A model generated the notes under the pieces. The model had not been told where the DNA came from, did not search any database, and saw only the letters and a list, made by a program, of their open reading frames with translations. Shown here piece after piece: positions 1 to 64,000 of a DNA stretch of 64,000 nucleotides. This stretch comes from Desulfovibrio sp. Fe33 (GTDB lineage: Bacteria; Desulfobacterota; Desulfovibrionia; Desulfovibrionales; Desulfovibrionaceae), in assembly GCF_028532725.1 (NCBI RefSeq), contig NZ_JAQKGU010000007.1:124001-188000 (forward strand), in the 5' to 3' direction. Within the stretch, counting starts at the first letter, position 1. The number at the start of each line of letters is the position of its first letter. A program made the translations under genes and the position numbers.

Positions 1-621
1 GTTGAGCAGGGTTGCGACGACGTTTCTGCCCGAGGGGCCGTCCACCAGTTCGAACCCGATTACGTCCCGATGGGACCCGTTTGCCAGGGGCACGGCGACG
101 TCCAGGTGCGCGGCGGCCCAGGCCATGACCTGTTGCCCGCGCGCCGGGTCGTATCCCTTGGCCGGGAGGCCGTCCCTTGCAATTACGTCGGAGCCGTACA
201 GGGCGTCGTAGAGGCTGCCCCATCGGGCGTTGGCCGCGTTCAGGGCGAACCGGGCGTTGGTGACGGGAACCACGAGTTGCGGACCGGCTATTCGGGCGAT
301 TTCCGGGTCAACGTTTTCGGTGGCAATGGCGAAATCACCGCCTTCCGGCGTCAGGTAGCCTATTTCGCGCAGGAAGGCGTGGTATGTCTTTTTGTCTCCA
401 GGCTGGCCGGGGTGCGCCCGGTGCCATTCGTCCATGGCGGCCTGGATGCGGTCCCGTTCGGCCAGCAGCTCCCGGTTGCGCGGAGCGAAGTCCCTGAATA
501 TGGATTCGGCTCCGCTCCAGAAGGTGGCTTCATCGAGGCCGGTTCCTTTCAAAATGGTCCTGACGGCCTCGGCGAGTTCCGCGTGGATCGACAGGGCGCC
601 TGCGAGATATCTTTGCGTCAT
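1..621 (-). CDS. glcB: Malate synthase G, N-terminal part (cut by window edge)
   Basis: Reading the minus strand from the ATG at 621 gives about 207 residues with no stop before the window edge. The protein starts [18 protein letters not shown] and contains [33 protein letters not shown] and [13 protein letters not shown]. These stretches are typical of the N-terminal clasp and early barrel of malate synthase G, which condenses glyoxylate with acetyl-CoA to malate in the cytoplasm. An AGGAG sequence lies just upstream of the ATG. The catalytic Arg, Glu and Asp residues are further downstream and outside the window, so activity cannot be judged. No isocitrate lyase gene is seen nearby, so the glyoxylate may come from glycolate or glycine rather than from a full glyoxylate shunt (inference). 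Confidence 0.9.
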
Positions 622-862
622 GCCTGCTCCTGATAGGGCTGATTATTGGCGCGGTTTTCATGGGAATCATCATCGTAGAATGCCCTGACTCGGGGAGCAA
701 TGCAACCACAACCGATTCTTATGACACCAAGTTTTCCATGGCTGTCGGTTTGTTCCTCGAATACGCGGGGCATTTATGCTGGAACGGAACTTGTATGCAG
801 TTGTGGAATCAGGTCCGACTTTTGACGTTGCGTCGAACAAAGGTCCTGGGCAAAGGATCTAT
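622..862. other. Divergent intergenic region, glcB / glycosyltransferase
   Basis: This 241-base gap separates the minus-strand malate synthase start from the plus-strand glycosyltransferase start and should hold both promoters. I see no convincing -35/-10 pair, sigma-54 site or operator. Short readable stretches across it have no ribosome site and no family likeness. Confidence 0.4.
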
Positions 863-2104
863 ATGCAACTAAGCGTCATCATACCTGTTTTTAATAAATT
901 CTCCCTGACGCGGGACTGTCTGTTTTCCTTGCGCGACCACGCGCCGGAAGTGAGCATGGAAGTGCTCGTGGTGGACAACGGCTCTTTGGACGAGACGCGA
1001 TCGGAACTTGATCCTCTGGGCAGGAATCTGTTCGGGGACGCCTTCCGGGTTCTTCGCCTGCCGGAAAACCGCAACTTTGGTCCGGCTTGCAACTTGGGTG
1101 CCGCTGAAGCTGTCGGCGAGTTCCTGCTTTTCCTCAACAACGACACGTTGTTGACGCCGCAGTGGTACCCGCCCCTGCTGGAGGCTCATACAGGCAATTG
1201 CGCCGTGACCGGTCCGCTGTTGATGTATCCGGCAGGCGGAGTCTTGCCCGTCGACAAGGTCCAACATCTAGGTGTGGCCTGCCAGCCGCAATTGCATTTT
1301 TGCCATTTGTATGAATTCTTTCCAGCCTCTCACCCTGTGACCCGCAGATCGCGCACCCCGCAATTCCTGACCGGCGCCGCGCTGCATCTGCCTAAGGCGG
1401 TGTTCATGGAGGCGGGCATGTTCCATGAAGGATACATCAACGGGGCTGAGGACCTTGAGCTGTGCGTGCGTGTCCGTAAGCTCGGATTTGCCTTGCGTTG
1501 TGTGCCGCAAAGCCGGATCTACCACCTTCAAAGCCAGACTCCGGGGCGGCACGATTATGAGCGGCATAACGCCAACCTCTTCAAGGAGCGGAATCTGTGG
1601 GAAATATTCCCCGACCTTCATTTGCATCTTCGGCAGGATGGTTATGAATTGGGGCTTAACGAGCATCTGGTTCCGTTTGCCAGGCTTCCGCAGAGGCGGA
1701 AGACGATATTGGATCGGGCTTTTCCCCGCGAACATGGCGATCTGGGGCGTGATGAGTGTTTATCCATGATGGAGCGGGAACCGCTGTACGCTCCGGCTTA
1801 CGAACGTCTGGCAGAGCTGTGTCGAGAGGAGGGAGACCTTTCCCTGCTCGCCGAGATTCGTTTTCTTCAGACCCGGTTTTTCCCCAGTCGGGAAGCTGCC
1901 GGGCGGCTGTGTGTGGCCGCAAGAAAAGCGGGGAACGGCCGCTTGCGCCGGGAGGGTGAACGTCTCATCAAGTTCTATTTGAATCTAACCGTGAATTCGG
2001 ACCTTGCCGCCATGGCGCGGGAAATGGTCGTCTTTGGCAAGCGGCTGGAACAGACCTCGCTGACGAATCTTTATGCCGATTGGCTGGCGGGGAAGGCTTT
2101 ATGA
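863..2104 (+). CDS. Family 2 glycosyltransferase
   Basis: The 413-residue protein begins MQLSVIIPVFNKFSLTRDCL, the usual first strand of the GT-A fold of family 2 glycosyltransferases. VVDNGSLDETR follows, then LLFLNNDT near residues 89-95 in the place of the DxD nucleotide-sugar and metal site. The GT domain covers roughly residues 1-240 and the rest is helical without a clear family. Start choice: a longer frame upstream lacks a ribosome site, whereas the ATG at 863 follows AAAGGATCT and begins exactly at the conserved core. The stop overlaps the next gene's start (ATGA), so the two are probably translated together. Sugar donor and acceptor are unknown; flagellar or surface glycosylation is a guess. 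Confidence 0.85.
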   Translation: MQLSVIIPVFNKFSLTRDCLFSLRDHAPEVSMEVLVVDNGSLDETRSELDPLGRNLFGDAFRVLRLPENRNFGPACNLGAAEAVGEFLLFLNNDTLLTPQWYPPLLEAHTGNCAVTGPLLMYPAGGVLPVDKVQHLGVACQPQLHFCHLYEFFPASHPVTRRSRTPQFLTGAALHLPKAVFMEAGMFHEGYINGAEDLELCVRVRKLGFALRCVPQSRIYHLQSQTPGRHDYERHNANLFKERNLWEIFPDLHLHLRQDGYELGLNEHLVPFARLPQRRKTILDRAFPREHGDLGRDECLSMMEREPLYAPAYERLAELCREEGDLSLLAEIRFLQTRFFPSREAAGRLCVAARKAGNGRLRREGERLIKFYLNLTVNSDLAAMAREMVVFGKRLEQTSLTNLYADWLAGKAL

Positions 2105-3738
2105 CCGATGTTGTTTTGGCCGATTTTTTGGCTATGGGAACAATGGGGCGCAGCCATCTGATCCTAGCGGCGCAGTCCGCGTTCAGAGTGGCCGAACGGG
2201 GCGGCGACCCAGGAGCGGCCGCCCTCGGGGCCAGGCTGCTCTGTTTGGCATGGGGGGAGTTCCCTCTGGACGGCGCTATGGCCACGCAATTAGTGCGCTT
2301 GTCGGGAGCCGTCCCTGCCGTGGCCGGGGTGTTGACTGAGTTCGGGCTGCAATTGGCCGCCAGGGTGGCCCGAGCGGACAACGGCGGCAATCTGCCGGAG
2401 GCCGGACAACTGTTTGCTTCGGGAGAATACGAAGAAATGGGGCGTTGCTTCGAAACGGCTGTTTCGCGCGGCCCGGTGTTGCCTGTGATTCGGCAGGCCA
2501 TGCACTTCCAGGGCATCCTGTCGAATTTTGCTTGGCTGGAACGGTTTCTTGAGCGGACGCTTCTGCCTGTGGACCCGGAATTGGGAGAGTTGCTTTTGGC
2601 CGATGTCTGGCTGTCCGGCGGCATGTATGGGCAGGCTGTTGGGACCTTGGGCAAAATGGTCGCTCGCAGCGGCCATTCGGTGTGGGGCGTCAAGCTGGCT
2701 GCAGCATTGGCGGGAGCAGGGCGCATCGAGCGCGCTATGAACGTCCTCGTCAGGGTCTTGGAGGATTTTCCCGACCACACCACGGCGTTGCTGCTCCTCG
2801 ACAGCCTGGCCTTTCCGGCCCGGCGCGATGTCGGGTTGGACGGCAAGTGCGCGGTTTCCATATATTCCTTTAATAAGTCAGAAGAGCTGGGACGGACCCT
2901 GGAGAGCGTTCTGGCCTCGAACCTGGGTCCCGAGGTCGGCGACGTCACCGTGCGCGTGCTGGTCAACGGAAGCACCGACGACAGCCGGGCCGTGGCTGAA
3001 GCGGCCCGCGACAGGTTCGGTGGGAACATGGAGATCGTTGTCCTGCCCGTGAACGTGGGCGCGCCCGCTGCGCGCAACTGGCTTCTGGACGCGGCCCTCC
3101 GCGAGGGGGCGCGTTGGATCGCCTTCCTTGACGACGACGTGCTTGTGCCGCGCGACTGGTTGGCCGGGCTGGCTGCGGGCGTGAAGGATTTCCCCGAAGC
3201 CGGAGTGTGGGGCTGCCGCGTAGCTGATGTGCGGTCGCCAAGTCTCGTCCAGCACGGCGACGGCTTCCTGCTTCCGCAGGATGAGGCGGCGCGCAGGGGA
3301 GGACGGTTCTCATTACAGGAACCCTGCGTGGAGGTCATGGCCGAGTCGCTGCTGGGCTATCGCCGCTATGCCGCTTCGGTAACCGGCTGCTGCCATCTCT
3401 TCGAAACGGATTCCCTGGCCGGGAGCGGCGGTTTCGATCTGCTTTTCTCTCCCAGCCAGTTCGATGACCTTGATCTCGACCTGCGCAGGCTTCGGCAGGG
3501 CAGGCTCGCCGCCTACCTGGGCGATTTGCGCATCACCCATTTGCGGGAATCGACGCATTTCCTGAAGTTGTCGGAAGGCGCGGCCGCGCGGAGCGAAATG
3601 CACCGTCACCTTCTGGAAGAACGTCACGCGCCCGTTTGGTCCGAACTGTGCGCCATACAGCGCGCTGCGGTGCGGGCGGATCTGACGGCAAGGCGCGAGC
3701 GGCTTCAGAGATCGGGATTCTTGCCCGACAATTCGTAG
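2101..3738 (+). CDS. Two-part glycosyltransferase with helical N-terminal region and GT2 domain
   Basis: The 545-residue protein starts at the ATG overlapping the previous stop, with GGGGAAGG just before it. Residues 1 to about 245 are alpha-helical and TPR-like in feel, with repeats such as GMYGQAVGTLGKMV and RIERAMNVLVRVLEDFPD. From about residue 249 a GT2 domain begins (CAVSIYSFNKSEELGRTL), with NVGAPAARN and a clear DDD metal site in IAFLDDDVLVP near residue 343. It transfers a sugar from an activated donor to an unknown acceptor. The N-terminal part may bind a protein substrate, as in some flagellin or S-layer glycosylation enzymes (inference). Its 3' end overlaps the end of the convergent glycosyltransferase gene by about 34 bases. 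Confidence 0.8.
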   Translation: MTDVVLADFLAMGTMGRSHLILAAQSAFRVAERGGDPGAAALGARLLCLAWGEFPLDGAMATQLVRLSGAVPAVAGVLTEFGLQLAARVARADNGGNLPEAGQLFASGEYEEMGRCFETAVSRGPVLPVIRQAMHFQGILSNFAWLERFLERTLLPVDPELGELLLADVWLSGGMYGQAVGTLGKMVARSGHSVWGVKLAAALAGAGRIERAMNVLVRVLEDFPDHTTALLLLDSLAFPARRDVGLDGKCAVSIYSFNKSEELGRTLESVLASNLGPEVGDVTVRVLVNGSTDDSRAVAEAARDRFGGNMEIVVLPVNVGAPAARNWLLDAALREGARWIAFLDDDVLVPRDWLAGLAAGVKDFPEAGVWGCRVADVRSPSLVQHGDGFLLPQDEAARRGGRFSLQEPCVEVMAESLLGYRRYAASVTGCCHLFETDSLAGSGGFDLLFSPSQFDDLDLDLRRLRQGRLAAYLGDLRITHLRESTHFLKLSEGAAARSEMHRHLLEERHAPVWSELCAIQRAAVRADLTARRERLQRSGFLPDNS

Positions 3739-4730
3739 CACAGGGCGAGCAATTCGCCGGGAGTGTCGTCGGTGACGGTGTGGGAGGACAGGACTTCCTC
3801 CTGCGCGCTGAGCGCCATCCGGGTCCGTGCGCCGGGGTTCTCGATCAGGGTTTTCAGACAGTCCAGCCATGCCCGGGGCGAGTTGGCCAGGAGGCCGGTC
3901 CGGCCGTGTCTGACACAGGCGTATGGCGGCAGATCGCTGAACACTCCTGCGATTCCGCGCACGGCGTATTCCATCCATTTGACGTGGCTCTTGGCCCTGT
4001 TGAACGGGTCGTCCCCAAGCGGGGCTAGGCCGATGTCGAAGGAAAGTTCGTTCATGGCTTCGACATAGGCCGCGTAATTTTCAGTCGGGGGCATGAAGCG
4101 CACGCAGGGCAGGCTTTCCAGGGAGGGGGAAGAGCAGCCGAACAGGGTCAGCTCGACGGCCTCTGCGTATTTTTCGAGCAGCCGGGCCAGAGGAGCCCGC
4201 AGGATTTCGAGGTCGGCCGAATGGGTGGGAGTGCCTGCGTAGAGGATTCGGACGGGCGTTCCCTCCTGCCTTGGTTCCGAGGGGGCCCACAGAGTCGTGT
4301 CCAGTCTGTTGGGCGTCACCGCCACGCGGCTGTTCCGGCGTTTGAAGGTCGAGGCCAGGGCTCGGGTGGAAACAGAGATGGCTGCGAAGCGGTGCGCTAT
4401 TTTGTCCAGCGTCCGCATGGTGCGGCGGGCGAGATCGTGCTGCGGGTTTTCCTCGGGGATGGCCTGGAGCAGGTCGTCCGTGTCGTAGATGACCGGCTTC
4501 CCGCTGTTGAAGCAGGCGTCGAGCAGTTGTTCGGTGAAGTCTAAGGGAAAGAATCTCTGTACCAGGATTACGTCGGCCCCCAGAAGGGCGTCATTGTTCA
4601 CGGCGTGATTGTCGCCCCGGCTGCGAACGGCCCAGCTCACCGTTACGGATTCGTGGCGAAGCGGGGCCAGGACACGGTATCGGGCGCAAGCTGAATCCGG
4701 GCTGTCGAAAGTCAAAACGGCTATATTCAA
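3705..4730 (-). CDS. GT4-like glycosyltransferase
   Basis: The 341-residue product starts MNIAVLTFDSPDSACARYRV and has a GT-B-like layout: an N-terminal half with VILVQRFFP and VIYDTDDLL, and a C-terminal half with VRILYAGTPTHSADLEIL, FDIGLAPLGDDPFNRAKSHVK and an EYAVRGIAGVFSD donor-binding segment. I chose the TTG at 4730 because GGAG lies five bases before it and the next residues begin the conserved core; an upstream in-frame start at 4802 has no ribosome site. It is on the opposite strand to the two GT2 genes and converges with them, so it may belong to the same surface-glycan function. Donor and acceptor are unknown. Confidence 0.75.
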   Translation of the reverse strand: MNIAVLTFDSPDSACARYRVLAPLRHESVTVSWAVRSRGDNHAVNNDALLGADVILVQRFFPLDFTEQLLDACFNSGKPVIYDTDDLLQAIPEENPQHDLARRTMRTLDKIAHRFAAISVSTRALASTFKRRNSRVAVTPNRLDTTLWAPSEPRQEGTPVRILYAGTPTHSADLEILRAPLARLLEKYAEAVELTLFGCSSPSLESLPCVRFMPPTENYAAYVEAMNELSFDIGLAPLGDDPFNRAKSHVKWMEYAVRGIAGVFSDLPPYACVRHGRTGLLANSPRAWLDCLKTLIENPGARTRMALSAQEEVLSSHTVTDDTPGELLALCYELSGKNPDL

Positions 4731-4839
4731 GAGAACTCCATGGCTGAGGGGCTGTGATGCGTCCCTTGGCCCTTCTTTGTTAAGCGGGGAGATTATCGCC
4801 ACCCCAACGGCGTCGGTTTGATCGGACTGTTCGGCGTCC

Positions 4840-5223
4840 CTACGCCTTCATGACGTCCTGTATGCGTTCCCACAGCCGTTCCAGGGGAACGGGTTTGAGC
4901 AGGTAGTCGAAGGCCCCTGCTTCGAGAGACCGCATGTGCCGGTTCATGTCGCCTTCTCCCGTGAGCACGATGACCTTGGCACGGGGGAAGTTCTTGCGGA
5001 TGATCTTGAGGGTTTCCATTCCATTCAGGTCGGGCATGTTCATGTCCAGCAGGACCACGTCGATAGGGGATGATTCCAGCGCGGCATAGGCGTCGACCCC
5101 GCTCGCGGCGGTGTCCACTTTCGCTCCGAGGTGGGTCAATCGCTTGGCCAGCGTGGATGCGAAGTCGGACTCATCGTCGACAATGAGGATATGAATAGTT
5201 GCGGTCTTGGTGTTTTTTCTCAC
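4840..5223 (-). CDS. Stand-alone response regulator receiver protein
   Basis: The 127-residue protein is a single CheY-like receiver domain with no output domain. It has IHILIVDDESDFA with the acidic pocket, the phospho-acceptor Asp in VVLLDMNMPDLNG, Thr in VIVLTGEGD and Lys in DYLLKPVP. It starts with GTG at 5223, with AAGGAG seven bases upstream. The gene runs away from the kinase/receiver operon at 5774 across a 550-base spacer and is a close relative of the receivers encoded there. It probably takes phosphate from that kinase or the PAS kinase at 10870 and signals by protein contact (inference). Confidence 0.88.
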   Translation of the reverse strand: MRKNTKTATIHILIVDDESDFASTLAKRLTHLGAKVDTAASGVDAYAALESSPIDVVLLDMNMPDLNGMETLKIIRKNFPRAKVIVLTGEGDMNRHMRSLEAGAFDYLLKPVPLERLWERIQDVMKA

Positions 5224-5360
5224 GTTGATCTCCTTACAATGAACATGCCAGCGACTGGAAACAAAACACGTCTTGATACTTTTTTCTCCACTTGTCGAGT
5301 TTAAAAGAAAGCCTGTTATACTGTGTGGTTAAATGTATATGGTACGGAAATAACCAGTTC

Positions 5361-5436
5361 GTTCCAATTGGGACATACAAAAAAATGGTCAGGCGATTCA
5401 GGGGAATGTTTTTAAAAGTGGGACATTTTTACCCAC
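5361..5436. promoter_or_regulatory. Two inverted repeats, possible upstream activator sites
   Basis: GTTCCAATTGGGAC (5361-5374) is a near-palindrome. GTGGG at 5418-5422 pairs with CCCAC at 5432-5436. Both elements contain the direct repeat TGGGACAT. They lie about 260-330 bases before the sigma-54 promoter at 5692, a normal distance for an enhancer of a sigma-54 activator. The binding protein is unknown; the activator encoded at 12360 is a candidate by proximity only. Confidence 0.3.
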
Positions 5437-5691
5437 CGTGTGTTATGGGGAGTTCAGGCGTCCTTTTGTATGGGGGCTTGAGAGGGGAAGAGAGGTACCG
5501 GTTCATTATGTACCACTGGAACAAAAAGTATCGCTTTGTGATGAATATCGCGTTTAAAAGAGGCGAACGGCCGTTTACCTTTGTCCGGCATACCATGGGA
5601 TTGTTCTGGAATGATCAAAATAAAACACATTTATTTCAGTCGTTAAGGAAGAATTTGCTACACTGTTTGTTCGTTTTCTCTCGGTTTGGGA

Positions 5692-5707
5692 TGGCATACG
5701 GTTTGCT
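5692..5707 (+). promoter_or_regulatory. Sigma-54 (-24/-12) promoter of the kinase/receiver operon
   Basis: TGGCATACGGTTTGCT fits the sigma-54 consensus TGGCAC-N5-TTGCW, with GG and GC exactly ten bases apart. Transcription should start near 5718, about 55 bases before the kinase ATG at 5774. Very similar sites lie at 15386 and 46281. Confidence 0.7.
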
Positions 5708-5773
5708 CATAGTGCGCCAGTAAGAGGTCACGGGGTTTACCGGAAGGCCGGAAGTTGCAAATGGGAGAGGGGA

Positions 5774-7489
5774 ATGCATCCCGAGAAGAAGTCATCATAC
5801 GACAACCTGTCGCGAAATCTGTCGCTGACAGTCATCACGGTGTCCTTCGCCCCTCTCATTTTGGTGGGCGGCCTTCTCTTCCACCAGTTCCGCTCCATAT
5901 ATACAGAGAAGGTTTTTGCCCACCTGGCCGAAGTGGTGGATAAACATGCGGCCAACATCAACACGTTTCTGCAGGACAAACTCATCGAGGTTCAATACAT
6001 CAGCCGAACCTCCTCCTTTGAATATCTTACTGCTCCGGGGCATCTGGAAAAGGCCCTGCGCGGGATGCAGCAACAATACGGCCGCATCTTCGTCGATCTG
6101 GGCATAGTTGACAGCAAGGGCCGCCAGGTGGCCTATGCCGGACCATTCAGCCTGTACGGCGCCGACTATTCCGGTGCCGACTGGTTCCGCAACTCCAAGG
6201 AACGCGACGCCATCATCAGCGACGTTTTCGAGGGGCTTCGTCAGTCTCCCCATTTCATCATATCCATCAGCCAGGGCCAGGGCGAGGACCGTTGGACCCT
6301 GCGCGCGACCATCGATTTTCTGTCGTTCAGCTACCTGGTGCGCAACCTTCACATCGGCCAGACCGGGTTCGCCTATATCGTCAACAGCGGCGGCGTGTAC
6401 CAGACCCGTCCCAAGGACAAGCGCAACCAGGACCTGGAACTGACTCCGCGCCGTGAACTCACCCGGCCGGAATCCCTGGCCGGGGTTTCCATCTACGAGT
6501 CCTTCGACGCCGAGGGCGACGACTACATCACCGTATCCGCTCCCATCAAGGGCGGGGACTGGGAACTGATCTACCAGCAGAAGGCCTCCGACGCCTTCTC
6601 GGCCATGACCCGTACCGAGTTCGTCGCCCTGATCGTCTTTCTCATCGGCGGCATGGGCATCGTCGCCATGGCCCTTATCATCTCCCGCAAACTCGTGCTC
6701 AGGTTCCAGGCCATCGACCAGGAATCCGAACTCATGAGCAAGCAGATCGTCGAGACCGGCAAGCTGGCGGCCATCGGCGAGCTGGCCGCGGGCATCGCCC
6801 ATGAAATCAACAATCCCGTGGCCATTATGATCGAGGAGGCGGGTTGGGTCGGCGACCTCATGGAGGACGAGGGGCGTGAGCTGCCGTCCTATGCCGAGAT
6901 TCGGCGCGCGCTCACCCAGGTCGGCAACCAGGGACGGCGGTGCAAGGACATCACCCACAAGCTTCTGAGCTTCGCCCGGCAGACCGACTCCCGCGTGATC
7001 GAAATGTCCGTGCCGGACTTCATTCGCGAAGTGGTGGAAATTTCCATGCAGCAGGCGCGGTTCGCCCAGGTGGAGTTCGCCCTCGACCTGGACGAGTCCA
7101 TGCCCCGCATCAGCGCGTCGGCCACCGAGCTGCAACAGGTGCTGCTCAATCTGGTCAACAACGCCATCCAGGCCATGGAGCCCGAGGGCGGCAAGCTGTC
7201 CATTTCCTGCACCATGGAGGACGGCCAGGCGGTCATCGCGGTGGGCGACACCGGGCCCGGCATCCCCGCCGCCAACCTGGGGCGGATTTTCGATCCGTTC
7301 TTTACCACAAAGCCCGTGGGCAAGGGGAGCGGGTTGGGATTGTCCATATGTTTCGGAATAATCCACCAGATGGGTGGTGATATAGACGTGGAAAGCACAG
7401 TGGGCGTGGGAACGCGGTTTACCATCCGGCTGCCGATGCCGTCGCCCTCATGGCAACCTGAAACGCGACAGGAGAATCGAGATGACTGA
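5774..7489 (+). CDS. Membrane sensor histidine kinase with dCache sensor domain
   Basis: The 571-residue protein has a transmembrane helix near residues 18-38 (ITVSFAPLILVGGLLF), a periplasmic double-Cache-like sensor of about 240 residues, a second helix (EFVALIVFLIGGMGIVAMAL) and a cytoplasmic kinase. The H-box is IGELAAGIAHEINNP with the phospho-acceptor His at about residue 343. The ATPase lobe has LVNNAIQAM (N box), VGDTGPGIP (G1) and GKGSGLGLS (G2). It should autophosphorylate in response to a small periplasmic ligand, as dCache domains commonly bind organic acids or amino acids. It has no linked output domain and its gene overlaps the next receiver gene by eight bases, so it probably passes phosphate to the three downstream receivers. 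The ATG follows GAGAGGGGA. Confidence 0.92.
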   Translation: MHPEKKSSYDNLSRNLSLTVITVSFAPLILVGGLLFHQFRSIYTEKVFAHLAEVVDKHAANINTFLQDKLIEVQYISRTSSFEYLTAPGHLEKALRGMQQQYGRIFVDLGIVDSKGRQVAYAGPFSLYGADYSGADWFRNSKERDAIISDVFEGLRQSPHFIISISQGQGEDRWTLRATIDFLSFSYLVRNLHIGQTGFAYIVNSGGVYQTRPKDKRNQDLELTPRRELTRPESLAGVSIYESFDAEGDDYITVSAPIKGGDWELIYQQKASDAFSAMTRTEFVALIVFLIGGMGIVAMALIISRKLVLRFQAIDQESELMSKQIVETGKLAAIGELAAGIAHEINNPVAIMIEEAGWVGDLMEDEGRELPSYAEIRRALTQVGNQGRRCKDITHKLLSFARQTDSRVIEMSVPDFIREVVEISMQQARFAQVEFALDLDESMPRISASATELQQVLLNLVNNAIQAMEPEGGKLSISCTMEDGQAVIAVGDTGPGIPAANLGRIFDPFFTTKPVGKGSGLGLSICFGIIHQMGGDIDVESTVGVGTRFTIRLPMPSPSWQPETRQENRDD

Positions 7490-7913
7490 TGCCACTGTTT
7501 TGATCGTGGACGACGAGCGGGGGTTCGTCGAGACCATGGCCAAGCGGCTCGAAAAGCGCAACATGACCGTTTTTCAGGCCTTCAACGGTGACGAGGCCAT
7601 GGTCCGGCTGGCGGATCATCCGAACATCCAGGTGGTTATCTTGGACATGAAGATGCCCGGAAAGGACGGCCTTGTGGTTCTGCAGGAAATCAAGGAGGCG
7701 TACCCCCTGGTCGAGGTCATCATGCTGACCGGCCACGCCACGGTCCCCTCGGCTGTGGAGGGCATCCAGCATGGCGCCTTCGACTACCTGATGAAGCCGT
7801 GCAGCTTCGAGGATCTGAATCAGAAGATCGCCGAGGCCGTGGAGCTCAAGAACGAGCGTGAGGAAGAGGCCGTCGAGGCCCGGCTAAGCAACATCGCCGG
7901 GCGCATGGGGTAA
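7482..7913 (+). CDS. Receiver-only response regulator, first of three
   Basis: The 143-residue protein is a CheY-like receiver followed by a short charged helix (LKNEREEEAVEARLSNI). Key residues are VDDE near the N-terminus, the acceptor Asp in VVILDMKMPGKDG, Thr in VIMLTGHATV and Lys in DYLMKPCS. There is no DNA-binding or enzymatic output. It overlaps the kinase gene, which argues for translational coupling and a cognate pair. The C-terminal helical tail could serve as a dimer or partner contact (inference). Confidence 0.9.
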   Translation: MTDATVLIVDDERGFVETMAKRLEKRNMTVFQAFNGDEAMVRLADHPNIQVVILDMKMPGKDGLVVLQEIKEAYPLVEVIMLTGHATVPSAVEGIQHGAFDYLMKPCSFEDLNQKIAEAVELKNEREEEAVEARLSNIAGRMG

Positions 7914-7916
7914 GCC

Positions 7917-8327
7917 GTGGACAGGGCCAAGAACACCGAAAACGGCGTCTGCCGGGATATGCGCCTGCTCATCGTGGACGATGAGACAGGGTTCGCCGAG
8001 GTCCTGTGCAAGCGTATGCGCCGACGCGGTGTGGACGCCTCCTCGGCGTCCAGCGGCGACGAGGCGGTCCGCCTGCTTCGTCGCGAGGAGTTCGACGTGG
8101 CCATCGTGGATCTCAAGCTCCAGGGCATGAATGGTATAGAGATCCTCAAGGTATTCCGGCTGATGGCTCCGGAAATGCCTGTTCTTATGCTTACCGGCCA
8201 CGGCAGCGAAGAGGCTCGCGACGAGTGTCTCAAACTCGGCGCGGCGGGCTACCTCTCCAAGCCCGTTGATTTCGACAGACTGCTCGCCAAGGCGCTCGAG
8301 GTGTGCGCCGGGAGGGTGCGGGCGTGA
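7917..8327 (+). CDS. Receiver-only response regulator, second of three
   Basis: The 136-residue protein starts with GTG three bases after the previous stop. After an extra 14-residue leader it is a receiver domain (LLIVDDETGFAE). The acceptor Asp lies in VAIVDLKLQGMNG, where the usual Met-Pro after the Asp is replaced by Leu-Gln. Thr in VLMLTGHGSEE and Lys in GYLSKPVD are kept, so phosphorylation is likely. There is no output domain. The leader could be shortened if translation starts at the in-frame ATG before RLLIVDD. Confidence 0.88.
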   Translation: MDRAKNTENGVCRDMRLLIVDDETGFAEVLCKRMRRRGVDASSASSGDEAVRLLRREEFDVAIVDLKLQGMNGIEILKVFRLMAPEMPVLMLTGHGSEEARDECLKLGAAGYLSKPVDFDRLLAKALEVCAGRVRA

Positions 8328-8707
8328 ACCGAACCAGGGTGCTGCTCATTGATGACGAAGCCGGGTATACCGACGCCTTGGCCAAGCGGCTGAATCGTCG
8401 CGGCCTGTCGGTGACGACGGCCGGCGGCGGGCCGGAGGCCCTTGAAATCATGGGGTCGGAATCTTTCGATGTGGTCCTGCTCGATGTCAGGATGGCGGGC
8501 ATGGACGGCATCAAGACCCTGAGCGCCATCAAACGGCAGCATCCGGACGTGGAAGTGGTCATGCTGACCGCCCACGCCAATACGGACATAGTCATTTCAA
8601 GCCTGGCCATGGGGGCCTACGACTACCTCATGAAGCCGGCGGATGTGGAGGAACTGGTTCGCAAAATCGAAGATGCGGCCATGAGAAAAAGAAGCAATTC
8701 GAAGTGA
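8324..8707 (+). CDS. Receiver-only response regulator, third of three
   Basis: The GTG at 8324 overlaps the previous stop (GTGA) and has GGGAGGG upstream, giving a 127-residue receiver that starts MNRTRVLLIDDEAGYTDA. A longer reading from 8303 would add seven residues without a better ribosome site. The acceptor Asp is in VVLLDVRMAGMDG (Ala where Pro is usual), with Thr in VVMLTAHANT and Lys in DYLMKPAD. It has no output domain. With the kinase and two other receivers it makes a kinase plus three-receiver operon; a receiver-to-receiver or phosphate-sink role is inference. Confidence 0.88.
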   Translation: MNRTRVLLIDDEAGYTDALAKRLNRRGLSVTTAGGGPEALEIMGSESFDVVLLDVRMAGMDGIKTLSAIKRQHPDVEVVMLTAHANTDIVISSLAMGAYDYLMKPADVEELVRKIEDAAMRKRSNSK

Positions 8708-8767
8708 TCGGCCTGAGGGTGGGCGCTTCGGACAGGTAGAACTAAACAAGAGGAAGCGAGGATAATC

Positions 8768-10045
8768 ATGCGATTTTTCAAGCAATGGGGTAATTTCATG
8801 ATGGCTGGGGCCGGCGCCATGGCCCAATGGGAGATTGAAAATGCCAAGTCCATCGTGAGCAGCCGGAAAAAACTTCTGCTCATCGGGCTGATGATAATTC
8901 CCATCATTCTGATCGGCGTGGCCTTTGCCGACGATATCGGCCCGGCCCTGCCCGACCTGCTCGGCGGCAAGAAGGCGTACAGCCCGGCCTTCTACAGCCT
9001 GGGCATTTTCCTTATCTCCATCGCCATCGGCGTCGGAGCTGGCCTTATTACCGGCTGCATCGGCGCGGGCGGCGGTTTCATTATCGCCCCGGCGCTCATG
9101 TCTGCGGGCATCAAGGGTATTCTGGCCGTCGGTACCGACCTGTTCCACATCTTCGCCAAGGCGATCATGGGCAGCGTCATCCACCGCAAACTCGGCAACG
9201 TGTCGGTCTCCCTGGCGGTGGTGTTCCTGGTCGGAGCCGTACTCGGGGCCACGGCAGGCGGCGTGATCAACCGCGTGCTGTACGAGATCAACCCGATTCT
9301 CAGTGACGCCTTCATCACCACCGTCTATTCGTTGATGCTCGGTTTCCTGGGCTTCTACGCCCTGACCGATTATCTGCGTTCGCGCAAGGCCGCCCACGGC
9401 GGCGACGCTCACGGCGGCTCGGAAGGAGCCGAACTCGGCGCTCTCTGCCGCAATCTGCAGGACATCAAGTGCCCGCCCATGATTAAGTTCGACCAGGACC
9501 TGGTGGCAGGCGGCCGTCAGATATCCTGGATATTCCTGGTTCTGTCCGGTGCCCTGGTCGGTCTGGCCGCGGGTATCATGGGCGTCGGCGGCGGGTTCCT
9601 GACCTTCCCAATCTTCGTCTACGTGCTCGGCGTGTCCTCCATGACCACGGTGGGTACCGACATCTTCCAGATCGTTTTCACCGCAGGTTTCGCGTCTATC
9701 ACCCAGTACGCCATCTACGGATTCATCTTCTACACCCTGGCGATGGGTATGCTCATCGGTTCGCTGCTGGGCATCCAGATCGGCGCCCTGGTGACCAAGG
9801 TCGTCCCCGGTATCACCATCCGCGGGTTCTACGCCATGGCTGTGCTGGCCGGTTTCATGAACCGTATCTTCGCCCTGCCCGGCAAGCTGGCGGAAATGGA
9901 GGTTATCTCCCTCTCTCCGGGAATGGGCGGCATCCTCAACACCATCGGCATCTGGGCGTTTTTCATCGTTATCGGAGGATTCTCCGTCTGGGTGATTGGA
10001 ACCTTCCTGATGAACATTTCCAAGCTGAAGAGAAAGGAGGCCTAA
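8768..10045 (+). CDS. TauE/SafE family membrane permease
   Basis: The 425-residue protein has about eight to nine membrane helices and the two-fold repeat of the TauE/SafE (DUF81) family: ITGCIGAGGGFIIAPAL in the first half and GIMGVGGGFLTFPIF in the second, each followed by a VGTDLF or VGTDIF segment. Members move sulfite, sulfonates or other anions out of or into the cell. In a sulfate reducer a sulfur anion is a reasonable substrate (inference). An N-terminal cytoplasmic stretch of about 38 residues precedes the first helix. RBS-like AAGAGGAAGCGAGG lies before the ATG. The gene is only four bases from the next, with which it forms a pair, and it is followed by a sigma-54 two-component system. 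Confidence 0.88.
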   Translation: MRFFKQWGNFMMAGAGAMAQWEIENAKSIVSSRKKLLLIGLMIIPIILIGVAFADDIGPALPDLLGGKKAYSPAFYSLGIFLISIAIGVGAGLITGCIGAGGGFIIAPALMSAGIKGILAVGTDLFHIFAKAIMGSVIHRKLGNVSVSLAVVFLVGAVLGATAGGVINRVLYEINPILSDAFITTVYSLMLGFLGFYALTDYLRSRKAAHGGDAHGGSEGAELGALCRNLQDIKCPPMIKFDQDLVAGGRQISWIFLVLSGALVGLAAGIMGVGGGFLTFPIFVYVLGVSSMTTVGTDIFQIVFTAGFASITQYAIYGFIFYTLAMGMLIGSLLGIQIGALVTKVVPGITIRGFYAMAVLAGFMNRIFALPGKLAEMEVISLSPGMGGILNTIGIWAFFIVIGGFSVWVIGTFLMNISKLKRKEA

Positions 10046-10049
10046 CGCC

Positions 10050-10736
10050 ATGATCTATAACAAGAAGGAATTCTATGGGGGCGCCGCTCTGCTGGCGATC
10101 TTCTTCATCATTTTGTTCATGATGTTCCAACCTATCTACCATGGGCATAACGCCATGCAGTTCTTGGATCATCTGTATAACTCCATCTCCAAGGGCTCCA
10201 TCGACTATTCGGGCCAGTTGAAGACGGAAACCGCACCGTATAACGACAAGAGCGTGGACCTGAAGCTGCCTTACAAGACCGAGGTCGAGGCCGTGCAGTC
10301 GGCCGCCTTGTTCACCACGGCCGGTGCGACGGCCACGGTCGAAGGTTCGACCCTGCATGTCACCGGCTCTCTGGGCGCCATTCTGGCCTCGAGCCTGGAC
10401 GACGCCAAGCTTATGTACGACAACAACGGCGACGCCATGAAGGCCAAGTACGCCATCGAGCCTCGCCGCGCGTTGTTCAACTGGTGGACTTCCCTCAAGC
10501 TGATGGACAGAGTCCTGAAGGCCCAGGGCGACTTTGAAGCCGCCAAGATTGCCGGAACGGTTCAGACCAAGGCTATCGAGGCTTCCTACAACTACTACGG
10601 CATCGACGCCCAGCACATCACCGAAGATCTGGCGCTGGTGATCTTCTCCCTGGTCTTCTATGTGCTCTATACCCTGTGGTACGGCTTCGCCATCCTCTTC
10701 CTGTTCGAGGGATGGGGACTCAAGCTCAGTCATTAA
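10050..10736 (+). CDS. Unknown bitopic membrane protein, partner of the TauE/SafE permease
   Basis: The 228-residue protein has one helix near the N-terminus (GGAALLAIFFIILFMMFQPIY) and one or two near the C-terminus (LALVIFSLVFYVLYTLWYGFAILFLF). About 150 residues between them are probably periplasmic. The middle part is soluble and mixed alpha/beta (FTTAGATATVEGSTLHVTG). I do not recognise the family. It begins four bases after the permease stop with AAAGGAGG overlapping the end of that gene, so the two are translated together. A role as an accessory or sensor subunit for the permease is inference. Confidence 0.75.
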   Translation: MIYNKKEFYGGAALLAIFFIILFMMFQPIYHGHNAMQFLDHLYNSISKGSIDYSGQLKTETAPYNDKSVDLKLPYKTEVEAVQSAALFTTAGATATVEGSTLHVTGSLGAILASSLDDAKLMYDNNGDAMKAKYAIEPRRALFNWWTSLKLMDRVLKAQGDFEAAKIAGTVQTKAIEASYNYYGIDAQHITEDLALVIFSLVFYVLYTLWYGFAILFLFEGWGLKLSH

Positions 10737-10766
10737 GTCACGGAATGCATAACATACCCTAGCCCC

Positions 10767-10802
10767 GCGCGGTCCGGCGGTTTCCCGGCCGTCGGACCGC
10801 GC
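10767..10802 (+). terminator. Stem-loop after the permease pair
   Basis: GCGCGGTCCG (10767-10776) pairs perfectly with CGGACCGCGC (10793-10802) around a GC-rich loop. No clear T run follows, so it may be a weak terminator or an mRNA 3' stabiliser between the permease pair and the downstream kinase gene. Confidence 0.5.
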
Positions 10803-10869
10803 CCTGATTATATGAAAGGATTTACTTCTGACCGAAATGATTGTATTTTCTTTGAATGAGGACACGTGC

Positions 10870-12360
10870 ATGAATCTCCAGAATTATTATGAAACCGTCA
10901 TGGAGCTGACCCACGGCATCGTGGTCACTCTCGATCTCGGCGGGGGGATCATTCACGGCAACTCCGAACTGGAGCAGCTTTCCGGGTACAACCTCAAGGA
11001 ATTGGCCGGAAGAGACTGGTTCGAGGTCTTTATCCCCAAGAACGAACGAGAGATGGCCCGCCGCGCCCTGTTTGAAAGCGCTGCCGGACCGGACAGGGGC
11101 ATCACCGCCTTCGCCGGGCGTATCCGCGCCAAGGACGGCGACACGGTCTACGTCAACTGGAACCTCAAACCGCTGACCGACTCCAACGGCGAAATAATCA
11201 GCCTGTTGTGCGTGGGCCAGGACGTGACCGATCTGGTCCTGCGCGAAAAGGGGCTTTTGCGCGAGCGGTTCACCCTGCTCGAACGCAATAAGGAGTTGAG
11301 CTGCCTCTATTCCCTGAGCCAGCTCATGGGCGAGATCCACAAGTCCATGGACAACCTTTTGCGACAGGTGGTGGACCTCCTTCCCACGGCTTTTCAGAAT
11401 CCGGAAATGACCTATGCCCGCATTCGGCTCGGGCACAAAATTTACGAGACCCCGGGCTACGAGGATAGCGATTACATGCTCAAATCCGACCTCGTGGTGA
11501 ACAACGAGAAGCGGGGCACCCTGAGCGTGTCCGTGCGCAACGACGCAGCCAGGCCCGGTTTTATCGAGGACGAGCGTGATCTTTTCTCCACCGTGGTCCA
11601 GCAGGTGGTGATCCTCGTGTCCAAGCGCGAGACCCGGCTGGCTAAACAGGAGCTCGAACGGCAGTTGCGGCAGTCCGACAGGCTGGCGAAGATAGGCCAG
11701 TTCTCGGCCGGGGTGGCCCATGAAATCAACGAACCTTTGGCCAATATCCTGGGGTTCGCCGAGCTCGCCTTGCAGACTCCGAACCTGCCCAAGCAGGTGG
11801 CCACGGACCTGAACAATATCGTGGATTCCTCCCTTCATGCTCGGGAGATCATACGCAAACTCATGTTTTTCGGGCGTCAGTTGCCGCCTCAGCCGACCTT
11901 CATCGATCTCAACGACACCGTGGATCAGGCCCTGCGCATCACCGAGTCCGGGGCCAGGCGCGGGGACATAGAGATCGTTCGGGATTTCGACCTGACAATG
12001 CCCAAGATCCTGGCCGATCCGCAGCACATGAAGCAGGTTGTGGTCAACCTGGTCGTCAACGCCATTCAGGCCATGACCGAAGGCGGGACCGTGACCATTC
12101 AGACCGTCAGCCATGACGGCGACGCCTATCTCATAGTGGAGGATACCGGACCGGGCATGACCCCGGACGTTCTCAAGATGATCTTCACTCCGTTTTTCAC
12201 CACCAAGGACGTGGACAAGGGATCGGGTCTGGGGCTGTCCGTCACGCACGGCATAGTCAAGGCCCATGGCGGGTTGATTCAGGTGGAAAGTTCGCCCGAC
12301 GCCGGTACGCGTGTGGAGGTGGCGTTGCCCTGCCACCCGTGTTGCAGGGAGGATGATTGA
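10870..12360 (+). CDS. PAS-domain sensor histidine kinase
   Basis: The 496-residue protein has no membrane helix. An N-terminal PAS domain (residues about 5-120, GIVVTLDLGGGIIHGNSELEQLSGY and RIRAKDGDTVYVNWNLKP) is followed by a GAF-like region and a kinase core. The phospho-acceptor His is about residue 284 in FSAGVAHEINEPLANI. The ATPase has VVNLVVNAIQAM, VEDTGPGM and GSGLGLSVTHG. The ATG at 10870 has GAGGA seven bases upstream; an in-frame ATG 33 bases earlier has none. It is the likely partner of the sigma-54 activator whose ATG overlaps its stop. It is cytoplasmic, so it probably senses a redox or metabolic cue. Confidence 0.9.
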   Translation: MNLQNYYETVMELTHGIVVTLDLGGGIIHGNSELEQLSGYNLKELAGRDWFEVFIPKNEREMARRALFESAAGPDRGITAFAGRIRAKDGDTVYVNWNLKPLTDSNGEIISLLCVGQDVTDLVLREKGLLRERFTLLERNKELSCLYSLSQLMGEIHKSMDNLLRQVVDLLPTAFQNPEMTYARIRLGHKIYETPGYEDSDYMLKSDLVVNNEKRGTLSVSVRNDAARPGFIEDERDLFSTVVQQVVILVSKRETRLAKQELERQLRQSDRLAKIGQFSAGVAHEINEPLANILGFAELALQTPNLPKQVATDLNNIVDSSLHAREIIRKLMFFGRQLPPQPTFIDLNDTVDQALRITESGARRGDIEIVRDFDLTMPKILADPQHMKQVVVNLVVNAIQAMTEGGTVTIQTVSHDGDAYLIVEDTGPGMTPDVLKMIFTPFFTTKDVDKGSGLGLSVTHGIVKAHGGLIQVESSPDAGTRVEVALPCHPCCREDD

Positions 12361-13700
12361 TGAGCAAACGTATCCGTATTTTGGCGGTGGACGACAGCAA
12401 GTCCACCCTGGAGGTTCTCAAGCGCAACCTCGAACCCGCTGGCTACGAGGTCTATACCTGCGGCCGGGTGGACGAGGCTGTGGCTTTGCTTGAGGACATA
12501 GTCATAGATTTGGTCATCACGGACTACCGTATGCCCGTCGCCTCGGGGCTCGACCTCATCAAGCATGTGCGGGCCAATCTGCCGGACGTCGAAATCATGA
12601 TGATTACCGGCTACCCGTCCATTCCGGGGGCGGTGGAGGCCATCAAGGACGGAGCGGGAGAGTACCTGGCAAAGCCGTTCACCACCGAGGAGCTGCTCTC
12701 GTCGGTGGGCCGCATCGTGGAGCGGCTCCAGCGCAGGCGGGTACTCGCTTCGGCCGATACGCCGCCCGACAATTTCGGGATAATAGGAACCTCCCCGGAA
12801 ATGGACCACGTCTTTCAGCGCATCGGCAAGGCCGCGGCCTCGGACGCCAACGTGCTCATCAGCGGCGAGTCCGGCACCGGCAAGGAACTTGTGGCCCGCG
12901 CCGTGCATTACAACAGCGTCAGGCGGACGGCCTCGTTCGTGCCGGTCAATTGCACGGCCATTCCCGACAGCCTTGTGGAGAGCGAGCTTTTCGGCCACGT
13001 CAAGGGCGCCTTTACCGGGGCCAAGGAATCCCGGGCGGGCTTCTTCGAGATAGCCAACGGCGGCTCCATCTTCCTGGACGAGATAGGTGACGCCAGCCCG
13101 ACCATGCAGGCCAAGCTGCTTCGCGTTCTTCAATCCAAGGAATTTTGCAAGGTAGGCTCAAGCATCGTCAAGACCGTGGACGTTCGCATCCTGGCGGCCA
13201 CCCACAAGGACCTTCGGCGCATGGTGAAGGAGGGCACTTTCCGGGAAGATCTCTTCTACCGGATCAATGTCATCGACATCAATGTGCCGCCCCTGTCCGA
13301 GCGCGGGGACGATATGCTTGTGCTCATCAACCACTTCCTGGCCGAGTTCTCCGGCACCATGCACCGCGAGCCGCCGACGCTCTCCGACGAAGCGTTGCAG
13401 GCCCTGCGTCGGCACGACTGGCCCGGCAATGTCCGGGAGCTCGAAAATCTCATCCAGCGGCTTGTGGTCATCGTGGACCACGACACCATCGAGATTACGG
13501 ACCTGCCGGAGACCATGCGTTTCAGCCTGCCGCGGGAAGGCAGCGTCAACCGGACGTTGGAGGAGGTCGAGCTCGAACACATCCGCAATGTCCTGGTCAT
13601 GACGGGCCATAATAAGACCAGGGCGGCCGAAATTCTCGGCATAAACCGCAAGACTTTGCGAGAAAAGCTCAAGCGTGTCGAGGAGATGTCGAAGCAGTAA
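12360..13700 (+). CDS. NtrC-family sigma-54 dependent response regulator
   Basis: The 446-residue protein has the classical three parts. The receiver has the acceptor Asp near residue 55 (VITDYRMP). The AAA+ domain has Walker A GESGTGKE near residue 169, the sigma-54 contact loop GAFTGA near 216 and FLDEIGD near 240. A Fis-type helix-turn-helix forms the C-terminus (RAAEILGINRKTLREKLKR). It should bind upstream sites and drive sigma-54 RNA polymerase after phosphorylation by the kinase encoded immediately before it; stop and start overlap as TGATG. Three good sigma-54 promoters elsewhere in this window are candidate targets, but that link is inference. Confidence 0.95.
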   Translation: MSKRIRILAVDDSKSTLEVLKRNLEPAGYEVYTCGRVDEAVALLEDIVIDLVITDYRMPVASGLDLIKHVRANLPDVEIMMITGYPSIPGAVEAIKDGAGEYLAKPFTTEELLSSVGRIVERLQRRRVLASADTPPDNFGIIGTSPEMDHVFQRIGKAAASDANVLISGESGTGKELVARAVHYNSVRRTASFVPVNCTAIPDSLVESELFGHVKGAFTGAKESRAGFFEIANGGSIFLDEIGDASPTMQAKLLRVLQSKEFCKVGSSIVKTVDVRILAATHKDLRRMVKEGTFREDLFYRINVIDINVPPLSERGDDMLVLINHFLAEFSGTMHREPPTLSDEALQALRRHDWPGNVRELENLIQRLVVIVDHDTIEITDLPETMRFSLPREGSVNRTLEEVELEHIRNVLVMTGHNKTRAAEILGINRKTLREKLKRVEEMSKQ

Positions 13701-13738
13701 CGGCATTTTTCCCGGCGTAAACCTTTGGGGTTGACCCA

Positions 13739-13766
13739 GACCGGCCCATATGCGAAAGGGCCGGTC
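13739..13766 (+). terminator. Stem-loop after the sigma-54 activator gene
   Basis: GACCGGCCC (13739-13747) pairs perfectly with GGGCCGGTC (13758-13766) around a ten-base loop, 38 bases after the activator stop. There is no T run, so termination strength is uncertain. Confidence 0.4.
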
Positions 13767-13827
13767 GGTGTTGACCTGTCCGTGTGGGCGGGTGTGGTCG
13801 ACAATGAAACCTTTCTCCAGAGGCATT

Positions 13828-14871
13828 ATGGCTTTTCGCTTCGATAAAAATATCAATAGTCATATTCGGCACGGAATGAAGGTCGGCCTGGCCAGTGTGC
13901 TGGCTTATGTGGTCTCCGGCTGGTCCGGCGTCCCCTACGCGTACTGGGCGGTCATCACCACGGTCATCGTCATGCAGATGCACGTGGCCGATTCCATCAA
14001 TATGTGCCTGTACCGGTTTACTGGCACGGCCATCGGCGCGGGCATGGGCATCCTGATGATCCTCATCTTCCCGCCCACCCCGATCTATACTCTTGTCGCC
14101 ATCTTCGTGGGTACGGGCACCTGCGCCTACCTGACGCGTTATGATGCGCGCTACCGGATGGCGGCCATCACCGTGTCCATCGTCTTCCTGTCCGGCCTGT
14201 TCGAGCAGCATCGTATCGAATACACCCTGTTCCGGGTGGCCGAAATCGGCATCGGCGTGCTTTGCGCCTTCGTTGTTTCGGTGCTCGTGTGGCCCAACAG
14301 AACCACTTCGGTGCTGCTGGAACGGCTGCGCACTCAGTACGATCAGGTGGCCGACAATTTCCTGCTGCTCGTTGACAATTTTCTGCACCGTCAGCGCAAG
14401 ACGGATCCGGACCTGTTCTTCGACCTGGCTCGCGAGGTTCAGGCCAACCGGGAGCTGTACAACAAGATATACGCCACCGAGCGGCGCGTTTATCGGGCCG
14501 ACATCGATCTGCTCGGCCTTCAGGTCAACACGCTCAATTCCGTGGTCGAGCGGATTCAATCCGCGCCCAATCTGCTCAACGAGGTGGAGGGCGACGGTTT
14601 CGACATCATCATGGCTCCGGAACTCACCCAGTTGGGCAACGAAATCGCTGACGCCCTGCGCGCCATCGGCCGGGGTGAGAAGTATGATTCCCATCACCTC
14701 GCCAGGTCCGTGGACGCGGTAGAGAAGCGGTTCATAGAATTGCGCGAGGAAGGTGTTATCGAGCGGTTCGACGTGCGCCGCTACTTCCAGGTCATGAGCT
14801 TCATCAATACCGCGCAGCACCTCGGTGAATTCCTTCTGCTGGTCCTGAACAAGCAGCAGACTTCCGAGTGA
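13828..14871 (+). CDS. FUSC/ArAE-like membrane protein
   Basis: The 347-residue protein begins MAFRFDKNINSHIRHGMKVG and has about five to six membrane helices in residues 15-160, with the YAYWAVITTVIVMQ segment typical of FUSC and aromatic-acid-exporter-like proteins (compare YWAVLTVLVVMQ). A cytoplasmic helical half follows (about 165-347). This layout matches the smaller relatives of AaeB and YccS, proposed exporters of organic acids. I chose the ATG at 13828 because AGAGG lies just before it; in-frame starts upstream have none. It stands alone between two hairpins. Confidence 0.75.
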   Translation: MAFRFDKNINSHIRHGMKVGLASVLAYVVSGWSGVPYAYWAVITTVIVMQMHVADSINMCLYRFTGTAIGAGMGILMILIFPPTPIYTLVAIFVGTGTCAYLTRYDARYRMAAITVSIVFLSGLFEQHRIEYTLFRVAEIGIGVLCAFVVSVLVWPNRTTSVLLERLRTQYDQVADNFLLLVDNFLHRQRKTDPDLFFDLAREVQANRELYNKIYATERRVYRADIDLLGLQVNTLNSVVERIQSAPNLLNEVEGDGFDIIMAPELTQLGNEIADALRAIGRGEKYDSHHLARSVDAVEKRFIELREEGVIERFDVRRYFQVMSFINTAQHLGEFLLLVLNKQQTSE

Positions 14872-14896
14872 TCGGACAGCTTCGCCGGAAAAGACA

Positions 14897-14930
14897 AGGG
14901 GTATGCGGATGTTTCGCATACCCTTTTTTT
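14897..14930 (+). terminator. Rho-independent terminator after the FUSC-like gene
   Basis: GGGTATGCG (14899-14907) pairs with CGCATACCC (14915-14923) and is followed by seven T residues. This is a textbook intrinsic terminator 28 bases past the stop codon. Confidence 0.9.
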
Positions 14931-15142
14931 GTGGCGTAGGGAAACAGCCGTAACGCAGGCGCCGTTCGACCGCGTTATCTTCGGCCCAAGAGCTGGGCAA
15001 TATACGAATAAGTTTCGATTGTTCCGAAATCCAGCCATGTTGTTTCGCGCAATGGGCTTTTGCTTTCGTCTTGCTAGATTCAACGGGGCTCGGCTTCCCG
15101 CATGGTTGAACGGAGGAAGATCGGCTTATTTTATCAAAACAG

Positions 15143-15157
15143 TGGTACATCGTACCA
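15143..15157. promoter_or_regulatory. Inverted repeat, possible enhancer site for rnf
   Basis: TGGTACATCGTACCA is a perfect inverted repeat with a three-base spacer. It lies about 240 bases upstream of the sigma-54-like promoter at 15386, a workable enhancer distance. The regulator is unknown. Confidence 0.3.
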
Positions 15158-15343
15158 TTATATGGCTCAACAAGGCGCGAGCCGTCGCGTGGTGCGGGGA
15201 GGTGCGCTGTGCGCTTCAGCCTTTTTATCTGGGCGTGGGGCATCTTGTCAGGACGCAAACACGAAGAATACGACACGTTGTTGCGCGATTCCGTGCAATG
15301 CGTCTTAGGCCTGTTTGCGAATTAATATGCCATTATTTTAATG

Positions 15344-15359
15344 TGTTAATTGAATAACA
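15344..15359. promoter_or_regulatory. CRP/FNR-type inverted repeat upstream of rnf
   Basis: TGTTA-N6-TAACA has the spacing of CRP/FNR-family sites and sits in an AT-rich stretch 27 bases before the -24 element. It does not match the standard CRP or FNR consensus, so the regulator is not assigned. Confidence 0.3.
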
Positions 15360-15385
15360 TTATCTGGCGTCCTCCGTTCGGGCGG

Positions 15386-15401
15386 TGGCATGTTTCCTGC
15401 T
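15386..15401 (+). promoter_or_regulatory. Sigma-54-like promoter of the rnf operon
   Basis: TGGCATGTTTCCTGCT keeps GG and GC ten bases apart and has the TGGCAT form of the -24 element also seen at 5692 and 46281. The -12 element is CTGCT, one change from TTGCT. The start of transcription should fall near 15412, inside the palindrome at 15414-15429. Confidence 0.5.
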
Positions 15402-15413
15402 CTTTGCGCTATT

Positions 15414-15429
15414 GATTGATTAATCAATC
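15414..15429. promoter_or_regulatory. Perfect palindrome at the predicted rnf start of transcription
   Basis: GATTGATTAATCAATC reads the same on both strands. It overlaps the predicted sigma-54 start, a position suited to a repressor. The half-site ATTGATTGA recurs in a near-palindrome at 46059-46080 upstream of the DASS transporter. Confidence 0.35.
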
Positions 15430-15518
15430 CAGAAGCAGGGAACGAAATTCCCTGAAAAAGGGCGAGAGAACACCATCGCAGAGGGCTTGAACCATTTACA
15501 GGAACGGGGATTGACCAA

Positions 15519-15995
15519 TTGCAAAACAGATATTTCACGATTTCCGTTGTCGTTGCGCTCCTGTTTGCGGGCGCTGTGGCCGGGTACGCCATACCGGCGG
15601 GAAAAACGGGGGCGACCTCCCGGCTTATTCTGGACAACACCGGCGGCCGGGTCATTTTCACGCACGAGGTCCATGCCGGTGAGTACGGTCTGGATTGCGG
15701 GGATTGTCACCACGACGGCGTCGAGGGCCAGGGATACCGGCCGTGCGGAGCCTGCCATCCGGCAGAGTTCGACGAAGGGTTCCGCGTCGGCCATGCCAAG
15801 GCGTTTCCCGGTCGGGAGGCCTGTCCTCGATGCCACGGCGATCAGCCTGACGGTCAGCCTTTCCCCGGCCGGGTGCCGGACATGTCCTCCCTTCCCGCCA
15901 GGGGTGAGGCCTTCCATGCCCAATGCCGGGGGTGTCATGAGGCCAACGGCGGTCCCTTTGATGAAGACACCTGCTATCAGTGCCACGCGAGGTGA
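15519..15995 (+). CDS. Pentaheme c-type cytochrome leading the rnf operon
   Basis: The 158-residue protein has an N-terminal signal or anchor helix (YFTISVVVALLFAGAVAGYA) and five CxxCH heme-binding motifs: CGDCH, CGACH, CPRCH, CRGCH and CYQCH. Several extra His residues (for example FTHEVHAG) could be the sixth ligands. Spacing resembles cytochrome c3/c7-type folds. It is exported to the periplasm and would exchange electrons with the membrane-bound Rnf complex, as proposed for other sulfate reducers where a multiheme cytochrome opens the rnf operon. It appears to start with TTG at 15519, with ACGGGGA eight bases before. The stop is four bases from rnfC. Some desulfovibrio relatives have larger cytochromes here. 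Confidence 0.85.
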   Translation: MQNRYFTISVVVALLFAGAVAGYAIPAGKTGATSRLILDNTGGRVIFTHEVHAGEYGLDCGDCHHDGVEGQGYRPCGACHPAEFDEGFRVGHAKAFPGREACPRCHGDQPDGQPFPGRVPDMSSLPARGEAFHAQCRGCHEANGGPFDEDTCYQCHAR

Positions 15996-15998
15996 TCC

Positions 15999-17144
15999 AT
16001 GCTCAAGATTCGCTATCCTCTTGATTCCCAGCTCGCCAATTCCATCCGGGAAATGACGCCTCCGAAGGAACTGCATGTCAATGTGCGCAATCTCGTCCTG
16101 AAGGTCGGGAAGGGCGCCGAGCTGCGCAAGGGCGACATCGTCGCCGAGCATCCTTCAAAGGGCGTCGGCGCGTTTCATGCGTCGGCCTGCGGCAAGGTCT
16201 CGGGCGTAAATTATCACAGCCTGACCGTGAAATGCTCGGGCAAGGCGGAGACCGTCGATCCGGTGAACGTGGAAACCATGGGCAAGGGCTTGGAGCTCAT
16301 GCGTGCCTTGCAGGGGCTTGGCGTGAACGTGGCTCAGTTCGAGAGTGACGTCGATGTCCTGGTGGTCAACGGTCAGAATCCGGAACCCGGCATTTCCGTG
16401 GCCCAGCAGATTTTGCGCGACGGCCGCGAGGAGCTCCGCGCAGGGCTGGACATGGCGCGAAGGCTGCTTTCTCCGGGCCGGACCGTGCTGGCCGTGCCCA
16501 AGGGCGAGGAAACAACCATTCCCGGCGCGGAGACCGTGGGGGTCAAGGCGAAGTATCCTTACTCCCTGGACGCCTTGGTGGTTCGGGCCATCACCGGCAA
16601 GGAGTTTCCCGAGGGCGTACGGGCGATCAGCGTCATGGATCTGTACGATCTCGGCAGGGTGGTCCAGACCGGGCTGCCCATCACCGAGACCCTCATGAGC
16701 ATAGCCGGTCATAACTACCGGGTGCCCATCGGCACGCCCGTCGGGCATATCCTGAACGCCCTGAGCATGGCCGTGTTTCCAGGCGACATCGCCGTGTTGG
16801 GCGGGCCGTTTCGCGGCGAGGCCATCTACAGCCTGGACCAGGGAGTGAAGAAGGGCGACCACGGCCTGTTCGTCACCTCTTCGGACGCCATTCCGGCGGT
16901 GCAGGATGCGGCGTGCATCAACTGCGGCGAGTGCGTCCTGCAATGCCCGGCCAGAATCCAGCCGCATCTCATCAGCCGTTGCGCCGAATATGAGCGGTTC
17001 GATGAGGCCGTGCGGTACGGCCTGAACAGTTGTTTCGAGTGCGGTCTGTGCGCCTTCAACTGCTTCGCCAGGCGTCCGTTGCTCCAGTACATCCGTTTCG
17101 CAAAGGCGCAGATCCTGGCCAAGGGACGCGATGCACGGTCTTAG
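15999..17144 (+). CDS. rnfC: RnfC subunit, lacking the usual NADH/FMN motifs
   Basis: The 381-residue protein keeps RnfC architecture: a barrel-sandwich N-terminal part (GAFHASACGKVSGV), a Rossmann-like middle and two ferredoxin-type clusters near the C-terminus (CINCGECVLQC and CFECGLCAFNC). It also keeps GTPVGHILN and VLGGPFRGEA. However, the segment that is GxGGAGFPT in ordinary RnfC reads LQGLGVNVAQFESDVD here, the AECEPY segment reads NGQNPEPGIS, and the YPSGG segment reads YPYSLD. These are the motifs that hold NADH and FMN, so direct NADH oxidation by this RnfC looks unlikely. It is also shorter than typical RnfC (over 430 residues). GAGGTGATCC precedes the ATG. Confidence 0.9.
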   Translation: MLKIRYPLDSQLANSIREMTPPKELHVNVRNLVLKVGKGAELRKGDIVAEHPSKGVGAFHASACGKVSGVNYHSLTVKCSGKAETVDPVNVETMGKGLELMRALQGLGVNVAQFESDVDVLVVNGQNPEPGISVAQQILRDGREELRAGLDMARRLLSPGRTVLAVPKGEETTIPGAETVGVKAKYPYSLDALVVRAITGKEFPEGVRAISVMDLYDLGRVVQTGLPITETLMSIAGHNYRVPIGTPVGHILNALSMAVFPGDIAVLGGPFRGEAIYSLDQGVKKGDHGLFVTSSDAIPAVQDAACINCGECVLQCPARIQPHLISRCAEYERFDEAVRYGLNSCFECGLCAFNCFARRPLLQYIRFAKAQILAKGRDARS

Positions 17145-17192
17145 CCGGTCCCATAGCCGGGAATGATGTTCGATCAAACAAGGAAGAAGCGC

Positions 17193-18164
17193 ATGAATCC
17201 TCCCATACTCAAAGCGATGTCCGACATCTCTCTCAGGCTGACGGTTTCGCCGCCGCCCCATTGGCGGAGCGGGCGGACAATTCAGGGCATGATGCAGGCC
17301 CATCTGCTGGCCCTGACGCCTGCCGCCGTCATGGCGGTGTTCATGTATGGCTGGCGGGCGATGTCCGTGGTGGGCATGGCTGGAACCGCCGCCGTGCTCA
17401 CCGAGGTGGCGTGCCTGCGTCTCCAGAAGCGGGATGTGGACGTGGACAATTATTCGGCCCTGTACGCCGGAGTGTTGTTCGCTTTCCTGCTCCCTGTCAC
17501 TGCGCCCTGGTGGCTGGCGGCCATTGGCGGCGCGTTGACCATAGCGCTGGGCCGGGCCGTGTTCGGCGGGTTCGGATGCAATCCGGTCTGCGCCCCGCTG
17601 GTGGCATGGGCCGTGTGCCGGTTCTCCTGGCCCGAGGCCATGGACATCGACCTGAACCTGGCGAGCTTCACGCTCAACAGCCCGGTGGACCAGCTCATGT
17701 ATTTCGGGGTCGGCAGTCTCGGCCAGTTCGACTATATGGACCTGTTCATGGGACGCCAACTCGGCGGGCTCGGCTCTTCTCAGGTCGCGGCCGTGGCCGC
17801 GGGCGGACTCTTTCTGCTCGCCGCCCGCTGGATTCGCCTGTTCATCCCGTTCGGCTTCCTCGCCGGGGTTGCAGGCACGGCGGCAGTCTATTGGCTGATC
17901 GATCCCACGGTTTACGCCGACCCCATATTCCATTTGCTGGCGGGCAGCACCGTGTTCGGAGCGTTCTTCCTGGCCACGGACACCGCGTCCAGCCCGGTGG
18001 GCAAGATTCCGCAGACCGTATTCGGGCTTATCGCCGGAGCGATGGTCGTGGTCATCCGCGCGCACGGGGTATACCCCGACGGCGTGCCTTTCGCCGTCAT
18101 GGTGGCGAATCTGCTCAGCCCGCTGTTGGAACGTCTTCGCCCCAAATACTTCGGAGTGAGATAA
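17193..18164 (+). CDS. rnfD: RnfD membrane subunit
   Basis: The 323-residue protein begins MNPPILKAMSDISLRLTVSPPPHWRSG and has about nine to ten membrane helices, the pattern of RnfD/NqrB. The ATG at 17193 follows AAGGAAG; a start 30 bases earlier is possible but lacks a ribosome site. RnfD normally carries FMN covalently linked to the Thr of an SGAT motif by the enzyme ApbE. Here the site reads LLAGSTVFGAFF, with Thr about residue 253 kept but the neighbours changed to AGST. It forms part of the ion- and electron-moving membrane core. Confidence 0.9.
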   Translation: MNPPILKAMSDISLRLTVSPPPHWRSGRTIQGMMQAHLLALTPAAVMAVFMYGWRAMSVVGMAGTAAVLTEVACLRLQKRDVDVDNYSALYAGVLFAFLLPVTAPWWLAAIGGALTIALGRAVFGGFGCNPVCAPLVAWAVCRFSWPEAMDIDLNLASFTLNSPVDQLMYFGVGSLGQFDYMDLFMGRQLGGLGSSQVAAVAAGGLFLLAARWIRLFIPFGFLAGVAGTAAVYWLIDPTVYADPIFHLLAGSTVFGAFFLATDTASSPVGKIPQTVFGLIAGAMVVVIRAHGVYPDGVPFAVMVANLLSPLLERLRPKYFGVR

Positions 18165-18166
18165 TC

Positions 18167-18736
18167 ATGCGTGAAATAGTCAATATGATCGTGGTCTTGT
18201 CGCTCATCTGCGCCGCCTCGGGCACCCTGCTGGTCAATTTGAAGCGGGCCACCCGGGAGCGGATCGAGCAGCAGGTTCTCGTCAATGTCCAGGGACCGGC
18301 CCTGATGGCGGTGCTCGAAGGGTGCGACAACGATCCAATCGCCGAACGGCGGACCGTGGGCGGCGTCACGGTGTTTCCGGCAAGACGCGACGGGAGGCTG
18401 GTGGGCGTGGCCTTCGAGACCTTCGCTCCCGGATATTCCGGGGACATCGGGGTAATGACCGGTTTCGACCTGGGCGCGGACCGACTCATCGGCATCGGCG
18501 TCACCACCCAGACCGAAACCCCCGGAGTGGGCACCAGGATCATGAAGCCCGCCTTTCTCAAGCAGTTCAAGGGCCACGGGCTCGACGCCATGGCCCTGAG
18601 TTCGAAGAGCGGCGACATCGACGCCGTGGCCGGGGCGACCTTCTCGTCTTCCGGCGCGGTGGACGCAGTGCGCAAGGCTCTGGACGTCTATAGGGACATC
18701 AAGCCTCAAATCGCCGACCTCTGGCCGGCGTCCTAA
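18167..18736 (+). CDS. rnfG: RnfG flavoprotein subunit
   Basis: The 189-residue protein has one N-terminal membrane helix (NMIVVLSLICAASGTLLVNL) and a periplasmic FMN-binding domain with FAPGYSGDIGVMTGFD and TETPGVGTRI. The covalent-FMN motif, usually D-x-x-S/T-G-A-T, reads DAVAGAT with Thr at about residue 158, so the Ser/Thr is replaced by Ala. It should pass electrons across the membrane to or from the other Rnf subunits and the periplasmic cytochrome. The ATG at 18167 comes two bases after the rnfD stop (TAATCATG). No apbE gene is present in the window. Confidence 0.9.
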   Translation: MREIVNMIVVLSLICAASGTLLVNLKRATRERIEQQVLVNVQGPALMAVLEGCDNDPIAERRTVGGVTVFPARRDGRLVGVAFETFAPGYSGDIGVMTGFDLGADRLIGIGVTTQTETPGVGTRIMKPAFLKQFKGHGLDAMALSSKSGDIDAVAGATFSSSGAVDAVRKALDVYRDIKPQIADLWPAS

Positions 18737-18746
18737 GGAGCGAGAC

Positions 18747-19436
18747 ATGAGTTCCATCAGGAAGGAATTTCTCAAGGGGCTGTGGGACGAATTGCCGCCG
18801 TTTCGGGTGGTGCTCGGGCTGTGCCCCACGCTGGCCGTGACCTCCACGGCGGAGAACGGCTTCGGCATGGGCGTGGCGGTGCTTTTCGTCCTGACCCTGT
18901 CCAACGCCATCATCTCGGCCATGCGAAAAATCATTCCGGGCAAGGTGCGCATCGCCTGCTTCATCGTCATCGCGGCATCCCTGGTGGTGGCCGTGGAGCT
19001 GCTCATGCAGGCGTACACCTACTCCCTGTATCAAAAACTGGGCATCTTCGTGCCGCTCATCGTGGTCAACTGCATCATCCTGGGCCGGGCGGAGGCGTTC
19101 GCATCGAAGAATCCGGTGCTGCCGTCCATCGCCGACGGGCTGGGCATGGGCCTGGGATTCACCCTGTCCCTGACCATTCTCGGCGCGTTGCGCGAAGGGC
19201 TCGGCAACGGCACGGTTTTCGGCCTCCCGGTGGTTTGGGAAACGTTCAGGCCTGCGCATTTCCTGGTCATGGCTCCGGGCGCGTTCGTTTGCCTGGGGGT
19301 GATCCTGGCGGGCATGAACGCCCTCAACCGCCATCTGAGCCGCCGAAAGGGCGAGCCCGCCGCCGAACCGCAGAATGCGGCCTGCGCCTCCTGTGCGTCG
19401 TGCAACCTCTGCATAACGGCCAAGAGGGAGGAGTAG
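18747..19436 (+). CDS. rnfE: RnfE membrane subunit with cysteine-rich tail
   Basis: The 229-residue protein has about six membrane helices, with GLCPTLAVT and NCIILGRAEAFAS typical of RnfE/NqrD, whose conserved Cys residues bind an iron-sulfur centre inside the membrane together with RnfA. After the last helix a tail of about 35 residues ends in ACASCASCNLCITAKREE, giving four Cys at 213, 216, 219 and 222 with CxxCxxCxxC spacing. I do not know this tail from standard RnfE. It could hold an extra metal centre (inference). AAGGAG precedes the ATG. Confidence 0.92.
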   Translation: MSSIRKEFLKGLWDELPPFRVVLGLCPTLAVTSTAENGFGMGVAVLFVLTLSNAIISAMRKIIPGKVRIACFIVIAASLVVAVELLMQAYTYSLYQKLGIFVPLIVVNCIILGRAEAFASKNPVLPSIADGLGMGLGFTLSLTILGALREGLGNGTVFGLPVVWETFRPAHFLVMAPGAFVCLGVILAGMNALNRHLSRRKGEPAAEPQNAACASCASCNLCITAKREE

Positions 19437-19439
19437 CTC

Positions 19440-20015
19440 ATGGAATACTTCATGCTGTTCATCTCGGCCATTTTCATCAACAACATCGTTCTGGTCCAAT
19501 ATCTCGGCACCTGTCCGTTCATGGGCACCTCCAAGTCCACGGACGTGGCCTTCGGCATGGGCGCTGCGGTCATCTTCGTCATGCTCATGGCCACGGCGTT
19601 CACCTGGCCGCTGCAACGGTACGTGTTGACTCCCTTCGGCATCGGATATCTCCAGACCATCGTCTTCATTTTGGTCATCGCTTCCCTGGTTCAGTTCGTG
19701 GAGATGTTCCTGAAAAAGGTCGTGCCGCCGCTGCACGCCTCCCTCGGGCTGTTCCTGCCACTGATAACCACCAACTGCGCGGTCATGGGTGTGGCCATCA
19801 TGGTTCAGCGCAACCAGTATTCATTCGTCAAGGCAATGGCTTTTTCCCTCGCTTCGGGGATCGGTTTCCTCATCGCCTTGATAATCGTCTCCGCCATCCG
19901 GGAGCGGCTGGATCTCTCTCCGGTTCCGGTCGTCTTCCGCGGCATTCCGGTGGCGCTCGTCACGGCGGGAGTCATGTCCCTGGTCTTCCTCGCCTTTCAG
20001 GGCATGGCCGCATAA
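19440..20015 (+). CDS. rnfA: RnfA membrane subunit
   Basis: The 191-residue protein is a close fit to RnfA/NqrE in length and sequence: NNIVLVQYLGTCPFMGTS near the start, LFLPLITTNCAVMGVAIM in the middle, and about six membrane helices. The Cys in each of these motifs is the one that holds the membrane-buried iron-sulfur centre shared with RnfE. The gene starts three bases after the rnfE stop behind a GGAGGAG ribosome site. No unusual features. Confidence 0.95.
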   Translation: MEYFMLFISAIFINNIVLVQYLGTCPFMGTSKSTDVAFGMGAAVIFVMLMATAFTWPLQRYVLTPFGIGYLQTIVFILVIASLVQFVEMFLKKVVPPLHASLGLFLPLITTNCAVMGVAIMVQRNQYSFVKAMAFSLASGIGFLIALIIVSAIRERLDLSPVPVVFRGIPVALVTAGVMSLVFLAFQGMAA

Positions 20016-20039
20016 CCGAACAAGCACAAGGACACGATT

Positions 20040-22154
20040 ATGGTAGCCTCATCCATACTGGTTCTGTTCTTCCTGGGGTTTTCGGCCGCATCCATTCTGG
20101 CCGTCGCTTCCCGCATCCTCCGCGTGGAGGAGGACCCTCGCGTTGCCCGGGTGGAAGCCTGCCTTCCCGGGGCCAACTGCGGCGGGTGCGGCTATCCCGG
20201 GTGTTCCGCCGCAGCCGCCGCGATAGTCAGCGGCCAGGCCCCGCCCGAGGTTTGCGTGGCGGGCAACCAGGAGACTTCGGCTCGCATCGCCGCGATCATC
20301 GGTTCCGAGGTGAGTTTCAAGGAGCCCAAGGTCGCCACGAACATCTGTAGCGGAGGCTCCCGGGCCAATCTGCTTTTCGACTATAAGGGCGTGGAGGACT
20401 GCCGCGCCGAGGCTCTGCTCTACGGCGGCGAAAAATCGTGCGGCCTCGGCTGCATCGGGCTGGGCACCTGCGTCAAGGTTTGCGGGTTCAACGCCATCCG
20501 CCTGAGCGGGGCGGGGCTTCCCGTTGTGGACTGGAACGCCTGCCGGTCCTGCGGCAAGTGCGCCGAGGCGTGCCCCACCGGGGCCATCCGTATATCCAGC
20601 GTGACCAGCGTACTGCTTCACCTCAACCAGACCGACGACTGCCTCGCTCCGTGTATGCAGAAGTGCCCGGCCCAGATCAACGTGCGCCGTTTCATTCAGC
20701 AGCTCAGGCAGGGCGACATGCGCGGCGCGCTCATGACCATCAAGGAACATAACCCGCTGCCCCTGTTGGTGGGGCGCATCTGTCCGGCTCCGTGCGAGAA
20801 CATCTGCCGCCGCAAGATCGTGGACGAAGGCGTGGCCATCCACACTCTTCAGCGGTTTGCGGCGGATTGGGAAATGCGGTCCGGCATTCGCGTGCCATTG
20901 TTTTGCAATCCTCCGAGCGGCCATAGGGTGGCCATCATAGGAAGTGGTCCGGCAGGGCTTTCCTGCGCCTATTTCCTGCGCCGCGTGGGGCATGAACCGG
21001 TCATTTTCGAGAAGCGGGCCCACATAGGCGGCATGATGCGCGGCGTCATCCCCGAATACCGTCTGCCCAAAAAGGTGGTGGATTGGGAGGTCCAGACCAT
21101 TCTCAATCTCGGGGTGGAAGCCCGTACCAATGTGGCCTTCGGACGCGACGTGACCCTCGCCGACCTCGAAAGGGAAGGATTCGAAGCGGTCTTCATCGCC
21201 ACCGGGGCGTGGAAGGTGCCGCCGCTCGGCATCGAGAACGACAATGCGCAAGGCGTGTTGGACGCGGTCTCTTTCCTATACGGCGTGGGGCGCGAATACA
21301 CCGACCTTCGCGGAAAGAGAGTGGTGGTCGTGGGCGGCAGCAACACCGCCATGGACGTCGCCCGGTCCGCCGCCCGTCTGGGAGCCGAAGTCGTGGCGCT
21401 GGTGCCGAGCATCCAGCGCAAGATGTCCGCCAACAAGGATGAGGTTCTGCGTGCCCTGGAGATCGGCGCGGATCTTCGCTACCTGACCGCGCCGCTCGGC
21501 ATCGAGGCGGAGAACGGAACCGTTCGGGGCGTGAAATACTGTGATCTGGCCTATGACGACCCGGAAAAGGCCAAGGGCGATCCGAAGCCCGTGGCAGGAA
21601 CCGCAATGTTTGTCGCGGCCGATCTGGTCGTTGCGGCCATGGACCGCGTGGTGGACGACAGCCTTTTGCGCGATGCGGAAGGCAAGCCTTTATTCAAGAT
21701 GGACAGGAAGACGGGCGGGATCAGCGCGAACCCAACCACGTTGCAAACCGACATCCCCAACGTGTTCGTGGGTGGAGAGGCCCACACGGGTCGCAACATC
21801 ATGATCCAGGCGGTGTCCGACGGACGCCGCGCAGCCCGCGCCATTCACTTCCATGTGACTCGGGGGACCGTGCCGGAACCGGACAATCAGCAGGTCCAGG
21901 TCATCCCGGAAACGATCCTCAAGGACATGCGTGTGACCTATTCCATACCCAGGGTGCAGATCCCCCTGATCGGCATGGACGAGCGCAGGCATACCTTCAG
22001 GGAGGAAGTGGCCGGTTCCATCACCTATGAGGCGGCCAGAAAGGAGGCCAGCCGCTGCCTGCGATGCGGATTGACCTGCTATGACGCCGACGCCGGGGCC
22101 GAGTACACCCTGGATGACGACGTCAAGCTGATCTGCGCTTCGGGCGGGGAGTAG
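20040..22154 (+). CDS. rnfB: RnfB fused to a GltD-like FAD/NAD(P)H oxidoreductase
   Basis: At 704 residues this is more than twice the usual RnfB. Residues 1-25 are a membrane anchor. CLPGANCGGCGYPGC (41-55) is the RnfB-specific cluster. CGLGCIGLGTCVKVC and CRSCGKCAEACP hold two ferredoxin-type clusters. From about residue 195 a second protein begins that resembles the glutamate synthase small subunit and NfnB: CMQKCPAQINVRRF, CPAPCENICRR, an FAD fold with GSGPAGLSC near 302, a nucleotide fold with VVVVGGSNTAMDVA near 430, and a C-terminal FAD segment VFVGGEAHTGRN. It ends with a CLRCGLTC cluster. The fused part should bind FAD and NADH or NADPH and feed electrons into or out of the RnfB clusters. 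NAD versus NADP preference cannot be told by eye. Confidence 0.93.
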   Translation: MVASSILVLFFLGFSAASILAVASRILRVEEDPRVARVEACLPGANCGGCGYPGCSAAAAAIVSGQAPPEVCVAGNQETSARIAAIIGSEVSFKEPKVATNICSGGSRANLLFDYKGVEDCRAEALLYGGEKSCGLGCIGLGTCVKVCGFNAIRLSGAGLPVVDWNACRSCGKCAEACPTGAIRISSVTSVLLHLNQTDDCLAPCMQKCPAQINVRRFIQQLRQGDMRGALMTIKEHNPLPLLVGRICPAPCENICRRKIVDEGVAIHTLQRFAADWEMRSGIRVPLFCNPPSGHRVAIIGSGPAGLSCAYFLRRVGHEPVIFEKRAHIGGMMRGVIPEYRLPKKVVDWEVQTILNLGVEARTNVAFGRDVTLADLEREGFEAVFIATGAWKVPPLGIENDNAQGVLDAVSFLYGVGREYTDLRGKRVVVVGGSNTAMDVARSAARLGAEVVALVPSIQRKMSANKDEVLRALEIGADLRYLTAPLGIEAENGTVRGVKYCDLAYDDPEKAKGDPKPVAGTAMFVAADLVVAAMDRVVDDSLLRDAEGKPLFKMDRKTGGISANPTTLQTDIPNVFVGGEAHTGRNIMIQAVSDGRRAARAIHFHVTRGTVPEPDNQQVQVIPETILKDMRVTYSIPRVQIPLIGMDERRHTFREEVAGSITYEAARKEASRCLRCGLTCYDADAGAEYTLDDDVKLICASGGE

Positions 22155-22296
22155 GCGGCCTCGATCAACCGCCTGAAAGGAGCGGCGTGCGAGCTTGGCC
22201 GTGCGTCCGGAAGCCAGCCGGATGCGCACGGCGAAGCCTGACGGGAATCCGGCATCCCGAACATGCCGGAGGTACTGACTCGGGGTACCTGACAAT

Positions 22297-22326
22297 AGGG
22301 GTTGCAGCGATGTCGCTGCAACCCCT
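22297..22326. terminator. Bidirectional terminator between rnfB and agmatinase genes
   Basis: AGGGGTTGCAGCGA (22297-22310) pairs perfectly with TCGCTGCAACCCCT (22313-22326). CCGTTTTCT follows on the plus strand. It sits between convergent genes and can end both transcripts. Confidence 0.75.
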
Positions 22327-22337
22327 ATCCGTTTTCT

Positions 22338-23192
22338 CTAATTTGCCGGTTTGAGGCCCATGATGAAGTAGGCCAACTGGGCGGAGGCGAAATCAGATGC
22401 GTGATCGCCGTCCGCGGGGGCCAGCTCAACGACGTCGGCGCCGATGAGAGTCCTGTCCCGTACGGCTGCTTCGAGGAGCGACAGGGCCTCATGCCATCCG
22501 ACGCCTCCCGGAACCGGAGTGCCGGTGGCCCGGATGACCGATGGGTCCAGTCCGTCCACATCGAATGTGATGTAGATTCGATCCGGGAAATCGGTAGGCA
22601 GAAGGTGTTTGGGGATGCCTTTCAAAAACAGCTCGCGCGCGTCGAGATGGGGGATGTCGTTGGTCCGCCTGTATTCCACCTCTTCCGTACACAGGGCGCG
22701 GACGCCGATCTGGAAGAGGCTCAGGCCGAGGTCGTCGGCGGCGCGGCGCATGACACATGCGTGGCTGTAGAGCGAGCCTTCGTAGGAATTCCGGAGGTCG
22801 GCGTGGGCGTCGAACTGGACTATGCCGAACTTCCTGTATTTTTGTTTCAATGCCCGGAGCGCGCCGAGTGTCACGGTGTGTTCGCCACCGAGGACCAAGG
22901 GCATCGCCTCGCATTCCATGGCGAATGTGACGGCGTCCTCGATTCGGTCGAGGGTCTTGGAAATATTGCCCGAGCAGTCCACGGGCTCCGCTGTGTGGAT
23001 ACCGTCCTTCGCGGGCACGGATTTGCCGTCCCACAGTTCCAGTTGCGTGGACGCCTCCATAATGGCGGCCGGGCCTTTGGCGGTCCCGCCGCCGTATGAG
23101 ACGGACGACTCAAGGGGAACCGGAATGACGTGGAAAGCGGCCTCTTCCGGCCGTGCGTTGTCGATTTCGCCTTCGAGAAAGTGCGAAGCCAT
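22338..23192 (-). CDS. speB: Agmatinase (ureohydrolase family)
   Basis: The 284-residue protein has all ureohydrolase signatures: GGEHTVTLG, the metal-binding FDAHADLRNSYEG followed by SHACVMRRA, and ITFDVDGLDPSVIRATGTPVPGG with the Asp pair. These bind two Mn ions that hydrolyse agmatine to putrescine and urea. GGAGG lies before the ATG at 23192. The gene is the last of four on the minus strand that begin with arginine decarboxylase, which makes agmatinase a better call than arginase or guanidinobutyrase. Ten bases separate it from the decarboxylase gene upstream. Confidence 0.92.
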   Translation of the reverse strand: MASHFLEGEIDNARPEEAAFHVIPVPLESSVSYGGGTAKGPAAIMEASTQLELWDGKSVPAKDGIHTAEPVDCSGNISKTLDRIEDAVTFAMECEAMPLVLGGEHTVTLGALRALKQKYRKFGIVQFDAHADLRNSYEGSLYSHACVMRRAADDLGLSLFQIGVRALCTEEVEYRRTNDIPHLDARELFLKGIPKHLLPTDFPDRIYITFDVDGLDPSVIRATGTPVPGGVGWHEALSLLEAAVRDRTLIGADVVELAPADGDHASDFASAQLAYFIMGLKPAN

Positions 23193-23202
23193 GGCGTCCT
23201 CC

Positions 23203-24372
23203 CTAGGAAAGCCGGTTTTTGAAGTCCTCGTAGCCGAATGAGCGGACTAGAGTCATTGCATCCGAATCGGGCTTGAAAAGATACATGGACGGCAATTGAA
23301 TGCCGTTGAAGGTGTTCGTCTTGACCATGGAATAGATGGCCATGTCGGTGAAAACCAGACGGTCGCCGGTTCGTACCGGGTGGTCGAACGAGTATTCCCC
23401 GGCCACGTCGCCGGTCAGGCAGGAAGGGCCGCCGATCCGGCAAGTCCATGCCTTTTCCTCGACCTCGCCGGAACCGACGATATGCGGGCGGTAGGGCATT
23501 TCGATGACGTCGGGCATATGGCACGGCACGGCGGAATCCATTATCGCCACGGGCATGTCGGCCTGCACGACATCAAGGACTTCCGCGACGAGATACCCGG
23601 CGTTGAGCGCCACGGCCTCGCCCGGTTCCAGGTAGACCTCGACGTTCCATTTCTTCTTGAAACGGGTAATGAGGCTGACCAGCAGGTCTACGTCATAGCC
23701 GGGGCGGGTGATATGGTGCCCGCCGCCGAAGTTGACGTACTTCATGCGCGGCAGCACGTCGGAGAAATTCCGTTCCACGGCTTCTATGGTCCTTTCCAGG
23801 CAGTCGGCGTCCTGTTCGCACAGATTGTGCCAGTGCAGGCCCGTGATGCCGTCGAGGCTGTCCGCGTCGAACTGCGCCCGGCGGATGCCCAGCCTTGAGC
23901 CGGGAGAGCAGGGGTCATAAATGGGGGTGGCCCCTTCGGAGTGCTCGGGGTTGATGCGCAGGGCGAGCTCGATATTGCGTCCGGCGGCTTCGGCCAGCTC
24001 CCGCACCAGCGGACGGAAACGATCGAGCTGGGCAAAGGAGTTGAACACTATGTGGTCGCTCGTTTCGCACAGGTCCCGAATGTCCGCCTCGGAATATCCG
24101 GCTGCAAACGTGTGCACCTCGCGTCCGAACTCTTCCCGCCCCAGCCGCGCCTCGTGGGGCGAACTGGCGCAGATGCCGTCCAGTGTTTCCGCCAGCAGGG
24201 GGAACACGGCGTGCATGGCGAAGCACTTCAGCGCGAGCAGCACTTTGCAGCCCGCCCGGTCCCTGACAGAGGCGAGGACCTCCAGATTCTCTTTCAGGAG
24301 GCCCTCGTCGATGACATAGGATGGTGTCGCGACCCGCTTGGGGTCGAAACGGTATTCCAGGCGGCCGTTCAC
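23203..24372 (-). CDS. nspC: Carboxynorspermidine/carboxyspermidine decarboxylase
   Basis: The 389-residue protein is an alanine-racemase-fold PLP decarboxylase. The PLP lysine is in VLLALKCFAMH near residue 40, the glycine-rich phosphate loop is YVNFGGGHH, and YLEPGEAVALNAG and the DSAVPCHMPDV segment near the C-terminus carry active-site residues. It removes CO2 from carboxyspermidine or carboxynorspermidine to give the free polyamine. The GTG start at 24372 overlaps the stop of the dehydrogenase gene by one base (TAGTG) and has GGAG upstream, so the two are translationally coupled; a longer in-frame reading runs back into that gene and is not used. Confidence 0.92.
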   Translation of the reverse strand: MNGRLEYRFDPKRVATPSYVIDEGLLKENLEVLASVRDRAGCKVLLALKCFAMHAVFPLLAETLDGICASSPHEARLGREEFGREVHTFAAGYSEADIRDLCETSDHIVFNSFAQLDRFRPLVRELAEAAGRNIELALRINPEHSEGATPIYDPCSPGSRLGIRRAQFDADSLDGITGLHWHNLCEQDADCLERTIEAVERNFSDVLPRMKYVNFGGGHHITRPGYDVDLLVSLITRFKKKWNVEVYLEPGEAVALNAGYLVAEVLDVVQADMPVAIMDSAVPCHMPDVIEMPYRPHIVGSGEVEEKAWTCRIGGPSCLTGDVAGEYSFDHPVRTGDRLVFTDMAIYSMVKTNTFNGIQLPSMYLFKPDSDAMTLVRSFGYEDFKNRLS

Positions 24373-25562
24373 TACAGCTCCACTTCCTGCCAGGGCAGGC
24401 CGTGCTTGTTCAGGGCAGTCATGAACGGATCGGGATCGAATTGTTCCATGTGGAAGACGCCTTCGCCGGACCATTTGCCGGTGAGCATCATCATGGCGCC
24501 GATCATGGCCGGGACGCCTGTGGTGTAGGAGATGGCCTGGGAGCCGACTTCCTCGTAGGCGGCTTCGTGGGAGCAGATGTTGTAGACGTACAGCTGCTTT
24601 TCCTTGCCGTCCTTGACGCCCTTCATGACGTTGCCGATGCAGGTGCGTCCCTTGGTCAGAGGGCCGAGGGAGCCGGGCTCGGGCAGGACCGCCTTGAGGA
24701 ATTGAAGCGGCTGGATCATCTGGCCGTTGTACTCGACGGGTTCGATGGAAGTCATGCCGATGCCCTCCAGCACGCGCAGATGGTTGAGATAGGCGTCGCC
24801 GAAGGTCATCCAGAAACGGGCGCGTTTGAGGCCCTTGATGTGCATGACCAGGGATTCCAGCTCTTCATGGTACATGAGGTAGCATTTCTTTTGGCCGATG
24901 CCTTCAGGAAAGTCGTAGCTCATGGACCAGGACAGGGGATCGGTTTCGACCCATTCGCCGCGCTCCCAGTACCGGCCGCGCTGGGTGATCTCGCGGATGT
25001 TGATTTCCGGGTTGAAGTTGGTGGCGAACGCCTGCCCGTGATCGCCCGCATTGCAGTCGATGATGTCGAGCACGTGGATTTCGTCGAAGTGGTGCTTCAT
25101 GGCGTGGGCCGCGAACACGTTGGTGACGCCCGGATCGAATCCGGAGCCGAGCAGGGCCATGAGGCCCGCTTCCTTGAAGCGGTCCTGGTACGCCCACTGC
25201 CATTTGTATTCGAATTTGGCTTCGCTCGGCGGCTCGTAGTTGGCCGTGTCGAGGTAGTTGACGCCGGTTTCAAGACACGCGTCCATGAGCGTCAGGTCCT
25301 GGTAGGGCAGGGCCAGGTTCACCAGCAGGTCCGGTTTGATCCTGTTGATGAGCTCCACGGTTTCGGCCACGTTGTCCGCATCGACCTGGTAAGTGGGGAC
25401 GTCGACTCCGGTGCGCTTCCTGACCGATTCGGCAATGGCGTCGCACTTGGACTTGGTACGGCTGGCGAGGTGGATTTCGCTGAACACCTCGGGAACCTGG
25501 GCACACTTGTGCACCGCCACGCTGCCGACGCCTCCGGCGCCGATGATCAGAACCTTGGACAT
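24372..25562 (-). CDS. Carboxynorspermidine/carboxyspermidine dehydrogenase (saccharopine dehydrogenase-like)
   Basis: The 396-residue protein starts MSKVLIIGAGGVGSVAVHKC, an NAD(P) Rossmann loop, and contains LLVNLALPYQDLTLMDACLETGVNYLDTANYE and GFDPGVTNVFAAHA, which are hallmarks of the saccharopine-dehydrogenase-like carboxynorspermidine synthase. It joins aspartate semialdehyde to putrescine (or diaminopropane) by NADPH-dependent reduction. With putrescine supplied by the flanking speA and speB genes, carboxyspermidine is the expected product. The gene is translationally coupled to the decarboxylase that follows. Confidence 0.92.
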   Translation of the reverse strand: MSKVLIIGAGGVGSVAVHKCAQVPEVFSEIHLASRTKSKCDAIAESVRKRTGVDVPTYQVDADNVAETVELINRIKPDLLVNLALPYQDLTLMDACLETGVNYLDTANYEPPSEAKFEYKWQWAYQDRFKEAGLMALLGSGFDPGVTNVFAAHAMKHHFDEIHVLDIIDCNAGDHGQAFATNFNPEINIREITQRGRYWERGEWVETDPLSWSMSYDFPEGIGQKKCYLMYHEELESLVMHIKGLKRARFWMTFGDAYLNHLRVLEGIGMTSIEPVEYNGQMIQPLQFLKAVLPEPGSLGPLTKGRTCIGNVMKGVKDGKEKQLYVYNICSHEAAYEEVGSQAISYTTGVPAMIGAMMMLTGKWSGEGVFHMEQFDPDPFMTALNKHGLPWQEVEL

Positions 25563-25606
25563 AGTCGTATCCTCGTAGAACGCTCCCCGCGGAGCGGTAA
25601 GAATTT

Positions 25607-27520
25607 CTATCTTTCGAAGTAAGTGTAGCCCTGCAGGCCGTTCTTGTAGGCCTGGAGGATATCCCGTCGCTGAATAGGCGTTATCTGGCCGTGTTGAACG
25701 GCTGTTTCCGCTGTCTTGCGGAAGCGCCTGAGGAGGGCTTTGGTGTCGTATTCCACATAGGAGAGGATATCCTCCACCGTGTCGCCCTCGAGCTCGCTGA
25801 CAAAAACGAACTCGCCGTTGTCACGAATCCTGACGGTGACGATATTGGTGTCGCCGAGCAGGTTGTGCAGATCACCGAGCGTTTCCTGGTATGCTCCCAC
25901 AAGGAAGGCGCCGAGGTAGTATTCCTCGGAGTCCTTCAACTCATGCAGAGGCATGGTCCGTTTGACGCCCTGGCTGTCGATGAATCGGTCTATTTTTCCG
26001 TCGCAGTCGCAGGTGATGTCGGCCAGCAATCCTTCACGTGTCGGCGCTTCGTTGAGACGATGCACCGGCATGAGGGGGAAGAGCTGCCCAATGGCCCAGG
26101 AGTCGGGAAGGGATTGGAATACGCTGAAGTTGCAGTAGTAGATATCGGACAGGGCCTGGGTGATGCCTTCCAACTCGTGCGGGAGCGAAGGCATTTCCTT
26201 GGCGAACTTGGCGATGCGGTGGATGGTCTCCCAGAAGACGCTGTCTCCGAGGGCGCGCTCGCGGAATGAGAGCTTGCCTTGGGAGAAGGCCTGCCGCACC
26301 TGGTCGCGGTAGTAGAGGATGTCGTTGAAGCTTTCCTGGACGTTGCGCAGGTTCAGCGTTTCCAACGTGTCATAGAGATGCTGGATGTGGATGCTGGTCC
26401 CTTCGGGCAGCTTCTCGGGAAGCGCTTCCGGTTCGAAACGGGCGGTATCCAGCACGTTGAACAGCAGCATGGAGTAGTAGGCGACCAGCGCCCGGCCCGA
26501 TTCGGTGATGATGGTCGGGTGGGCGATGCTCTGCTCGTCGAGCACGGTCATGACGCCTTCCACCACGTCCACGCAGTATTCGTCCACCGAGTAGTTGCGG
26601 CTGCTCATGAAGTTCGTCTGGGTGCCGTCGTAATCGACGGCCAGACCGCCGCCGAGGTCCAGGTAGCGCATACCCGCCCCCTCGGCCACGAGCCCCGCAT
26701 ACACGCGGGCGGCTTCGGCCACGGCGGTGCGGATTTCACGGATGTTCGGAATCTGGGAACCGAGATGATAGTGGAGCAGTTGGAGACTGCCCAGCATATC
26801 TTCTTCCTTGAGGGTGTCGATGACGTCGATGATTTGAGCGGCATTGAGGCCGAAGATGGAGCGGTCTCCGCCGGATTCGGCCCATAGACCGTTGGCCTGG
26901 GCCGACAGCTTTACGCGCACGCCCAGAATCGGCTCGACGCCCAGCGCCCTGGACCGCTCGATGACGAGCGGCAGTTCGCCCGGCATTTCGATGACCAGGA
27001 CGCATTTGAAGCCAAGCTGCGTGGCATGAAGGCCAAGGTCGATGTATTCCTCGTCCTTATAGCCGTTGCACACGAGAACCGCATCGGGGTCGCGGAGCAT
27101 CCCCATTGCGGCGATCAGTTCGGCCTTGCTGCCCGCCTCAAGCCCGTGATGGTATTTTTTGCCGTGACGGGTCACGGCCTCCACCACTTGTTGTTGCTGG
27201 TTGACCTTGATGGGGTAAGCGCCAAGATACGAGCCCCGATAACTGAGGCTGTTGATGGCCGCTTGGAAACTGTTGTTGAGCAGGGAAATCTGGGTTCCGA
27301 GGATGTTCTCGATGCGCAGGAGCACGGGCATATCCAAGCCGCGTTCCTGCACCCCTTCGATAATCTCGGGAATACTTACCGCGTTGGCAAAATTGCCTGG
27401 CTCCGCGGTTACCTGTAATTCGCCTGATTGGGAAATGCCGAAAAAGCCGGCACCCCATTCACGGACGCCATAGAGTTCCGTGGACCGTTCAGTGGTCCAT
27501 CTTTCCAGGGTAGGGGTCAC
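25607..27520 (-). CDS. speA: Biosynthetic arginine decarboxylase
   Basis: The 637-residue length and sequence fit the biosynthetic, PLP-dependent arginine decarboxylase. It has the PLP lysine segment GAYPIKVNQQQQVV, the family motifs GLEAGSKAEL and LLHYHLGSQIPN, the YLDLGGGLAVDYDG phosphate loop, and TCDCDGKIDRFID near the C-terminus. It converts arginine to agmatine, the first step of this operon. The GTG start at 27520 follows GGAGG by eight bases. An ATG four bases upstream is in another frame and stops quickly. It is the promoter-proximal gene of the four-gene polyamine operon. Confidence 0.95.
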   Translation of the reverse strand: MTPTLERWTTERSTELYGVREWGAGFFGISQSGELQVTAEPGNFANAVSIPEIIEGVQERGLDMPVLLRIENILGTQISLLNNSFQAAINSLSYRGSYLGAYPIKVNQQQQVVEAVTRHGKKYHHGLEAGSKAELIAAMGMLRDPDAVLVCNGYKDEEYIDLGLHATQLGFKCVLVIEMPGELPLVIERSRALGVEPILGVRVKLSAQANGLWAESGGDRSIFGLNAAQIIDVIDTLKEEDMLGSLQLLHYHLGSQIPNIREIRTAVAEAARVYAGLVAEGAGMRYLDLGGGLAVDYDGTQTNFMSSRNYSVDEYCVDVVEGVMTVLDEQSIAHPTIITESGRALVAYYSMLLFNVLDTARFEPEALPEKLPEGTSIHIQHLYDTLETLNLRNVQESFNDILYYRDQVRQAFSQGKLSFRERALGDSVFWETIHRIAKFAKEMPSLPHELEGITQALSDIYYCNFSVFQSLPDSWAIGQLFPLMPVHRLNEAPTREGLLADITCDCDGKIDRFIDSQGVKRTMPLHELKDSEEYYLGAFLVGAYQETLGDLHNLLGDTNIVTVRIRDNGEFVFVSELEGDTVEDILSYVEYDTKALLRRFRKTAETAVQHGQITPIQRRDILQAYKNGLQGYTYFER

Positions 27521-27710
27521 TCATAAATCCTCCCGCCAAGTGGACTCGGGAAAACCCGGTATTGTGGTTCATTGATTCGAGTTAATCGTTTCAATGCGAA
27601 AACGAAGTATGGGCGGGGGTCAAAAAAGTCAATATTAAATTTGCCCCCTGCGCGGCACGCAGCGCGTACGCCGCCGCCTTTGCTGAATATATCCGAGGGT
27701 GTTTTTTTGG

Positions 27711-27880
27711 GGGAACTTTTCCTGCAACTCCCTGGAGAGGAAAATCAGGCGTTGAAAGCCGCTTTGCGGCAATAGTCGGGTGATTTCGCCTCCGGCGGGC
27801 AAGGGTTCGCCCCCTTGCATCCCCTGTATGCGCCTTCGGCGCGGGCTATATCCCGCTCAGCGTGTCCTGCCGCGAAAGCG
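27711..27880 (-). repeat. Hairpin-rich intergenic repeat, copy 1
   Basis: On the minus strand this reads, in order, CTTTCGCGGCAG, GCGCCGAAGGCGC, a GGGCGAACCC hairpin inside GCAAGGG...CCTTGC, CCGCCGGAGGCG, GCCGCAAAGCGGC and AGGGAGTTGCAGG. The same order occurs in four more copies near 48.2, 48.4, 51.0 and 51.2 kb. This copy lies on the 3' side of purT and in the orientation of purT. Confidence 0.8.
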
Positions 27881-27920
27881 GGTGGTGTGCTTTATTATGA
27901 TTGCCCTGCTGAATACGATA

Positions 27921-27958
27921 AACAAAGCCGAGCGCGTTCATACGCACTCGGCTTTGTT
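27921..27958 (-). terminator. Stem-loop at the end of purT
   Basis: AACAAAGCCGAG (27921-27932) pairs perfectly with CTCGGCTTTGTT (27947-27958), giving a 12-base-pair stem about 100 bases past the purT stop on the minus strand. The following GTTTATCG is only weakly T-rich. Confidence 0.55.
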
Positions 27959-28055
27959 ACGTGTAACGAACAAGTCAGATTTAAGGGACAAGAAACGGGT
28001 GTAAAACTTCCGCTCTACAGGCGTTCGCCGGTCATTTGAGCGATTCAAAGTCCTA

Positions 28056-29237
28056 CTAATATGAAATAGTTACAGCAGAAGAAACTCTTTTGGCTTTTTC
28101 TACAGCATCCTTAACGTCGTCGGCAAGGGCCAACGCTACGCCAAGGCGGCGGACTCCAGCGCATTCGCCTTTGCCGAAAATCAGAACCTTTGTATCTGCC
28201 TCACGAAGGGCGACATCAACGCCAGCAAAGGCGGGCTTGTCGGATGTGCCATTAGATAAAATCACACTCGAGGCGGCGGCTCCGTATTGACGAATACCCG
28301 GAATCGGCAAGCCCAAAACAGCTCTTACATGCAGGGCAAATTCACTCAAATCCTGAGAGATGACGGTCACCAATCCTGTATCGTGGGGGCGAGGAGAGAC
28401 TTCACTGAAGATAACATCGTCATCTTTCACAAAAAGCTCAACGCCAAAAATGCCACGCCCGCCTAAGGCGTCCGTGATCTTGCGCGCATATTCTTGAGCT
28501 TTCGCAAGAGCCGCCTCGCTCATGGGTTGCGGCTGCCAGGATTCACGGTAATCCCCGTTTTCTTGTCGGTGCCCAATCGGCTTGCAAAACGTTGTTCCAT
28601 CAACGTGGCGCACGGTTAAAAGGGTAATCTCGTAATCAAAAGGTATGAATTTCTCGATGATGATACGCCCTTTACCGGTACGGCCGCCGGACTGGGAATA
28701 ATCCCAAGCCTTTTGGATATCAGCCTCACTCTTTACGATGGATTGTCCTTTTCCGGAAGAACTCATGACAGGCTTGATTACACACGGGATACCGATTTCG
28801 GCCACTGCCGCCCGGTATTCTTCTTCCGTATCGGCGAAGCGGTAAAGCGACGTGGTCAGGCCAACCTTCTCGGCGGCAAGACGCCGAATGCCTTCACGAT
28901 CCATTGTCAGCTTCGTCGCATTGGCGGTAGGGACAATATTGAATCCCTCTTTTTCAAGCTCGACCAAAGTAGACGTGGCAATGGCCTCAATCTCAGGCAC
29001 GATATAGTCCGGCTTCTCTTCCGTGATAACCCGGCGAAGCGCGTCACCATCCAACATGGACATGGTATAAGAGCGGTGCGCCACCTGCATGGCCGGAGTA
29101 TCTTCGTAGCGGTCAACCACAATAACCTCAACGCCAAGACGCTGCGCTTCGATCACAACTTCCTTACCGAGTTCCCCACCACCGAGAAGCATCATTTTCT
29201 TTGCTGATGCCGTTTTGGCTGTTCCTAATATCGTCAT
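28056..29237 (-). CDS. purT: Formate-dependent phosphoribosylglycinamide formyltransferase
   Basis: The 393-residue protein is an ATP-grasp enzyme with [21 protein letters not shown] at the start, [24 protein letters not shown] (ATP lysine), [15 protein letters not shown] and RRLGVALA. It adds formate to glycinamide ribonucleotide using ATP, a folate-independent bypass of PurN. That suits an organism with ready formate. The ATG at 29237 follows AAAGGG by seven bases; an earlier in-frame ATG at 29267 lacks one. The gene and its left neighbours are visibly AT-richer than the rest of the window, which suggests transfer. Confidence 0.95.
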
Positions 29238-29285
29238 TCTAAATCCCTTTGAATTGATTAAAATCATGCTTTAGGCAGGGACTCC

Positions 29286-29444
29286 CTATGCCAAAATTCC
29301 CCCAAAATTGAAAGGATTTCTCTTTTCGATTTCAGGAAGAATACGGCTCTCATCGAACCGGGTCACATAGTGGAGAACCTGCATAATGGTCGGCGGGAAG
29401 TTGTGGGATAAACTGCTGAACGTGGCTTGAATTTCGCAGTTATT
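29286..29444 (-). pseudogene. C-terminal fragment of an unrecognised gene
   Basis: Between an in-frame TAG at 29445-29447 and a TAG at 29286-29288 the minus strand reads 52 protein-like codons, including ATFSSLSHNFPPTIMQVLHY and VTRFDESRILPEIEKRNPFN. No start with a ribosome site is available, so this looks like the tail of a disrupted gene. I do not recognise the family. It supports past insertion or deletion upstream of purT. Confidence 0.45.
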
Positions 29445-29606
29445 CTATGCTTTTTTTTGAACACTAAAGCTGCATTTGGCTTTCTCGCGTCCACTTTAAA
29501 CTGTGGTTCAGTTTCTTGGACCTATTTCTATGCAGCATAATTGGCCTGGACTCTGTCTTTTGGGGGATTGCTGGAGTCTGGGCCGGGCGGTGGCCAGGAA
29601 CGTCGC
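29289..29606. other. Intergenic stretch upstream of purT with decayed sequence
   Basis: Besides the gene fragment at 29286-29444, this 318-base interval has an eight-T run and the text GTCCACTTTAAACTGTGGTTCA, which resembles the ends of some insertion elements. I cannot find a transposase. The purT promoter must lie in the left part. Confidence 0.4.
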
Positions 29607-30023
29607 TTAGCTTAAGACATAAAACGCTGCCCAAATCCCTACAACAAACATAATAATAGAAGCTGCTCCTGCTCCTGTTGCCAGCCAGCGTGTGGGGGCT
29701 TCGTATCGCTTATATTTTGGAATGCTATTGGCCCCTCGATGTTGTTGCATTAAGCAAAACTCCGCGAAATAGGCAAAGCCAAGAGCAAAAAGAGCTGATG
29801 CTGCACCTGTACAAAAACATAATAAGGCCCAGAACAACTGTTTCAGGATAACGGTTGGATCGGCAGCCCCGGCGGCAACAATAGCTGCGGCAGCGCCTCC
29901 GTTCAGGAAGGCCGAAGACGTTAGCCCAGCTCGCCCGAACTCGATGAGTGAGGTGTAAGCCTGCTTCCAGTTGACCTGATCTTCGTCTGTCCATAGCGTC
30001 ATGTCGTTCTCGCCCATTCGCAT
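29607..30023 (-). CDS. Unknown small membrane protein
   Basis: The protein has up to 138 residues and three likely membrane helices: GGAAAAIVAAGAADPTVIL (weak), LFWALLCFCTGAASALFALGFAYFAEF, and GAGAASIIMFVVGIWAAFYVL at the C-terminus. An amphipathic N-terminal part contains WTDEDQVNWKQAYTSLIEF. I do not recognise the family. The start is uncertain (30023, 30017 or 30002) because no clear ribosome site is visible. It lies 44 bases after the next gene on the same strand, and the two probably form a unit in the AT-rich segment beside tRNA-Pro. Confidence 0.6.
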   Translation of the reverse strand: MRMGENDMTLWTDEDQVNWKQAYTSLIEFGRAGLTSSAFLNGGAAAAIVAAGAADPTVILKQLFWALLCFCTGAASALFALGFAYFAEFCLMQQHRGANSIPKYKRYEAPTRWLATGAGAASIIMFVVGIWAAFYVLS

Positions 30024-30066
30024 TATCTTAGGAAAAGCCTTATTTCCAAATGGGCTTTCTCCTCAG

Positions 30067-30993
30067 TTATTCTACTGGTAAATAAGCTTGTCTGTCTCGT
30101 TTGATATGATCAAGGATTTTGGATGCTTCATATTCGGTTTTCAATCCGTCTGCCGTTTGCATTTGAATAGTTTTCAAACGAACTTTGAGAGTGTCGCCTT
30201 TTGCAAAGTTGATGCGGTTTTCATCGACGTCTTTTAAAAAGTTCTTATCAGTAATCTTTACGCTGATGGGCGTTGAGCCGTCCGTAAGACGCCATTTGTT
30301 GTCTTCTTTGAAACTTAGGGAGACTATCGAGAAAAAACGGTCCTGTGGGGGTTCTCCCGCGTTCAGGAGAACAGGCTCAATGTCCGGGGGATTGAAGTAG
30401 TCCACAGTCTTTTTCTCGGCCAAGGGGATTTGTTCGTTTTGCGTACCCAAGCAAAGTGAGTCGATGCCTTCAGTCCGCAATGGTTCCACGACCCGATCCA
30501 CTGCCTTCCGAACTGCTGCATTAGCGAACAAAGAGGCCACATCACCATTGACCTTGATGGTTTCAATTTGCCCCTGCTGGTCAAAAGTGATCTCAGCCAT
30601 ATTGTTAGGAATTGATTTGATGCGTGTTGCCTTTCTTCCCCGAGCCTTTTTCAGCAATCCCCAAAGTCCCCCTGCTAGCCCAAGGGGAGCTATGCCGATA
30701 AGCCCTAATATCTCTAGGGCCTCGCGCACATCGCTCCCTGGAGAAAAAAAGGAAGCGACCTGACTGGTAAAAGATTGAACCACCTCAAACGAGATGCCGA
30801 AACAACCGGCTTCAAACGCTTTGATATTCACCTTTACGGTCAACTCGTCTCCATTCAAGACCGCATTTGCCCGTTCGAGCAACTCCCCCACGGCGAGTAG
30901 TGCGGGAGCTAGGTCGCGTACCTCCATTTTGCTGCCGCGTAAGGCTTCGCCATCATAGAAAATAGTAAATTCAGCTTTGCTCATGTCTGGCAT
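30067..30993 (-). CDS. Unknown protein with central hydrophobic segment
   Basis: The 308-residue protein opens MPDMSKAEFTIFYDGEALRG and contains MEVRDLAPALLAVGELLERAN and NIKAFEAGCFGISFEVVQSF. A glycine-rich hydrophobic stretch (EILGLIGIAPLGLAGGLWGLLKKARGRK, written here in two parts: EILGLIGIAPLGLAGG then LWGLLKKARGRK) comes next, and a soluble C-terminal half follows. I recall similar unnamed proteins scattered among genomes but no function. The start could be the first ATG (30993, weak GAG upstream) or the ATG three codons on. With the membrane protein downstream it makes a two-gene AT-rich unit. Confidence 0.6.
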   Translation of the reverse strand: MPDMSKAEFTIFYDGEALRGSKMEVRDLAPALLAVGELLERANAVLNGDELTVKVNIKAFEAGCFGISFEVVQSFTSQVASFFSPGSDVREALEILGLIGIAPLGLAGGLWGLLKKARGRKATRIKSIPNNMAEITFDQQGQIETIKVNGDVASLFANAAVRKAVDRVVEPLRTEGIDSLCLGTQNEQIPLAEKKTVDYFNPPDIEPVLLNAGEPPQDRFFSIVSLSFKEDNKWRLTDGSTPISVKITDKNFLKDVDENRINFAKGDTLKVRLKTIQMQTADGLKTEYEASKILDHIKRDRQAYLPVE

Positions 30994-31345
30994 CTTATCT
31001 CAACCCAGTTGGAGTTAAAAGCAACTTTGTTTCAGTATTCTCGTAGGTAAGTAGCGCCACTCAATACAAACAATTTAAACAAGAATCAACATGCGATAAG
31101 TAGACATCTATTGGTCTTGTCGAATGTTTCAGTGTGGGAAAGCTCTAACCGTAGCCTTCGGCAGTTGTGTTTGTGCGCTGTAAAGGGCGAGCGAGCCCCC
31201 AAGTTTGACCAGTTGGTATTCTCATTGCTCATGAAAATTTTTATAAATTTTGTAAGAAAGTTGAGGCTAAGATTGGTTGTGGGTAGCAATAGGATATAAA
31301 TTAAAAAAGGGTTTACGGAGTATCTCCGTAAACCCTTATCTTTTC
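30994..31345. other. Intergenic region next to tRNA-Pro
   Basis: This 352-base AT-rich gap holds the upstream region of the unknown gene pair and the tRNA terminator at its right end. Short open frames crossing it lack ribosome sites and family likeness. I find no integrase remnant and no copy of the tRNA 3' end. Confidence 0.5.
31307..31337 (-). terminator. Rho-independent terminator of tRNA-Pro
   Basis: On the minus strand AAGGGTTTACGGAG pairs perfectly with CTCCGTAAACCCTT around a three-base loop, followed by TTTTAA. It lies 9 bases beyond the tRNA 3' end. Confidence 0.9.
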
Positions 31346-31422
31346 TGGTCGGGATGAGAGGATTTGAACCTCCGATCTCTGCGTCCCGAACGCAGCGCTC
31401 TACCAGACTGAGCCACATCCCG
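31346..31422 (-). tRNA. tRNA-Pro (anticodon CGG)
   Basis: The minus strand folds into a full cloverleaf: acceptor CGGGATG with CATCCCG, D arm GCTC...GAGC, anticodon stem CTGCG/CGCAG with loop TTCGGGA (anticodon CGG), and T arm with TTCAAAT. CCA is encoded. The gene is 77 bases long including CCA. An AT-rich segment with unknown genes lies on its 3' side. Confidence 0.95.
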
Positions 31423-31663
31423 ATGCACGTGAGGAGAGGTGTTTAGCGTAGGGCTGATGAAAAGGCAAGGGAAAATTTCAATTAAAGTTAAGGTTGTGGA
31501 CAAAGAGGCAAAAGCCACTTAAAGTCGGAGATTGAAAGACAAAATGATATCCTGCCGAGTCATAATCGGCCGCAGGCGTACATATGCGGGCATTTTCCCG
31601 CAGTCCCGGGGGTTCCGGGGGAGTGGAAATCCGCAACAGGCCGTTTTCCAAGGAGTTGCATAC

Positions 31664-32710
31664 GTGATTAAAGTTCTCGTCGTTGATGATTCCGCATTCA
31701 TGCGCAAGGCCATCAGCACGATGCTCGATAAGGACCCCGACATCTCCGTGGTGGGGGTTGCCCGCAACGGCCGGGAAGGGCTGGACATGGTGCGCCGGCT
31801 TGATCCGGATGTCGTGACCATGGACATCGAGATGCCCGAGATGGACGGTCTGACCGCCCTGCGGCACATAATGATGGAATCACCCCGGCCCGTGCTCATG
31901 GTCAGCTCCCTGACCACCGAGGGCGCGGAGTCCACCCTGAAGGCCATGGAGCTCGGCGCCGTGGACTTCATTCCCAAGCAGCTTTCCAAGGTGTCCCTCG
32001 ATATCATCAAGATCGAACGGGACCTCATTGAACGGGTAAAGACCGTGGCCGCCCGAAAAATGCGCCACGCCGTCCGCTCCGCCGTTCAGCGCAGGACGCC
32101 CCGGCCCGTGTCCGCGCCCAAGCTGGGGGGACGGCCGTTGCGCGACGTGGTGGCCATCGGCGTTTCCACCGGCGGCCCGCCTGTGGTTCAGAAGATCCTT
32201 TCCTCGCTGCCTGCGGATTTTCCCGCAGGCATCGTTATCGCCCAGCACATGCCGGCAGCCTTTACCGGACCGTTTGCGGCCCGGCTTGACGGCGTGAGCA
32301 AGATCAAGGTCAAGGAAGCCGAGAGCGGCGATATCCTTAAGCCCGGCCATGCGTTCGTGGCCCCCGGCGGCAGGCATATCGTCCTGGACCAGAAGATCAG
32401 CCGCATCGAGATTGTGGTCACGGACGAGCCCGCCGAAGCCCTTTACAAACCCTCGGCCAACGTGCTTATCAGCTCGGTGGCCGAGGCGGTGGGCCGACGT
32501 GGGCTCGGCGTCATCCTGACCGGCATGGGGAACGACGGGTGCGAAGGCATTCGCGACCTCAAGGCGAAGGGCGGGCGCGCGCTGGCCCAGAGCGACTCCA
32601 CATGTGTGGTCTACGGTATGCCCAAGGCCGTGGTGGAGGAGAATCTGGCGGACGAGATAGTGGATCTTGACGACATGGCCGAGTCCATCCTGGCTAATCT
32701 TTACAAATAA
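31664..32710 (+). CDS. cheB: Chemotaxis protein-glutamate methylesterase CheB
   Basis: The 348-residue protein has a receiver (VLVVDDSAFMRKAI, acceptor Asp about residue 54 in VVTMDIEMPEMDG) and a methylesterase/deamidase domain with the catalytic Ser in AIGVSTGGP, His in VIAQHMPAAFT and Asp in LTGMGNDGCEG. It removes methyl groups from receptor glutamates when phosphorylated by CheA. The GTG start at 31664 follows AAGGAG by eight bases; a longer in-frame reading upstream has no ribosome site. It is the first gene of a cheB-HEAT-cheR-cheY-cheA run. Confidence 0.95.
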   Translation: MIKVLVVDDSAFMRKAISTMLDKDPDISVVGVARNGREGLDMVRRLDPDVVTMDIEMPEMDGLTALRHIMMESPRPVLMVSSLTTEGAESTLKAMELGAVDFIPKQLSKVSLDIIKIERDLIERVKTVAARKMRHAVRSAVQRRTPRPVSAPKLGGRPLRDVVAIGVSTGGPPVVQKILSSLPADFPAGIVIAQHMPAAFTGPFAARLDGVSKIKVKEAESGDILKPGHAFVAPGGRHIVLDQKISRIEIVVTDEPAEALYKPSANVLISSVAEAVGRRGLGVILTGMGNDGCEGIRDLKAKGGRALAQSDSTCVVYGMPKAVVEENLADEIVDLDDMAESILANLYK

Positions 32711-32749
32711 CCAACGACCCGCGAACCGGAAGGGGGGAGGTCTGACGTC

Positions 32750-34681
32750 ATGGCGGATTGTACCGAATATTTGGCCTTGTTGAGCAGCGACAACAAGGAG
32801 ATTGTCCGGGAGAGCGCCTTCAGGGCGGGCGAGGACAACTGTGTCGAGGCCGTGCCCAGGCTGGCCGAACTGCTCAAGACCAATCATCTGGGCATCCAGG
32901 AGGCCGTGGACAGTTCCCTGCGCAAGATCGGCGGTCGGGAGACCGTGGAAGCGGTCATACCGCTGTTGCGTTCCGACGAGGCTTCCGTGCGCAATCTGGC
33001 CATGGATATCCTGCGCGAGGTGGGCAACCAGGACATGCCGTCGCTCATCGACCTGACCATGGACGATGACCCGGACATCCGTATCTTCGTGGCCGATATT
33101 CTCGGCTCCACCGGGAGTCTCCTGGCTGTTCAGCCCCTTTGCGAAGCACTCCTTGGCGACCCCGAGGTCAACGTCCGCTATCAGGCCGCTGTGAGCTTGG
33201 GCGAACTCGGCATGGAGGACGCCATTCACTGCCTGAATCAGGCCATAAACGATGAGGAATGGGTTCAGTATTCCGTGATTGAGGCCCTGACCAAGATCGG
33301 GCACACCAGCTCGGTGGACGCCCTGGTCAAAGCCTTGGACGGGGCCTCGGACCTGGTCGCCTCCATGATAATCGATTCCCTGGGCGAGATGGGCAACGTC
33401 AAGGCCGTGACCATGCTCCTCAGAAGGATCGCCGACTCCCCCACGGCGTTGCGCAACAAGATCGTCAAGGCCATAGTCAAAATTCTCGGCGGCAAGTCGC
33501 TGACCCTGCTCAGCGACGAGGAGCGCGAGCGGTTCAGGCAATATCTGCTGGTGGCGTTGCAGGATGAGGACGAGGAAATTCAGGATGCGGCCATTCAGGG
33601 ATTGGCCTATGTCGGCGGAGAGGAAGCTTCCGCAGGCATCCTCAGTATCGCCGGAAGGTTGGACCCTGACCGCGATCACGATCGGCTGCAACTGATTATC
33701 GGCTTCCTGGCCCAGATCGGTCTGACCGAGGCCCTCAAGACCGTGCTGCTCGGCGAAGACCAGGACGAGGCTCGCGTGGCCGTGCAGGTCCTTTCCCAGA
33801 TCGCCCCGAACGCCTGTACCTTGGACGACTGTGTCTGTCAGGTGCTCATGGAGGCGTTTTGGAAGGCCTCTTTGCCCGTGCAGCGGCAGATCGTCGGCGT
33901 GGTGGCCGCAAAAGGCGATGAGCAGACAAAGGATTTCTTCATCAAAATTCTCAACGAGCATCAGGACGGCACCGTGCTCAAAAGCGCGGTCTACCTGCTT
34001 GGCGAGAAGCTCCGGCTGTCCGAGGTGGTGAACCGGATTTTTCCGCTCATGGAACACCCGTACGATGACGTCAAGGAAGCCGCGCTGGATGCGTGCATCG
34101 CCATCGGCGGCCCCGACGTCCAGGCGCGTTTCCAGGAAATGTTCGGCAGGCCAGAGCCCATTAATCGGCTGATGGCCGCCTATGCCCTGGGCAAGCTCGG
34201 CCCCATGGAGAATCTCGACATCCTGACCCAGGCCGCGGAGGACGAAGTCCCCGACATCCGCAAAGTGGCCGTGGAGGCCCTGGCCGCTTCCGGCGGCGAT
34301 GATGCGGCGTGGCGGCCTTTGGTCCTGCACAGGCTGTTCGACGAGAGCAAGGATGTCCGCCTGACGGTGGTCGAGATCATGGGGCGGCACTATGACCGGG
34401 AGATGGTTCCCCACCTCCTTGACGCCCTGAACGACGAGGACGACTGGGTCAAAATCCGGGCCATGGACGCCTTGGGCGAGCACGCCACGACCGAAGCCGT
34501 GCCGCTCATGATCGACATGCTGGACAACTCCAATCGGTTCGTGGTCATGAAGGCCGTCGAGGCTCTTGGAAACATCGGCGGCAGCGAGGCCTTTGCGGCC
34601 CTGCTGGAAGTGACCAACCGCGACGAGTACGAATTGGTCAGCGCCGCGGAAGAAGCCATCTCCAAGATACAGGAAATGTAG
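32750..34681 (+). CDS. HEAT-repeat protein within the chemosensory cluster
   Basis: The 643-residue protein consists almost entirely of HEAT/PBS-lyase-type helical repeats, each with a pattern such as DEWVQYSVIEALTKIG, DPEVNVRYQAAVSLGELG or DEDDWVKIRAMDALGEH. It has no signal peptide or membrane helix. Such scaffolds bind proteins. Its place between cheB and cheR, with 39 bases to cheB and 15 to cheR, suggests that it holds or tunes the adaptation enzymes (inference). GGGGGGAGG precedes the ATG. Confidence 0.88.
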   Translation: MADCTEYLALLSSDNKEIVRESAFRAGEDNCVEAVPRLAELLKTNHLGIQEAVDSSLRKIGGRETVEAVIPLLRSDEASVRNLAMDILREVGNQDMPSLIDLTMDDDPDIRIFVADILGSTGSLLAVQPLCEALLGDPEVNVRYQAAVSLGELGMEDAIHCLNQAINDEEWVQYSVIEALTKIGHTSSVDALVKALDGASDLVASMIIDSLGEMGNVKAVTMLLRRIADSPTALRNKIVKAIVKILGGKSLTLLSDEERERFRQYLLVALQDEDEEIQDAAIQGLAYVGGEEASAGILSIAGRLDPDRDHDRLQLIIGFLAQIGLTEALKTVLLGEDQDEARVAVQVLSQIAPNACTLDDCVCQVLMEAFWKASLPVQRQIVGVVAAKGDEQTKDFFIKILNEHQDGTVLKSAVYLLGEKLRLSEVVNRIFPLMEHPYDDVKEAALDACIAIGGPDVQARFQEMFGRPEPINRLMAAYALGKLGPMENLDILTQAAEDEVPDIRKVAVEALAASGGDDAAWRPLVLHRLFDESKDVRLTVVEIMGRHYDREMVPHLLDALNDEDDWVKIRAMDALGEHATTEAVPLMIDMLDNSNRFVVMKAVEALGNIGGSEAFAALLEVTNRDEYELVSAAEEAISKIQEM

Positions 34682-34696
34682 GAGCGTCTCACAGGA

Positions 34697-35572
34697 ATGT
34701 CGTCTCTCTTCTCGAAAACCATATCCCTCGGCAAGGAACTCAAGATCACGGATCAGGAGTTTTCCAATCTGCGGGATTTCATCTATGCCGAATGCGGCAT
34801 CCATATCGCGGACAACCGCAAGTACCTGTTGGAAAACCGGCTCGGGAACCGGCTTAAGAAGCTCAACCTGAAAAATTTCGACGAGTATTACAATCTGCTT
34901 CGGTTCGACCCGGCCAAGGGCGCGGAAATGAAGAAGCTTTTCGAGGTCATCACCACCAACGAAACCAGCTTCTACCGCAATCCGCCTCAGTTGAAGGTCT
35001 TTCAGGAAGAGGTGCTGCCCCGCGTTCTCGATTCCTGCCGGAAGAAGGGGAGGAGGCTGCGCTTGTGGTCGGCTGGCTGCTCGACCGGCGAGGAGCCCTA
35101 TACCATCTCCATCATTCTTCGCGAGATGCTCAAGGCGGAACTCGCATCCTGGGACATTCGCATCACCGCCAACGATCTCTCCGAGCGTGTGCTGGAGTCG
35201 GCGCGGCGGGGCGTGTACAACGATTACACCCTGCGGACCACGCCGGAGGAGATCATTGCGCGCTACTTCGATCGCGATAACGGACAGAACAAGATCAAGC
35301 CCGATGTCAAGCGGCTCGTGAGTTTCGGACAGATCAACCTCAAGGACCGTTTGCAGCTCAGGCGAGTCGAGCGGTCGCAGATCGTTTTTTGTCGCAATGT
35401 CATCATTTATTTCGACGATGAGATGAAGAAGCGGGTCATCAACGCCTTTTACGACAACCTGCTTCCCGGCGGTTATCTCGTCATCGGCCATTCCGAGTCG
35501 CTGCACAACATCACCCGTGCGTTCAAGCCCATTCATTACCCCGGCGCCATCATTTATCAGAAGGAGGAGTAG
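34697..35572 (+). CDS. cheR: Chemotaxis protein methyltransferase CheR
   Basis: The 291-residue protein has the N-terminal helical CheR domain (FIYAECGIHIADNRKYLLE) and a SAM-dependent methyltransferase domain: NETSFYRNP, the SAM loop LWSAGCSTGEEPYTI, ITANDLSERVLE and FCRNVIIYFD. It methylates receptor glutamates using S-adenosylmethionine and works against CheB. No TPR extension or receptor-pentapeptide motif is seen. Confidence 0.95.
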   Translation: MSSLFSKTISLGKELKITDQEFSNLRDFIYAECGIHIADNRKYLLENRLGNRLKKLNLKNFDEYYNLLRFDPAKGAEMKKLFEVITTNETSFYRNPPQLKVFQEEVLPRVLDSCRKKGRRLRLWSAGCSTGEEPYTISIILREMLKAELASWDIRITANDLSERVLESARRGVYNDYTLRTTPEEIIARYFDRDNGQNKIKPDVKRLVSFGQINLKDRLQLRRVERSQIVFCRNVIIYFDDEMKKRVINAFYDNLLPGGYLVIGHSESLHNITRAFKPIHYPGAIIYQKEE

Positions 35573-35631
35573 GACATGTTCGGTTGCGGATTTGATAAGA
35601 TGACGCCTGCCGTGTTAATTAAGGGGGAGTT

Positions 35632-36000
35632 ATGCCTAAACATATTTTGATAGTGGACGATTCCAAAACAGTCAGGAACCTTGTGGCCTTCATCATGAAG
35701 AAGGAAGGTTTCAAGGTTACTACGGCCGAGGACGGGCTGGACGGCCTGGAAAAGCTGTACAGTCTGTCCGAGGTGGACCTGATCGTGTCCGACGTGAACA
35801 TGCCCCGTATGGACGGGCTGACATTCATCAAAACCGTCAGGGAACAGGCCGCGTACAGGGACATTCCGATCGTGGTGCTGTCCACCGAGGGCCAGGACAA
35901 GGACATCCAGACCGGATTGACCGTGGGCGCGAATCTGTACATGATCAAACCCGCCCAGCCGGAGAAACTTGTTCGCAATGTCAAGATGCTGTTGGGATAG
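35632..36000 (+). CDS. cheY: CheY-like receiver protein
   Basis: The 122-residue single receiver has ILIVDDSKTVRNLVAFIMKK, the acceptor Asp in LIVSDVNMPRMDGL, and Thr-Lys segments VLSTEGQ and YMIKPAQP. It is the likely phosphate acceptor of the CheA encoded next. AAGGGGGAG stands just before the ATG. It is 59 bases after cheR and 83 before cheA. Confidence 0.92.
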   Translation: MPKHILIVDDSKTVRNLVAFIMKKEGFKVTTAEDGLDGLEKLYSLSEVDLIVSDVNMPRMDGLTFIKTVREQAAYRDIPIVVLSTEGQDKDIQTGLTVGANLYMIKPAQPEKLVRNVKMLLG

Positions 36001-36083
36001 CCGTTCGTTTCGCGACGGCGTGTTAATGCAATCGATGCGGCGGGCGACAGGCCTATGGGCCCGCAGCCGCTAAAGGAATCTCG

Positions 36084-38978
36084 ATGAGCCAGGACTTTAT
36101 TGATCCGGAAATCTTGTCCGATTTTTTCGCTGAAGCCAAAGAGCATTTGGAGACCATCGAGCCCAATTTGCTCGAACTGGAGAAGAGCCCGGACAACCTC
36201 GGCCTTCTCAACGAGATATTTCGGCCCATGCATTCCCTCAAAGGGGCATCGGGCTTTCTCGGTTTGAACAAGATCAACGGGCTGGCCCACAAGGCCGAAA
36301 ATATTCTGGACGAACTGCGTCAGGGCTCCATGCGCGTGACCGGTTCCATCATGGACCTGATCCTTTCGGCGACCGACGCCCTGCGGACCATGGTGGACAA
36401 CCTGGAGACCAGCGGCGTCGAGGGGAATGTGGACACCGCTCCCATCATCGCCCGGATCGAGGCGGCCCTGCTCGGGGAGCTTCCGGAAGAGGGCGGCGTT
36501 CCGCCTGTCGAAGCCGGGGCCGAACCTGTTGTCGAAGCGCCTGCCGTCGAGTTCGAGATTATGCCTGAACCTGAACACCTTGAACCGGAGTCCGTTATGG
36601 CGGGCGATGCCGGAGATGCCGAAATGAACGCTTTCAATCCGCAACCCGATCCCGATTTCGATCCCTCTCCGTATGCGCTGACCACTGTGGGCGAGGGGCA
36701 TCTGGCCGACTTTCTCGAAGAGGCGCAGGAGATCGTCGAGAATCTGAACCGATGCCTCCTGGACTTGGAAGGCGATCCGGGCGGCAACGATGAGCTCATC
36801 AACGATACGTTTCGCTATTTTCACAACCTCAAGGGCAACAGCGGCATCATCGGGTTCAAGGAACTCAATTCCCTGACGCACGAGGCAGAAACCCTGTTGA
36901 ACAGGGTGCGCAAGGGCGAGATGGCCTCCAGCCAGGGGCTTATCGATCTGCTCCTGGCGACCGTTGACCTCATCGAGGCCCTGGTGGGCAAGGTCGACCT
37001 GGAAAATGGCCGGGTGGCGCCGCTCGATACGAGCGTCATGGTTCAGGTGCTTCGAAAAGTCACCGAGGACGGCAGTGTGGCTGCGGTGGCCGGAGCCGTG
37101 CCCGTGGGCAGACAGGCCGCCGAATCGGCCTCCGAACCCGCCGGAGCGCCGAAGTCCGAACCCGTCGCCGAGTACGATCCCGAGGATGTGACCCTGTTCA
37201 TTCAGACCGTCGAGCAGCAGTTTGAGGCCGTGGTGGTCGCCTTCCGGCTCCTCCGCGAAGATTCCGGCCAGAAGGATATCATCGACGGTCTGTACCGGGC
37301 TTTCCAGACCATTCAGAATTCCACGGGCTATATGGGATTCGACGAGATCAAGGAATACGCGGCCCGGACGGTGGGGCTGGTGGACCAAGCCCGCAACTCG
37401 GACATGGATTTTTCATTGATGCTCGACATCTTGGAGCAGGAATACGCCATTTTGAAGGACATGATTATGGCGGCCATCAAGGATTTGCCCGGCGTTCCCG
37501 AGAGCGGGGCCGTGCATGAAGCCGTTTCCGGGGCTGAGCCCGAACCGGTGGAGGCCGTTGTTCCGGCTCCGCAACCCGCTCCGGCGCGGCCTTCCGCGCC
37601 CCGAGCCGAGGTCAAGCCCGCTCCGGCCGCGCGTCCCGCCGCCAAGCCTGAGGCCGAGCCCGTTCCGACGGCAAGGAACGCCGCTTCCGCCGCCCCAGCC
37701 AAGACCGGCGGCGGTCAGGCCCCGGCCAAACCCAAGGCGTCCAGCACGATCCGCGTGGATCATCATAAGCTGGATCACCTCATGAACGTCATCGGCGAGC
37801 TTATCATCAACCGAAACCGCTACGCCATGCTCGCCCGAGCCCTGGAAGAGGGACAGGAGGACGTGCATGTGGTCGCGCAGCAGCTTACCGAGACCACGTA
37901 CGCCATGGCCCGCATTTCCGACGACCTCCAAGACACCATCATGAAGGTCCGCATGGTGCCGGTGCAGACCGTCTTTTCCCGTTTCCCCCGCCTGGTCAGA
38001 GACCTGAGCCGCAAGTCCGGCAAGCAGGTTGAACTGATAATGGAAGGCGAGGAAACCGAGTTCGACAAGTCCGTGGTGGAGGAGATCGGCGATCCGCTGG
38101 TCCATTTGGTCCGCAACGCGGTCGACCATGGTCTTGAGGACGAGGAGACCCGCATAGCGGCGGGCAAGAAGCCCAAGGGCCACGTTTGGCTGCGCGCCTA
38201 CCACAAGGGCAACTCCGTGGCCATCGAGGTGGAGGACGACGGCAGGGGCATGGACCCGGAAAAACTTCGGCAAGTGGCCGTGCGCAAGGGGATCATCACC
38301 CAGGAAGAGGCCAATGCAATGGATGACCGCGAGGCGTTGGACCTTATCTTCGCGCCGGGCTTTTCCTCCGCCGAAAAAGTCACCGACATCTCCGGGCGCG
38401 GGGTGGGCATGGATGTGGTCAAGACCAACATCAAGAACCTCAAGGGCAGCGTGAACACCCAGTCCGAAGTCGGCAAGGGCAGCAAACTGACCCTGACCCT
38501 GCCGCTGACCCTGGCCATTATCGACGCGCTCATGGTTCAGGTAGCGGGCGACACCTTCGCCATCCCCCTGGACGCCGTGTCCGAGACCACCAAGATCGAA
38601 GTGGAGAAGCTCTCGGATATCAACAACCGCAAGGCCGTCACCCTGCGGGGCGAAGTTCTCGGCATCGTCGAGTTGGCCGAACTGCTCGACATGCCTCAGT
38701 CCATGGCAGAGCGCGACGTTCTGCCCATGGTCGTTATTCAGGACAACGACCGGCGGCTCGGACTGGTCGTGGACCGGCTCCTCGAAAGGCAGGAGATCGT
38801 CATCAAGCCGCTTGGCCAGTATCTCAACAATTTTAATCTCAAGGGACTGTCCGGCGCGACTATCATGGGCGACGGATCGGTGGTCCTCATTCTCGATCCG
38901 CATGAGATTTACAGCCTCTCCACCCAGCTTGGCCGCAAGGAGCCGCTTGTCGTGGCGGGGGCCATTCCCGGCCGATAG
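36084..38978 (+). CDS. cheA: Chemotaxis histidine kinase CheA with three Hpt-type domains
   Basis: At 964 residues this CheA is longer than usual. Hpt1 has His50 in MHSLKGASGF, Hpt2 has His247 in FHNLKGNSGI, and a third Hpt-like region reads FQTIQNSTGYMGF with Gln408 in place of the His. A long Ala/Pro linker follows (about 490-560). The dimerisation domain (LDHLMNVIGELIINRNR), the ATPase (LVRNAVDHGLED, VEDDGRGMD, GRGVGMDVV) and a CheW-like C-terminal domain complete it. It phosphorylates CheY and CheB in response to receptors. No receptor or separate cheW lies in the window, so the input is unknown. Confidence 0.95.
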   Translation: MSQDFIDPEILSDFFAEAKEHLETIEPNLLELEKSPDNLGLLNEIFRPMHSLKGASGFLGLNKINGLAHKAENILDELRQGSMRVTGSIMDLILSATDALRTMVDNLETSGVEGNVDTAPIIARIEAALLGELPEEGGVPPVEAGAEPVVEAPAVEFEIMPEPEHLEPESVMAGDAGDAEMNAFNPQPDPDFDPSPYALTTVGEGHLADFLEEAQEIVENLNRCLLDLEGDPGGNDELINDTFRYFHNLKGNSGIIGFKELNSLTHEAETLLNRVRKGEMASSQGLIDLLLATVDLIEALVGKVDLENGRVAPLDTSVMVQVLRKVTEDGSVAAVAGAVPVGRQAAESASEPAGAPKSEPVAEYDPEDVTLFIQTVEQQFEAVVVAFRLLREDSGQKDIIDGLYRAFQTIQNSTGYMGFDEIKEYAARTVGLVDQARNSDMDFSLMLDILEQEYAILKDMIMAAIKDLPGVPESGAVHEAVSGAEPEPVEAVVPAPQPAPARPSAPRAEVKPAPAARPAAKPEAEPVPTARNAASAAPAKTGGGQAPAKPKASSTIRVDHHKLDHLMNVIGELIINRNRYAMLARALEEGQEDVHVVAQQLTETTYAMARISDDLQDTIMKVRMVPVQTVFSRFPRLVRDLSRKSGKQVELIMEGEETEFDKSVVEEIGDPLVHLVRNAVDHGLEDEETRIAAGKKPKGHVWLRAYHKGNSVAIEVEDDGRGMDPEKLRQVAVRKGIITQEEANAMDDREALDLIFAPGFSSAEKVTDISGRGVGMDVVKTNIKNLKGSVNTQSEVGKGSKLTLTLPLTLAIIDALMVQVAGDTFAIPLDAVSETTKIEVEKLSDINNRKAVTLRGEVLGIVELAELLDMPQSMAERDVLPMVVIQDNDRRLGLVVDRLLERQEIVIKPLGQYLNNFNLKGLSGATIMGDGSVVLILDPHEIYSLSTQLGRKEPLVVAGAIPGR

Positions 38979-39002
38979 AGAGTTTCTAACGCCAGAGAAA
39001 GC

Positions 39003-39040
39003 AAGAGGGAAAGCCGCATAACGGGCTTTCCCTCTTTTCT
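39003..39040 (+). terminator. Rho-independent terminator of the che cluster
   Basis: AAGAGGGAAAGCC (39003-39015) pairs with GGCTTTCCCTCTT (39024-39036), followed by TTCTTTTCC. It lies 25 bases after the cheA stop. Confidence 0.85.
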
Positions 39041-39059
39041 TTTCCGGAAGTGTATCGAT

Positions 39060-39075
39060 TGGACCTTTCCTTGCG
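39060..39075 (+). promoter_or_regulatory. Weak sigma-54-like site before the amidohydrolase gene
   Basis: TGGACCTTTCCTTGCG keeps GG and GC ten bases apart and a good TTGC, but the -24 element is TGGACC rather than TGGCAC or TGGCAT. It lies 110 bases before the gene start. The match is modest. Confidence 0.3.
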
Positions 39076-39185
39076 TCTAGTTTGAATGATCGCGCAGGGC
39101 GATATAGGGTTGCGAATTAATAAGATGGGGGTAAGATGAAATCGTGATTCTTTTGGTGTGTTACCCGTAAATTTGTGAGGTGGGC

Positions 39186-40814
39186 ATGAAAAAAATATTT
39201 ATATTATTGTCGGTTGTAGCCATCGTTTTGGTCGCTGTGAAATCGGGCATGGCCGAGGAATATGATATTGCTATTCTGGGCGGGCGGGTAATGGACCCGG
39301 AAACGGAATACGACAAGGTCGCCAACGTCGGCGTCAAGGATGGTCGCATCGCGATCATCACCGAAGGCAAGATTTCGGGCCGGGAAACACTCAACGCTGA
39401 AGGGCTGGTCGTTGCGCCGGGATTCATCGACGGACATCAGCATTGCATTGAGCCATATGCCTATCGGCTGATGCTTCGGGATGGCCGCACAACCATCATG
39501 GACTTGGAAGTGGGCGCCTATGGTCCGTTGGTCGACAAATGGTACAAACAGCGCGAAGGCCAGGCCTCGGTCAATTTCGGTGTGGCCGTTTCGCATGAAT
39601 TCGCCAGAGCGGCAGTACTCGACGGCTTCAACGGGTGGAAATATATCAATACCCCGGACGCCATTTATTCCCGCGTCAAGCAGGGGTGGTCCATAACCCG
39701 TCCGACCCTGGAGCAGGGCAACAGGATTCTTGCGAATATCGATGAGGGGTTGCAGCAGGGAGGTCTCGGCATCGGGTCCACCCTGGGGTATATGCGCGCC
39801 GGGGTTTCGGCCCGCGAGGTCTACGAACTGCAACGCCTTGGCAACCGATACGGCCGTTTTATCGACATGCATTTCCGCTATACGCCGGGGGACGATGTCG
39901 GCGAAGTAAACGGCATTCAGGAAATGCTGGCCAATGCCGCCGCACTGGGCTCGTCCGCCATTGCTGCGCATTTCAATAACGCTGGCTATAACCTCGTGCA
40001 TGAGTTGTTGGTGAACATGCGGGGGCGGGGGTATAACGTCTGGGGCGAGATTTATCCCTACAGCGCAGGTTCCACCGCCCTGAACGCCGTTTTTTTGGAG
40101 CCGGAAGTCTGGGTGAAAACGTTGGGCAACAAGTATGAAGAGACTCTTCAGGACGTGGCGACAGGGGAATTCTATACCCAGAAGACCCGCGAGGAGATGC
40201 TTGAAAAGGAACCCACCCGGGCGGTTATCGTTTACAAATGCCCGGACGAGTGGGTTGTAAACTGGATCAGACTGCCCGGAGTGGCCATCGGCAGCGACGG
40301 AATGCCGCTGTTTCCCGATGACGGCCTGACCTGGGATACCCCTTACGAAAATTTTCCGAATACCCATCCCCGTTTTGCCGGGTCATTCGCCAAGGTGTTG
40401 CGTATCGCCAGGGAAAACGACATCCCGCTGATGCAGGCGGTTGCCATGACGAGCTATAATTATGCCAAGCCGTTGGGCGATACTGGCTTGCGGGACATGC
40501 GGGAACGCGGTCGTATGCAGATGGGCATGATTGCTGACATTACGATTTTTGACCCCGAGACCGTGACCGACAATTCGACCTATGCCAAGGGGACCCTGCC
40601 CTCTACGGGAATCCTGCACGTGATAGTCAACGGCAAGGTGGCCATGAAGGATCAGGAGCCGCTGAAAGGTGTGAATGCCGGGCTGCCGATTCGTTTCGAG
40701 CCGGTGAAGAGCAGGTTCGAACCGCTTGACGAGAATGAGTGGATGCAGACTTTTTACGCGTCTCCTGTAGATTTCGGCGGCGGCGTGCCCGGTTCCCAGC
40801 CGCGCATTCATTAG
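39186..40814 (+). CDS. Exported amidohydrolase, D-aminoacylase-like
   Basis: The 542-residue protein has a signal peptide (KKIFILLSVVAIVLVAVKSGMA) and an amidohydrolase fold. The composite beta-sandwich has VAPGFIDGHQHC with the HxH metal pair, an acidic ligand probably in IMDLEVGAYG, IAAHFNNAG with a further His, VAIGSDGMPLFPDD with the catalytic Asp, and GRMQMGMIADITIFDPETV. This resembles N-acyl-D-amino-acid deacylases and D-glutamate deacylases, which free D-amino acids. A periplasmic location could serve cell-wall peptide turnover or scavenging (inference). GAGG lies before the ATG at 39186; a GTG two codons earlier is less likely. Substrate is unproven. Confidence 0.8.
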   Translation: MKKIFILLSVVAIVLVAVKSGMAEEYDIAILGGRVMDPETEYDKVANVGVKDGRIAIITEGKISGRETLNAEGLVVAPGFIDGHQHCIEPYAYRLMLRDGRTTIMDLEVGAYGPLVDKWYKQREGQASVNFGVAVSHEFARAAVLDGFNGWKYINTPDAIYSRVKQGWSITRPTLEQGNRILANIDEGLQQGGLGIGSTLGYMRAGVSAREVYELQRLGNRYGRFIDMHFRYTPGDDVGEVNGIQEMLANAAALGSSAIAAHFNNAGYNLVHELLVNMRGRGYNVWGEIYPYSAGSTALNAVFLEPEVWVKTLGNKYEETLQDVATGEFYTQKTREEMLEKEPTRAVIVYKCPDEWVVNWIRLPGVAIGSDGMPLFPDDGLTWDTPYENFPNTHPRFAGSFAKVLRIARENDIPLMQAVAMTSYNYAKPLGDTGLRDMRERGRMQMGMIADITIFDPETVTDNSTYAKGTLPSTGILHVIVNGKVAMKDQEPLKGVNAGLPIRFEPVKSRFEPLDENEWMQTFYASPVDFGGGVPGSQPRIH

Positions 40815-40830
40815 ACGGGACAAACCCAAC

Positions 40831-40866
40831 AAAAAGGCCGGGAAGCGAGAGCTTCCCGGCCTTTTT
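40831..40866. terminator. Bidirectional terminator between convergent genes
   Basis: AAAAAGGCCGGGAAGC (40831-40846) pairs with GCTTCCCGGCCTTTTT (40851-40866) around a GAGA loop, with T runs on both strands. It can end the amidohydrolase and the convergent membrane-protein transcripts. Confidence 0.93.
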
Positions 40867-40886
40867 TGCCGTCATGCGTCGTCGGG

Positions 40887-41813
40887 TTACATCATGGTTA
40901 TGAAATTGATGAACAGGGTGACGTTGAGGGCGTGCATGACCCAGAACAGGGCGGCCGCAAGGAAGGCCAGCCCCTTGAGACGCAGGGGGGATTCGCTGCG
41001 GCCCATGAACAGCCAGATGAAGGCGCAGATCGCGCCGATGGCGACCAGCGCGACCCAGACGTAGGCGAGCGGGGTTCCCAGAACAAGGGTCTTGATGTCT
41101 TCGGGCAACCTGGAGAAAAGCCAGCCCTGGCAGGCCAGGAAGCCGATCATGGGCAGCAGGGACCAGCGGGCGGCGATGCGAAGGGCGAAGTTGTAGTAAT
41201 CGCGTCCGAAATCGTCCTTCTTCCTGCGGGTGATGACGTAGGGAAGGCTCAGTGCGGCGGCGGCGGACAGGATGAGCAGGGCGTACATAGCCGACATGGG
41301 CAGGGCGAGGATCGTTGTGCTGGACAGGGCGTCCGCAGCGGGTTCGGCCTGGGAAAAATTGAAGGCCAGCTTGGCCGGAAGGATGATGGCCAGCCCGATG
41401 AAAGCTCCCAGGGAAGCCAACATGCCGAAAGCGATGTGGGCCGCCTTGGCGTTGCGCAGCTTTTTCCAGGTCAGGAAATAGATCAGTCCGGCAACCACGA
41501 ACACGCCCAGGGCGGCCAGGCCGTTGAAGAAGGGCGAGCCGGGGGTGAGATAGGCCTCATAGAGGGTCGGGAATTTGGTCATGGTGATGCCCATGGAGGC
41601 TCCGCAGAGGAGAACCAGGGCAATAATGAGGACAAGCCCCAAGCTTGCGGTTTGCTGGCCGTATTTGTCGAAAAAGACTTTTTTCCTGCTTTTGGCGGTG
41701 AGTTCCGCCAGGAGCGCGATGGCCGGACTGCCGAGGGCGGCCATGCCGAGCAGACTGAAAAAGGAGGGGGCCAGCATGTAGCCGACGAGAACCAGGGTTT
41801 CTTGGGTGTTCAT
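40887..41813 (-). CDS. Unknown polytopic membrane protein
   Basis: The 308-residue protein starts MNTQETLVLVGYMLAPSFFS and has about eight membrane helices, including LGLVLIIALVLLCGASMGIT, GLAALGVFVVAGLIYFLTW, AAHIAFGMLASLGAFIGLAI and AYVWVALVAIGAICAFIWLF. A few His and Met residues in helices recall heme-binding quinol-oxidase-like proteins, but I see no firm motif and do not assign a function. GGAG lies ten bases before the ATG at 41813; a longer in-frame reading extends to 41930 without a ribosome site. It is divergent from the CpoB-like gene. Confidence 0.65.
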   Translation of the reverse strand: MNTQETLVLVGYMLAPSFFSLLGMAALGSPAIALLAELTAKSRKKVFFDKYGQQTASLGLVLIIALVLLCGASMGITMTKFPTLYEAYLTPGSPFFNGLAALGVFVVAGLIYFLTWKKLRNAKAAHIAFGMLASLGAFIGLAIILPAKLAFNFSQAEPAADALSSTTILALPMSAMYALLILSAAAALSLPYVITRRKKDDFGRDYYNFALRIAARWSLLPMIGFLACQGWLFSRLPEDIKTLVLGTPLAYVWVALVAIGAICAFIWLFMGRSESPLRLKGLAFLAAALFWVMHALNVTLFINFITMM

Positions 41814-42008
41814 GATCGATGGACTCCGGTAGGGTTGCCGAGGCGAGACCGTGCCCCGTGGGCGCTTTTTTGCCTGAAAAACGTGTTGCGCGCAAGGGCG
41901 CATTTCCCGGCCGAAGATGACGTGGCCCATCTGATTCCTTGCAAAAAATCCGTGTATCGCCTATTGCCTATGAAACGTTCAAACAAGACCGCGCGGAGAT
42001 TCCTTCCA

Positions 42009-42899
42009 ATGAAATGCCTGAAACTTCTTCTGCTTGCCCTGGCCTGCCTGCCGCTGGTCGCCTGTGCCTCCACTGGGAAAAACGCCGGGACCGAGGCTGC
42101 GAGCACGGAATGGCGCATCAAGAGCCTTGAAGAGAGCTTTCTCAATTTTCGGGAGCAACAGCGCAAGATGGCGGACGCGGATGCCTTGGAACGCAGTAAG
42201 CTAGAAGCACGCATCGCCGCCGCCGAGGCCGAACTGGCCGCATTGCGCGCCGGGCAGGCCGGGGGGGGGGCGGTATCGACCGAGGGCACGTCCGGCGACA
42301 GTCCCTGGGCCGAGGAACTCAAGCCCGATGAAAATGGCTGGGTGGAAGGCGTCAAGCCTGTTGAGGAAGGAACGTCCGCTGTGAAAAGTGAAGCGGAACA
42401 GCCGTGGGCCAAGGTGCCCGGCCCCGCCCAGACCCCGCCCGAACCCGAGGTCGTGACGCCCGCTCCGGCCAAAGCGACTCCCAAGGCCGCTCCCAAAGCG
42501 GCTCCGAAGCCTGCGCCTGCATCTGACCCGAAGACGCTTTATGAACGGGGATACGCCCTGTACAATGCAGGCGATTTTGCGGGGGCACGGACAATCTTCG
42601 ACGATTTCGCGGTCAGGTATCCGAAAGACGAACTGGCGGCAAACGCGCTGTACTGGAAGGGGGAGACCTATTATTCCGAACGGAATTACGCCCAGGCCAT
42701 CCTGACCTTTAAGGAAGTCACGGGCGGGTTCCCCAAGCATGACAAGGCCGCCGCGGCTTTACTCAAGATCGGCATGTCCTACGACCGGGTGGGCGACCCG
42801 GACAACGCGATTTTCTACCTGCGCGCTTTGGTGGAGGATTTTCCCAAGTCCTCCGCAGCCGGGCTTGGCCGCAAGGAATTGGCCAGGCTGGGCGGCTAG
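42009..42899 (+). CDS. CpoB/YbgF-like lipoprotein with TPR domain
   Basis: The 296-residue protein has a lipoprotein signal (LLLLALACLPLVACAS, lipobox LVAC), an N-terminal coiled coil (IKSLEESFLNFREQQRKMAD), an Ala/Pro linker, and a C-terminal TPR domain (LYERGYALYNAGDFAGARTI and ELAANALYWKGETYYSERNY). This is the layout of CpoB (YbgF), the periplasmic coordinator of peptidoglycan synthesis with the Tol-Pal system. A run of ten G residues (42261-42270) encodes part of the linker and could slip. GGAG lies ten bases before the ATG at 42009; an in-frame ATG at 41970 has no ribosome site. No tol or pal genes lie beside it. Confidence 0.85.
   Translation: MKCLKLLLLALACLPLVACASTGKNAGTEAASTEWRIKSLEESFLNFREQQRKMADADALERSKLEARIAAAEAELAALRAGQAGGGAVSTEGTSGDSPWAEELKPDENGWVEGVKPVEEGTSAVKSEAEQPWAKVPGPAQTPPEPEVVTPAPAKATPKAAPKAAPKPAPASDPKTLYERGYALYNAGDFAGARTIFDDFAVRYPKDELAANALYWKGETYYSERNYAQAILTFKEVTGGFPKHDKAAAALLKIGMSYDRVGDPDNAIFYLRALVEDFPKSSAAGLGRKELARLGG
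42261..42270 (+). repeat. Ten-G homopolymer inside the CpoB-like gene
   Basis: Exactly ten G residues lie in the coding part for the linker between coiled coil and TPR domain (protein text AGGGAV). Gain or loss of one G would shift the frame and remove the TPR domain. It is a candidate slippage tract or a place for sequencing error. Confidence 0.8.
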
Positions 42900-42927
42900 T
42901 CAGCCGTTTCGTCCAGGCGTGTCGGAG

Positions 42928-42967
42928 GGCCGGTTTCCCTGTCCGGGAACCGGCCTTGCCGTTTTTT
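42928..42967 (+). terminator. Terminator after the CpoB-like gene
   Basis: GGCCGGTTTCCC (42928-42939) pairs with GGGAACCGGCC (42945-42955) with one bulged T. TTGCCG and six T residues follow. It lies 28 bases past the stop. Confidence 0.75.
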
Positions 42968-42986
42968 AAGAGGTTGAGCTGGGTAT

Positions 42987-44216
42987 ATGGACCTGCAACG
43001 AGAATTCTTCGCCTGTCTGGCTCTCAAGCATACTCCCGGGCTGGGGGCCAAGGTGTGGCGCGAGCTTTTCGCCGTGTATCCGAGCGCGTATGAAGCCGTG
43101 CGCGACGCCGCATCCTGGTACGACCGGGAGTTGTCGTCCCGCGCCCAGGCCCGGGCCTGCGCCCGGGAAGTCTGGCGGGAAAAGGCCGAGGCCGAGTTCA
43201 AGGAGGCCAGGCGGCTGGACATGGACGTGGTCACCTGGTTCGATCCCCGGTTTCCCGCTTCCCTGAAGGAAATTCCCGACCCTCCAGCCTTGCTTTACGT
43301 GCGCGGCGACACGACCCTTCTGGGCAACCCCGGCGTCGCCGTGGTCGGAGCCCGGGAGTGCACCCGGCTCGGGCTGGAAACCGCCGGAAGGATCAGCGCG
43401 CAGCTTTCCGAGATAGGCATAACGGTCATTTCCGGCCTGGCGCTCGGCATTGACCGCCAGGCGCATCTGGGCGGCCTCAAGGGGCTTGGATCTTCCATCG
43501 CGGTACTCGGCTGCGGCCTGAATGTGGACTATCCCCAGGGCAACAGCGACGTGCGCCGGGAGCTCTACGGCAAAGGTCTTGTCGTCAGCGAGTTCGCTCC
43601 GGGTATGGAGCCCCGGGGCAGGCATTTCCCGGTGCGCAACCGGCTCATCAGCGGTCTGTCGTTGGGCGTGCTGGTGGCGGAGGCCGCTCACAACAGCGGC
43701 AGCCTGATAACCGCCCGACTGGCGGGAGAGCAGGGCAAGGACGTCTTCGCCCTTCCCGGTCCCCTCGGCCAGCCGACCTTCACCGGCTGCCACAAGCTTA
43801 TCAAGCAGGGAGCGGCGCTTGTGGAGTCCGCTTCGGATATCGTTGAGATATTGCGCTTCGATTTCGCCCGTGAGCTGGCCGAAGTCCCCGACCCTGACCC
43901 CGACGGCGGGGACGCGGGGGTTGACGTGGCCCGAGCCGTGGTCAAAAAGAAGAAAGCGCCCGCCATGGCTGATTGCGGCGGTGGGCGGAAACCTCGGAAA
44001 CGGCCGCCCCTGGTTGAACGGGAGGCGATGGTTTTGAGCGCGGACGAGAAGCGGATTATGGATATTCTCGATTCCGTCGATAAAATGCATATTGATTCCC
44101 TGGGGCGAGAGCTCGGTTGGGACTCGGCCACGGTCAGCCGCGTTCTTCTCATGTTGGAGATGCGCGGCGCGGTAAGCCAACTGCCCGGCATGTGGTACCT
44201 TGCCCGGGAAGAATGA
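42987..44216 (+). CDS. dprA: DNA processing protein DprA
   Basis: The 409-residue protein has an N-terminal SAM-like helical part, the Rossmann core of DprA (VAVVGARECTRLGLETAGRI, VISGLALGIDRQAHLGGL, TIAVLGCGLNVDYPQGN-like text here as SIAVLGCGLNVDYPQGN, and FPVRNRLISGLSLGVLVAEA), and a C-terminal winged helix (HIDSLGRELGWDSATVSRVL). DprA loads RecA onto incoming single-stranded DNA during natural transformation and is also common in non-competent bacteria. The ATG at 42987 follows AGAGG. It stands 15 bases before the GDT1-like gene. Confidence 0.95.
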   Translation: MDLQREFFACLALKHTPGLGAKVWRELFAVYPSAYEAVRDAASWYDRELSSRAQARACAREVWREKAEAEFKEARRLDMDVVTWFDPRFPASLKEIPDPPALLYVRGDTTLLGNPGVAVVGARECTRLGLETAGRISAQLSEIGITVISGLALGIDRQAHLGGLKGLGSSIAVLGCGLNVDYPQGNSDVRRELYGKGLVVSEFAPGMEPRGRHFPVRNRLISGLSLGVLVAEAAHNSGSLITARLAGEQGKDVFALPGPLGQPTFTGCHKLIKQGAALVESASDIVEILRFDFARELAEVPDPDPDGGDAGVDVARAVVKKKKAPAMADCGGGRKPRKRPPLVEREAMVLSADEKRIMDILDSVDKMHIDSLGRELGWDSATVSRVLLMLEMRGAVSQLPGMWYLAREE

Positions 44217-44231
44217 TTATTTGAGGATAAT

Positions 44232-44504
44232 ATGGATTGGAAACTTCTCGTAACCACCTTCGGCACCTTGTTTGTGGCGGAACTCGGGGACAAGACACAG
44301 CTTGCCTGTATGCTCATGACGGCCAAGACTCAGAAACCCTGGACCGTCTTTCTCGGTTCATCCCTGGCGCTGGTCCTGGTCAGTTTCCTTGGAGTCATGT
44401 TCGCGCAGTTCATCTGTCAGTATATTTCCCCCGAGGTCATCAAAAAAATTGCCGCCGTGGCTTTTGTGGTCATGGGCTGTCTGATCTTCTTTGATAAGAT
44501 TTGA
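44232..44504 (+). CDS. Half-size GDT1/UPF0016 family membrane protein
   Basis: The 90-residue protein has three membrane helices and the family signature E-x-G-D-K-T in FVAELGDKTQLACMLM. Full-length GDT1/TMEM165 proteins have two such repeats; bacteria often encode single-repeat forms that dimerise. Family members move Mn or Ca out of the cell. The gene is 15 bases after dprA, with AGGA before its ATG, and no second half-size gene is seen next to it, so it may act as a homodimer (inference). Confidence 0.88.
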   Translation: MDWKLLVTTFGTLFVAELGDKTQLACMLMTAKTQKPWTVFLGSSLALVLVSFLGVMFAQFICQYISPEVIKKIAAVAFVVMGCLIFFDKI

Positions 44505-44577
44505 TTAAGCGGGGTTGTGGGACGCGCGGCCGCAGTGTATTGGATTCCCTGGGCCGCAGTTCCTACAATGAATCGCC

Positions 44578-44976
44578 ATGCAGAAAATACCCATCAATCT
44601 CGCAGCACCCGGCATGAAGCTGGCCAAGCCCGTCACCAAGGAGGGGGGCATGACCATCATGGCCGAAGGCATGGAGCTGACCGAAAGTCTCATTTCGCGG
44701 CTTGAGGCCATGAATATCGAGCGCATCACCGTGCAAGGCCATCCTGTGGACATGGGCGGCGCCGGGGCCGGGACGCGTTGGGGCGAGCGACGGGATCGTC
44801 TGGATCATCTTTTCAGGCGGTATTCGGGCGACAGGTGGATGACGCGGGTCAAGGAGCGTATGCGCCAGTATTTCCAAATCAAGGCCGCCGCTCAGGAAGC
44901 GAAGATGAAGGCCGTGAAGCAGGCGGACGCCGCCGGGGAAGGGGAGCCTTCCGAAAAAGGCGGAGAGGGCGCGTGA
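44578..44976 (+). CDS. Unknown protein coupled to an HDOD protein
   Basis: The 132-residue cytoplasmic protein starts MQKIPINLAAPGMKLAKPVT and contains MELTESLISRLEAMNIERIT, a segment like the N-terminal region of some HD-GYP proteins, followed by a positively charged helical tail (AQEAKMKAVKQADAAGEGE). No ribosome site is strong. The stop overlaps the GTG start of the HDOD gene (GTGA), so the pair is translated together. The HD-GYP-like segment without a catalytic domain suggests a regulatory partner of the HDOD protein (inference). Confidence 0.7.
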   Translation: MQKIPINLAAPGMKLAKPVTKEGGMTIMAEGMELTESLISRLEAMNIERITVQGHPVDMGGAGAGTRWGERRDRLDHLFRRYSGDRWMTRVKERMRQYFQIKAAAQEAKMKAVKQADAAGEGEPSEKGGEGA

Positions 44977-45815
44977 GCATGGACGACCATCTCAAAACCC
45001 GCATCAAGGGCGAGATATTGCAGGTCAAGGACCTGCCGACCCTGCCCAATGTGCTGGACAAGGTCACCCGGCTGGTGGAAGACCCCGACGCGTCAAGCGA
45101 GGCCATCGCCAAGGTCATCGCCACGGACCAGGTACTTTCCGCCAAGGTCCTCAAGATGGTCAATTCGCCCATCTACGGTTTCCCCGGCCGAATCAGCTCC
45201 ATCCAGCACGCCCTTGTTCTGCTCGGTTTCAACGTGGTGCGCGGCATCATCATCTCCACCTCGGTTTTCGACATGATGGTTCAGGCCATGAAGGGGCTGT
45301 GGGAGCACTCCCTCGGTTGCGCCACGGCCTGCAACATCATCGCCCGCCGGGCCGGGTTCGAAGACCCGGAGGAATATGCCGTGGCCGGTTTGCTTCATGA
45401 TCTGGGCAAGGTCGTCACGGCCGTTCAGCTTCCGGATACCCACGCCGCCATCCTTGAGTCGGTTCGGACCAAGGACCTGAACTACTTTCAGGCCGAGAAA
45501 GACGTGCTCGGCTTCGGCCATGACCGCATCAATGCCTGGCTTGCCCGCCATTGGGGACTGCCGCCGAATATCCGCGAGGCCATGACACGCCACCACGCCC
45601 CGCAACTGGCCGAGTTCTACAAGCCCATGTCCTGCGTCGTCCATGTCGGCGATTTCCTTGTCCGGCTTCTGGAGTTCGGCAACGCCGGGGATGACCAGAC
45701 CGCCTACCTCCGACCCGAGGCTCTTATCGAGCTCAAGTTCCGCATGAGCGATCTGGACAAGGTCATGGACGAGATGGCCGGGCAACTCCTCGAAGTTTCT
45801 GACCTGACCTTCTGA
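44973..45815 (+). CDS. HDOD domain protein
   Basis: The 280-residue protein has an HDOD fold: VKDLPTLPNVLDKVTRLVED, VLSAKVLKMVNSPIYGFPG, SIQHALVLLGFNVVRGII, and an HD-type segment VAGLLHDLGKVVTA. A C-terminal part has FGHDRINAWLARHWGLP. HDOD proteins are non-catalytic regulators linked to signalling and chemosensory systems. The GTG at 44973 overlaps the previous stop and GGAG lies seven bases before; the ATG at 44979 is an alternative. Confidence 0.88.
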   Translation: MSMDDHLKTRIKGEILQVKDLPTLPNVLDKVTRLVEDPDASSEAIAKVIATDQVLSAKVLKMVNSPIYGFPGRISSIQHALVLLGFNVVRGIIISTSVFDMMVQAMKGLWEHSLGCATACNIIARRAGFEDPEEYAVAGLLHDLGKVVTAVQLPDTHAAILESVRTKDLNYFQAEKDVLGFGHDRINAWLARHWGLPPNIREAMTRHHAPQLAEFYKPMSCVVHVGDFLVRLLEFGNAGDDQTAYLRPEALIELKFRMSDLDKVMDEMAGQLLEVSDLTF

Positions 45816-46058
45816 TCCTGTCGGTTCCATTTCCCTTCATTCCGTTTGTTGCGCGGTACGCGCTCAATCCGCTTGCGGCGCTTCGGGCGGGTATTTCACG
45901 CTCCTGATCCAATGCCTGTTCTCTCTGCGTATCGGCGAATTTCCGCCGATAAATTAATGCATATACAGTAAAATCGCTCCGTTTCCGTTTCGATATTCAG
46001 CCCGATTCTGCGGGGGAGTCCGCTTGATTTTCTCCGTTGCTTTCATAGGCTGCAAAAT

Positions 46059-46080
46059 ATTGGTTGAGTGGTCAATCAAT
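46059..46080. promoter_or_regulatory. Near-palindrome upstream of the DASS transporter
   Basis: ATTGGTTGA and TCAATCAAT form inverted arms around GTGG with one mismatch. The half-site matches the palindrome at the rnf promoter (15414-15429), though the spacing differs. It lies about 200 bases before the sigma-54 site, an enhancer-like distance. Confidence 0.3.
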
Positions 46081-46280
46081 CATGACGGACGGTTGCGGAG
46101 GTGCGGCGTTGGCGTTGGTGCGGGAGGTTGCCTCATTGAAGTTGTCCTTGGGCGCCGTCAAAACGGCATTGGCGTTTTACTGCCGATGAAATGGGCGAAT
46201 AGGCGGATTGTTGCCGATTAAAAAAGCTGTGATATTAAGTGGTTCAATAAATTCGTGACTTTTCCTCTGTATAACGGGCA

Positions 46281-46296
46281 TGGCATGTCTGTTGCT
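46281..46296 (+). promoter_or_regulatory. Sigma-54 (-24/-12) promoter of the DASS transporter gene
   Basis: TGGCATGTCTGTTGCT fits TGGCAC-N5-TTGCW with one change, and GG and GC are ten bases apart. Transcription should start near 46307, leaving a leader of about 165 bases. Confidence 0.7.
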
Positions 46297-46474
46297 TTCC
46301 GCTCAATGGTTTCAGGTAACAAGAGGGGCAGAAAATCGCTTTTGCAGCATGGTTTCGGGTTCGTTGAGCACGTAGGTTGAGCGAGCGCATCCTTGAACCG
46401 CCGGCGCACATGATGGTTGCCTCTTTCCCCTTCGGGAAGTGTCGAAGATGAGCGCAAACCGCGAGCGAGGAGAA

Positions 46475-48016
46475 ATGAGTAGCAAGTTGAAGAGCGGAGA
46501 CAGGGCGGCGTACATCGGTTTTTTTGCCGGTCCGTTGATTTTTGTGGCCATGTTGATGCTGCCCCCGCCGCCGGGGTTGAATATTCAGGCTTGGCGTGTG
46601 GCGGCGGTGACAGTCCTTATGGCCATTTGGTGGGTGACGGAGTCCATCCCCATCCCGGCCACCTCGCTGCTTCCCATTGCGCTTTTCCCGCTGCTCGGCA
46701 TCATGAAGTCGAGTGCGGCCACGTCGCCTTACGGCAACCATTTGATCTACCTTTTCATGGGTGGTTTTTTCCTGGCCGTGACCATGGAACGCTGGAATCT
46801 GCACAAGCGCGTCGCGATTCACACCATACGCCTTGTGGGGGCCAGTCCGGGGCGGATGGTTCTGGGGTTCATGATAGCCACGGGCTTTTTGTCCATGTGG
46901 GTATCGAACACTGCGACCACCATGCTCATGATTCCCATCGGTCTGGCGGTCATCAAGCAGGCTACCGGTTTTGACGCGGGGATGATCAAGGCCTGTTCGT
47001 CCACCGGACCGGAGTCGAATTTCGGCAAGTGCCTGATGCTCGGCATAGCCTATTCCGCTTCCATGGGCGGCGTGGCCACCATTATAGGCACCCCGGCGAA
47101 TACCGTCATGGTCGGCATGATGGAAAAAATGTACGGCGTACAGATCGGCTTCGGCCAGTGGATGCTGTTCGGGCTCCCCTTGGGCGTAACCATGATGGCC
47201 GTCGCCTGGGTGTTGATGACCCGAGTGCTGTTTCCCATGGATGGGCTTACGCTGACCGGCAGCGAGGAGATCATTGAAAACGAACTCCGTGCGCTCGGGC
47301 CGATGAAGCCGGAAGAAAAGCGCATTATTGCGGTCAGTTCCTTTGTCGCCATCTGCTGGCTCAGCCGTGGTTTTCTGGAAAGTCTTCCAATCGTAAACGA
47401 TATTTTCCCGGATTTTAGCTTTGTGCATGACACTACCATCGGCATTATCGGTGCCTTGCTGATGTTCGCGATCCCCACCAACCTGCGGAAGAAGCAGTTC
47501 CTTCTGGACTGGCAGACCGCCGTTAAGATTCCCTGGAACGTGATTCTGCTTTTCGGCGGCGGATTGGCCATCGCCAACGGATTTGCGAAAACCGGACTGG
47601 CCGCTTACATCGCTTCGCTGTTGACCGGCCTGGACGGCTTGAACCTGATGTTGTTCGTGGCAATTGTGGTCTGGTTGACCACCTTGCTTACGGAAAGCAC
47701 CTCCAACACCGCTACGGCCACGCTCCTGGTGCCTATTATGGGTGCAGCTGCTATCGCCCTAGGCGTGCACCCCTACGCCACCATCGTGGGCGCGGCCGTA
47801 GCGGCGTCATTCGCTTTCATGCTGCCTGTGGCGACGCCGCCCAACGCCGTGGTTTTCGGCAGCGGCTGCATATCCGTCGGCCAGATGGTCAAGACGGGCA
47901 TATGGCTGAACATTATAGGTACGGTCATGATTACGTTGTTTGTCCTCTATCTGCTGCCCATCGTATGGGGTGTCGACCTCCACACCCTGCCGGAGTGGGC
48001 GGTAATCATAAAATAG
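46475..48016 (+). CDS. DASS/SLC13 family sodium:dicarboxylate or sulfate symporter
   Basis: The 513-residue protein has about twelve to fourteen membrane helices and DASS signatures: WWVTESIPIPATSLLPIALFP, HLIYLFMGGFFLAVTMERW, MWVSNTATTMLMIPIG and, in the second repeat, LTTLLTESTSNTATATLLVPI. The two SNT motifs bind sodium and substrate. Substrates are typically C4-dicarboxylates, citrate or sulfate. A sigma-54 promoter suggests induction by a specific carbon source (inference). The ATG at 46475 follows GAGGAG closely; an in-frame ATG at 46448 is an alternative start. Confidence 0.92.
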   Translation: MSSKLKSGDRAAYIGFFAGPLIFVAMLMLPPPPGLNIQAWRVAAVTVLMAIWWVTESIPIPATSLLPIALFPLLGIMKSSAATSPYGNHLIYLFMGGFFLAVTMERWNLHKRVAIHTIRLVGASPGRMVLGFMIATGFLSMWVSNTATTMLMIPIGLAVIKQATGFDAGMIKACSSTGPESNFGKCLMLGIAYSASMGGVATIIGTPANTVMVGMMEKMYGVQIGFGQWMLFGLPLGVTMMAVAWVLMTRVLFPMDGLTLTGSEEIIENELRALGPMKPEEKRIIAVSSFVAICWLSRGFLESLPIVNDIFPDFSFVHDTTIGIIGALLMFAIPTNLRKKQFLLDWQTAVKIPWNVILLFGGGLAIANGFAKTGLAAYIASLLTGLDGLNLMLFVAIVVWLTTLLTESTSNTATATLLVPIMGAAAIALGVHPYATIVGAAVAASFAFMLPVATPPNAVVFGSGCISVGQMVKTGIWLNIIGTVMITLFVLYLLPIVWGVDLHTLPEWAVIIK

Positions 48017-48066
48017 GGATTCCCCTCCGGAGAAGTGAGCAGCTCCGGAGGAGCCGATCAGGCGCG

Positions 48067-48099
48067 CCCCCTCCGCCCAACGGCGGAGGGGGTTTGTTT
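48067..48099 (+). terminator. Terminator of the DASS transporter gene
   Basis: CCCCCTCCGCC (48067-48077) pairs with GGCGGAGGGGG (48082-48092) around a four-base loop, followed by TTTGTTT. A second stem, CCTCCGGAG with CTCCGGAGG, lies just upstream. Confidence 0.88.
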
Positions 48100-48118
48100 C
48101 ATGATCTTATACCTCATC

Positions 48119-48287
48119 CTTTCGCGGCAGAACGTCACGGACAAAAAAACGCGCCGCAGGCGCATACAAGGGATGCAAGGGTGCGAACCCTTGCCCGCCG
48201 GAGGCGAAATCACCTGATTATTGCCGCGAAGCGGCTTTCAACGCCTGATTATTCTTTTTAGGGAGTTAAAGGGCTAGCTTCCCTTTT
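48119..48287 (+). repeat. Hairpin-rich intergenic repeat, copy 2
   Basis: The order is CTTTCGCGGCAGAACGTCACGG, GCGCCGCAGGCGC, GCAAGGGTGCGAACCCTTGC, CCGCCGGAGGCGAAATC, GCCGCGAAGCGGC, CAACGCCTGATT and AGGGAGTTAAAGGG. (The first element is shown as CTTTCGCGGCAG then AACGTCACGG.) It lies directly after the DASS transporter terminator, in the transporter's orientation, in tandem with copy 3. Confidence 0.85.
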
Positions 48288-48302
48288 TGCGGTCAATATA
48301 TT

Positions 48303-48477
48303 CTCACTTTCGAGGCAGAACGCCACGGGGGAAAAAGTCCGCGCCGAAGGCGCATACTCGGGATGCAAGGGGGCGAACCCTTGCCCGCCGGAGGCGAAAT
48401 CACCTGATCATTGCCGCGAAGCGGCTCTCAACGCCTGATTTTCCTCTTTAGGGAGTTAAAGGGGTAGTCCCCCTTTG
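48303..48477 (+). repeat. Hairpin-rich intergenic repeat, copy 3
   Basis: Same order of elements as copy 2, with GCGCCGAAGGCGC and GCAAGGGGGCGAACCCTTGC. It follows copy 2 with a period of about 183 bases and stops about 38 bases before the diguanylate cyclase start, so it fills that promoter region. Confidence 0.85.
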
Positions 48478-48514
48478 TTTTGACCTCCAGGGTAGGTGGT
48501 GCTAGGTTCTCCAT

Positions 48515-49477
48515 ATGACCAATACCCTTGGAGATTCGCTGTTTCAGCGCAAGCAGACCGCCTTTCTGCTATCACCCGACAAAGCCCTGGCCGAGCTGTT
48601 GCAACGGCTCTGGTCTCCGGATGTTTTGGAGTTCCGGGTGTTCGACAGGGGGGCGCGGGCCATTGAGCTTATGTTCACGGACCCGCCGGACTTGTTGGTG
48701 GTGGACGATCGGCTGACCGACATCTCCGGCCGAGAGGTCGCCAATCTGGTCAAGAGCGAGAACGTTTACCGGCAGCTCCCCGTTGTCCTGTGCCTGGACG
48801 CTGTCCAGGAAGATGAGCCGTGGAATTGGAAGCAACTTGAGGTGGACGATTTCCTGGTGCGGCCCCTCAATCCCCCCGAGGTGCGGGATCGCATCAATCT
48901 GACCCTATGCCGGGCCATGCGGGCGCTGGACGCCAATCCTCTATCCAAGCTGCCGGGAAACACCTCCATCATCCAGCGTATCCAGCAGCTCATCGACTCC
49001 GGGGACGAGTTCGCCCTGGCCTATTGCGATCTCGACTATTTCAAGTCCTACAACGACAAGTATGGTTTTTCGCGCGGCGACGAGGTGCTCATGATGGCCG
49101 CGCGGGTCATCGTCAACACCATCCGCAGCTATCAGGGCGTATCGAGCTTCGTTGGCCATGTGGGCGGCGACGACTTCGTGTTCATCCTGCCCCCGGACAA
49201 GGTCGAGGACGCCTGCAAGCGGATCATCAAGGCGTTTGACGAGATCGTTCCCCATTTTTACGATCCCGAAGACCGCAAACGCGGCAACATTACCTCGGTG
49301 GACCGCGAGGGCAAGACCAAGGTGTTTCCGCTCATGGCCATTTCCCTGGCCGTGGTGGTCAACACCGGCGGACGCATCGGCCATTACGGCGAGGTTTCGT
49401 CCATCGCCATGGAATTGAAGAAAAAGGCCAAGGAAATCCCAGAGAGCAGCTATGTCATCGACCGGCGCAAATCCTGA
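48515..49477 (+). CDS. Diguanylate cyclase with N-terminal receiver
   Basis: The 320-residue protein has a receiver-like N-terminal domain (DLLVVDDRLTDISG with the Asp pair, and VDDFLVRPLNPPE in place of the usual Lys-Pro) and a GGDEF domain with FALAYCDLDYFKSYNDKYG and the active-site text GHVGGDDFVF. GGDDF is an accepted active form, so it should make cyclic di-GMP from two GTP. The RxxD product-inhibition site is absent (VGHV precedes the motif). The start at 48515 has only a weak AGG upstream. Its 3' end overlaps the recombinase gene by 26 bases. Confidence 0.88.
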   Translation: MTNTLGDSLFQRKQTAFLLSPDKALAELLQRLWSPDVLEFRVFDRGARAIELMFTDPPDLLVVDDRLTDISGREVANLVKSENVYRQLPVVLCLDAVQEDEPWNWKQLEVDDFLVRPLNPPEVRDRINLTLCRAMRALDANPLSKLPGNTSIIQRIQQLIDSGDEFALAYCDLDYFKSYNDKYGFSRGDEVLMMAARVIVNTIRSYQGVSSFVGHVGGDDFVFILPPDKVEDACKRIIKAFDEIVPHFYDPEDRKRGNITSVDREGKTKVFPLMAISLAVVVNTGGRIGHYGEVSSIAMELKKKAKEIPESSYVIDRRKS

Positions 49478-50402
49478 TAGCCGCGGCGAATTTGTCCGTG
49501 GATTCCTCGCCTATCTCGAAGTCGAGAAAGGCTATTCTCCGGCGACCATCCGGTCGTACGCCACCGATCTGGACCAGTTCCAGGCGTTTCTTTCGGAGCG
49601 CAAGGCGTCCCTGGAAAAGCCCGGTAGGCTCAATCGCGACCATGTCCGCGGCTTTTTGGCGGAGCTGCATCGAAGGCGGATCACCAAGACCTCCATGGGA
49701 CGCAAGCTTTCGAGCCTGCGCGCGTATTTCAAGTATCTTTTGCGCCACAAAATCATCGTCAAGGACCCTGTTGCGGGCATCCGCAATCCCAAGCAGGAGA
49801 AGCGGCATCCGGAGATGCTCAACGTGGATCAGGCCGTTTCCCTTATGGAGGCGAAGGTGGAGCCGGACCCGGAAGGGCTGCGCGACATCGCCCTGGCCGA
49901 GGTGCTTTACGGCTCCGGCCTGCGCATCAGCGAGGCCATCGGTCTTGACCTCAATGACGTGGATTCCGACGTTATCCGCGTCACCGGCAAGGGGAGCAAG
50001 GAGCGCATCGTTCCCCTGTCCGATGCGGCGGTGGAGCGCATCCGCCGCTACATGGGCCAGCGTCATGCATTTCTCAGGGAAAACTATGCCGAGCAAGCCC
50101 TGTTCCTCAGCTCTCGAGCGGGCAAGCGGCTCGACCGGCGGCAGGCCAACCGCATCGTGGCCAAGCTCGCCAAACTTGCCGGACTCCCTCAGGACGTGCA
50201 TCCGCACATGTTGCGCCACAGCTTCGCCACCCATATGCTTGAGGCCGGAGCCGACCTGCGCAGCGTACAGGAATTGCTGGGGCATGAGAACCTGACCACA
50301 ACCCAGAGGTATACGCATCTGGACATGCAGCGCATCATGCAGGTATACGACCACGCGCACCCGCTGGCAGGCGGTCGCGACACCGACACCAACGAAGACT
50401 AA
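49452..50402 (+). CDS. xerD: Xer-type tyrosine recombinase
   Basis: The 316-residue protein has the N-terminal core-binding domain (GFLAYLEVEKGYSPATIRSY) and catalytic domain of XerC/XerD. The catalytic set is visible: Arg in YGSGLRISEAIG, Lys region in VTGKGSKERIVPL, HxxR in HMLRHSFATHML, His in LLGHENLTTTQ and the nucleophile Tyr in RYTHLDM. It resolves chromosome dimers at dif with its partner. XerD versus XerC cannot be settled by eye. The ATG at 49452 lies inside the diguanylate cyclase gene, which suggests translational coupling. Confidence 0.9.
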   Translation: MSSTGANPDSRGEFVRGFLAYLEVEKGYSPATIRSYATDLDQFQAFLSERKASLEKPGRLNRDHVRGFLAELHRRRITKTSMGRKLSSLRAYFKYLLRHKIIVKDPVAGIRNPKQEKRHPEMLNVDQAVSLMEAKVEPDPEGLRDIALAEVLYGSGLRISEAIGLDLNDVDSDVIRVTGKGSKERIVPLSDAAVERIRRYMGQRHAFLRENYAEQALFLSSRAGKRLDRRQANRIVAKLAKLAGLPQDVHPHMLRHSFATHMLEAGADLRSVQELLGHENLTTTQRYTHLDMQRIMQVYDHAHPLAGGRDTDTNED

Positions 50403-50413
50403 CGGAGACATCA

Positions 50414-50920
50414 ATGGAGAATCCCCTGGTCCTTCTGGAAACACCGGAAGGCGAAATCCTTATCGAGCTTTTCCCTGACAAGGCCCCCAAAACTGTCGAA
50501 AATTTCCTCAGCTACGTGGACGATGAATTCTACGACGGCACCCTGTTTCATCGGGTTATCAAGGGGTTCATGATTCAGACCGGCGGCCTGACTTTTTCCA
50601 TGGAGGAAAAGGAGACCCGCGCCCCCATCGAGAACGAGGCGACCAACGGACTGAAAAACCTCAAGGGAACCGTGGCCATGGGGCGGTTGCCGGAGCCGCA
50701 TAGCGCCACTTCCCAGTTCTACATCAATGTGGCCGACAACGCGGATCTCGACCACACGGGAACGGATGACGAGAACTTCGGTTACTGTGTTTTCGGCGAG
50801 GTCGTCGACGGCATGAACGTGGCCGAAAAGATCAGCAAGACCCGCACCCGGTCCTACCAGGGCTGGGATGACGTCCCGGTGGACCCGGTTTCCATCATCA
50901 CCGCCCGCCGCTTCGAGTAG
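50414..50920 (+). CDS. Cyclophilin-type peptidyl-prolyl isomerase
   Basis: The 168-residue protein is a single cyclophilin domain without a signal peptide: FPDKAPKTVENFLSYVDDEF, FHRVIKGFMIQTGG (catalytic Arg), ATSQFYINVADNADLD and YCVFGEVVDGMNVAEKI. It speeds proline isomerisation in cytoplasmic proteins. The ATG follows CGGAG by about nine bases, 11 bases after the recombinase stop. Confidence 0.95.
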   Translation: MENPLVLLETPEGEILIELFPDKAPKTVENFLSYVDDEFYDGTLFHRVIKGFMIQTGGLTFSMEEKETRAPIENEATNGLKNLKGTVAMGRLPEPHSATSQFYINVADNADLDHTGTDDENFGYCVFGEVVDGMNVAEKISKTRTRSYQGWDDVPVDPVSIITARRFE

Positions 50921-50937
50921 AAAAGGGCTTCTCATTT

Positions 50938-51137
50938 TAAGGAAGCTATACTGTTAGCTCCCCGCCTACGCGGAAGAACGCCGCGAAGCGAAAAAAACAG
51001 CGCCGAAGGCGCATACAAGGGATGCAAGGGTGCGAGCCCTTGCCCGCCGGAGGCGAAATCATCCGACGATTGCCGCGAAGCGGCTTTCAAGCCTGATTTT
51101 CCTCTCCAGGGAGTTGAAAGGATAGTTCCCTCTTTTT
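50938..51137 (+). repeat. Hairpin-rich intergenic repeat, copy 4
   Basis: A longer version of the repeat with an extra 5' part (GGAAGCTATACTGTTAGCTCC and CGCGGAAGAACGCCGCG, given here as separate stems GGAAGCTATACTG and GCGGAAGAACGCCGC). The shared order follows: GCGCCGAAGGCGC, GCAAGGGTGCGAGCCCTTGC, CCGCCGGAGGCG, GCCGCGAAGCGGC, AGGGAGTTGAAAGG. It begins just after the cyclophilin gene and is tandem with copy 5. Confidence 0.85.
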
Positions 51138-51338
51138 AAGGGAACTATACTGTTACCTCTCCGCCTATGCGGAAGAACGCCGCGAAGCGGAAAAGCCCGC
51201 GCCGCAGGCGCATACAAGGGATGCAAGGGTGCGAGCCCTTGCCCGCCGGAGGCGAAATCATCCGACGATTGCCGCGAAGCGGCTTTCAAGCCTGATTTCC
51301 CTCTCCTCCGGTAATAGAAAGGGGCGTTCCCTTTTTTA
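51138..51338 (+). repeat. Hairpin-rich intergenic repeat, copy 5
   Basis: Nearly identical to copy 4 through the central 100 bases, with a period of about 200 bases. It opens with GGGAACTATACTGTTAC and ends AGAAAGGGGCGTTCCCTTTTTT, so its ends (GGGAAC and GTTCCC) are inverted. Confidence 0.85.
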
Positions 51339-51415
51339 AAGCATCCTCAAGATGGCAGCGGGGTGGTGACAAGCGCCCGTGTGTGCTCAGCATCGTCGAA
51401 CACGTCAGAAAATGA

Positions 51416-51450
51416 AAAAGGGGCTACCCATCGGGCAGCCCCTTTACTTT
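51416..51450 (-). terminator. Terminator of the NMO-like gene
   Basis: On the minus strand AAAGGGGCT pairs with AGCCCCTTT through a longer nearly perfect stem (51417-51425 with 51437-51445), followed by TTTTTCATTTTC. It lies 19 bases past the stop. Confidence 0.9.
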
Positions 51451-51468
51451 TTCAACAGCAACTCGCGT

Positions 51469-52638
51469 CTACTTGTTCAAGGCTTCCTTGAGGCGGCGTT
51501 CGGCCTCATCCTTGGTGTCCTGAATCATTTTGCCAACTTCATGGTATTTGAATTCGGCCCCTTCGCGCAAATCGGTCATCAGTTCCTTGACGGTGACGAT
51601 TTTGTCCACGAGATAGGCGTTGGCCCCGGCAAAGGCGAAGCCGTTCTGGAGCTTGCCCCTGTACGCATTCACCAGAGCCTGGGCGATGCAGTAGGGGGAA
51701 TTGTCTTCGGCGCAGGAGTGCAGGCATTTGTGTACGCACTTCTTGGGGTGCTTGAGTCCGGCGGACACGGCGTCCAGGAATCCGTTCCTGATGGCTCGCC
51801 CGGGCATTCCCACAGGACTCTTGATGATGGTCACGTCCTCTGCCTTGGCGTTGATGTAGGCCTGTTTGAAGGCTTCGTCCGCGTCGCATTCCTTGGTGGC
51901 CACGAAGCGGGTGCCCATCTGGACGCCGGATGCGCCCATTTCGAGAAAGCGGGCAATGTCTTCGCCCGTGTAGACGCCGCCGGCCGCGATGACCGGGATC
52001 GGCTTTTCGTGCTTTTCGCGGTAGGGGGCCACGGCCTCGACTACCTGGGCGAGAATTTTTTCCAGCTGATATTCGGGGTCTTCGATCTGCTCGGCCTTGA
52101 AACCGAGGTGGCCGCCGGCCCTGGGGCCTTCGACGACGAAACCGTCGGGCAGGTAATTGAATTTGTTGGCCCACTTGCGGCAGAGGATGGAGGCCGCGCG
52201 GCCCGAGGAGACGATGGGCACGAGCTTGGTGCGCAGTTCTTCCTTCATTTCATCGGAAACTTCCCGCAGATAGCCCGGCAGATCCAGGGGCAGGCCCGCT
52301 CCGGAGATGATAAGGTCCACTTTTTCGCGGATGGAAGTGCGGACCATGTCGCCGTAGTTGGTCAGGGCGCACATGATGTTCACGCCGAGCAGGCCGTCGG
52401 TCATCTTGGACCGGGCCTTGCGGATTTCGTCGATGAGGCTGCGGCGGTCGGCCCCTTCCGGGTCCTTGGCGCGTTGAGGATCGCGCATACCGATCATGGA
52501 AGTGGCGATGACGCCCACGCCGCCTTCGTTGGCCACGGCGCTGGCCAGTCCGGAGAGCGAGATGCCGACGCCCATGCCGCCCTGAATGATGGGCAGCCGC
52601 GCGGTGACATCACCGAAGCTGAGACTGGGAAGTTTCAT
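51469..52638 (-). CDS. Nitronate monooxygenase/enoyl-ACP reductase II-like flavoprotein
   Basis: The 389-residue protein is an FMN TIM barrel of the NMO/FabK/2-nitropropane dioxygenase group: LPIIQGGMGVGISLSGLASA, VSSGRAASILCRKW, VVEGPRAGGHLGF, VIAAGGVYTGEDIARFLEMG and ASGVQMGTRFVATKECDA, the last being the phosphate-binding part. In anaerobes such proteins may act as enoyl reductases or detoxify nitronates. Context gives no choice between these. A Cys pair region (HKCLHSCAEDNSPYC) near residues 300-315 is an addition common to one subgroup. GAGAGG precedes the ATG by eight bases. Confidence 0.85.
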   Translation of the reverse strand: MKLPSLSFGDVTARLPIIQGGMGVGISLSGLASAVANEGGVGVIATSMIGMRDPQRAKDPEGADRRSLIDEIRKARSKMTDGLLGVNIMCALTNYGDMVRTSIREKVDLIISGAGLPLDLPGYLREVSDEMKEELRTKLVPIVSSGRAASILCRKWANKFNYLPDGFVVEGPRAGGHLGFKAEQIEDPEYQLEKILAQVVEAVAPYREKHEKPIPVIAAGGVYTGEDIARFLEMGASGVQMGTRFVATKECDADEAFKQAYINAKAEDVTIIKSPVGMPGRAIRNGFLDAVSAGLKHPKKCVHKCLHSCAEDNSPYCIAQALVNAYRGKLQNGFAFAGANAYLVDKIVTVKELMTDLREGAEFKYHEVGKMIQDTKDEAERRLKEALNK

Positions 52639-52721
52639 TATATATACCTCTCATAGTTCTGATGATTAAAAGTCCCTTGCGCTGAATTCGTCTTCAAGTC
52701 AAGGCAAACAGCCGTTTCAAA

Positions 52722-53924
52722 TCAGTGTTGTAGGTTGCCGATGTGCTCCTTGACCACCAACTCGGCGAAATACATGGAACTGGTGAAAGCCGGGGAAATC
52801 GAGTTGAGGATGTGGACGCTGTTCAACGCTTTTTCGGTGACGAAATCCATGACGAGCCGGTTCGTCCTGATGTCCACGAGCTGCGGCCGGATGCCCGCCT
52901 TGGAGGACGGGAGCATGTCCTCGGGCCTGAGTTCCCTGACGAGTCTGGCCGCATCCCTGAAGAAGTGTTTGAAGAAGTATTTGCGCGGTTCTTCCAGGGC
53001 GATGGCCCGGAATTTCTCGTTCTCCATGAACATGCGCGCGTCGCGGAATAGAATTTCCGGAACTTCCGCGTCCAGTCCCTTGAGGATGCCGTAGTTCTCG
53101 CGTCCGAAGGCGGGGATGGCCGTCGGGCCGACATAGACGTCGCCGTGCACGCTGCGGGTGAAGTGCACGCCCAGAAACGGATTCTTGATGTTCGGGACAG
53201 GGTAGATGGACCCTTTGATCCTGTCGGCGGCTGGTTTGGCGAGCTTCCGGTATATGCCCTTGAACGGAAGCAGACGGTAGTTTTCGGCGATGCCGAAGGC
53301 CTGCGCCACTTTGTCGCTGTATGCTCCGGCCGCGTTGATGAACAGCTTGTGGCCTATGTCGCCCTGGTTGGTGGAGACAGTGTTCGGCCCGGTTGCGCCG
53401 ATAAAACGCGTGTTGAAGAAAAATCGGACCTTTCCGCTGGTTTCCAATTCTTCGCGGAGCGCGTCGAGCACGCGTTTGGGATCGACCACGCTGGTCAGGG
53501 GGGAAAACAGGGCGCGGTCCACGGTGCGCGCGTTGGGTTCGATCACGGCCAGCCGTTTCTCGTCGATCATCTCCACGGTGCCGCCGTTGGCCGTGGCCCG
53601 CCGCAGGAGTTCGTCCAGAACTCCCCGCTCGTCCTCGGTTCGCGCTACGATGACCTTTCCCGATTTGAAAAGGGGCAGCCCCTTTTCCTCGCAAAAGGCC
53701 GTCATGCGCCGGTTGCCTTCGAGGCACATCTTGGCCTTGAGCGTGCCAGGATCGTAGTAGATGCCCGCGTGGAGCACGCCGCTGTTCCGGCCAGAGGCGT
53801 GTCTGCCCTGTGCCGGTTCCTTGTCGAAGACGACGATGTCGTCGCATCCGGCAGCGACCAGTTCGCGGGCGATGGTCAGCCCGAGGATGCCCGCTCCGCA
53901 GATAACGATGTGCGCGGAGTACAT
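52722..53924 (-). CDS. lhgO: L-2-hydroxyglutarate dehydrogenase/oxidase (LhgO family)
   Basis: The 400-residue FAD protein starts MYSAHIVICGAGILGLTIAR, a dinucleotide loop, and has HASGRNSGVLHAGIYYDPGT, which is typical of LhgO, plus FINAAGAYSDKVAQ and VGPTAIPAFGREN. LhgO oxidises L-2-hydroxyglutarate to 2-oxoglutarate and passes electrons to the quinone pool. GGAG lies seven bases before the ATG. It is the last gene of a tightly packed six-gene run and starts four bases after the PPC-domain gene. Confidence 0.88.
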   Translation of the reverse strand: MYSAHIVICGAGILGLTIARELVAAGCDDIVVFDKEPAQGRHASGRNSGVLHAGIYYDPGTLKAKMCLEGNRRMTAFCEEKGLPLFKSGKVIVARTEDERGVLDELLRRATANGGTVEMIDEKRLAVIEPNARTVDRALFSPLTSVVDPKRVLDALREELETSGKVRFFFNTRFIGATGPNTVSTNQGDIGHKLFINAAGAYSDKVAQAFGIAENYRLLPFKGIYRKLAKPAADRIKGSIYPVPNIKNPFLGVHFTRSVHGDVYVGPTAIPAFGRENYGILKGLDAEVPEILFRDARMFMENEKFRAIALEEPRKYFFKHFFRDAARLVRELRPEDMLPSSKAGIRPQLVDIRTNRLVMDFVTEKALNSVHILNSISPAFTSSMYFAELVVKEHIGNLQH

Positions 53925-53928
53925 GGGG

Positions 53929-54372
53929 CTACTCCTTGGTCAGCAGGGAAACTCCCCTTCGGGTGTTCTTTTTCCTGAGCAGGTCCGTGCCCACGATTTC
54001 CATGACCACGACTTCGCCGACCAGCCAGATGTCCAGGCCGGGGCGGATGCAGCCCGTAAGGGTTTCGCCGTCGCGCCCCAGAGCTGCGTGCATGTGCAGG
54101 ACGGGGGCGCCAGACTCGTCCGGGAACAGGGTGCCCAGTCCGATCACTTCGCGGGCCCCGCGCACAGGACACAGGATGGGATCAATGACCTGGGCCCTGC
54201 CGTCCTTGGGGCCGGACACCACGTTGCCTTTGTCCGCGCCGCCGATAAGCGTACACAGAGCGGCCTTGATATCGTGTTCCCGGGCGAATTGTTCGAGGCA
54301 GCCCGGAAGCCGCTCGCCGTTTTCCAGGCGCAGGGTGAAAACCCTGCCCACATTGCCTTGGCTGTACTGCAT
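53929..54372 (-). CDS. PPC (DUF296) domain protein
   Basis: The 147-residue protein starts MQYSQGNVGRVFTLRLENGE and has the PPC/DUF296 pattern: LPGCLEQFAREHDIKAALCT, IGGADKGNVVSGPKD, and the His pair VLHMHAALGRDGETLTG with GLDIWLVGEVVVME. In plants this domain is fused to AT-hook DNA-binding segments; bacterial versions stand alone, form trimers and may bind a metal through the His residues. Function is unknown. The ATG at 54372 follows AGG and lies eight bases after the nuclease gene; longer in-frame readings upstream overlap that gene and are not used. Confidence 0.82.
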   Translation of the reverse strand: MQYSQGNVGRVFTLRLENGERLPGCLEQFAREHDIKAALCTLIGGADKGNVVSGPKDGRAQVIDPILCPVRGAREVIGLGTLFPDESGAPVLHMHAALGRDGETLTGCIRPGLDIWLVGEVVVMEIVGTDLLRKKNTRRGVSLLTKE

Positions 54373-54380
54373 GGGAAAAC

Positions 54381-57308
54381 CTACTTGTCCTTGGGCGGGA
54401 TTTGCCCGCACGGTTTGGTGAAGTCGCACCATTTGCAGCGGTCCCCGGGCCGGGGGGCGAACCGGGAGGCCGTCAGCATATGCCGGATCAATGTCTGTAT
54501 CAGGAGCGGGGCGATGTCGTCCACAGCCTCGTCCACTTCCTCTTCCGTCCATTTCCCCGGGAAAAGCAGACGCTCGTCGCCGTTTTCGGCCAGGTGGATC
54601 AATCCGGCGTTGACCGGGGATTCGCCTTCGGCCTCGGCGTATAGATGCAGGTAGGCCGGGAGCTGTATCGAACGCACGCTGTCCGCCAGGTCGGCCGCCA
54701 GGTCAGGGTCGATATCACCCCCGGCGAATCCTTCCATGCGGTCGAGAAGCTCCATGTCCTGCCAGAAACCCGCCTTGGGCATGGGCGCGCCGCCGGTCTT
54801 GTAGTCCAGGATGACGACGCCCTTTTCCCGACGTTCCACCCGGTCGATGCGGCCCTTGAACGGAATCGACCGGCCGTCCAGGGTCAGGGACGATTCAAGA
54901 GCCTGCTCCAGGCCGAGCAGGGTGGCCGGTTTCTGCTTGCCCACAAATTGTTCGAGGCGATAACACCCGGCCTCCATGAGGGCCATGCGGGTGTCCAGGG
55001 GAAGCCTCGCATAGAGCGGCCCGGCCCGGAACGATTCGCTGAACGCTGCGAGCAGCGGGGCGGGATCAAGGCCGGAGAGCTCTTCGCCTGTGCCCACGTG
55101 GGGAAGGAGAAATTCCTTGAGCACGTTGTGGACCAGGGAGCCGAATTCGCTGCGGTCGCCTTCTTCGTCCACGGAGTCGATGGGCCTTATGCCGGAGAGG
55201 TATTGGTAGAAGAACCGCTTGGGGCAGTTCATGTACAGGTCAAGGCTGGACGGCGACAACCCCTTGTCGGCCAGGCGCTCCTCAAGAGCCAGGCGCACCG
55301 CTTCGGTCACCGGAATCGCCGGGAGCCCGGACGGCAGGGAACTGGCCGGGAAAGTAACGGTGCGGATAGCCTTGTCCTTTGCCGTCAGGAGTCGTTTGGC
55401 GGACAGTTCCCGCTCCCAGAGCAGTTGCTCGACGAAGCGGCTGCGTACGGACTTCTGGTCGAGCAGGCCGGGCTGGACGCCGTTCTGGTAGTATATGACA
55501 GCTTCTTTGGCTCCCATGAGCAGTCGGTAGAAGTTGTAGCCCGAGACGTTGTCCCGTTCGCGGGCGTCGGGCAGGCCGAGGAGTTTGCGCAGGGGGTCCG
55601 GAAGGAGTGGATCGAATGGGTTGGTGCCGGGAAGCCTCTCTTCTTCGGCGTCGAGGATGAAAAGCCTGTCGAAATGAAGCAGGCGGGTTTCCAAAACGCC
55701 GAGGACTTGCAGCCCCGTCAGGGGATCGGGCTCGAAGGATACGCGTTCCTGGCCGAGCATCCGCCGTAGAAAGGCGTGCAGGGTGGACCTTCCGAATGGC
55801 TCGAAGCTTGTTTCCGCCCCCTTGAGTTGGGGGATGACCGAGTTGGTCAGCCGGAACAGGCATTCGGCGTCCATCAGATAGGTATGCCACAGCCTTTCGC
55901 CCTGCGCGTGGAGCATCCCGGCCAGCCCGGCCAGGGCTCCGCCCAGGTCCGCCAGTGTGGCCACGGATTCGAATGCGGTCAGACAGCGGTTCAGGATTTC
56001 TTTGAGCAGCGGCCCAGCCACGGTTTCGTCCACATCGGCAAGACCGTTTTCGTCCCAGGCCGGTTCCCAGTTCATGGGGTCGATGAACTTTTCGCCACGG
56101 CGGATGATCGCTTCCCACAGGTGGAAAAGGGTGCGCAGCGGCTTGTCGTCGGGCCCGAGCAGCCGCAGGTAGGGGTGGCGGATGAGGGCGACCATGTCCT
56201 TCCAATAATAACGGCCGTCCGGGGCGCGGTTTTCTTGAAGGGTCAACAGGGTCTCGATGAGCCGAGCCAGGGATGTGCGGGCCAGGGGGTAACCCATGGA
56301 GATGTTCGGTTCCAGGTCCGGGTCCACCTCGGGCAGCATGTGCAGCACGGGCAGTAACGCGCCTTCGTCGGGCAGGACTATGGCGGTCCGGTCCAGGGTG
56401 CCGTGCTCGCGGACTTCGCGCATGTCTTCGTTCAAACCGGCAAGCTGCGAGTGGCGGTCATATCCTTCGCAGAAGCGGATGTCCGGGCTGCGGGGAGCAG
56501 TGTCCAATCTCCCGGGGATTTCCGGGCGCACCCCCCAGCGGGAGAGCCAGGCCGTGTGCTCGGCCGTGGCCCAATGAGGGCGGCCGCCTTCGGCCAGGGC
56601 TGGATCGGAGTGCAGTACCGGGGTAAGGATGCCGTGCTCCCAAAGGTGGTTGAAGAGCCGGTCTTCGGTTCCGCTGAGCGCGTAGAATCCGGCAGCCAGC
56701 ACTGTCCTGTCGTTCAGCGACGCGGCGACGTCGTCCAGGCGGTCGAGAACGAAACGGGCGGACAGTCCCGGCGTGGTCCAGCCCCTGGCGTCGAGCCGGG
56801 CAAGGTATTCATGATGGATGGCGCGCAACTGTTCGAGGAGCGCGGCGGCGTAGGCCGAGACCTCGCCTTCCATGTATTCCAGGTCCTGCGGCTCCAGATC
56901 CTGTCGCAACAGGTCGTCCATGAGCCGGGCGAGGAGAACGCCCCATGGCAGGAAGGCCTCGCGGTCAAGCTCGGGAAGGCGAGACAGAAGGCTGCCTTTG
57001 CGGCCGCTCAGGTCCGCCACGATGCGGTGGAGCATCTCCACCAGATCGAGCTGGTTGGCACGGATGGGCGGAGTGGGCGAGAGGCGGCGGTGCAGCCCGG
57101 ACACGAAATCCGCGATGGAGGTCATCTCCGGCATGAACGAGGGCCGGGGCATGGCCGGGTGCGCGGCGAGCAGCGCCTTGAGATGGCGGCGCGGGCGGTT
57201 GTGCGGAAAGAGGACGGTCAGCTTGCCTGGATCGTCGGACTCAGTGACCATGTCGGCCAGAACCGGCATGAAGTCGATCTGCCAGGGAATCAGGATCATG
57301 GGGTTCAT
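54381..57308 (-). CDS. AddB-like PD-(D/E)XK nuclease
   Basis: The 975-residue protein resembles AddB. The C-terminal nuclease has GLSPSSLDLYMNCPKRFFYQ, EFGSLVHNVLKEFL, FKGRIDRVERREKG with VVILDYKTGGAP (the D...DxK core), and ends with GDRCKWCDFTKPCG. With the Cys in NCPKRF this makes the four-Cys iron-sulfur staple of AddB nucleases. The N-terminal two thirds are a helicase-like fold without a clean Walker A. With the helicase-nuclease encoded upstream it should resect double-strand breaks before RecA loading. Its ATG directly follows the stop of that gene (TAGATG). Confidence 0.88.
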   Translation of the reverse strand: MNPMILIPWQIDFMPVLADMVTESDDPGKLTVLFPHNRPRRHLKALLAAHPAMPRPSFMPEMTSIADFVSGLHRRLSPTPPIRANQLDLVEMLHRIVADLSGRKGSLLSRLPELDREAFLPWGVLLARLMDDLLRQDLEPQDLEYMEGEVSAYAAALLEQLRAIHHEYLARLDARGWTTPGLSARFVLDRLDDVAASLNDRTVLAAGFYALSGTEDRLFNHLWEHGILTPVLHSDPALAEGGRPHWATAEHTAWLSRWGVRPEIPGRLDTAPRSPDIRFCEGYDRHSQLAGLNEDMREVREHGTLDRTAIVLPDEGALLPVLHMLPEVDPDLEPNISMGYPLARTSLARLIETLLTLQENRAPDGRYYWKDMVALIRHPYLRLLGPDDKPLRTLFHLWEAIIRRGEKFIDPMNWEPAWDENGLADVDETVAGPLLKEILNRCLTAFESVATLADLGGALAGLAGMLHAQGERLWHTYLMDAECLFRLTNSVIPQLKGAETSFEPFGRSTLHAFLRRMLGQERVSFEPDPLTGLQVLGVLETRLLHFDRLFILDAEEERLPGTNPFDPLLPDPLRKLLGLPDARERDNVSGYNFYRLLMGAKEAVIYYQNGVQPGLLDQKSVRSRFVEQLLWERELSAKRLLTAKDKAIRTVTFPASSLPSGLPAIPVTEAVRLALEERLADKGLSPSSLDLYMNCPKRFFYQYLSGIRPIDSVDEEGDRSEFGSLVHNVLKEFLLPHVGTGEELSGLDPAPLLAAFSESFRAGPLYARLPLDTRMALMEAGCYRLEQFVGKQKPATLLGLEQALESSLTLDGRSIPFKGRIDRVERREKGVVILDYKTGGAPMPKAGFWQDMELLDRMEGFAGGDIDPDLAADLADSVRSIQLPAYLHLYAEAEGESPVNAGLIHLAENGDERLLFPGKWTEEEVDEAVDDIAPLLIQTLIRHMLTASRFAPRPGDRCKWCDFTKPCGQIPPKDK

Positions 57309-60300
57309 CTATGCGTTCCTCACCACTTCGCGAATTTCGCGCCGGTCCAGGTAGACCAGGAAACCTCGCGGCTCGCCGTAGCTGCCCATGGCCGCGAGAA
57401 TATCCATGTATTCGCGGACCTGCACCTCATTGTGCGGGGCCGGTTGGCCTGTCTTGAAGTCCACTATGACCGCCTCCTCGCCCACGGCCAGTAAATCGAA
57501 CCGCTTGAATTCGCCGCCGGGAGCCAGCACTTCGGGTTCGCGTGCGCCGACGGCCAGCCAACCGCGCAGCCGCTCGTCGCCGAGCGCCCATTCGGCCATG
57601 GCCCGCAGTTCAGCATCGAGTTTATTCCGTTCCGCGTCGGACAGCGCGCCCAACTCCGGAAAGTCCTGCGCGGCCAGGACCATGGCGCGGTCGATGTCCG
57701 CATCGGCGTCGCCGCTGACGGCCATGTGTTCCATGACTCGGTGGGCAACCTCGCCGCGCATACGCTCGTTGAAGAAATAGTCGTCCAGGTTGTGGCGGTA
57801 GACGCGCAGACGCGGGAGCCAGCCCATGAGGTCGGCTTCGCCTGTTTCCGGGGCCAGTTCGCACGGCTCGGGCCGGGGCGCGCTCGCCGAGGGATGCGTT
57901 TCGGCCGGGGTGTCCCCCCGTTCGAATACGCCGTCGTCGTCCAGTTCCAGAAAAAGGTCCATGGCCTTGAGGGTGGCCGGATTGGAGACCCTTCCCGCCT
58001 GTTCCGGGAAAAATCCGTAGAGTTCCTCCCGCGCCCTGGTCCAGGCGACATAGAGGAGATTGAGCTGTTCCCGTACGGTCCGGCCCAGGCTTTCCAGGTA
58101 CGGTCGGCCCAGTTCCTTGCGCAGGGGCACAAGCAGATTGCGCCCCTTGTGTTCGCGAACCACGTAATTGCGGTCCGTGCCGGTCTTCCAGTGGTGGAAG
58201 GGAACTATTGTCACCGGAAACTCCAGCCCCTTCGACTTGTGGATGGTCATGATGCGCACGGCGTCGATGTTCTCGGGCAGCGGAACCTTCTCCTGATCGG
58301 ATTTCTCTTCCCAGTATTCCAGGAAGGCGGACAGGGAGCCGTATCCGTTTTCTTCCGCCAGGTGGATGACTTCGAGGAAGCGGCGCACGTACAACTCGGC
58401 TTCGGGATGCCGCTCCAGGACGCGGAAGACGCGCACGGCCTCCATGGCCAGGTCATAGGGAGTCATCAGCCCGGACTGGTTGTAGAAGGGCTCGATAAGC
58501 CGCCGCCAGTGGTCGGGGAAGTCCTCGCGGAATTGGACGCCCAAGGGTTTCTTCCAGGGCCGGACGAGCCAGTCCAGCAGTTCGGTTTCAGGCAGTCCGG
58601 ATTCGGCCAGGAAAAGTTCCTTGCCGCCGATGAAGGCCAGGAAGGCCGCGTCGTCGCGGGGAAAATCAAGGAAGGCGAGGAATCCCGCCAACTGCCGCAC
58701 CACGGGGTGGCGGTTCAGTTGCAGGGAGTTTTCGGTGATGACCGGGATGTTCTTTTTTACCAGCAGGTCGCAGATCAGCGAGGCATGGGGATGGGAGCGG
58801 ACCAGGATGCCGATGTCCCGGTAGCTGCGCCGCGCAGTCAGGTCGTCCATGAGCGCGTCGAGGCGCTCCAGGGTCTGTTCCTCGATGTCGCCGGAGCTGC
58901 CGCCGGGCAGCCGTTCCATGCGCACGTAGCCACCGGTATTGAGGTGCTTCTCTGGAAGGGATTGGGAGCAGTCCCGGAAGCTGCGCATGAGTTCTTCGGC
59001 GAATTCGGCGCGGAAGGAGGCGTCGGCGTCGGGCAGAACGCGTTCCGCCAGGTCGGCAGCCTGGTCAGGGTCTTCGAGATTGGAGAAGAAGTTGTTGTTG
59101 AACTCGACCACGTTGCGGTGGCTGCGCCAGTTGTCCGGCAAATTCTCGGCCTTGGCGTCCTCGGCGAGTCCCGCCACCTCGGGCTGGGTCATGACTTCGT
59201 CGAACAGGGCCGAGTCGCCGCCGCGCCAGCCGTAGATGGCTTGCTTGACGTCGCCCACGAAGAACAGGCTGCCGCCCTTGGCCAGGCATTCCCCGGCCAG
59301 CGGGGTGATGGCCCGCCACTGGTCGCGGTTGGTGTCCTGGAATTCGTCCACCAGCAGGTGGTGCAACCGGCATCCGAGGCGGCAATACGCTTCGGACACG
59401 GCTCCGCCGTCCGCCAGCAGGTCGATGACGTGTCCGGCCACCCCTGAGTTGAGAACCGTGCCCTGCCTGCGCTGCAATTCCTCCAGGCCGTTTTCGAGGC
59501 GCAGGGCGATTTCGATGGCCGGGGCAAGGAAATAGGCTCCGGCCAGGGTGGCGTGAGCGAGCCGGTAGTCGGCCCATTTGTCCTGGAGACGGGCATAGAA
59601 GGATTCGGTCCGTTCATCCACCAGCCCTTTGCCTTTGGCCAGGACGCAGTCCGCCACACTTGTCTTGTGGATGGAAGCGGAGTCGGGGACGGAATCGAAC
59701 AAGTCCATATTCAGGCAATTGGCCAGGAAATCCTTGAAGTATTTGTTCAGGGGCAGGCCGACTTCCGCTGCATGGGCGGCCATGGCCTCCACGGAGCGTT
59801 TGAAGGAATCGTAATCCTCCACCAGCAGATCGGCGATGGCCTTTTGATCCGTGAGCAGGCTGCTCGTGCGGGTCTCCAGGCAGCCGGTCAGTTCGCGCAG
59901 CCGGTCGCGGACCGTGTCCTGTACCCAGAAACCGTTGCGCCTTTCCTGCCGGATGAGGGTGCGGACCGCATCGTCCAGAAGGGCGGCCGATGGCTCGTCC
60001 GTCTCACACAGGCCCAGGAAGTGGTCGAAGACCGCATCGAACAGCTCGCGCTCGTCGAAAACGATCTCGAAGTCGGGGCGCACGCCGAATTCCAGGGCGA
60101 AGAGGCGGAGCAACAGGACCAGCAGCGAATCGATGGTCCGGATATTCAGGCGGTGGTAGCGGCGCAGGATCGCGCCCACCGTGCGCCGGGCCGTGTCCGG
60201 CGAGCAGGCCGGGTCCTTGTCGAGGCCCAGGGCGATGCTTTTGAGGCCGCCGACGATCCGTTCCTTCATCTCGGCCGCGGCCTTGTTGGTGAAGGTCACG

Positions 60301-60458
60301 GCCATGATTTCGGGCCAGGAATATCCTCGGCCGGGGTGGTTGGTGCACACGAAGGTCGCTTCGTCGCCCGCTGCGTCCAGCAGAGCCAGGAAGCGGCGGG
60401 TAAGCTGGTACGTCTTGCCCGAGCCCGCGGACGCCTTGACCTGTTTCAGTTCAGACAT
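57309..60458 (-). CDS. AddA-like UvrD-family helicase-nuclease
   Basis: The 1049-residue protein starts MSELKQVKASAGSGKTYQLT with the Walker A at residues 9-16. Further helicase motifs are ITPLAGECLAKGGSLFFVGD with KQAIYGWRGGD, HHLLVDEFQDTNRDQW (motif II), and VRIMTIHKSKGLEFPVTIVP. A C-terminal PD-(D/E)XK domain has EVAHRVMEHMA and EAVIVDFKTGQPAPH. This is the AddA architecture (superfamily 1A helicase plus nuclease). It forms a complex with the AddB-like protein. GTAGG precedes the ATG, three bases after the transporter gene's stop. Confidence 0.92.
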   Translation of the reverse strand: MSELKQVKASAGSGKTYQLTRRFLALLDAAGDEATFVCTNHPGRGYSWPEIMAVTFTNKAAAEMKERIVGGLKSIALGLDKDPACSPDTARRTVGAILRRYHRLNIRTIDSLLVLLLRLFALEFGVRPDFEIVFDERELFDAVFDHFLGLCETDEPSAALLDDAVRTLIRQERRNGFWVQDTVRDRLRELTGCLETRTSSLLTDQKAIADLLVEDYDSFKRSVEAMAAHAAEVGLPLNKYFKDFLANCLNMDLFDSVPDSASIHKTSVADCVLAKGKGLVDERTESFYARLQDKWADYRLAHATLAGAYFLAPAIEIALRLENGLEELQRRQGTVLNSGVAGHVIDLLADGGAVSEAYCRLGCRLHHLLVDEFQDTNRDQWRAITPLAGECLAKGGSLFFVGDVKQAIYGWRGGDSALFDEVMTQPEVAGLAEDAKAENLPDNWRSHRNVVEFNNNFFSNLEDPDQAADLAERVLPDADASFRAEFAEELMRSFRDCSQSLPEKHLNTGGYVRMERLPGGSSGDIEEQTLERLDALMDDLTARRSYRDIGILVRSHPHASLICDLLVKKNIPVITENSLQLNRHPVVRQLAGFLAFLDFPRDDAAFLAFIGGKELFLAESGLPETELLDWLVRPWKKPLGVQFREDFPDHWRRLIEPFYNQSGLMTPYDLAMEAVRVFRVLERHPEAELYVRRFLEVIHLAEENGYGSLSAFLEYWEEKSDQEKVPLPENIDAVRIMTIHKSKGLEFPVTIVPFHHWKTGTDRNYVVREHKGRNLLVPLRKELGRPYLESLGRTVREQLNLLYVAWTRAREELYGFFPEQAGRVSNPATLKAMDLFLELDDDGVFERGDTPAETHPSASAPRPEPCELAPETGEADLMGWLPRLRVYRHNLDDYFFNERMRGEVAHRVMEHMAVSGDADADIDRAMVLAAQDFPELGALSDAERNKLDAELRAMAEWALGDERLRGWLAVGAREPEVLAPGGEFKRFDLLAVGEEAVIVDFKTGQPAPHNEVQVREYMDILAAMGSYGEPRGFLVYLDRREIREVVRNA

Positions 60459-60461
60459 TTC

Positions 60462-61346
60462 CTACACCTCGCCCCGGGCGGCTCTTCGGGTGCGCTGGCC
60501 GGACAGCACGACCATGAGCACCGCAACGATAATCAGGGAGGAGCCCGCGTAGCCGAGCATGGAAAACTTTTCGCCGAACAGGATGAAGGCGAGCACTGCG
60601 GCGACCAGGGGTTCGAAGGTGGCGATTACCGACGCGTGGGTGGCGTCCATGCGCTTCAGGCCCGCGTAGTACACCGAGAATGCCCCGTAGGAAGTGACCA
60701 GGGCCATGCCGAGCATAAGCAGCCAGGTTCCCGCGGATTTCGGCACGAAGTCGATGAACGGCAGGAGGAACATTGCGCCGAAGGGCAGGGCGTAGACGAA
60801 AATCGTCGGCGTGGGATAGCGGTAGAGGAATTTCTTTCCGAAGATGTAGTACAGGGCATAGGTGAATCCCGAGAGCAGCCCGGCGGACAGGCCGAAGACG
60901 TTCATCTCGATGGTCGCCCCGCTCATGAGCTTGGGGCCGAGGCTGATGCAGGTCACGCCGAGGACCGTCATGCCCACGCAGGCCGTCTTGATCAGGGTGA
61001 GCTCCTCCTTGAGGACGAGCCTGGAGAGCAGGGCCACCCAGGCCGGGGCCGTGTACAGCAGCACGGCGGCCATGGCCATGCCCACGTCGCGGATGGCTAT
61101 CTGGTATGCCCCGTAGAACAGGGTCACGCAGATGACCCCGAAACCCAGCAGGGCGGGCAAATCGCTGCGGTGGACCTTGATCTGTCCGGCCACGGCCGCA
61201 TGGATCAGGAAGAAGACCCAGCCGAACATGGCCCGCCAGAAGGCTATTTCCAGGGCGCTCACGCCCGCGTTCAGGATGAACTTGGTGAATACGCCGATAA
61301 GCCCCCACATGAAGGCGGCGGCCATGACATAGAGGAATCCGGGCAT
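60462..61346 (-). CDS. EamA/DMT family exporter
   Basis: The 294-residue protein starts MPGFLYVMAAAFMWGLIGVF and has ten membrane helices in two EamA repeats: ALEIAFWRAMFGWVFFLIHA and IRDVGMAMAAVLLYTAPAWV in the first, and LFGEKFSMLGYAGSSLIIVA in the second. Family members export amino acids and other metabolites. It starts two bases after the stop of the ornithine cyclodeaminase-like gene with GGAAC before it. A substrate related to that enzyme is possible (inference). Confidence 0.9.
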   Translation of the reverse strand: MPGFLYVMAAAFMWGLIGVFTKFILNAGVSALEIAFWRAMFGWVFFLIHAAVAGQIKVHRSDLPALLGFGVICVTLFYGAYQIAIRDVGMAMAAVLLYTAPAWVALLSRLVLKEELTLIKTACVGMTVLGVTCISLGPKLMSGATIEMNVFGLSAGLLSGFTYALYYIFGKKFLYRYPTPTIFVYALPFGAMFLLPFIDFVPKSAGTWLLMLGMALVTSYGAFSVYYAGLKRMDATHASVIATFEPLVAAVLAFILFGEKFSMLGYAGSSLIIVAVLMVVLSGQRTRRAARGEV

Positions 61347-61348
61347 GG

Positions 61349-62335
61349 CTACAGTTCCACCAGGGTCCCGATTCCGGCTTCGGCGGCGCGCTCGAAAACC
61401 AGGGCGGCGGTCATGACGTCGTGGGTGGCTATGCCCATGAGAACCGCCCCTCGGAGACCTTCGCGCACGGCCACCCCTTGCTCCGCGCATATTTCACACA
61501 TGTCGGCGTCGATAGCTTCAGGCCCGGGGTAGCCGTTTTGAAAATAGGTGCCCTGGTTCCGGGTCCAGATGTATTGATTACGGTTGTCGCAGGTGAAGTG
61601 CGCGTCCCGGAATACGTCTTCGCCCACGCAGGCGTCGTAGTCCACGGCGATGACCAGACAATCGTCTTTGAGCCACTCCCTGCGCACGGCCCGGACCGGC
61701 GACTCGACGATGGGGGTGCATGTGATGAGCACATCCGTGTTTCTGACCGCCGTTTCAAGGTCGGCATGGGCGGAAAAGACCGCACCCGGAACTTTCGGGG
61801 CCATGTCGTCGATGAACCGCTGCGTCGCGGCCTCGAAGATGTCGTGGCAGCGGACGTCATTCAGCTTGGGGAAGACTTCCTTCATGGCGAGAAGGTTGAC
61901 TCGTCCCTGCACTCCCGCGCCCACGATGGTGACGGAGGTTGTTTCAGGGTCGCCGAAGTGGCGTGCGTATACGCCGGACGCCGCTCCCGTCCGCCATGCC
62001 GTGATCCAGGCCGCGTCCATTACCGCCAGGGGCAGACCGGTGTCCGGGTCGTTCAGGAGCATGATGCCGGTGATGTAGGGCAGGCCTCGGGCCGGGTTGG
62101 GCGGATAACCGGACACGCACTTGACCCCTGCCCGGTCTATGTCCCCGCCGAGGCGGCAGGGCATGGCGTGGATGAAGCAGTTTTCGCGCGGGTGGATGCC
62201 GATCTTGGCGGGCATTTCCCCTTCGCCCCGTCCCAGTGAGGCGAAGCCGGTTTCCACGGCGTCCATCACCTCGGTCATGGTGATGCCGAGACGGTCAATA
62301 TCCTTAGCCGATATCCAGCGTACTTCCGTGCTCAT
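61349..62335 (-). CDS. Ornithine cyclodeaminase/mu-crystallin family protein
   Basis: The 328-residue protein begins MSTEVRWISAKDIDRLGITM and has the family pattern: GRGEGEMPAKIGIHPRENCF, VSGYPPNPARGLPYITGIML, LAVMDAAWITAWRTGAASGV, and the NAD loop VTIVGAGVQGRVNLLAM. The LITCTPIVESPV segment also fits. Members turn ornithine into proline and ammonia or act as alanine or ketimine dehydrogenases or lysine cyclodeaminases. Substrate cannot be told here. AGAGGAAG precedes the ATG at 62335; an in-frame ATG 57 bases upstream has no ribosome site. It is the first gene of the six-gene minus-strand run. Confidence 0.85.
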   Translation of the reverse strand: MSTEVRWISAKDIDRLGITMTEVMDAVETGFASLGRGEGEMPAKIGIHPRENCFIHAMPCRLGGDIDRAGVKCVSGYPPNPARGLPYITGIMLLNDPDTGLPLAVMDAAWITAWRTGAASGVYARHFGDPETTSVTIVGAGVQGRVNLLAMKEVFPKLNDVRCHDIFEAATQRFIDDMAPKVPGAVFSAHADLETAVRNTDVLITCTPIVESPVRAVRREWLKDDCLVIAVDYDACVGEDVFRDAHFTCDNRNQYIWTRNQGTYFQNGYPGPEAIDADMCEICAEQGVAVREGLRGAVLMGIATHDVMTAALVFERAAEAGIGTLVEL

Positions 62336-62454
62336 TCCGCTTCCTCTGCGAGGCTGTCCGTTGAATTGAATCCTTCCGCCAGAATGCTTCAAATTCCTTG
62401 TCGATGCAACCGGAAACCCTTGCCGGGGAAGGTGGTTGCGCGTATGGTCGACCC

Positions 62455-63282
62455 ATGCTTTTCGAAGGGACGTTCAGCATCGACGCATCCGGCGACGGCA
62501 ATCGTCTGGACCGGGTTATCGAAGCGTTCTTGCCCGGTTCCGGGTTGCGCTTCAGGCGTCGCCTGTGCGACGAAGGGCGGGTGTTGGTGGATGGCCGGGC
62601 CAGGAAGCCCGGATACAAAGTGCGAACCGGACAATTGCTGGAGATCAGGGAAGTGCGGGAGATGACGAAACCCGGAGAATTGGGCTTGAAGATAGTCGAG
62701 CGGAAAGGCGGATTCGCCGCCGTCAACAAACCTGGCGGCGTGCATTCGGCGATTATCCCCGGCGGGGTAGAACCCTGCGCCGAAGCCGCTTTGGCCGGTC
62801 TTTTCCCGGGCGAAACCCCGGCATTGCTCAATAGGCTGGACTGCCTGACCTCGGGGTTGCTTCTTGTGGCCCTGACACCCGAGGCGCGCGAAGCCTACCT
62901 GGAGTATGAAGACGACGGCGCCATCCGGAAATTTTACCTGGCCCGCGTCAAAGGGCGGCTTGACGGCATCGTCTCCGTCCGGAATCGGCTGGACACGGAT
63001 AACCGCAAGAAAACCCGCGTCTTGGCGGAATCGGACCCGGATTCCCGCCGCTGGACCGGCATCACGGCCCTGTCCCACGACAATGCAGCCGATACCTCCC
63101 TTGTGCGTTGCCTCATAATGAAGGGCGCGCGTCATCAGATCAGGGCGCACCTTGCGTCCATCGGGCACCCCATCGTAGGTGATCCTCTCTATGGCGAAGG
63201 CGAGTCTCCGCGCGGACTGATGCTTCAGCACCAGCGCATCGACATGCCTGGATTCCAAGCCGAGACCGTTCCGCTTTTCTGA
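62455..63282 (+). CDS. RluA-family pseudouridine synthase
   Basis: The 275-residue protein has an N-terminal S4-like RNA-binding region (LRFRRRLCDEGRVLVDGRA) and the RluA catalytic domain: FAAVNKPGGVHSAI, LNRLDCLTSGLLLVAL with the catalytic Asp (family text HRLDxxTSG; His is Asn here), and MKGARHQIRAHLASIGHPIV with GDPLYG. It converts uridine to pseudouridine in rRNA or tRNA. The start is uncertain: the ATG at 62455 begins the conserved part, and an in-frame TTG/ATG near 62398-62404 would add about 17-19 residues. No ribosome site is strong. Confidence 0.88.
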   Translation: MLFEGTFSIDASGDGNRLDRVIEAFLPGSGLRFRRRLCDEGRVLVDGRARKPGYKVRTGQLLEIREVREMTKPGELGLKIVERKGGFAAVNKPGGVHSAIIPGGVEPCAEAALAGLFPGETPALLNRLDCLTSGLLLVALTPEAREAYLEYEDDGAIRKFYLARVKGRLDGIVSVRNRLDTDNRKKTRVLAESDPDSRRWTGITALSHDNAADTSLVRCLIMKGARHQIRAHLASIGHPIVGDPLYGEGESPRGLMLQHQRIDMPGFQAETVPLF

Positions 63283-63288
63283 TCCCGG

Positions 63289-64000
63289 TCAGGGCTCGGC
63301 TCCGTAATGGGCGAAGATGCTTCCGAGCTCTCCGGATGCCCGCATTTCCTTGATCTTTCGTTCCACCATGTCCCGCAGGGCAGCCCCGTTCGGACAGTGC
63401 GGCGAAAAGGCGATTCTGTTGCCGTCGTCGGCTATGGGTTCCGGGTCTACCCGGATCTTGCCGGACACGCCTTTTTACATGGATATGTACCGGAAGGACA
63501 GAGAACCCACGAGCATGGCGGTCACGCGGTCGGTAAGAAGACAGTCCAGGTTGGTCTGCAGGCTCAAGGTCGGGTTGCTTTCCGTGTTCGTCACGATTCG
63601 GGAGGGGGCCCGTTCGTGTCTATTGAGGTAGGCGTCAATTTCTGGGTTTCCGGTTCGAAGTCCCTTGGGGATGGCGAAACGGATGCCTTCGAGGGAGTGC
63701 ACGCCGCGGTAGCGCCAGGGATAGCCGTTCAGGGTGGCGAACCGTATCTCGTTTATCATGTCCTGGTTGCGAACGTAGATGAAATTGTCCGACCGGACTG
63801 AGCCTGCATAAGCAACCACGTCGTAGAGCCCGTCCAGGGTGTCGCGGATTGCGCGGCCATGCGGCATGTCGTGAAATATCAGGCGGTAGCCCGCCTCTTC
63901 GAATGTTCGGCGCAGAACCTCGTGCGTGATGCCGTCGTGCGGGGCTTTGTTCGGGCTTCAGGCCGGCGGGCAGTATGTGGATGTGGCCACATCAATGGTA
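63289..64000 (-). pseudogene. Solute-binding protein gene broken by two in-frame stops (cut by window edge)
   Basis: One minus-strand frame reads a family-3 periplasmic binding protein through the window edge to the stop at 63289-63291. It includes DGITHEVLRRTFEEAGYRLI, DTLDGLYDVVAYAG, RFAIPKGLRTGNPEIDAY and, at the C-terminus, ALRDMVERKIKEMRASGELG. Two stops interrupt it without any shift of frame: TGA at 63958-63960 (between YCPPA and SPNKAPHDG) and TAA at 63475-63477 (between SFRYISM and KGVSGKI). Protein likeness continues across both. Intact members bind amino acids or other small ligands for uptake or signalling. Point mutation in a decaying gene is most likely; sequence error is possible. 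Confidence 0.75.

Follow-up and report, generated by a model that had tools for sequence, protein, structure and literature searches.

An Rnf operon of Desulfovibrio sp. Fe33 with a pentaheme cytochrome gene and changed nucleotide-binding segments in RnfC and RnfB

Background

In sulfate reducers Rnf is generally depicted as a ferredoxin:NAD pump. For Desulfobacula toluolica and Desulfococcus multivorans (Rnf2 of the latter) the published account describes an RnfB of about 700 amino acids with NAD-binding sites, an RnfC without NADH or soluble ligand-binding domains, and a cytochrome in the gene cluster (PMC5109826); the general idea of NAD sites on a larger RnfB and none on RnfC is already in the literature. 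In Methanosarcina acetivorans a cytochrome gene (that of MmcA) lies upstream of, and is co-transcribed with, rnfCDGEAB (PMC4023990, PMC6703419), and the passages cited describe an Rnf that does not interact with NAD(P), model electron transfer from RnfG to cytochrome c and give the RnfD motif as SGTF (PMC4023990). A link between Desulfovibrio Rnf and the cytochrome c pool was hypothesised earlier (PMC4287179), and the Desulfovibrio alaskensis operon rnfCDGEABF is accompanied by the decaheme cytochrome gene dhcA (PMC4841214). For two-subunit Nqr/Rnf-like complexes without the RnfD flavinylation site, one-way outward electron flow has been proposed (PMC11334425).

These systems are compared here with an operon in a stretch of 64,000 nucleotides from Desulfovibrio sp. 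Fe33 (NZ_JAQKGU010000007.1, positions 124,001-188,000, forward strand), the whole of which is called the window.

The operon and its cytochrome gene

The operon contains seven genes, and all six classical subunits, rnfABCDGE, are encoded in it (Table 1). Its first gene, which has a TTG start and lies 3 bases 5' of rnfC, encodes a pentaheme c-type cytochrome with five CxxCH motifs, ten histidines and a hydrophobic N-terminal segment; the initial annotation left this gene unmentioned.

Table 1. Features of the Rnf operon, numbered from the first base of the window
Feature	Position	Strand	Basis
Pentaheme c-type cytochrome gene, 158 aa	15519..15995	+	Pfam Cytochrom_CIII 1.3e-11
rnfC, 381 aa	15999..17144	+	TIGR01945 158.8 bits, under the cut-off of 245.95; motif comparison; model match
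RnfC residues 100-118 (approximate), glycine-rich FMN loop GxGGAGFPT absent	16296..16352	+	Alignments
rnfD, 333 aa counted from the first ATG	17163..18164	+	PF03116 8.3e-85; TIGR01946 above cut-off
RnfD residue 173, Ser (context NSP), at the FMN-bearing Thr position of classical RnfD	17679..17681	+	Alignment
rnfG, FMN-binding domain with GAT flavinylation motif	18167..18736	+	PF04205 1.5e-14
rnfE, cluster cysteines present	18747..19436	+	TIGR01948 above cut-off
rnfA, cluster cysteines present	19440..20015	+	TIGR01943 above cut-off
rnfB-GltD fusion, 704 aa	20040..22154	+	Pfam, TIGRFAM, phmmer, model
NfnB/GltD-like module, RnfB residues ~196-690	20625..22109	+	Pfam Fer4_20, Pyr_redox_2; phmmer
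Rewritten nucleotide loop, RnfB residues 430-468	21327..21443	+	G434 to Ser/Thr, YRR gone, invariant R460-K461

The loci used for comparison were hand-picked, not sampled at random, from the matches listed. The window belongs to a single clade of 35 sequences, hereafter the window clade (33 distinct sequences, as L020/L121 and L021/L125 are duplicate records across two collections), with support of 0.986 in the subunit tree and 1.0 in the module tree. A five-heme cytochrome gene is present in 34 of its 35 loci, and the sequence of the 35th (L023) ends 145 bases 5' of rnfC. The window thus has a multiheme cytochrome gene immediately 5' of rnfC, as in Methanosarcina, although M. acetivorans Rnf is archaeal, methanophenazine-linked and has the extra subunit MA0665, and the accounts cited do not mention a fused RnfB (PMC4023990, PMC6703419). 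Gene order and an upstream multiheme cytochrome are also shared with D. alaskensis, whose cytochrome is however decaheme and whose operon includes the apbE-like rnfF (PMC4841214); such a gene is not directly beside the window operon.

RnfC

E. coli RsxC carries the segments GLGGAGFPTGVK, NAAECEPYITADD and YPSGGAKQL. Opposite these the window RnfC has a gap, NGQNPEPGISVAQ and YPYSLDALV, respectively, so the FMN/NADH segments of classical RnfC (GxGGAGFPT, ECEPY) are missing from it, while all eight cysteines of the two 4Fe-4S sets are present. The predicted structure is an RnfC fold (8ahx_C, Z 30.2, 330 residues aligned, 3.7 A; NqrA 8acw_A, Z 23.7). The initial annotation's description of a 381-residue RnfC with both cluster sets but without GxGGAGFPT, AECEPY and YPSGG is borne out by the alignments.

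As a positive control, the FMN loop and ECEP are both found in E. coli and in all seven classical operons; the third segment, YPxGG/A, was seen in just three of these seven. Neither the FMN loop, scored absent where fewer than 6 of 12 residues are as in E. coli, nor ECEP was found in any of 100 loci with an RnfC among the matches listed (in one of these, L025, the RnfC frame starts late and is too incomplete to include the region). The eight cluster cysteines are present in every aligned RnfC except that of L024, whose frame stops early. Judged from its sequence, the window RnfC cannot hold FMN and NADH in the usual way; it probably still serves to conduct electrons or as a structural subunit.

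RnfD, RnfG, RnfA and RnfE

The threonine that carries covalent FMN in classical RnfD (E. coli T187, C. tetanomorphum T153) is replaced in the window by Ser173, and serine stands there in 12 other window-clade sequences. Threonine occupies this column in E. coli and 7/7 classical operons but in just 1 of 88 cytochrome-bearing loci among the matches listed, and in none of the five loci L276-L280, three of which have a cytochrome. The region is rich in indels, and alignments with A. woodii and C. tetanomorphum disagree in register near the threonine, but neither places a window threonine opposite it; an AT[PAFL] or GA[TS] motif lies near the column in E. coli, in all seven classical operons and in one other locus. 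The loss of this threonine in cytochrome-bearing loci is a new observation; an RnfD homologue without the flavinylation site is otherwise described in the two-subunit Nqr/Rnf-like complexes, which differ in consisting of just two subunits, the RnfD-like one carrying a fused PF00175 NAD domain (PMC11334425). The other classical sites are in place: RnfG of the window has its covalent-FMN threonine, the GAT motif being kept in all aligned loci but one (GAS), and neither the window nor any of the 21 other non-classical loci compared has lost the RnfA/E cluster cysteines.

The module fused to RnfB

The N-terminal part of the 704 amino acid fusion protein is RnfB (residues 6-184 match 9eri_B). The remainder contains Fer4_20 cysteines, an FAD loop GxGxxG, a second Rossmann domain and a C-terminal CLRCG; phmmer matches it to 9bov_A (4.3e-101), 9n5u_A, StnC (8oh5_C) and NfnL (5jca_L), and the RnfB model, whose confidence is low in the cluster domains (mean pLDDT 59), matches 9bov_A with Z 32.3. 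StnC and the large subunits of NfnABC are its closest solved relatives but have YRR at the clamp position and belong to complexes with HydBC-like subunits.

Among fused RnfBs outside the window clade (in loci from the matches listed), 45 of 48 have both GGGN[TV]A and YRR. These include the proteins of two sister operons of the window's genome, on C11 and C12, in which the NADP signature is complete. The window RnfB instead has GGSNTA at residues 432-437 and VPS at 455-457, and in 35/35 window-clade members the dinucleotide-binding glycine is Ser or Thr, the YRR clamp is replaced, Arg stands for the Gln of AIGQ and Glu for the Asp of GGD. When fused RnfBs are divided by the presence of YRR, a division on which the residue comparison depends, all 35 window-clade proteins share S/T434, R460, K461, R536, E580 and R585, and all 45 YRR-bearing proteins share G434, E461, Q536 and D580. 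The initial annotation was therefore right about the length, the NfnB/GltD-like module and the FAD loop, but the nucleotide loop that it described is not intact. The window thus resembles the D. toluolica type in its ~700 amino acid RnfB with a flavin/nucleotide module and its RnfC without an NADH domain, and differs in that the NAD(P)-binding residues G434 and YRR are replaced, the loop being rewritten relative to 45/48 other fused RnfBs; D. toluolica enters this comparison through its published description.

The rest of the module is conserved: the FAD loop glycines and all nine cysteines are kept in the window clade (the cysteines in 35/35), and dN/dS against five orthologues is 0.07-0.15. 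The shared new residues, the single clade and the low dN/dS suggest a site that was re-specified under constraint, not one in decay. Replacement of the dinucleotide glycine and of YRR makes an NfnB-type NAD(P)H site doubtful, and on these residues the module was altered concertedly and has probably lost NfnB-like NAD(P)H binding. The description that fits it best is a flavin/Fe-S module for input or docking whose specificity has changed, and neither a relocated NAD site nor a bifurcating site.

Distribution and history

Among the matches listed, 77 of 77 loci that show a fused RnfB together with an RnfC have a motif-less RnfC, none has a fused RnfB beside a full-motif RnfC, and the seven full-motif operons read all have a short RnfB, so the co-occurrence anticipated in the initial annotation holds. 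Its view that the nucleotide reaction "moved" to RnfB does not follow, as 20 loci among the matches listed have a motif-less RnfC with a short RnfB, and loss of the RnfC site did not need the fusion. No other GltD-like ORF was found in these 20 stretches, and a separately encoded module was rejected there. Joint origin of fusion and RnfC loss was likewise rejected, since L173-L177 and L179, with short RnfB and no cytochrome in the stretch, are also motif-less. Where a motif-less operon has no cytochrome in its stretch, Thr stands at the RnfD column in 3/6 short-RnfB and 3/5 fused-RnfB cases, which indicates that the changes were not all simultaneous. The short-RnfB group, a sister group, is without the module; the altered RnfB loop of the window clade has one origin.

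Electron path

We give about an even chance to the window operon encoding a cytochrome-linked Rnf that exchanges electrons with its periplasmic multiheme cytochrome, like Methanosarcina Rnf. Reduced ferredoxin, perhaps joined by a second donor acting through the fused flavin module, would deliver electrons to RnfB; these would move by way of the RnfA/E cluster, with the ion pump driven in the process, and reach the RnfG FMN at the periplasmic face. From there they would leave for the multiheme cytochrome and the pool of cytochrome c3, or else electrons would enter along the reverse route; the U-turn that normally runs by RnfD and RnfC to NAD would be bypassed. A fuller proposal, plausible but more tentative, is that none of the subunits of this Rnf pump has a functional pyridine-nucleotide site and that the complex is a ferredoxin:cytochrome c oxidoreductase, in which the RnfC and RnfD flavin sites were lost and the NfnB-type flavoprotein acquired by RnfB was re-specified to accept a different ligand or redox partner, the new invariant R460-K461, R536 and R585 marking the changed site. 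If the RnfC NADH site, the RnfD covalent FMN and the standard RnfB NAD(P)H site are all absent, the reaction as depicted is wrong for the window clade, which would have a bacterial counterpart of the Methanosarcina complex and show a U-shaped electron path turning one-way. Counted against the cytochrome exit are the retained RnfC cysteines, which suggest that electrons still reach RnfC, possible non-covalent binding of FMN by RnfD, the serine found in place of the threonine in the window and 12 clade relatives, the threonine present in some motif-less operons without a cytochrome, the indels of the RnfD region, and the M. acetivorans mmcA deletion, reported not to change growth on acetate substantially (PMC6703419).

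In a rather unlikely alternative, the U-turn is kept through RnfG, the riboflavin of RnfD and the RnfC clusters, electrons leave from RnfC to a soluble non-nucleotide carrier and the cytochrome is an accessory. Strict conservation of the cysteines and the predicted RnfC fold agree with it, as do the statement in the D. multivorans paper that RnfC needs a non-NAD acceptor or donor (PMC5109826) and the finding that dhcA is mostly dispensable in G20; but the published pathway places the RnfD FMN between RnfG and riboflavin, and its threonine is gone in 87/88 cytochrome-bearing loci among the matches listed. The initial annotation's model, taken without bifurcation, has the RnfB module oxidising or reducing NADH or NADPH; the arrangement would be NQR-like, with the nucleotide on the input side. 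The NfnB/GltD-like fold of the module, its intact FAD loop glycines and its nine cysteines speak for this, and the NADP signature makes it plausible for the C11 and C12 operons, but the four replacements found in 35/35 members (glycine, YRR, AIGQ and GGD) tell against it, and we regard it as clearly unlikely for the window clade.

Bifurcation inside RnfB, from NAD(P)H to ferredoxin and the membrane chain, had also been suggested and is very improbable. The relatives of the module do belong to bifurcating complexes (9bov, 8oh5), the Arg near FAD N5 (NfnB R201) is kept as R341 in 35/35, and six of the 35 clade members, the window not among them, have Glu at the ligand position of NfnB. However, the StnC module has this Arg too and reportedly no longer bifurcates (PMC10482914), so that geometry alone does not imply it. 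Moreover, at the position of the NfnB Glu ligand of the proximal cluster, mapped through StnC K170, the window has Gln271 (His 22, Gln 6, Glu 6 and Leu 1 in the 35 clade members; Lys in the 48 fused RnfBs outside the clade), the nucleotide loop is altered, and a Pfam search found no NfnA-like gene among the seven operon genes. The slimmest chance goes to the window-clade module being a decaying relic with a structural role only: canonical nucleotide residues are lost and the short-RnfB sister group does without the module, but low dN/dS, new invariant residues across 33 distinct sequences and retention of the cysteines and FAD loop glycines all speak against decay.

Other loci

L039, a distant Rnf-like locus in a Bacillales assembly, and L040-L041, with nothing but GltD-like matches, were excluded from the tabulated comparison. 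In L110 and L112 the reading frame of the short RnfB is over-extended, which gives apparent lengths of 464 and 737 amino acids. Outside the order, the state of the nucleotide loop cannot be predicted from heme number, as L211, L212 and L218 have a pentaheme cytochrome and an intact loop. No rnfC, rnfD or rnfG was found in the stretches on either side of L210, L213-L217, L225 and L226, or in the one stretch read for L150. Among the nine fused-RnfB loci without RnfC in the stretch, the loop is intact in seven and altered in two.

The rnf operons of the genome

The rnf operon of the window contains seven genes. The coordinates and sizes given in the initial annotation were confirmed; the first gene, which that annotation omitted, encodes a pentaheme cytochrome. 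The 3.46 Mb genome carries four such operons, C7 (the window operon), C8, C11 and C12, all with an RnfC lacking the FMN/NADH segments ("motif-less") and with RnfB as a fusion protein of about 700 aa. The leading cytochrome gene encodes 158 aa with 5 CxxCH motifs in C7 and C8 and 246–254 aa with 10 CxxCH in C11 and C12, the paralogous operons being present as two per cytochrome type within one genome. The apbE gene lies directly 3' of the C8 operon, and genes other than apbE lie downstream of C7, C11 and C12 (judged by eye). A possible hint of C4-acid use is that genes for fumarase, malic enzyme and a PF00939 symporter adjoin the C12 operon. The genes downstream of the window operon look like a cluster for a spermidine pathway, which has no relation to Rnf.

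Locations of the rnf operon and of other features mentioned in the text
Feature	Sequence	Position	Strand
Pentaheme cytochrome, rnfC, rnfD, rnfG, rnfE, rnfA, rnfB	window	15519-22154	+
Agmatinase-like, carboxynorspermidine decarboxylase- and dehydrogenase-like, arginine decarboxylase-like genes (by eye from translations)	window	22338-27520	-
756-aa ORF with 7 CxxCH, downstream of the C11 rnf operon	L018	2306-4576	
RnfB-GltD-like protein, degenerate nucleotide loop	L225	385-4458	
RnfB-GltD-like protein, degenerate nucleotide loop	L226		
RnfB-GltD-like protein, degenerate nucleotide loop	L282	7647-9473	

Loss of the RnfC site and fusion of RnfB

Aligned with E. coli RsxC, the window RnfC lacks the glycine loop and has NPEPG and YPYSL in place of ECEPY and YPSGG, and it scores 158.8 bits against NCBIfam TIGR01945 (cut-off 245.95). 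All eight cluster cysteines are present, and its model (mean pLDDT 78.5, pTM 0.80) has the RnfC fold, with Z 30.2 to 8ahx_C (3.7 A, 330 aligned) and 23.7 to NqrA 8acw_A. Because the motifs are missing and the eight cysteines and the fold are kept, the protein is a genuine RnfC whose FMN/NADH site has been lost; the alignment and the fold model, together with the module search described below, bear out the earlier description of a motif-less RnfC beside a fused RnfB. Six operons in which RnfB is short and the stretch has no cytochrome (L173-L177, L179) have RnfC proteins above the TIGR01945 cut-off yet without FMN/NADH motifs, a loss that this family model fails to detect.

Fused RnfB is found in 62/247 genomes of the order (E <= 1e-120) and 41/345 of the phylum, and an RnfC homolog in 138/247 genomes of the order (E <= 1e-15); genomes with RnfC but without fused RnfB have short RnfB in all 14 operons inspected (L100-L113, rnfB in the stretch). 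We tabulated 109 chosen loci plus 15 more. The two changes go together in one direction: RnfC is motif-less at 77/77 loci with fused RnfB and RnfC (74 and 3 from the two tables), but the table of 109 also has 20 loci with short RnfB beside motif-less RnfC (14 with a cytochrome in the stretch, 6 with none), so within the sample fusion implies a motif-less RnfC and the converse fails. Full-motif RnfC, represented by the top seven TIGR01945 matches among 20 genomes with fused RnfB, lies in separate operons with short RnfB (7/7), and no cytochrome gene was found in the stretches inspected around any of the seven. The short-RnfB cytochrome group (support 0.995) nests among fused lineages in the subunit tree (placement 0.865) and has, on this evidence, probably lost the module. 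Three rnfCDGEA operons (L276, L277, L279) have no rnfB in the stretch and fused RnfB elsewhere in their genomes, where intact RnfB-GltD fusions (L216, L214, L217) are distant from any rnf operon; two of the three have a 4-5-heme cytochrome.

The RnfB module

The N-terminal part of the window protein is RnfB, and residues 196-690 form an NfnB/GltD-like module whose nearest proteins in sequence searches are NfnABC/Stn; its model gives Z 32.3 to 9bov_A, 30.9 to StnC 8oh5_C and 29.7 to NfnL 5jfc_L. The 83 fused RnfB sequences were divided by presence of YRR, whose arginines presumably hold the 2'-phosphate of NADPH, and the YRR contrast between groups is therefore by construction. G434, E461, G535, Q536 and D580 are present in all 45 sequences of the YRR group (26 decaheme-type and 19 further). 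All 35 window-clade sequences have G434 replaced by Ser/Thr, E461 by Lys, Q536 by Arg, D580 by Glu and P/A585 by Arg, and 33/35 have Asp for G535. The remaining three (L225-L227) lack YRR and keep G434, and L281-L283 lack YRR too, so the standard site has been lost at least twice. The best 29 RnfB matches of the phylum search (L180-L208, some genes repeated) are all of the YRR form.

Three glycines of the FAD loop (301, 303, 306), nine cysteines and R341 are conserved in 35/35 window-clade sequences; R341 is the equivalent of NfnB R201/StnC R239, as counted from the module alignment and the numbering in PMC10482914. The clade is monophyletic in the RnfD+E+A+G tree of 36 loci (support 0.986; 0.975 under another model) and in the module tree of 35 sequences (1.0, long stem), and dN/dS against five orthologs is 0.07-0.15 for the module and 0.14-0.32 for the nucleotide subdomain. 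Since dN/dS is low and the replacements are fixed in a monophyletic clade, we read the module as a putative re-specification under constraint. The proposed move of the NAD site to RnfB is thus plausible for the decaheme sisters but doubtful for the window operon, as the nucleotide subdomain is altered in 35/35; the suggested bifurcation within Rnf is unsupported, the GltD-like module of StnC being described as non-bifurcating in PMC10482914.

A NuoF-like ORF with GRGGAGFP adjoins the RnfB-GltD-like gene of L225, in a stretch without rnfC, rnfD or rnfG, and a similar ORF lies next to the complete operon of L282. Proteins of about 600 aa in L150 and L205-L208, whose match starts at RnfB residue 78-100, have no RnfB membrane helix and an intact nucleotide loop.

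RnfD and the electron path

The general architecture is already known: PMC5109826 describes a large RnfB with NAD sites and an RnfC without NADH site in D. toluolica and D. multivorans, whose mode of action is said there to await verification. Our data suggest that an oxidoreductase mentioned in the published background is the fused RnfB. Neither the altered loop of the window RnfB clade nor the loss of the RnfD threonine in sulfate reducers turned up in the open-licence papers, surveyed in part; Rnf-like complexes whose RnfD lacks the flavinylation site are on record (PMC11334425).

The FMN-carrying threonine of RnfD, which is T153 or T156 in solved complexes and aligns with T187 of E. coli, occurs in E. 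coli and 7/7 classical operons but in only 1/88 cytochrome-bearing loci (duplicate records included) and 0/5 of L276-L280. The window RnfD has Ser173 there, and the 35 window-clade loci have S 13, E 7, A 7, Y 4, D 3 and T 1. Motif-less operons without cytochrome in the stretch have Thr in 3/6 (short RnfB) and 3/5 (intact fused RnfB).

The published path runs from RnfG FMN through RnfD FMN, riboflavin and the RnfC clusters to NAD. Because the RnfC flavin site and RnfD threonine are lost and a cytochrome adjoins, the sequences suggest that this U-turn would be replaced by electron exchange between RnfG and the cytochrome. PMC4287179 cites a hypothesis that the cytochrome connects Rnf with the cytochrome c pool, and Methanosarcina has an Rnf with a cytochrome (PMC4023990, PMC6703419). 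Against such exchange, the RnfC cysteines are still kept, and the cytochrome genes dhcA and mmcA were dispensable in the growth tests reported. For D. alaskensis, PMC4215793 and PMC4841214 state that rnf is needed when substrate-level phosphorylation is absent, that an rnfA mutant has reduced proton-motive force, that dhcA is largely dispensable and that vesicle-based experiments on Fd to NAD did not succeed. The sequences, co-occurrence, conservation and trees are direct results, and the electron route, ligand loss and physiology are inferences. We give an even chance to the window complex being an Rnf linked to the cytochrome, in which the flavin module on RnfB has been re-specified. In the loci compared, the RnfG GAT motif is conserved, with one GAS, as are the RnfA/E cysteines.
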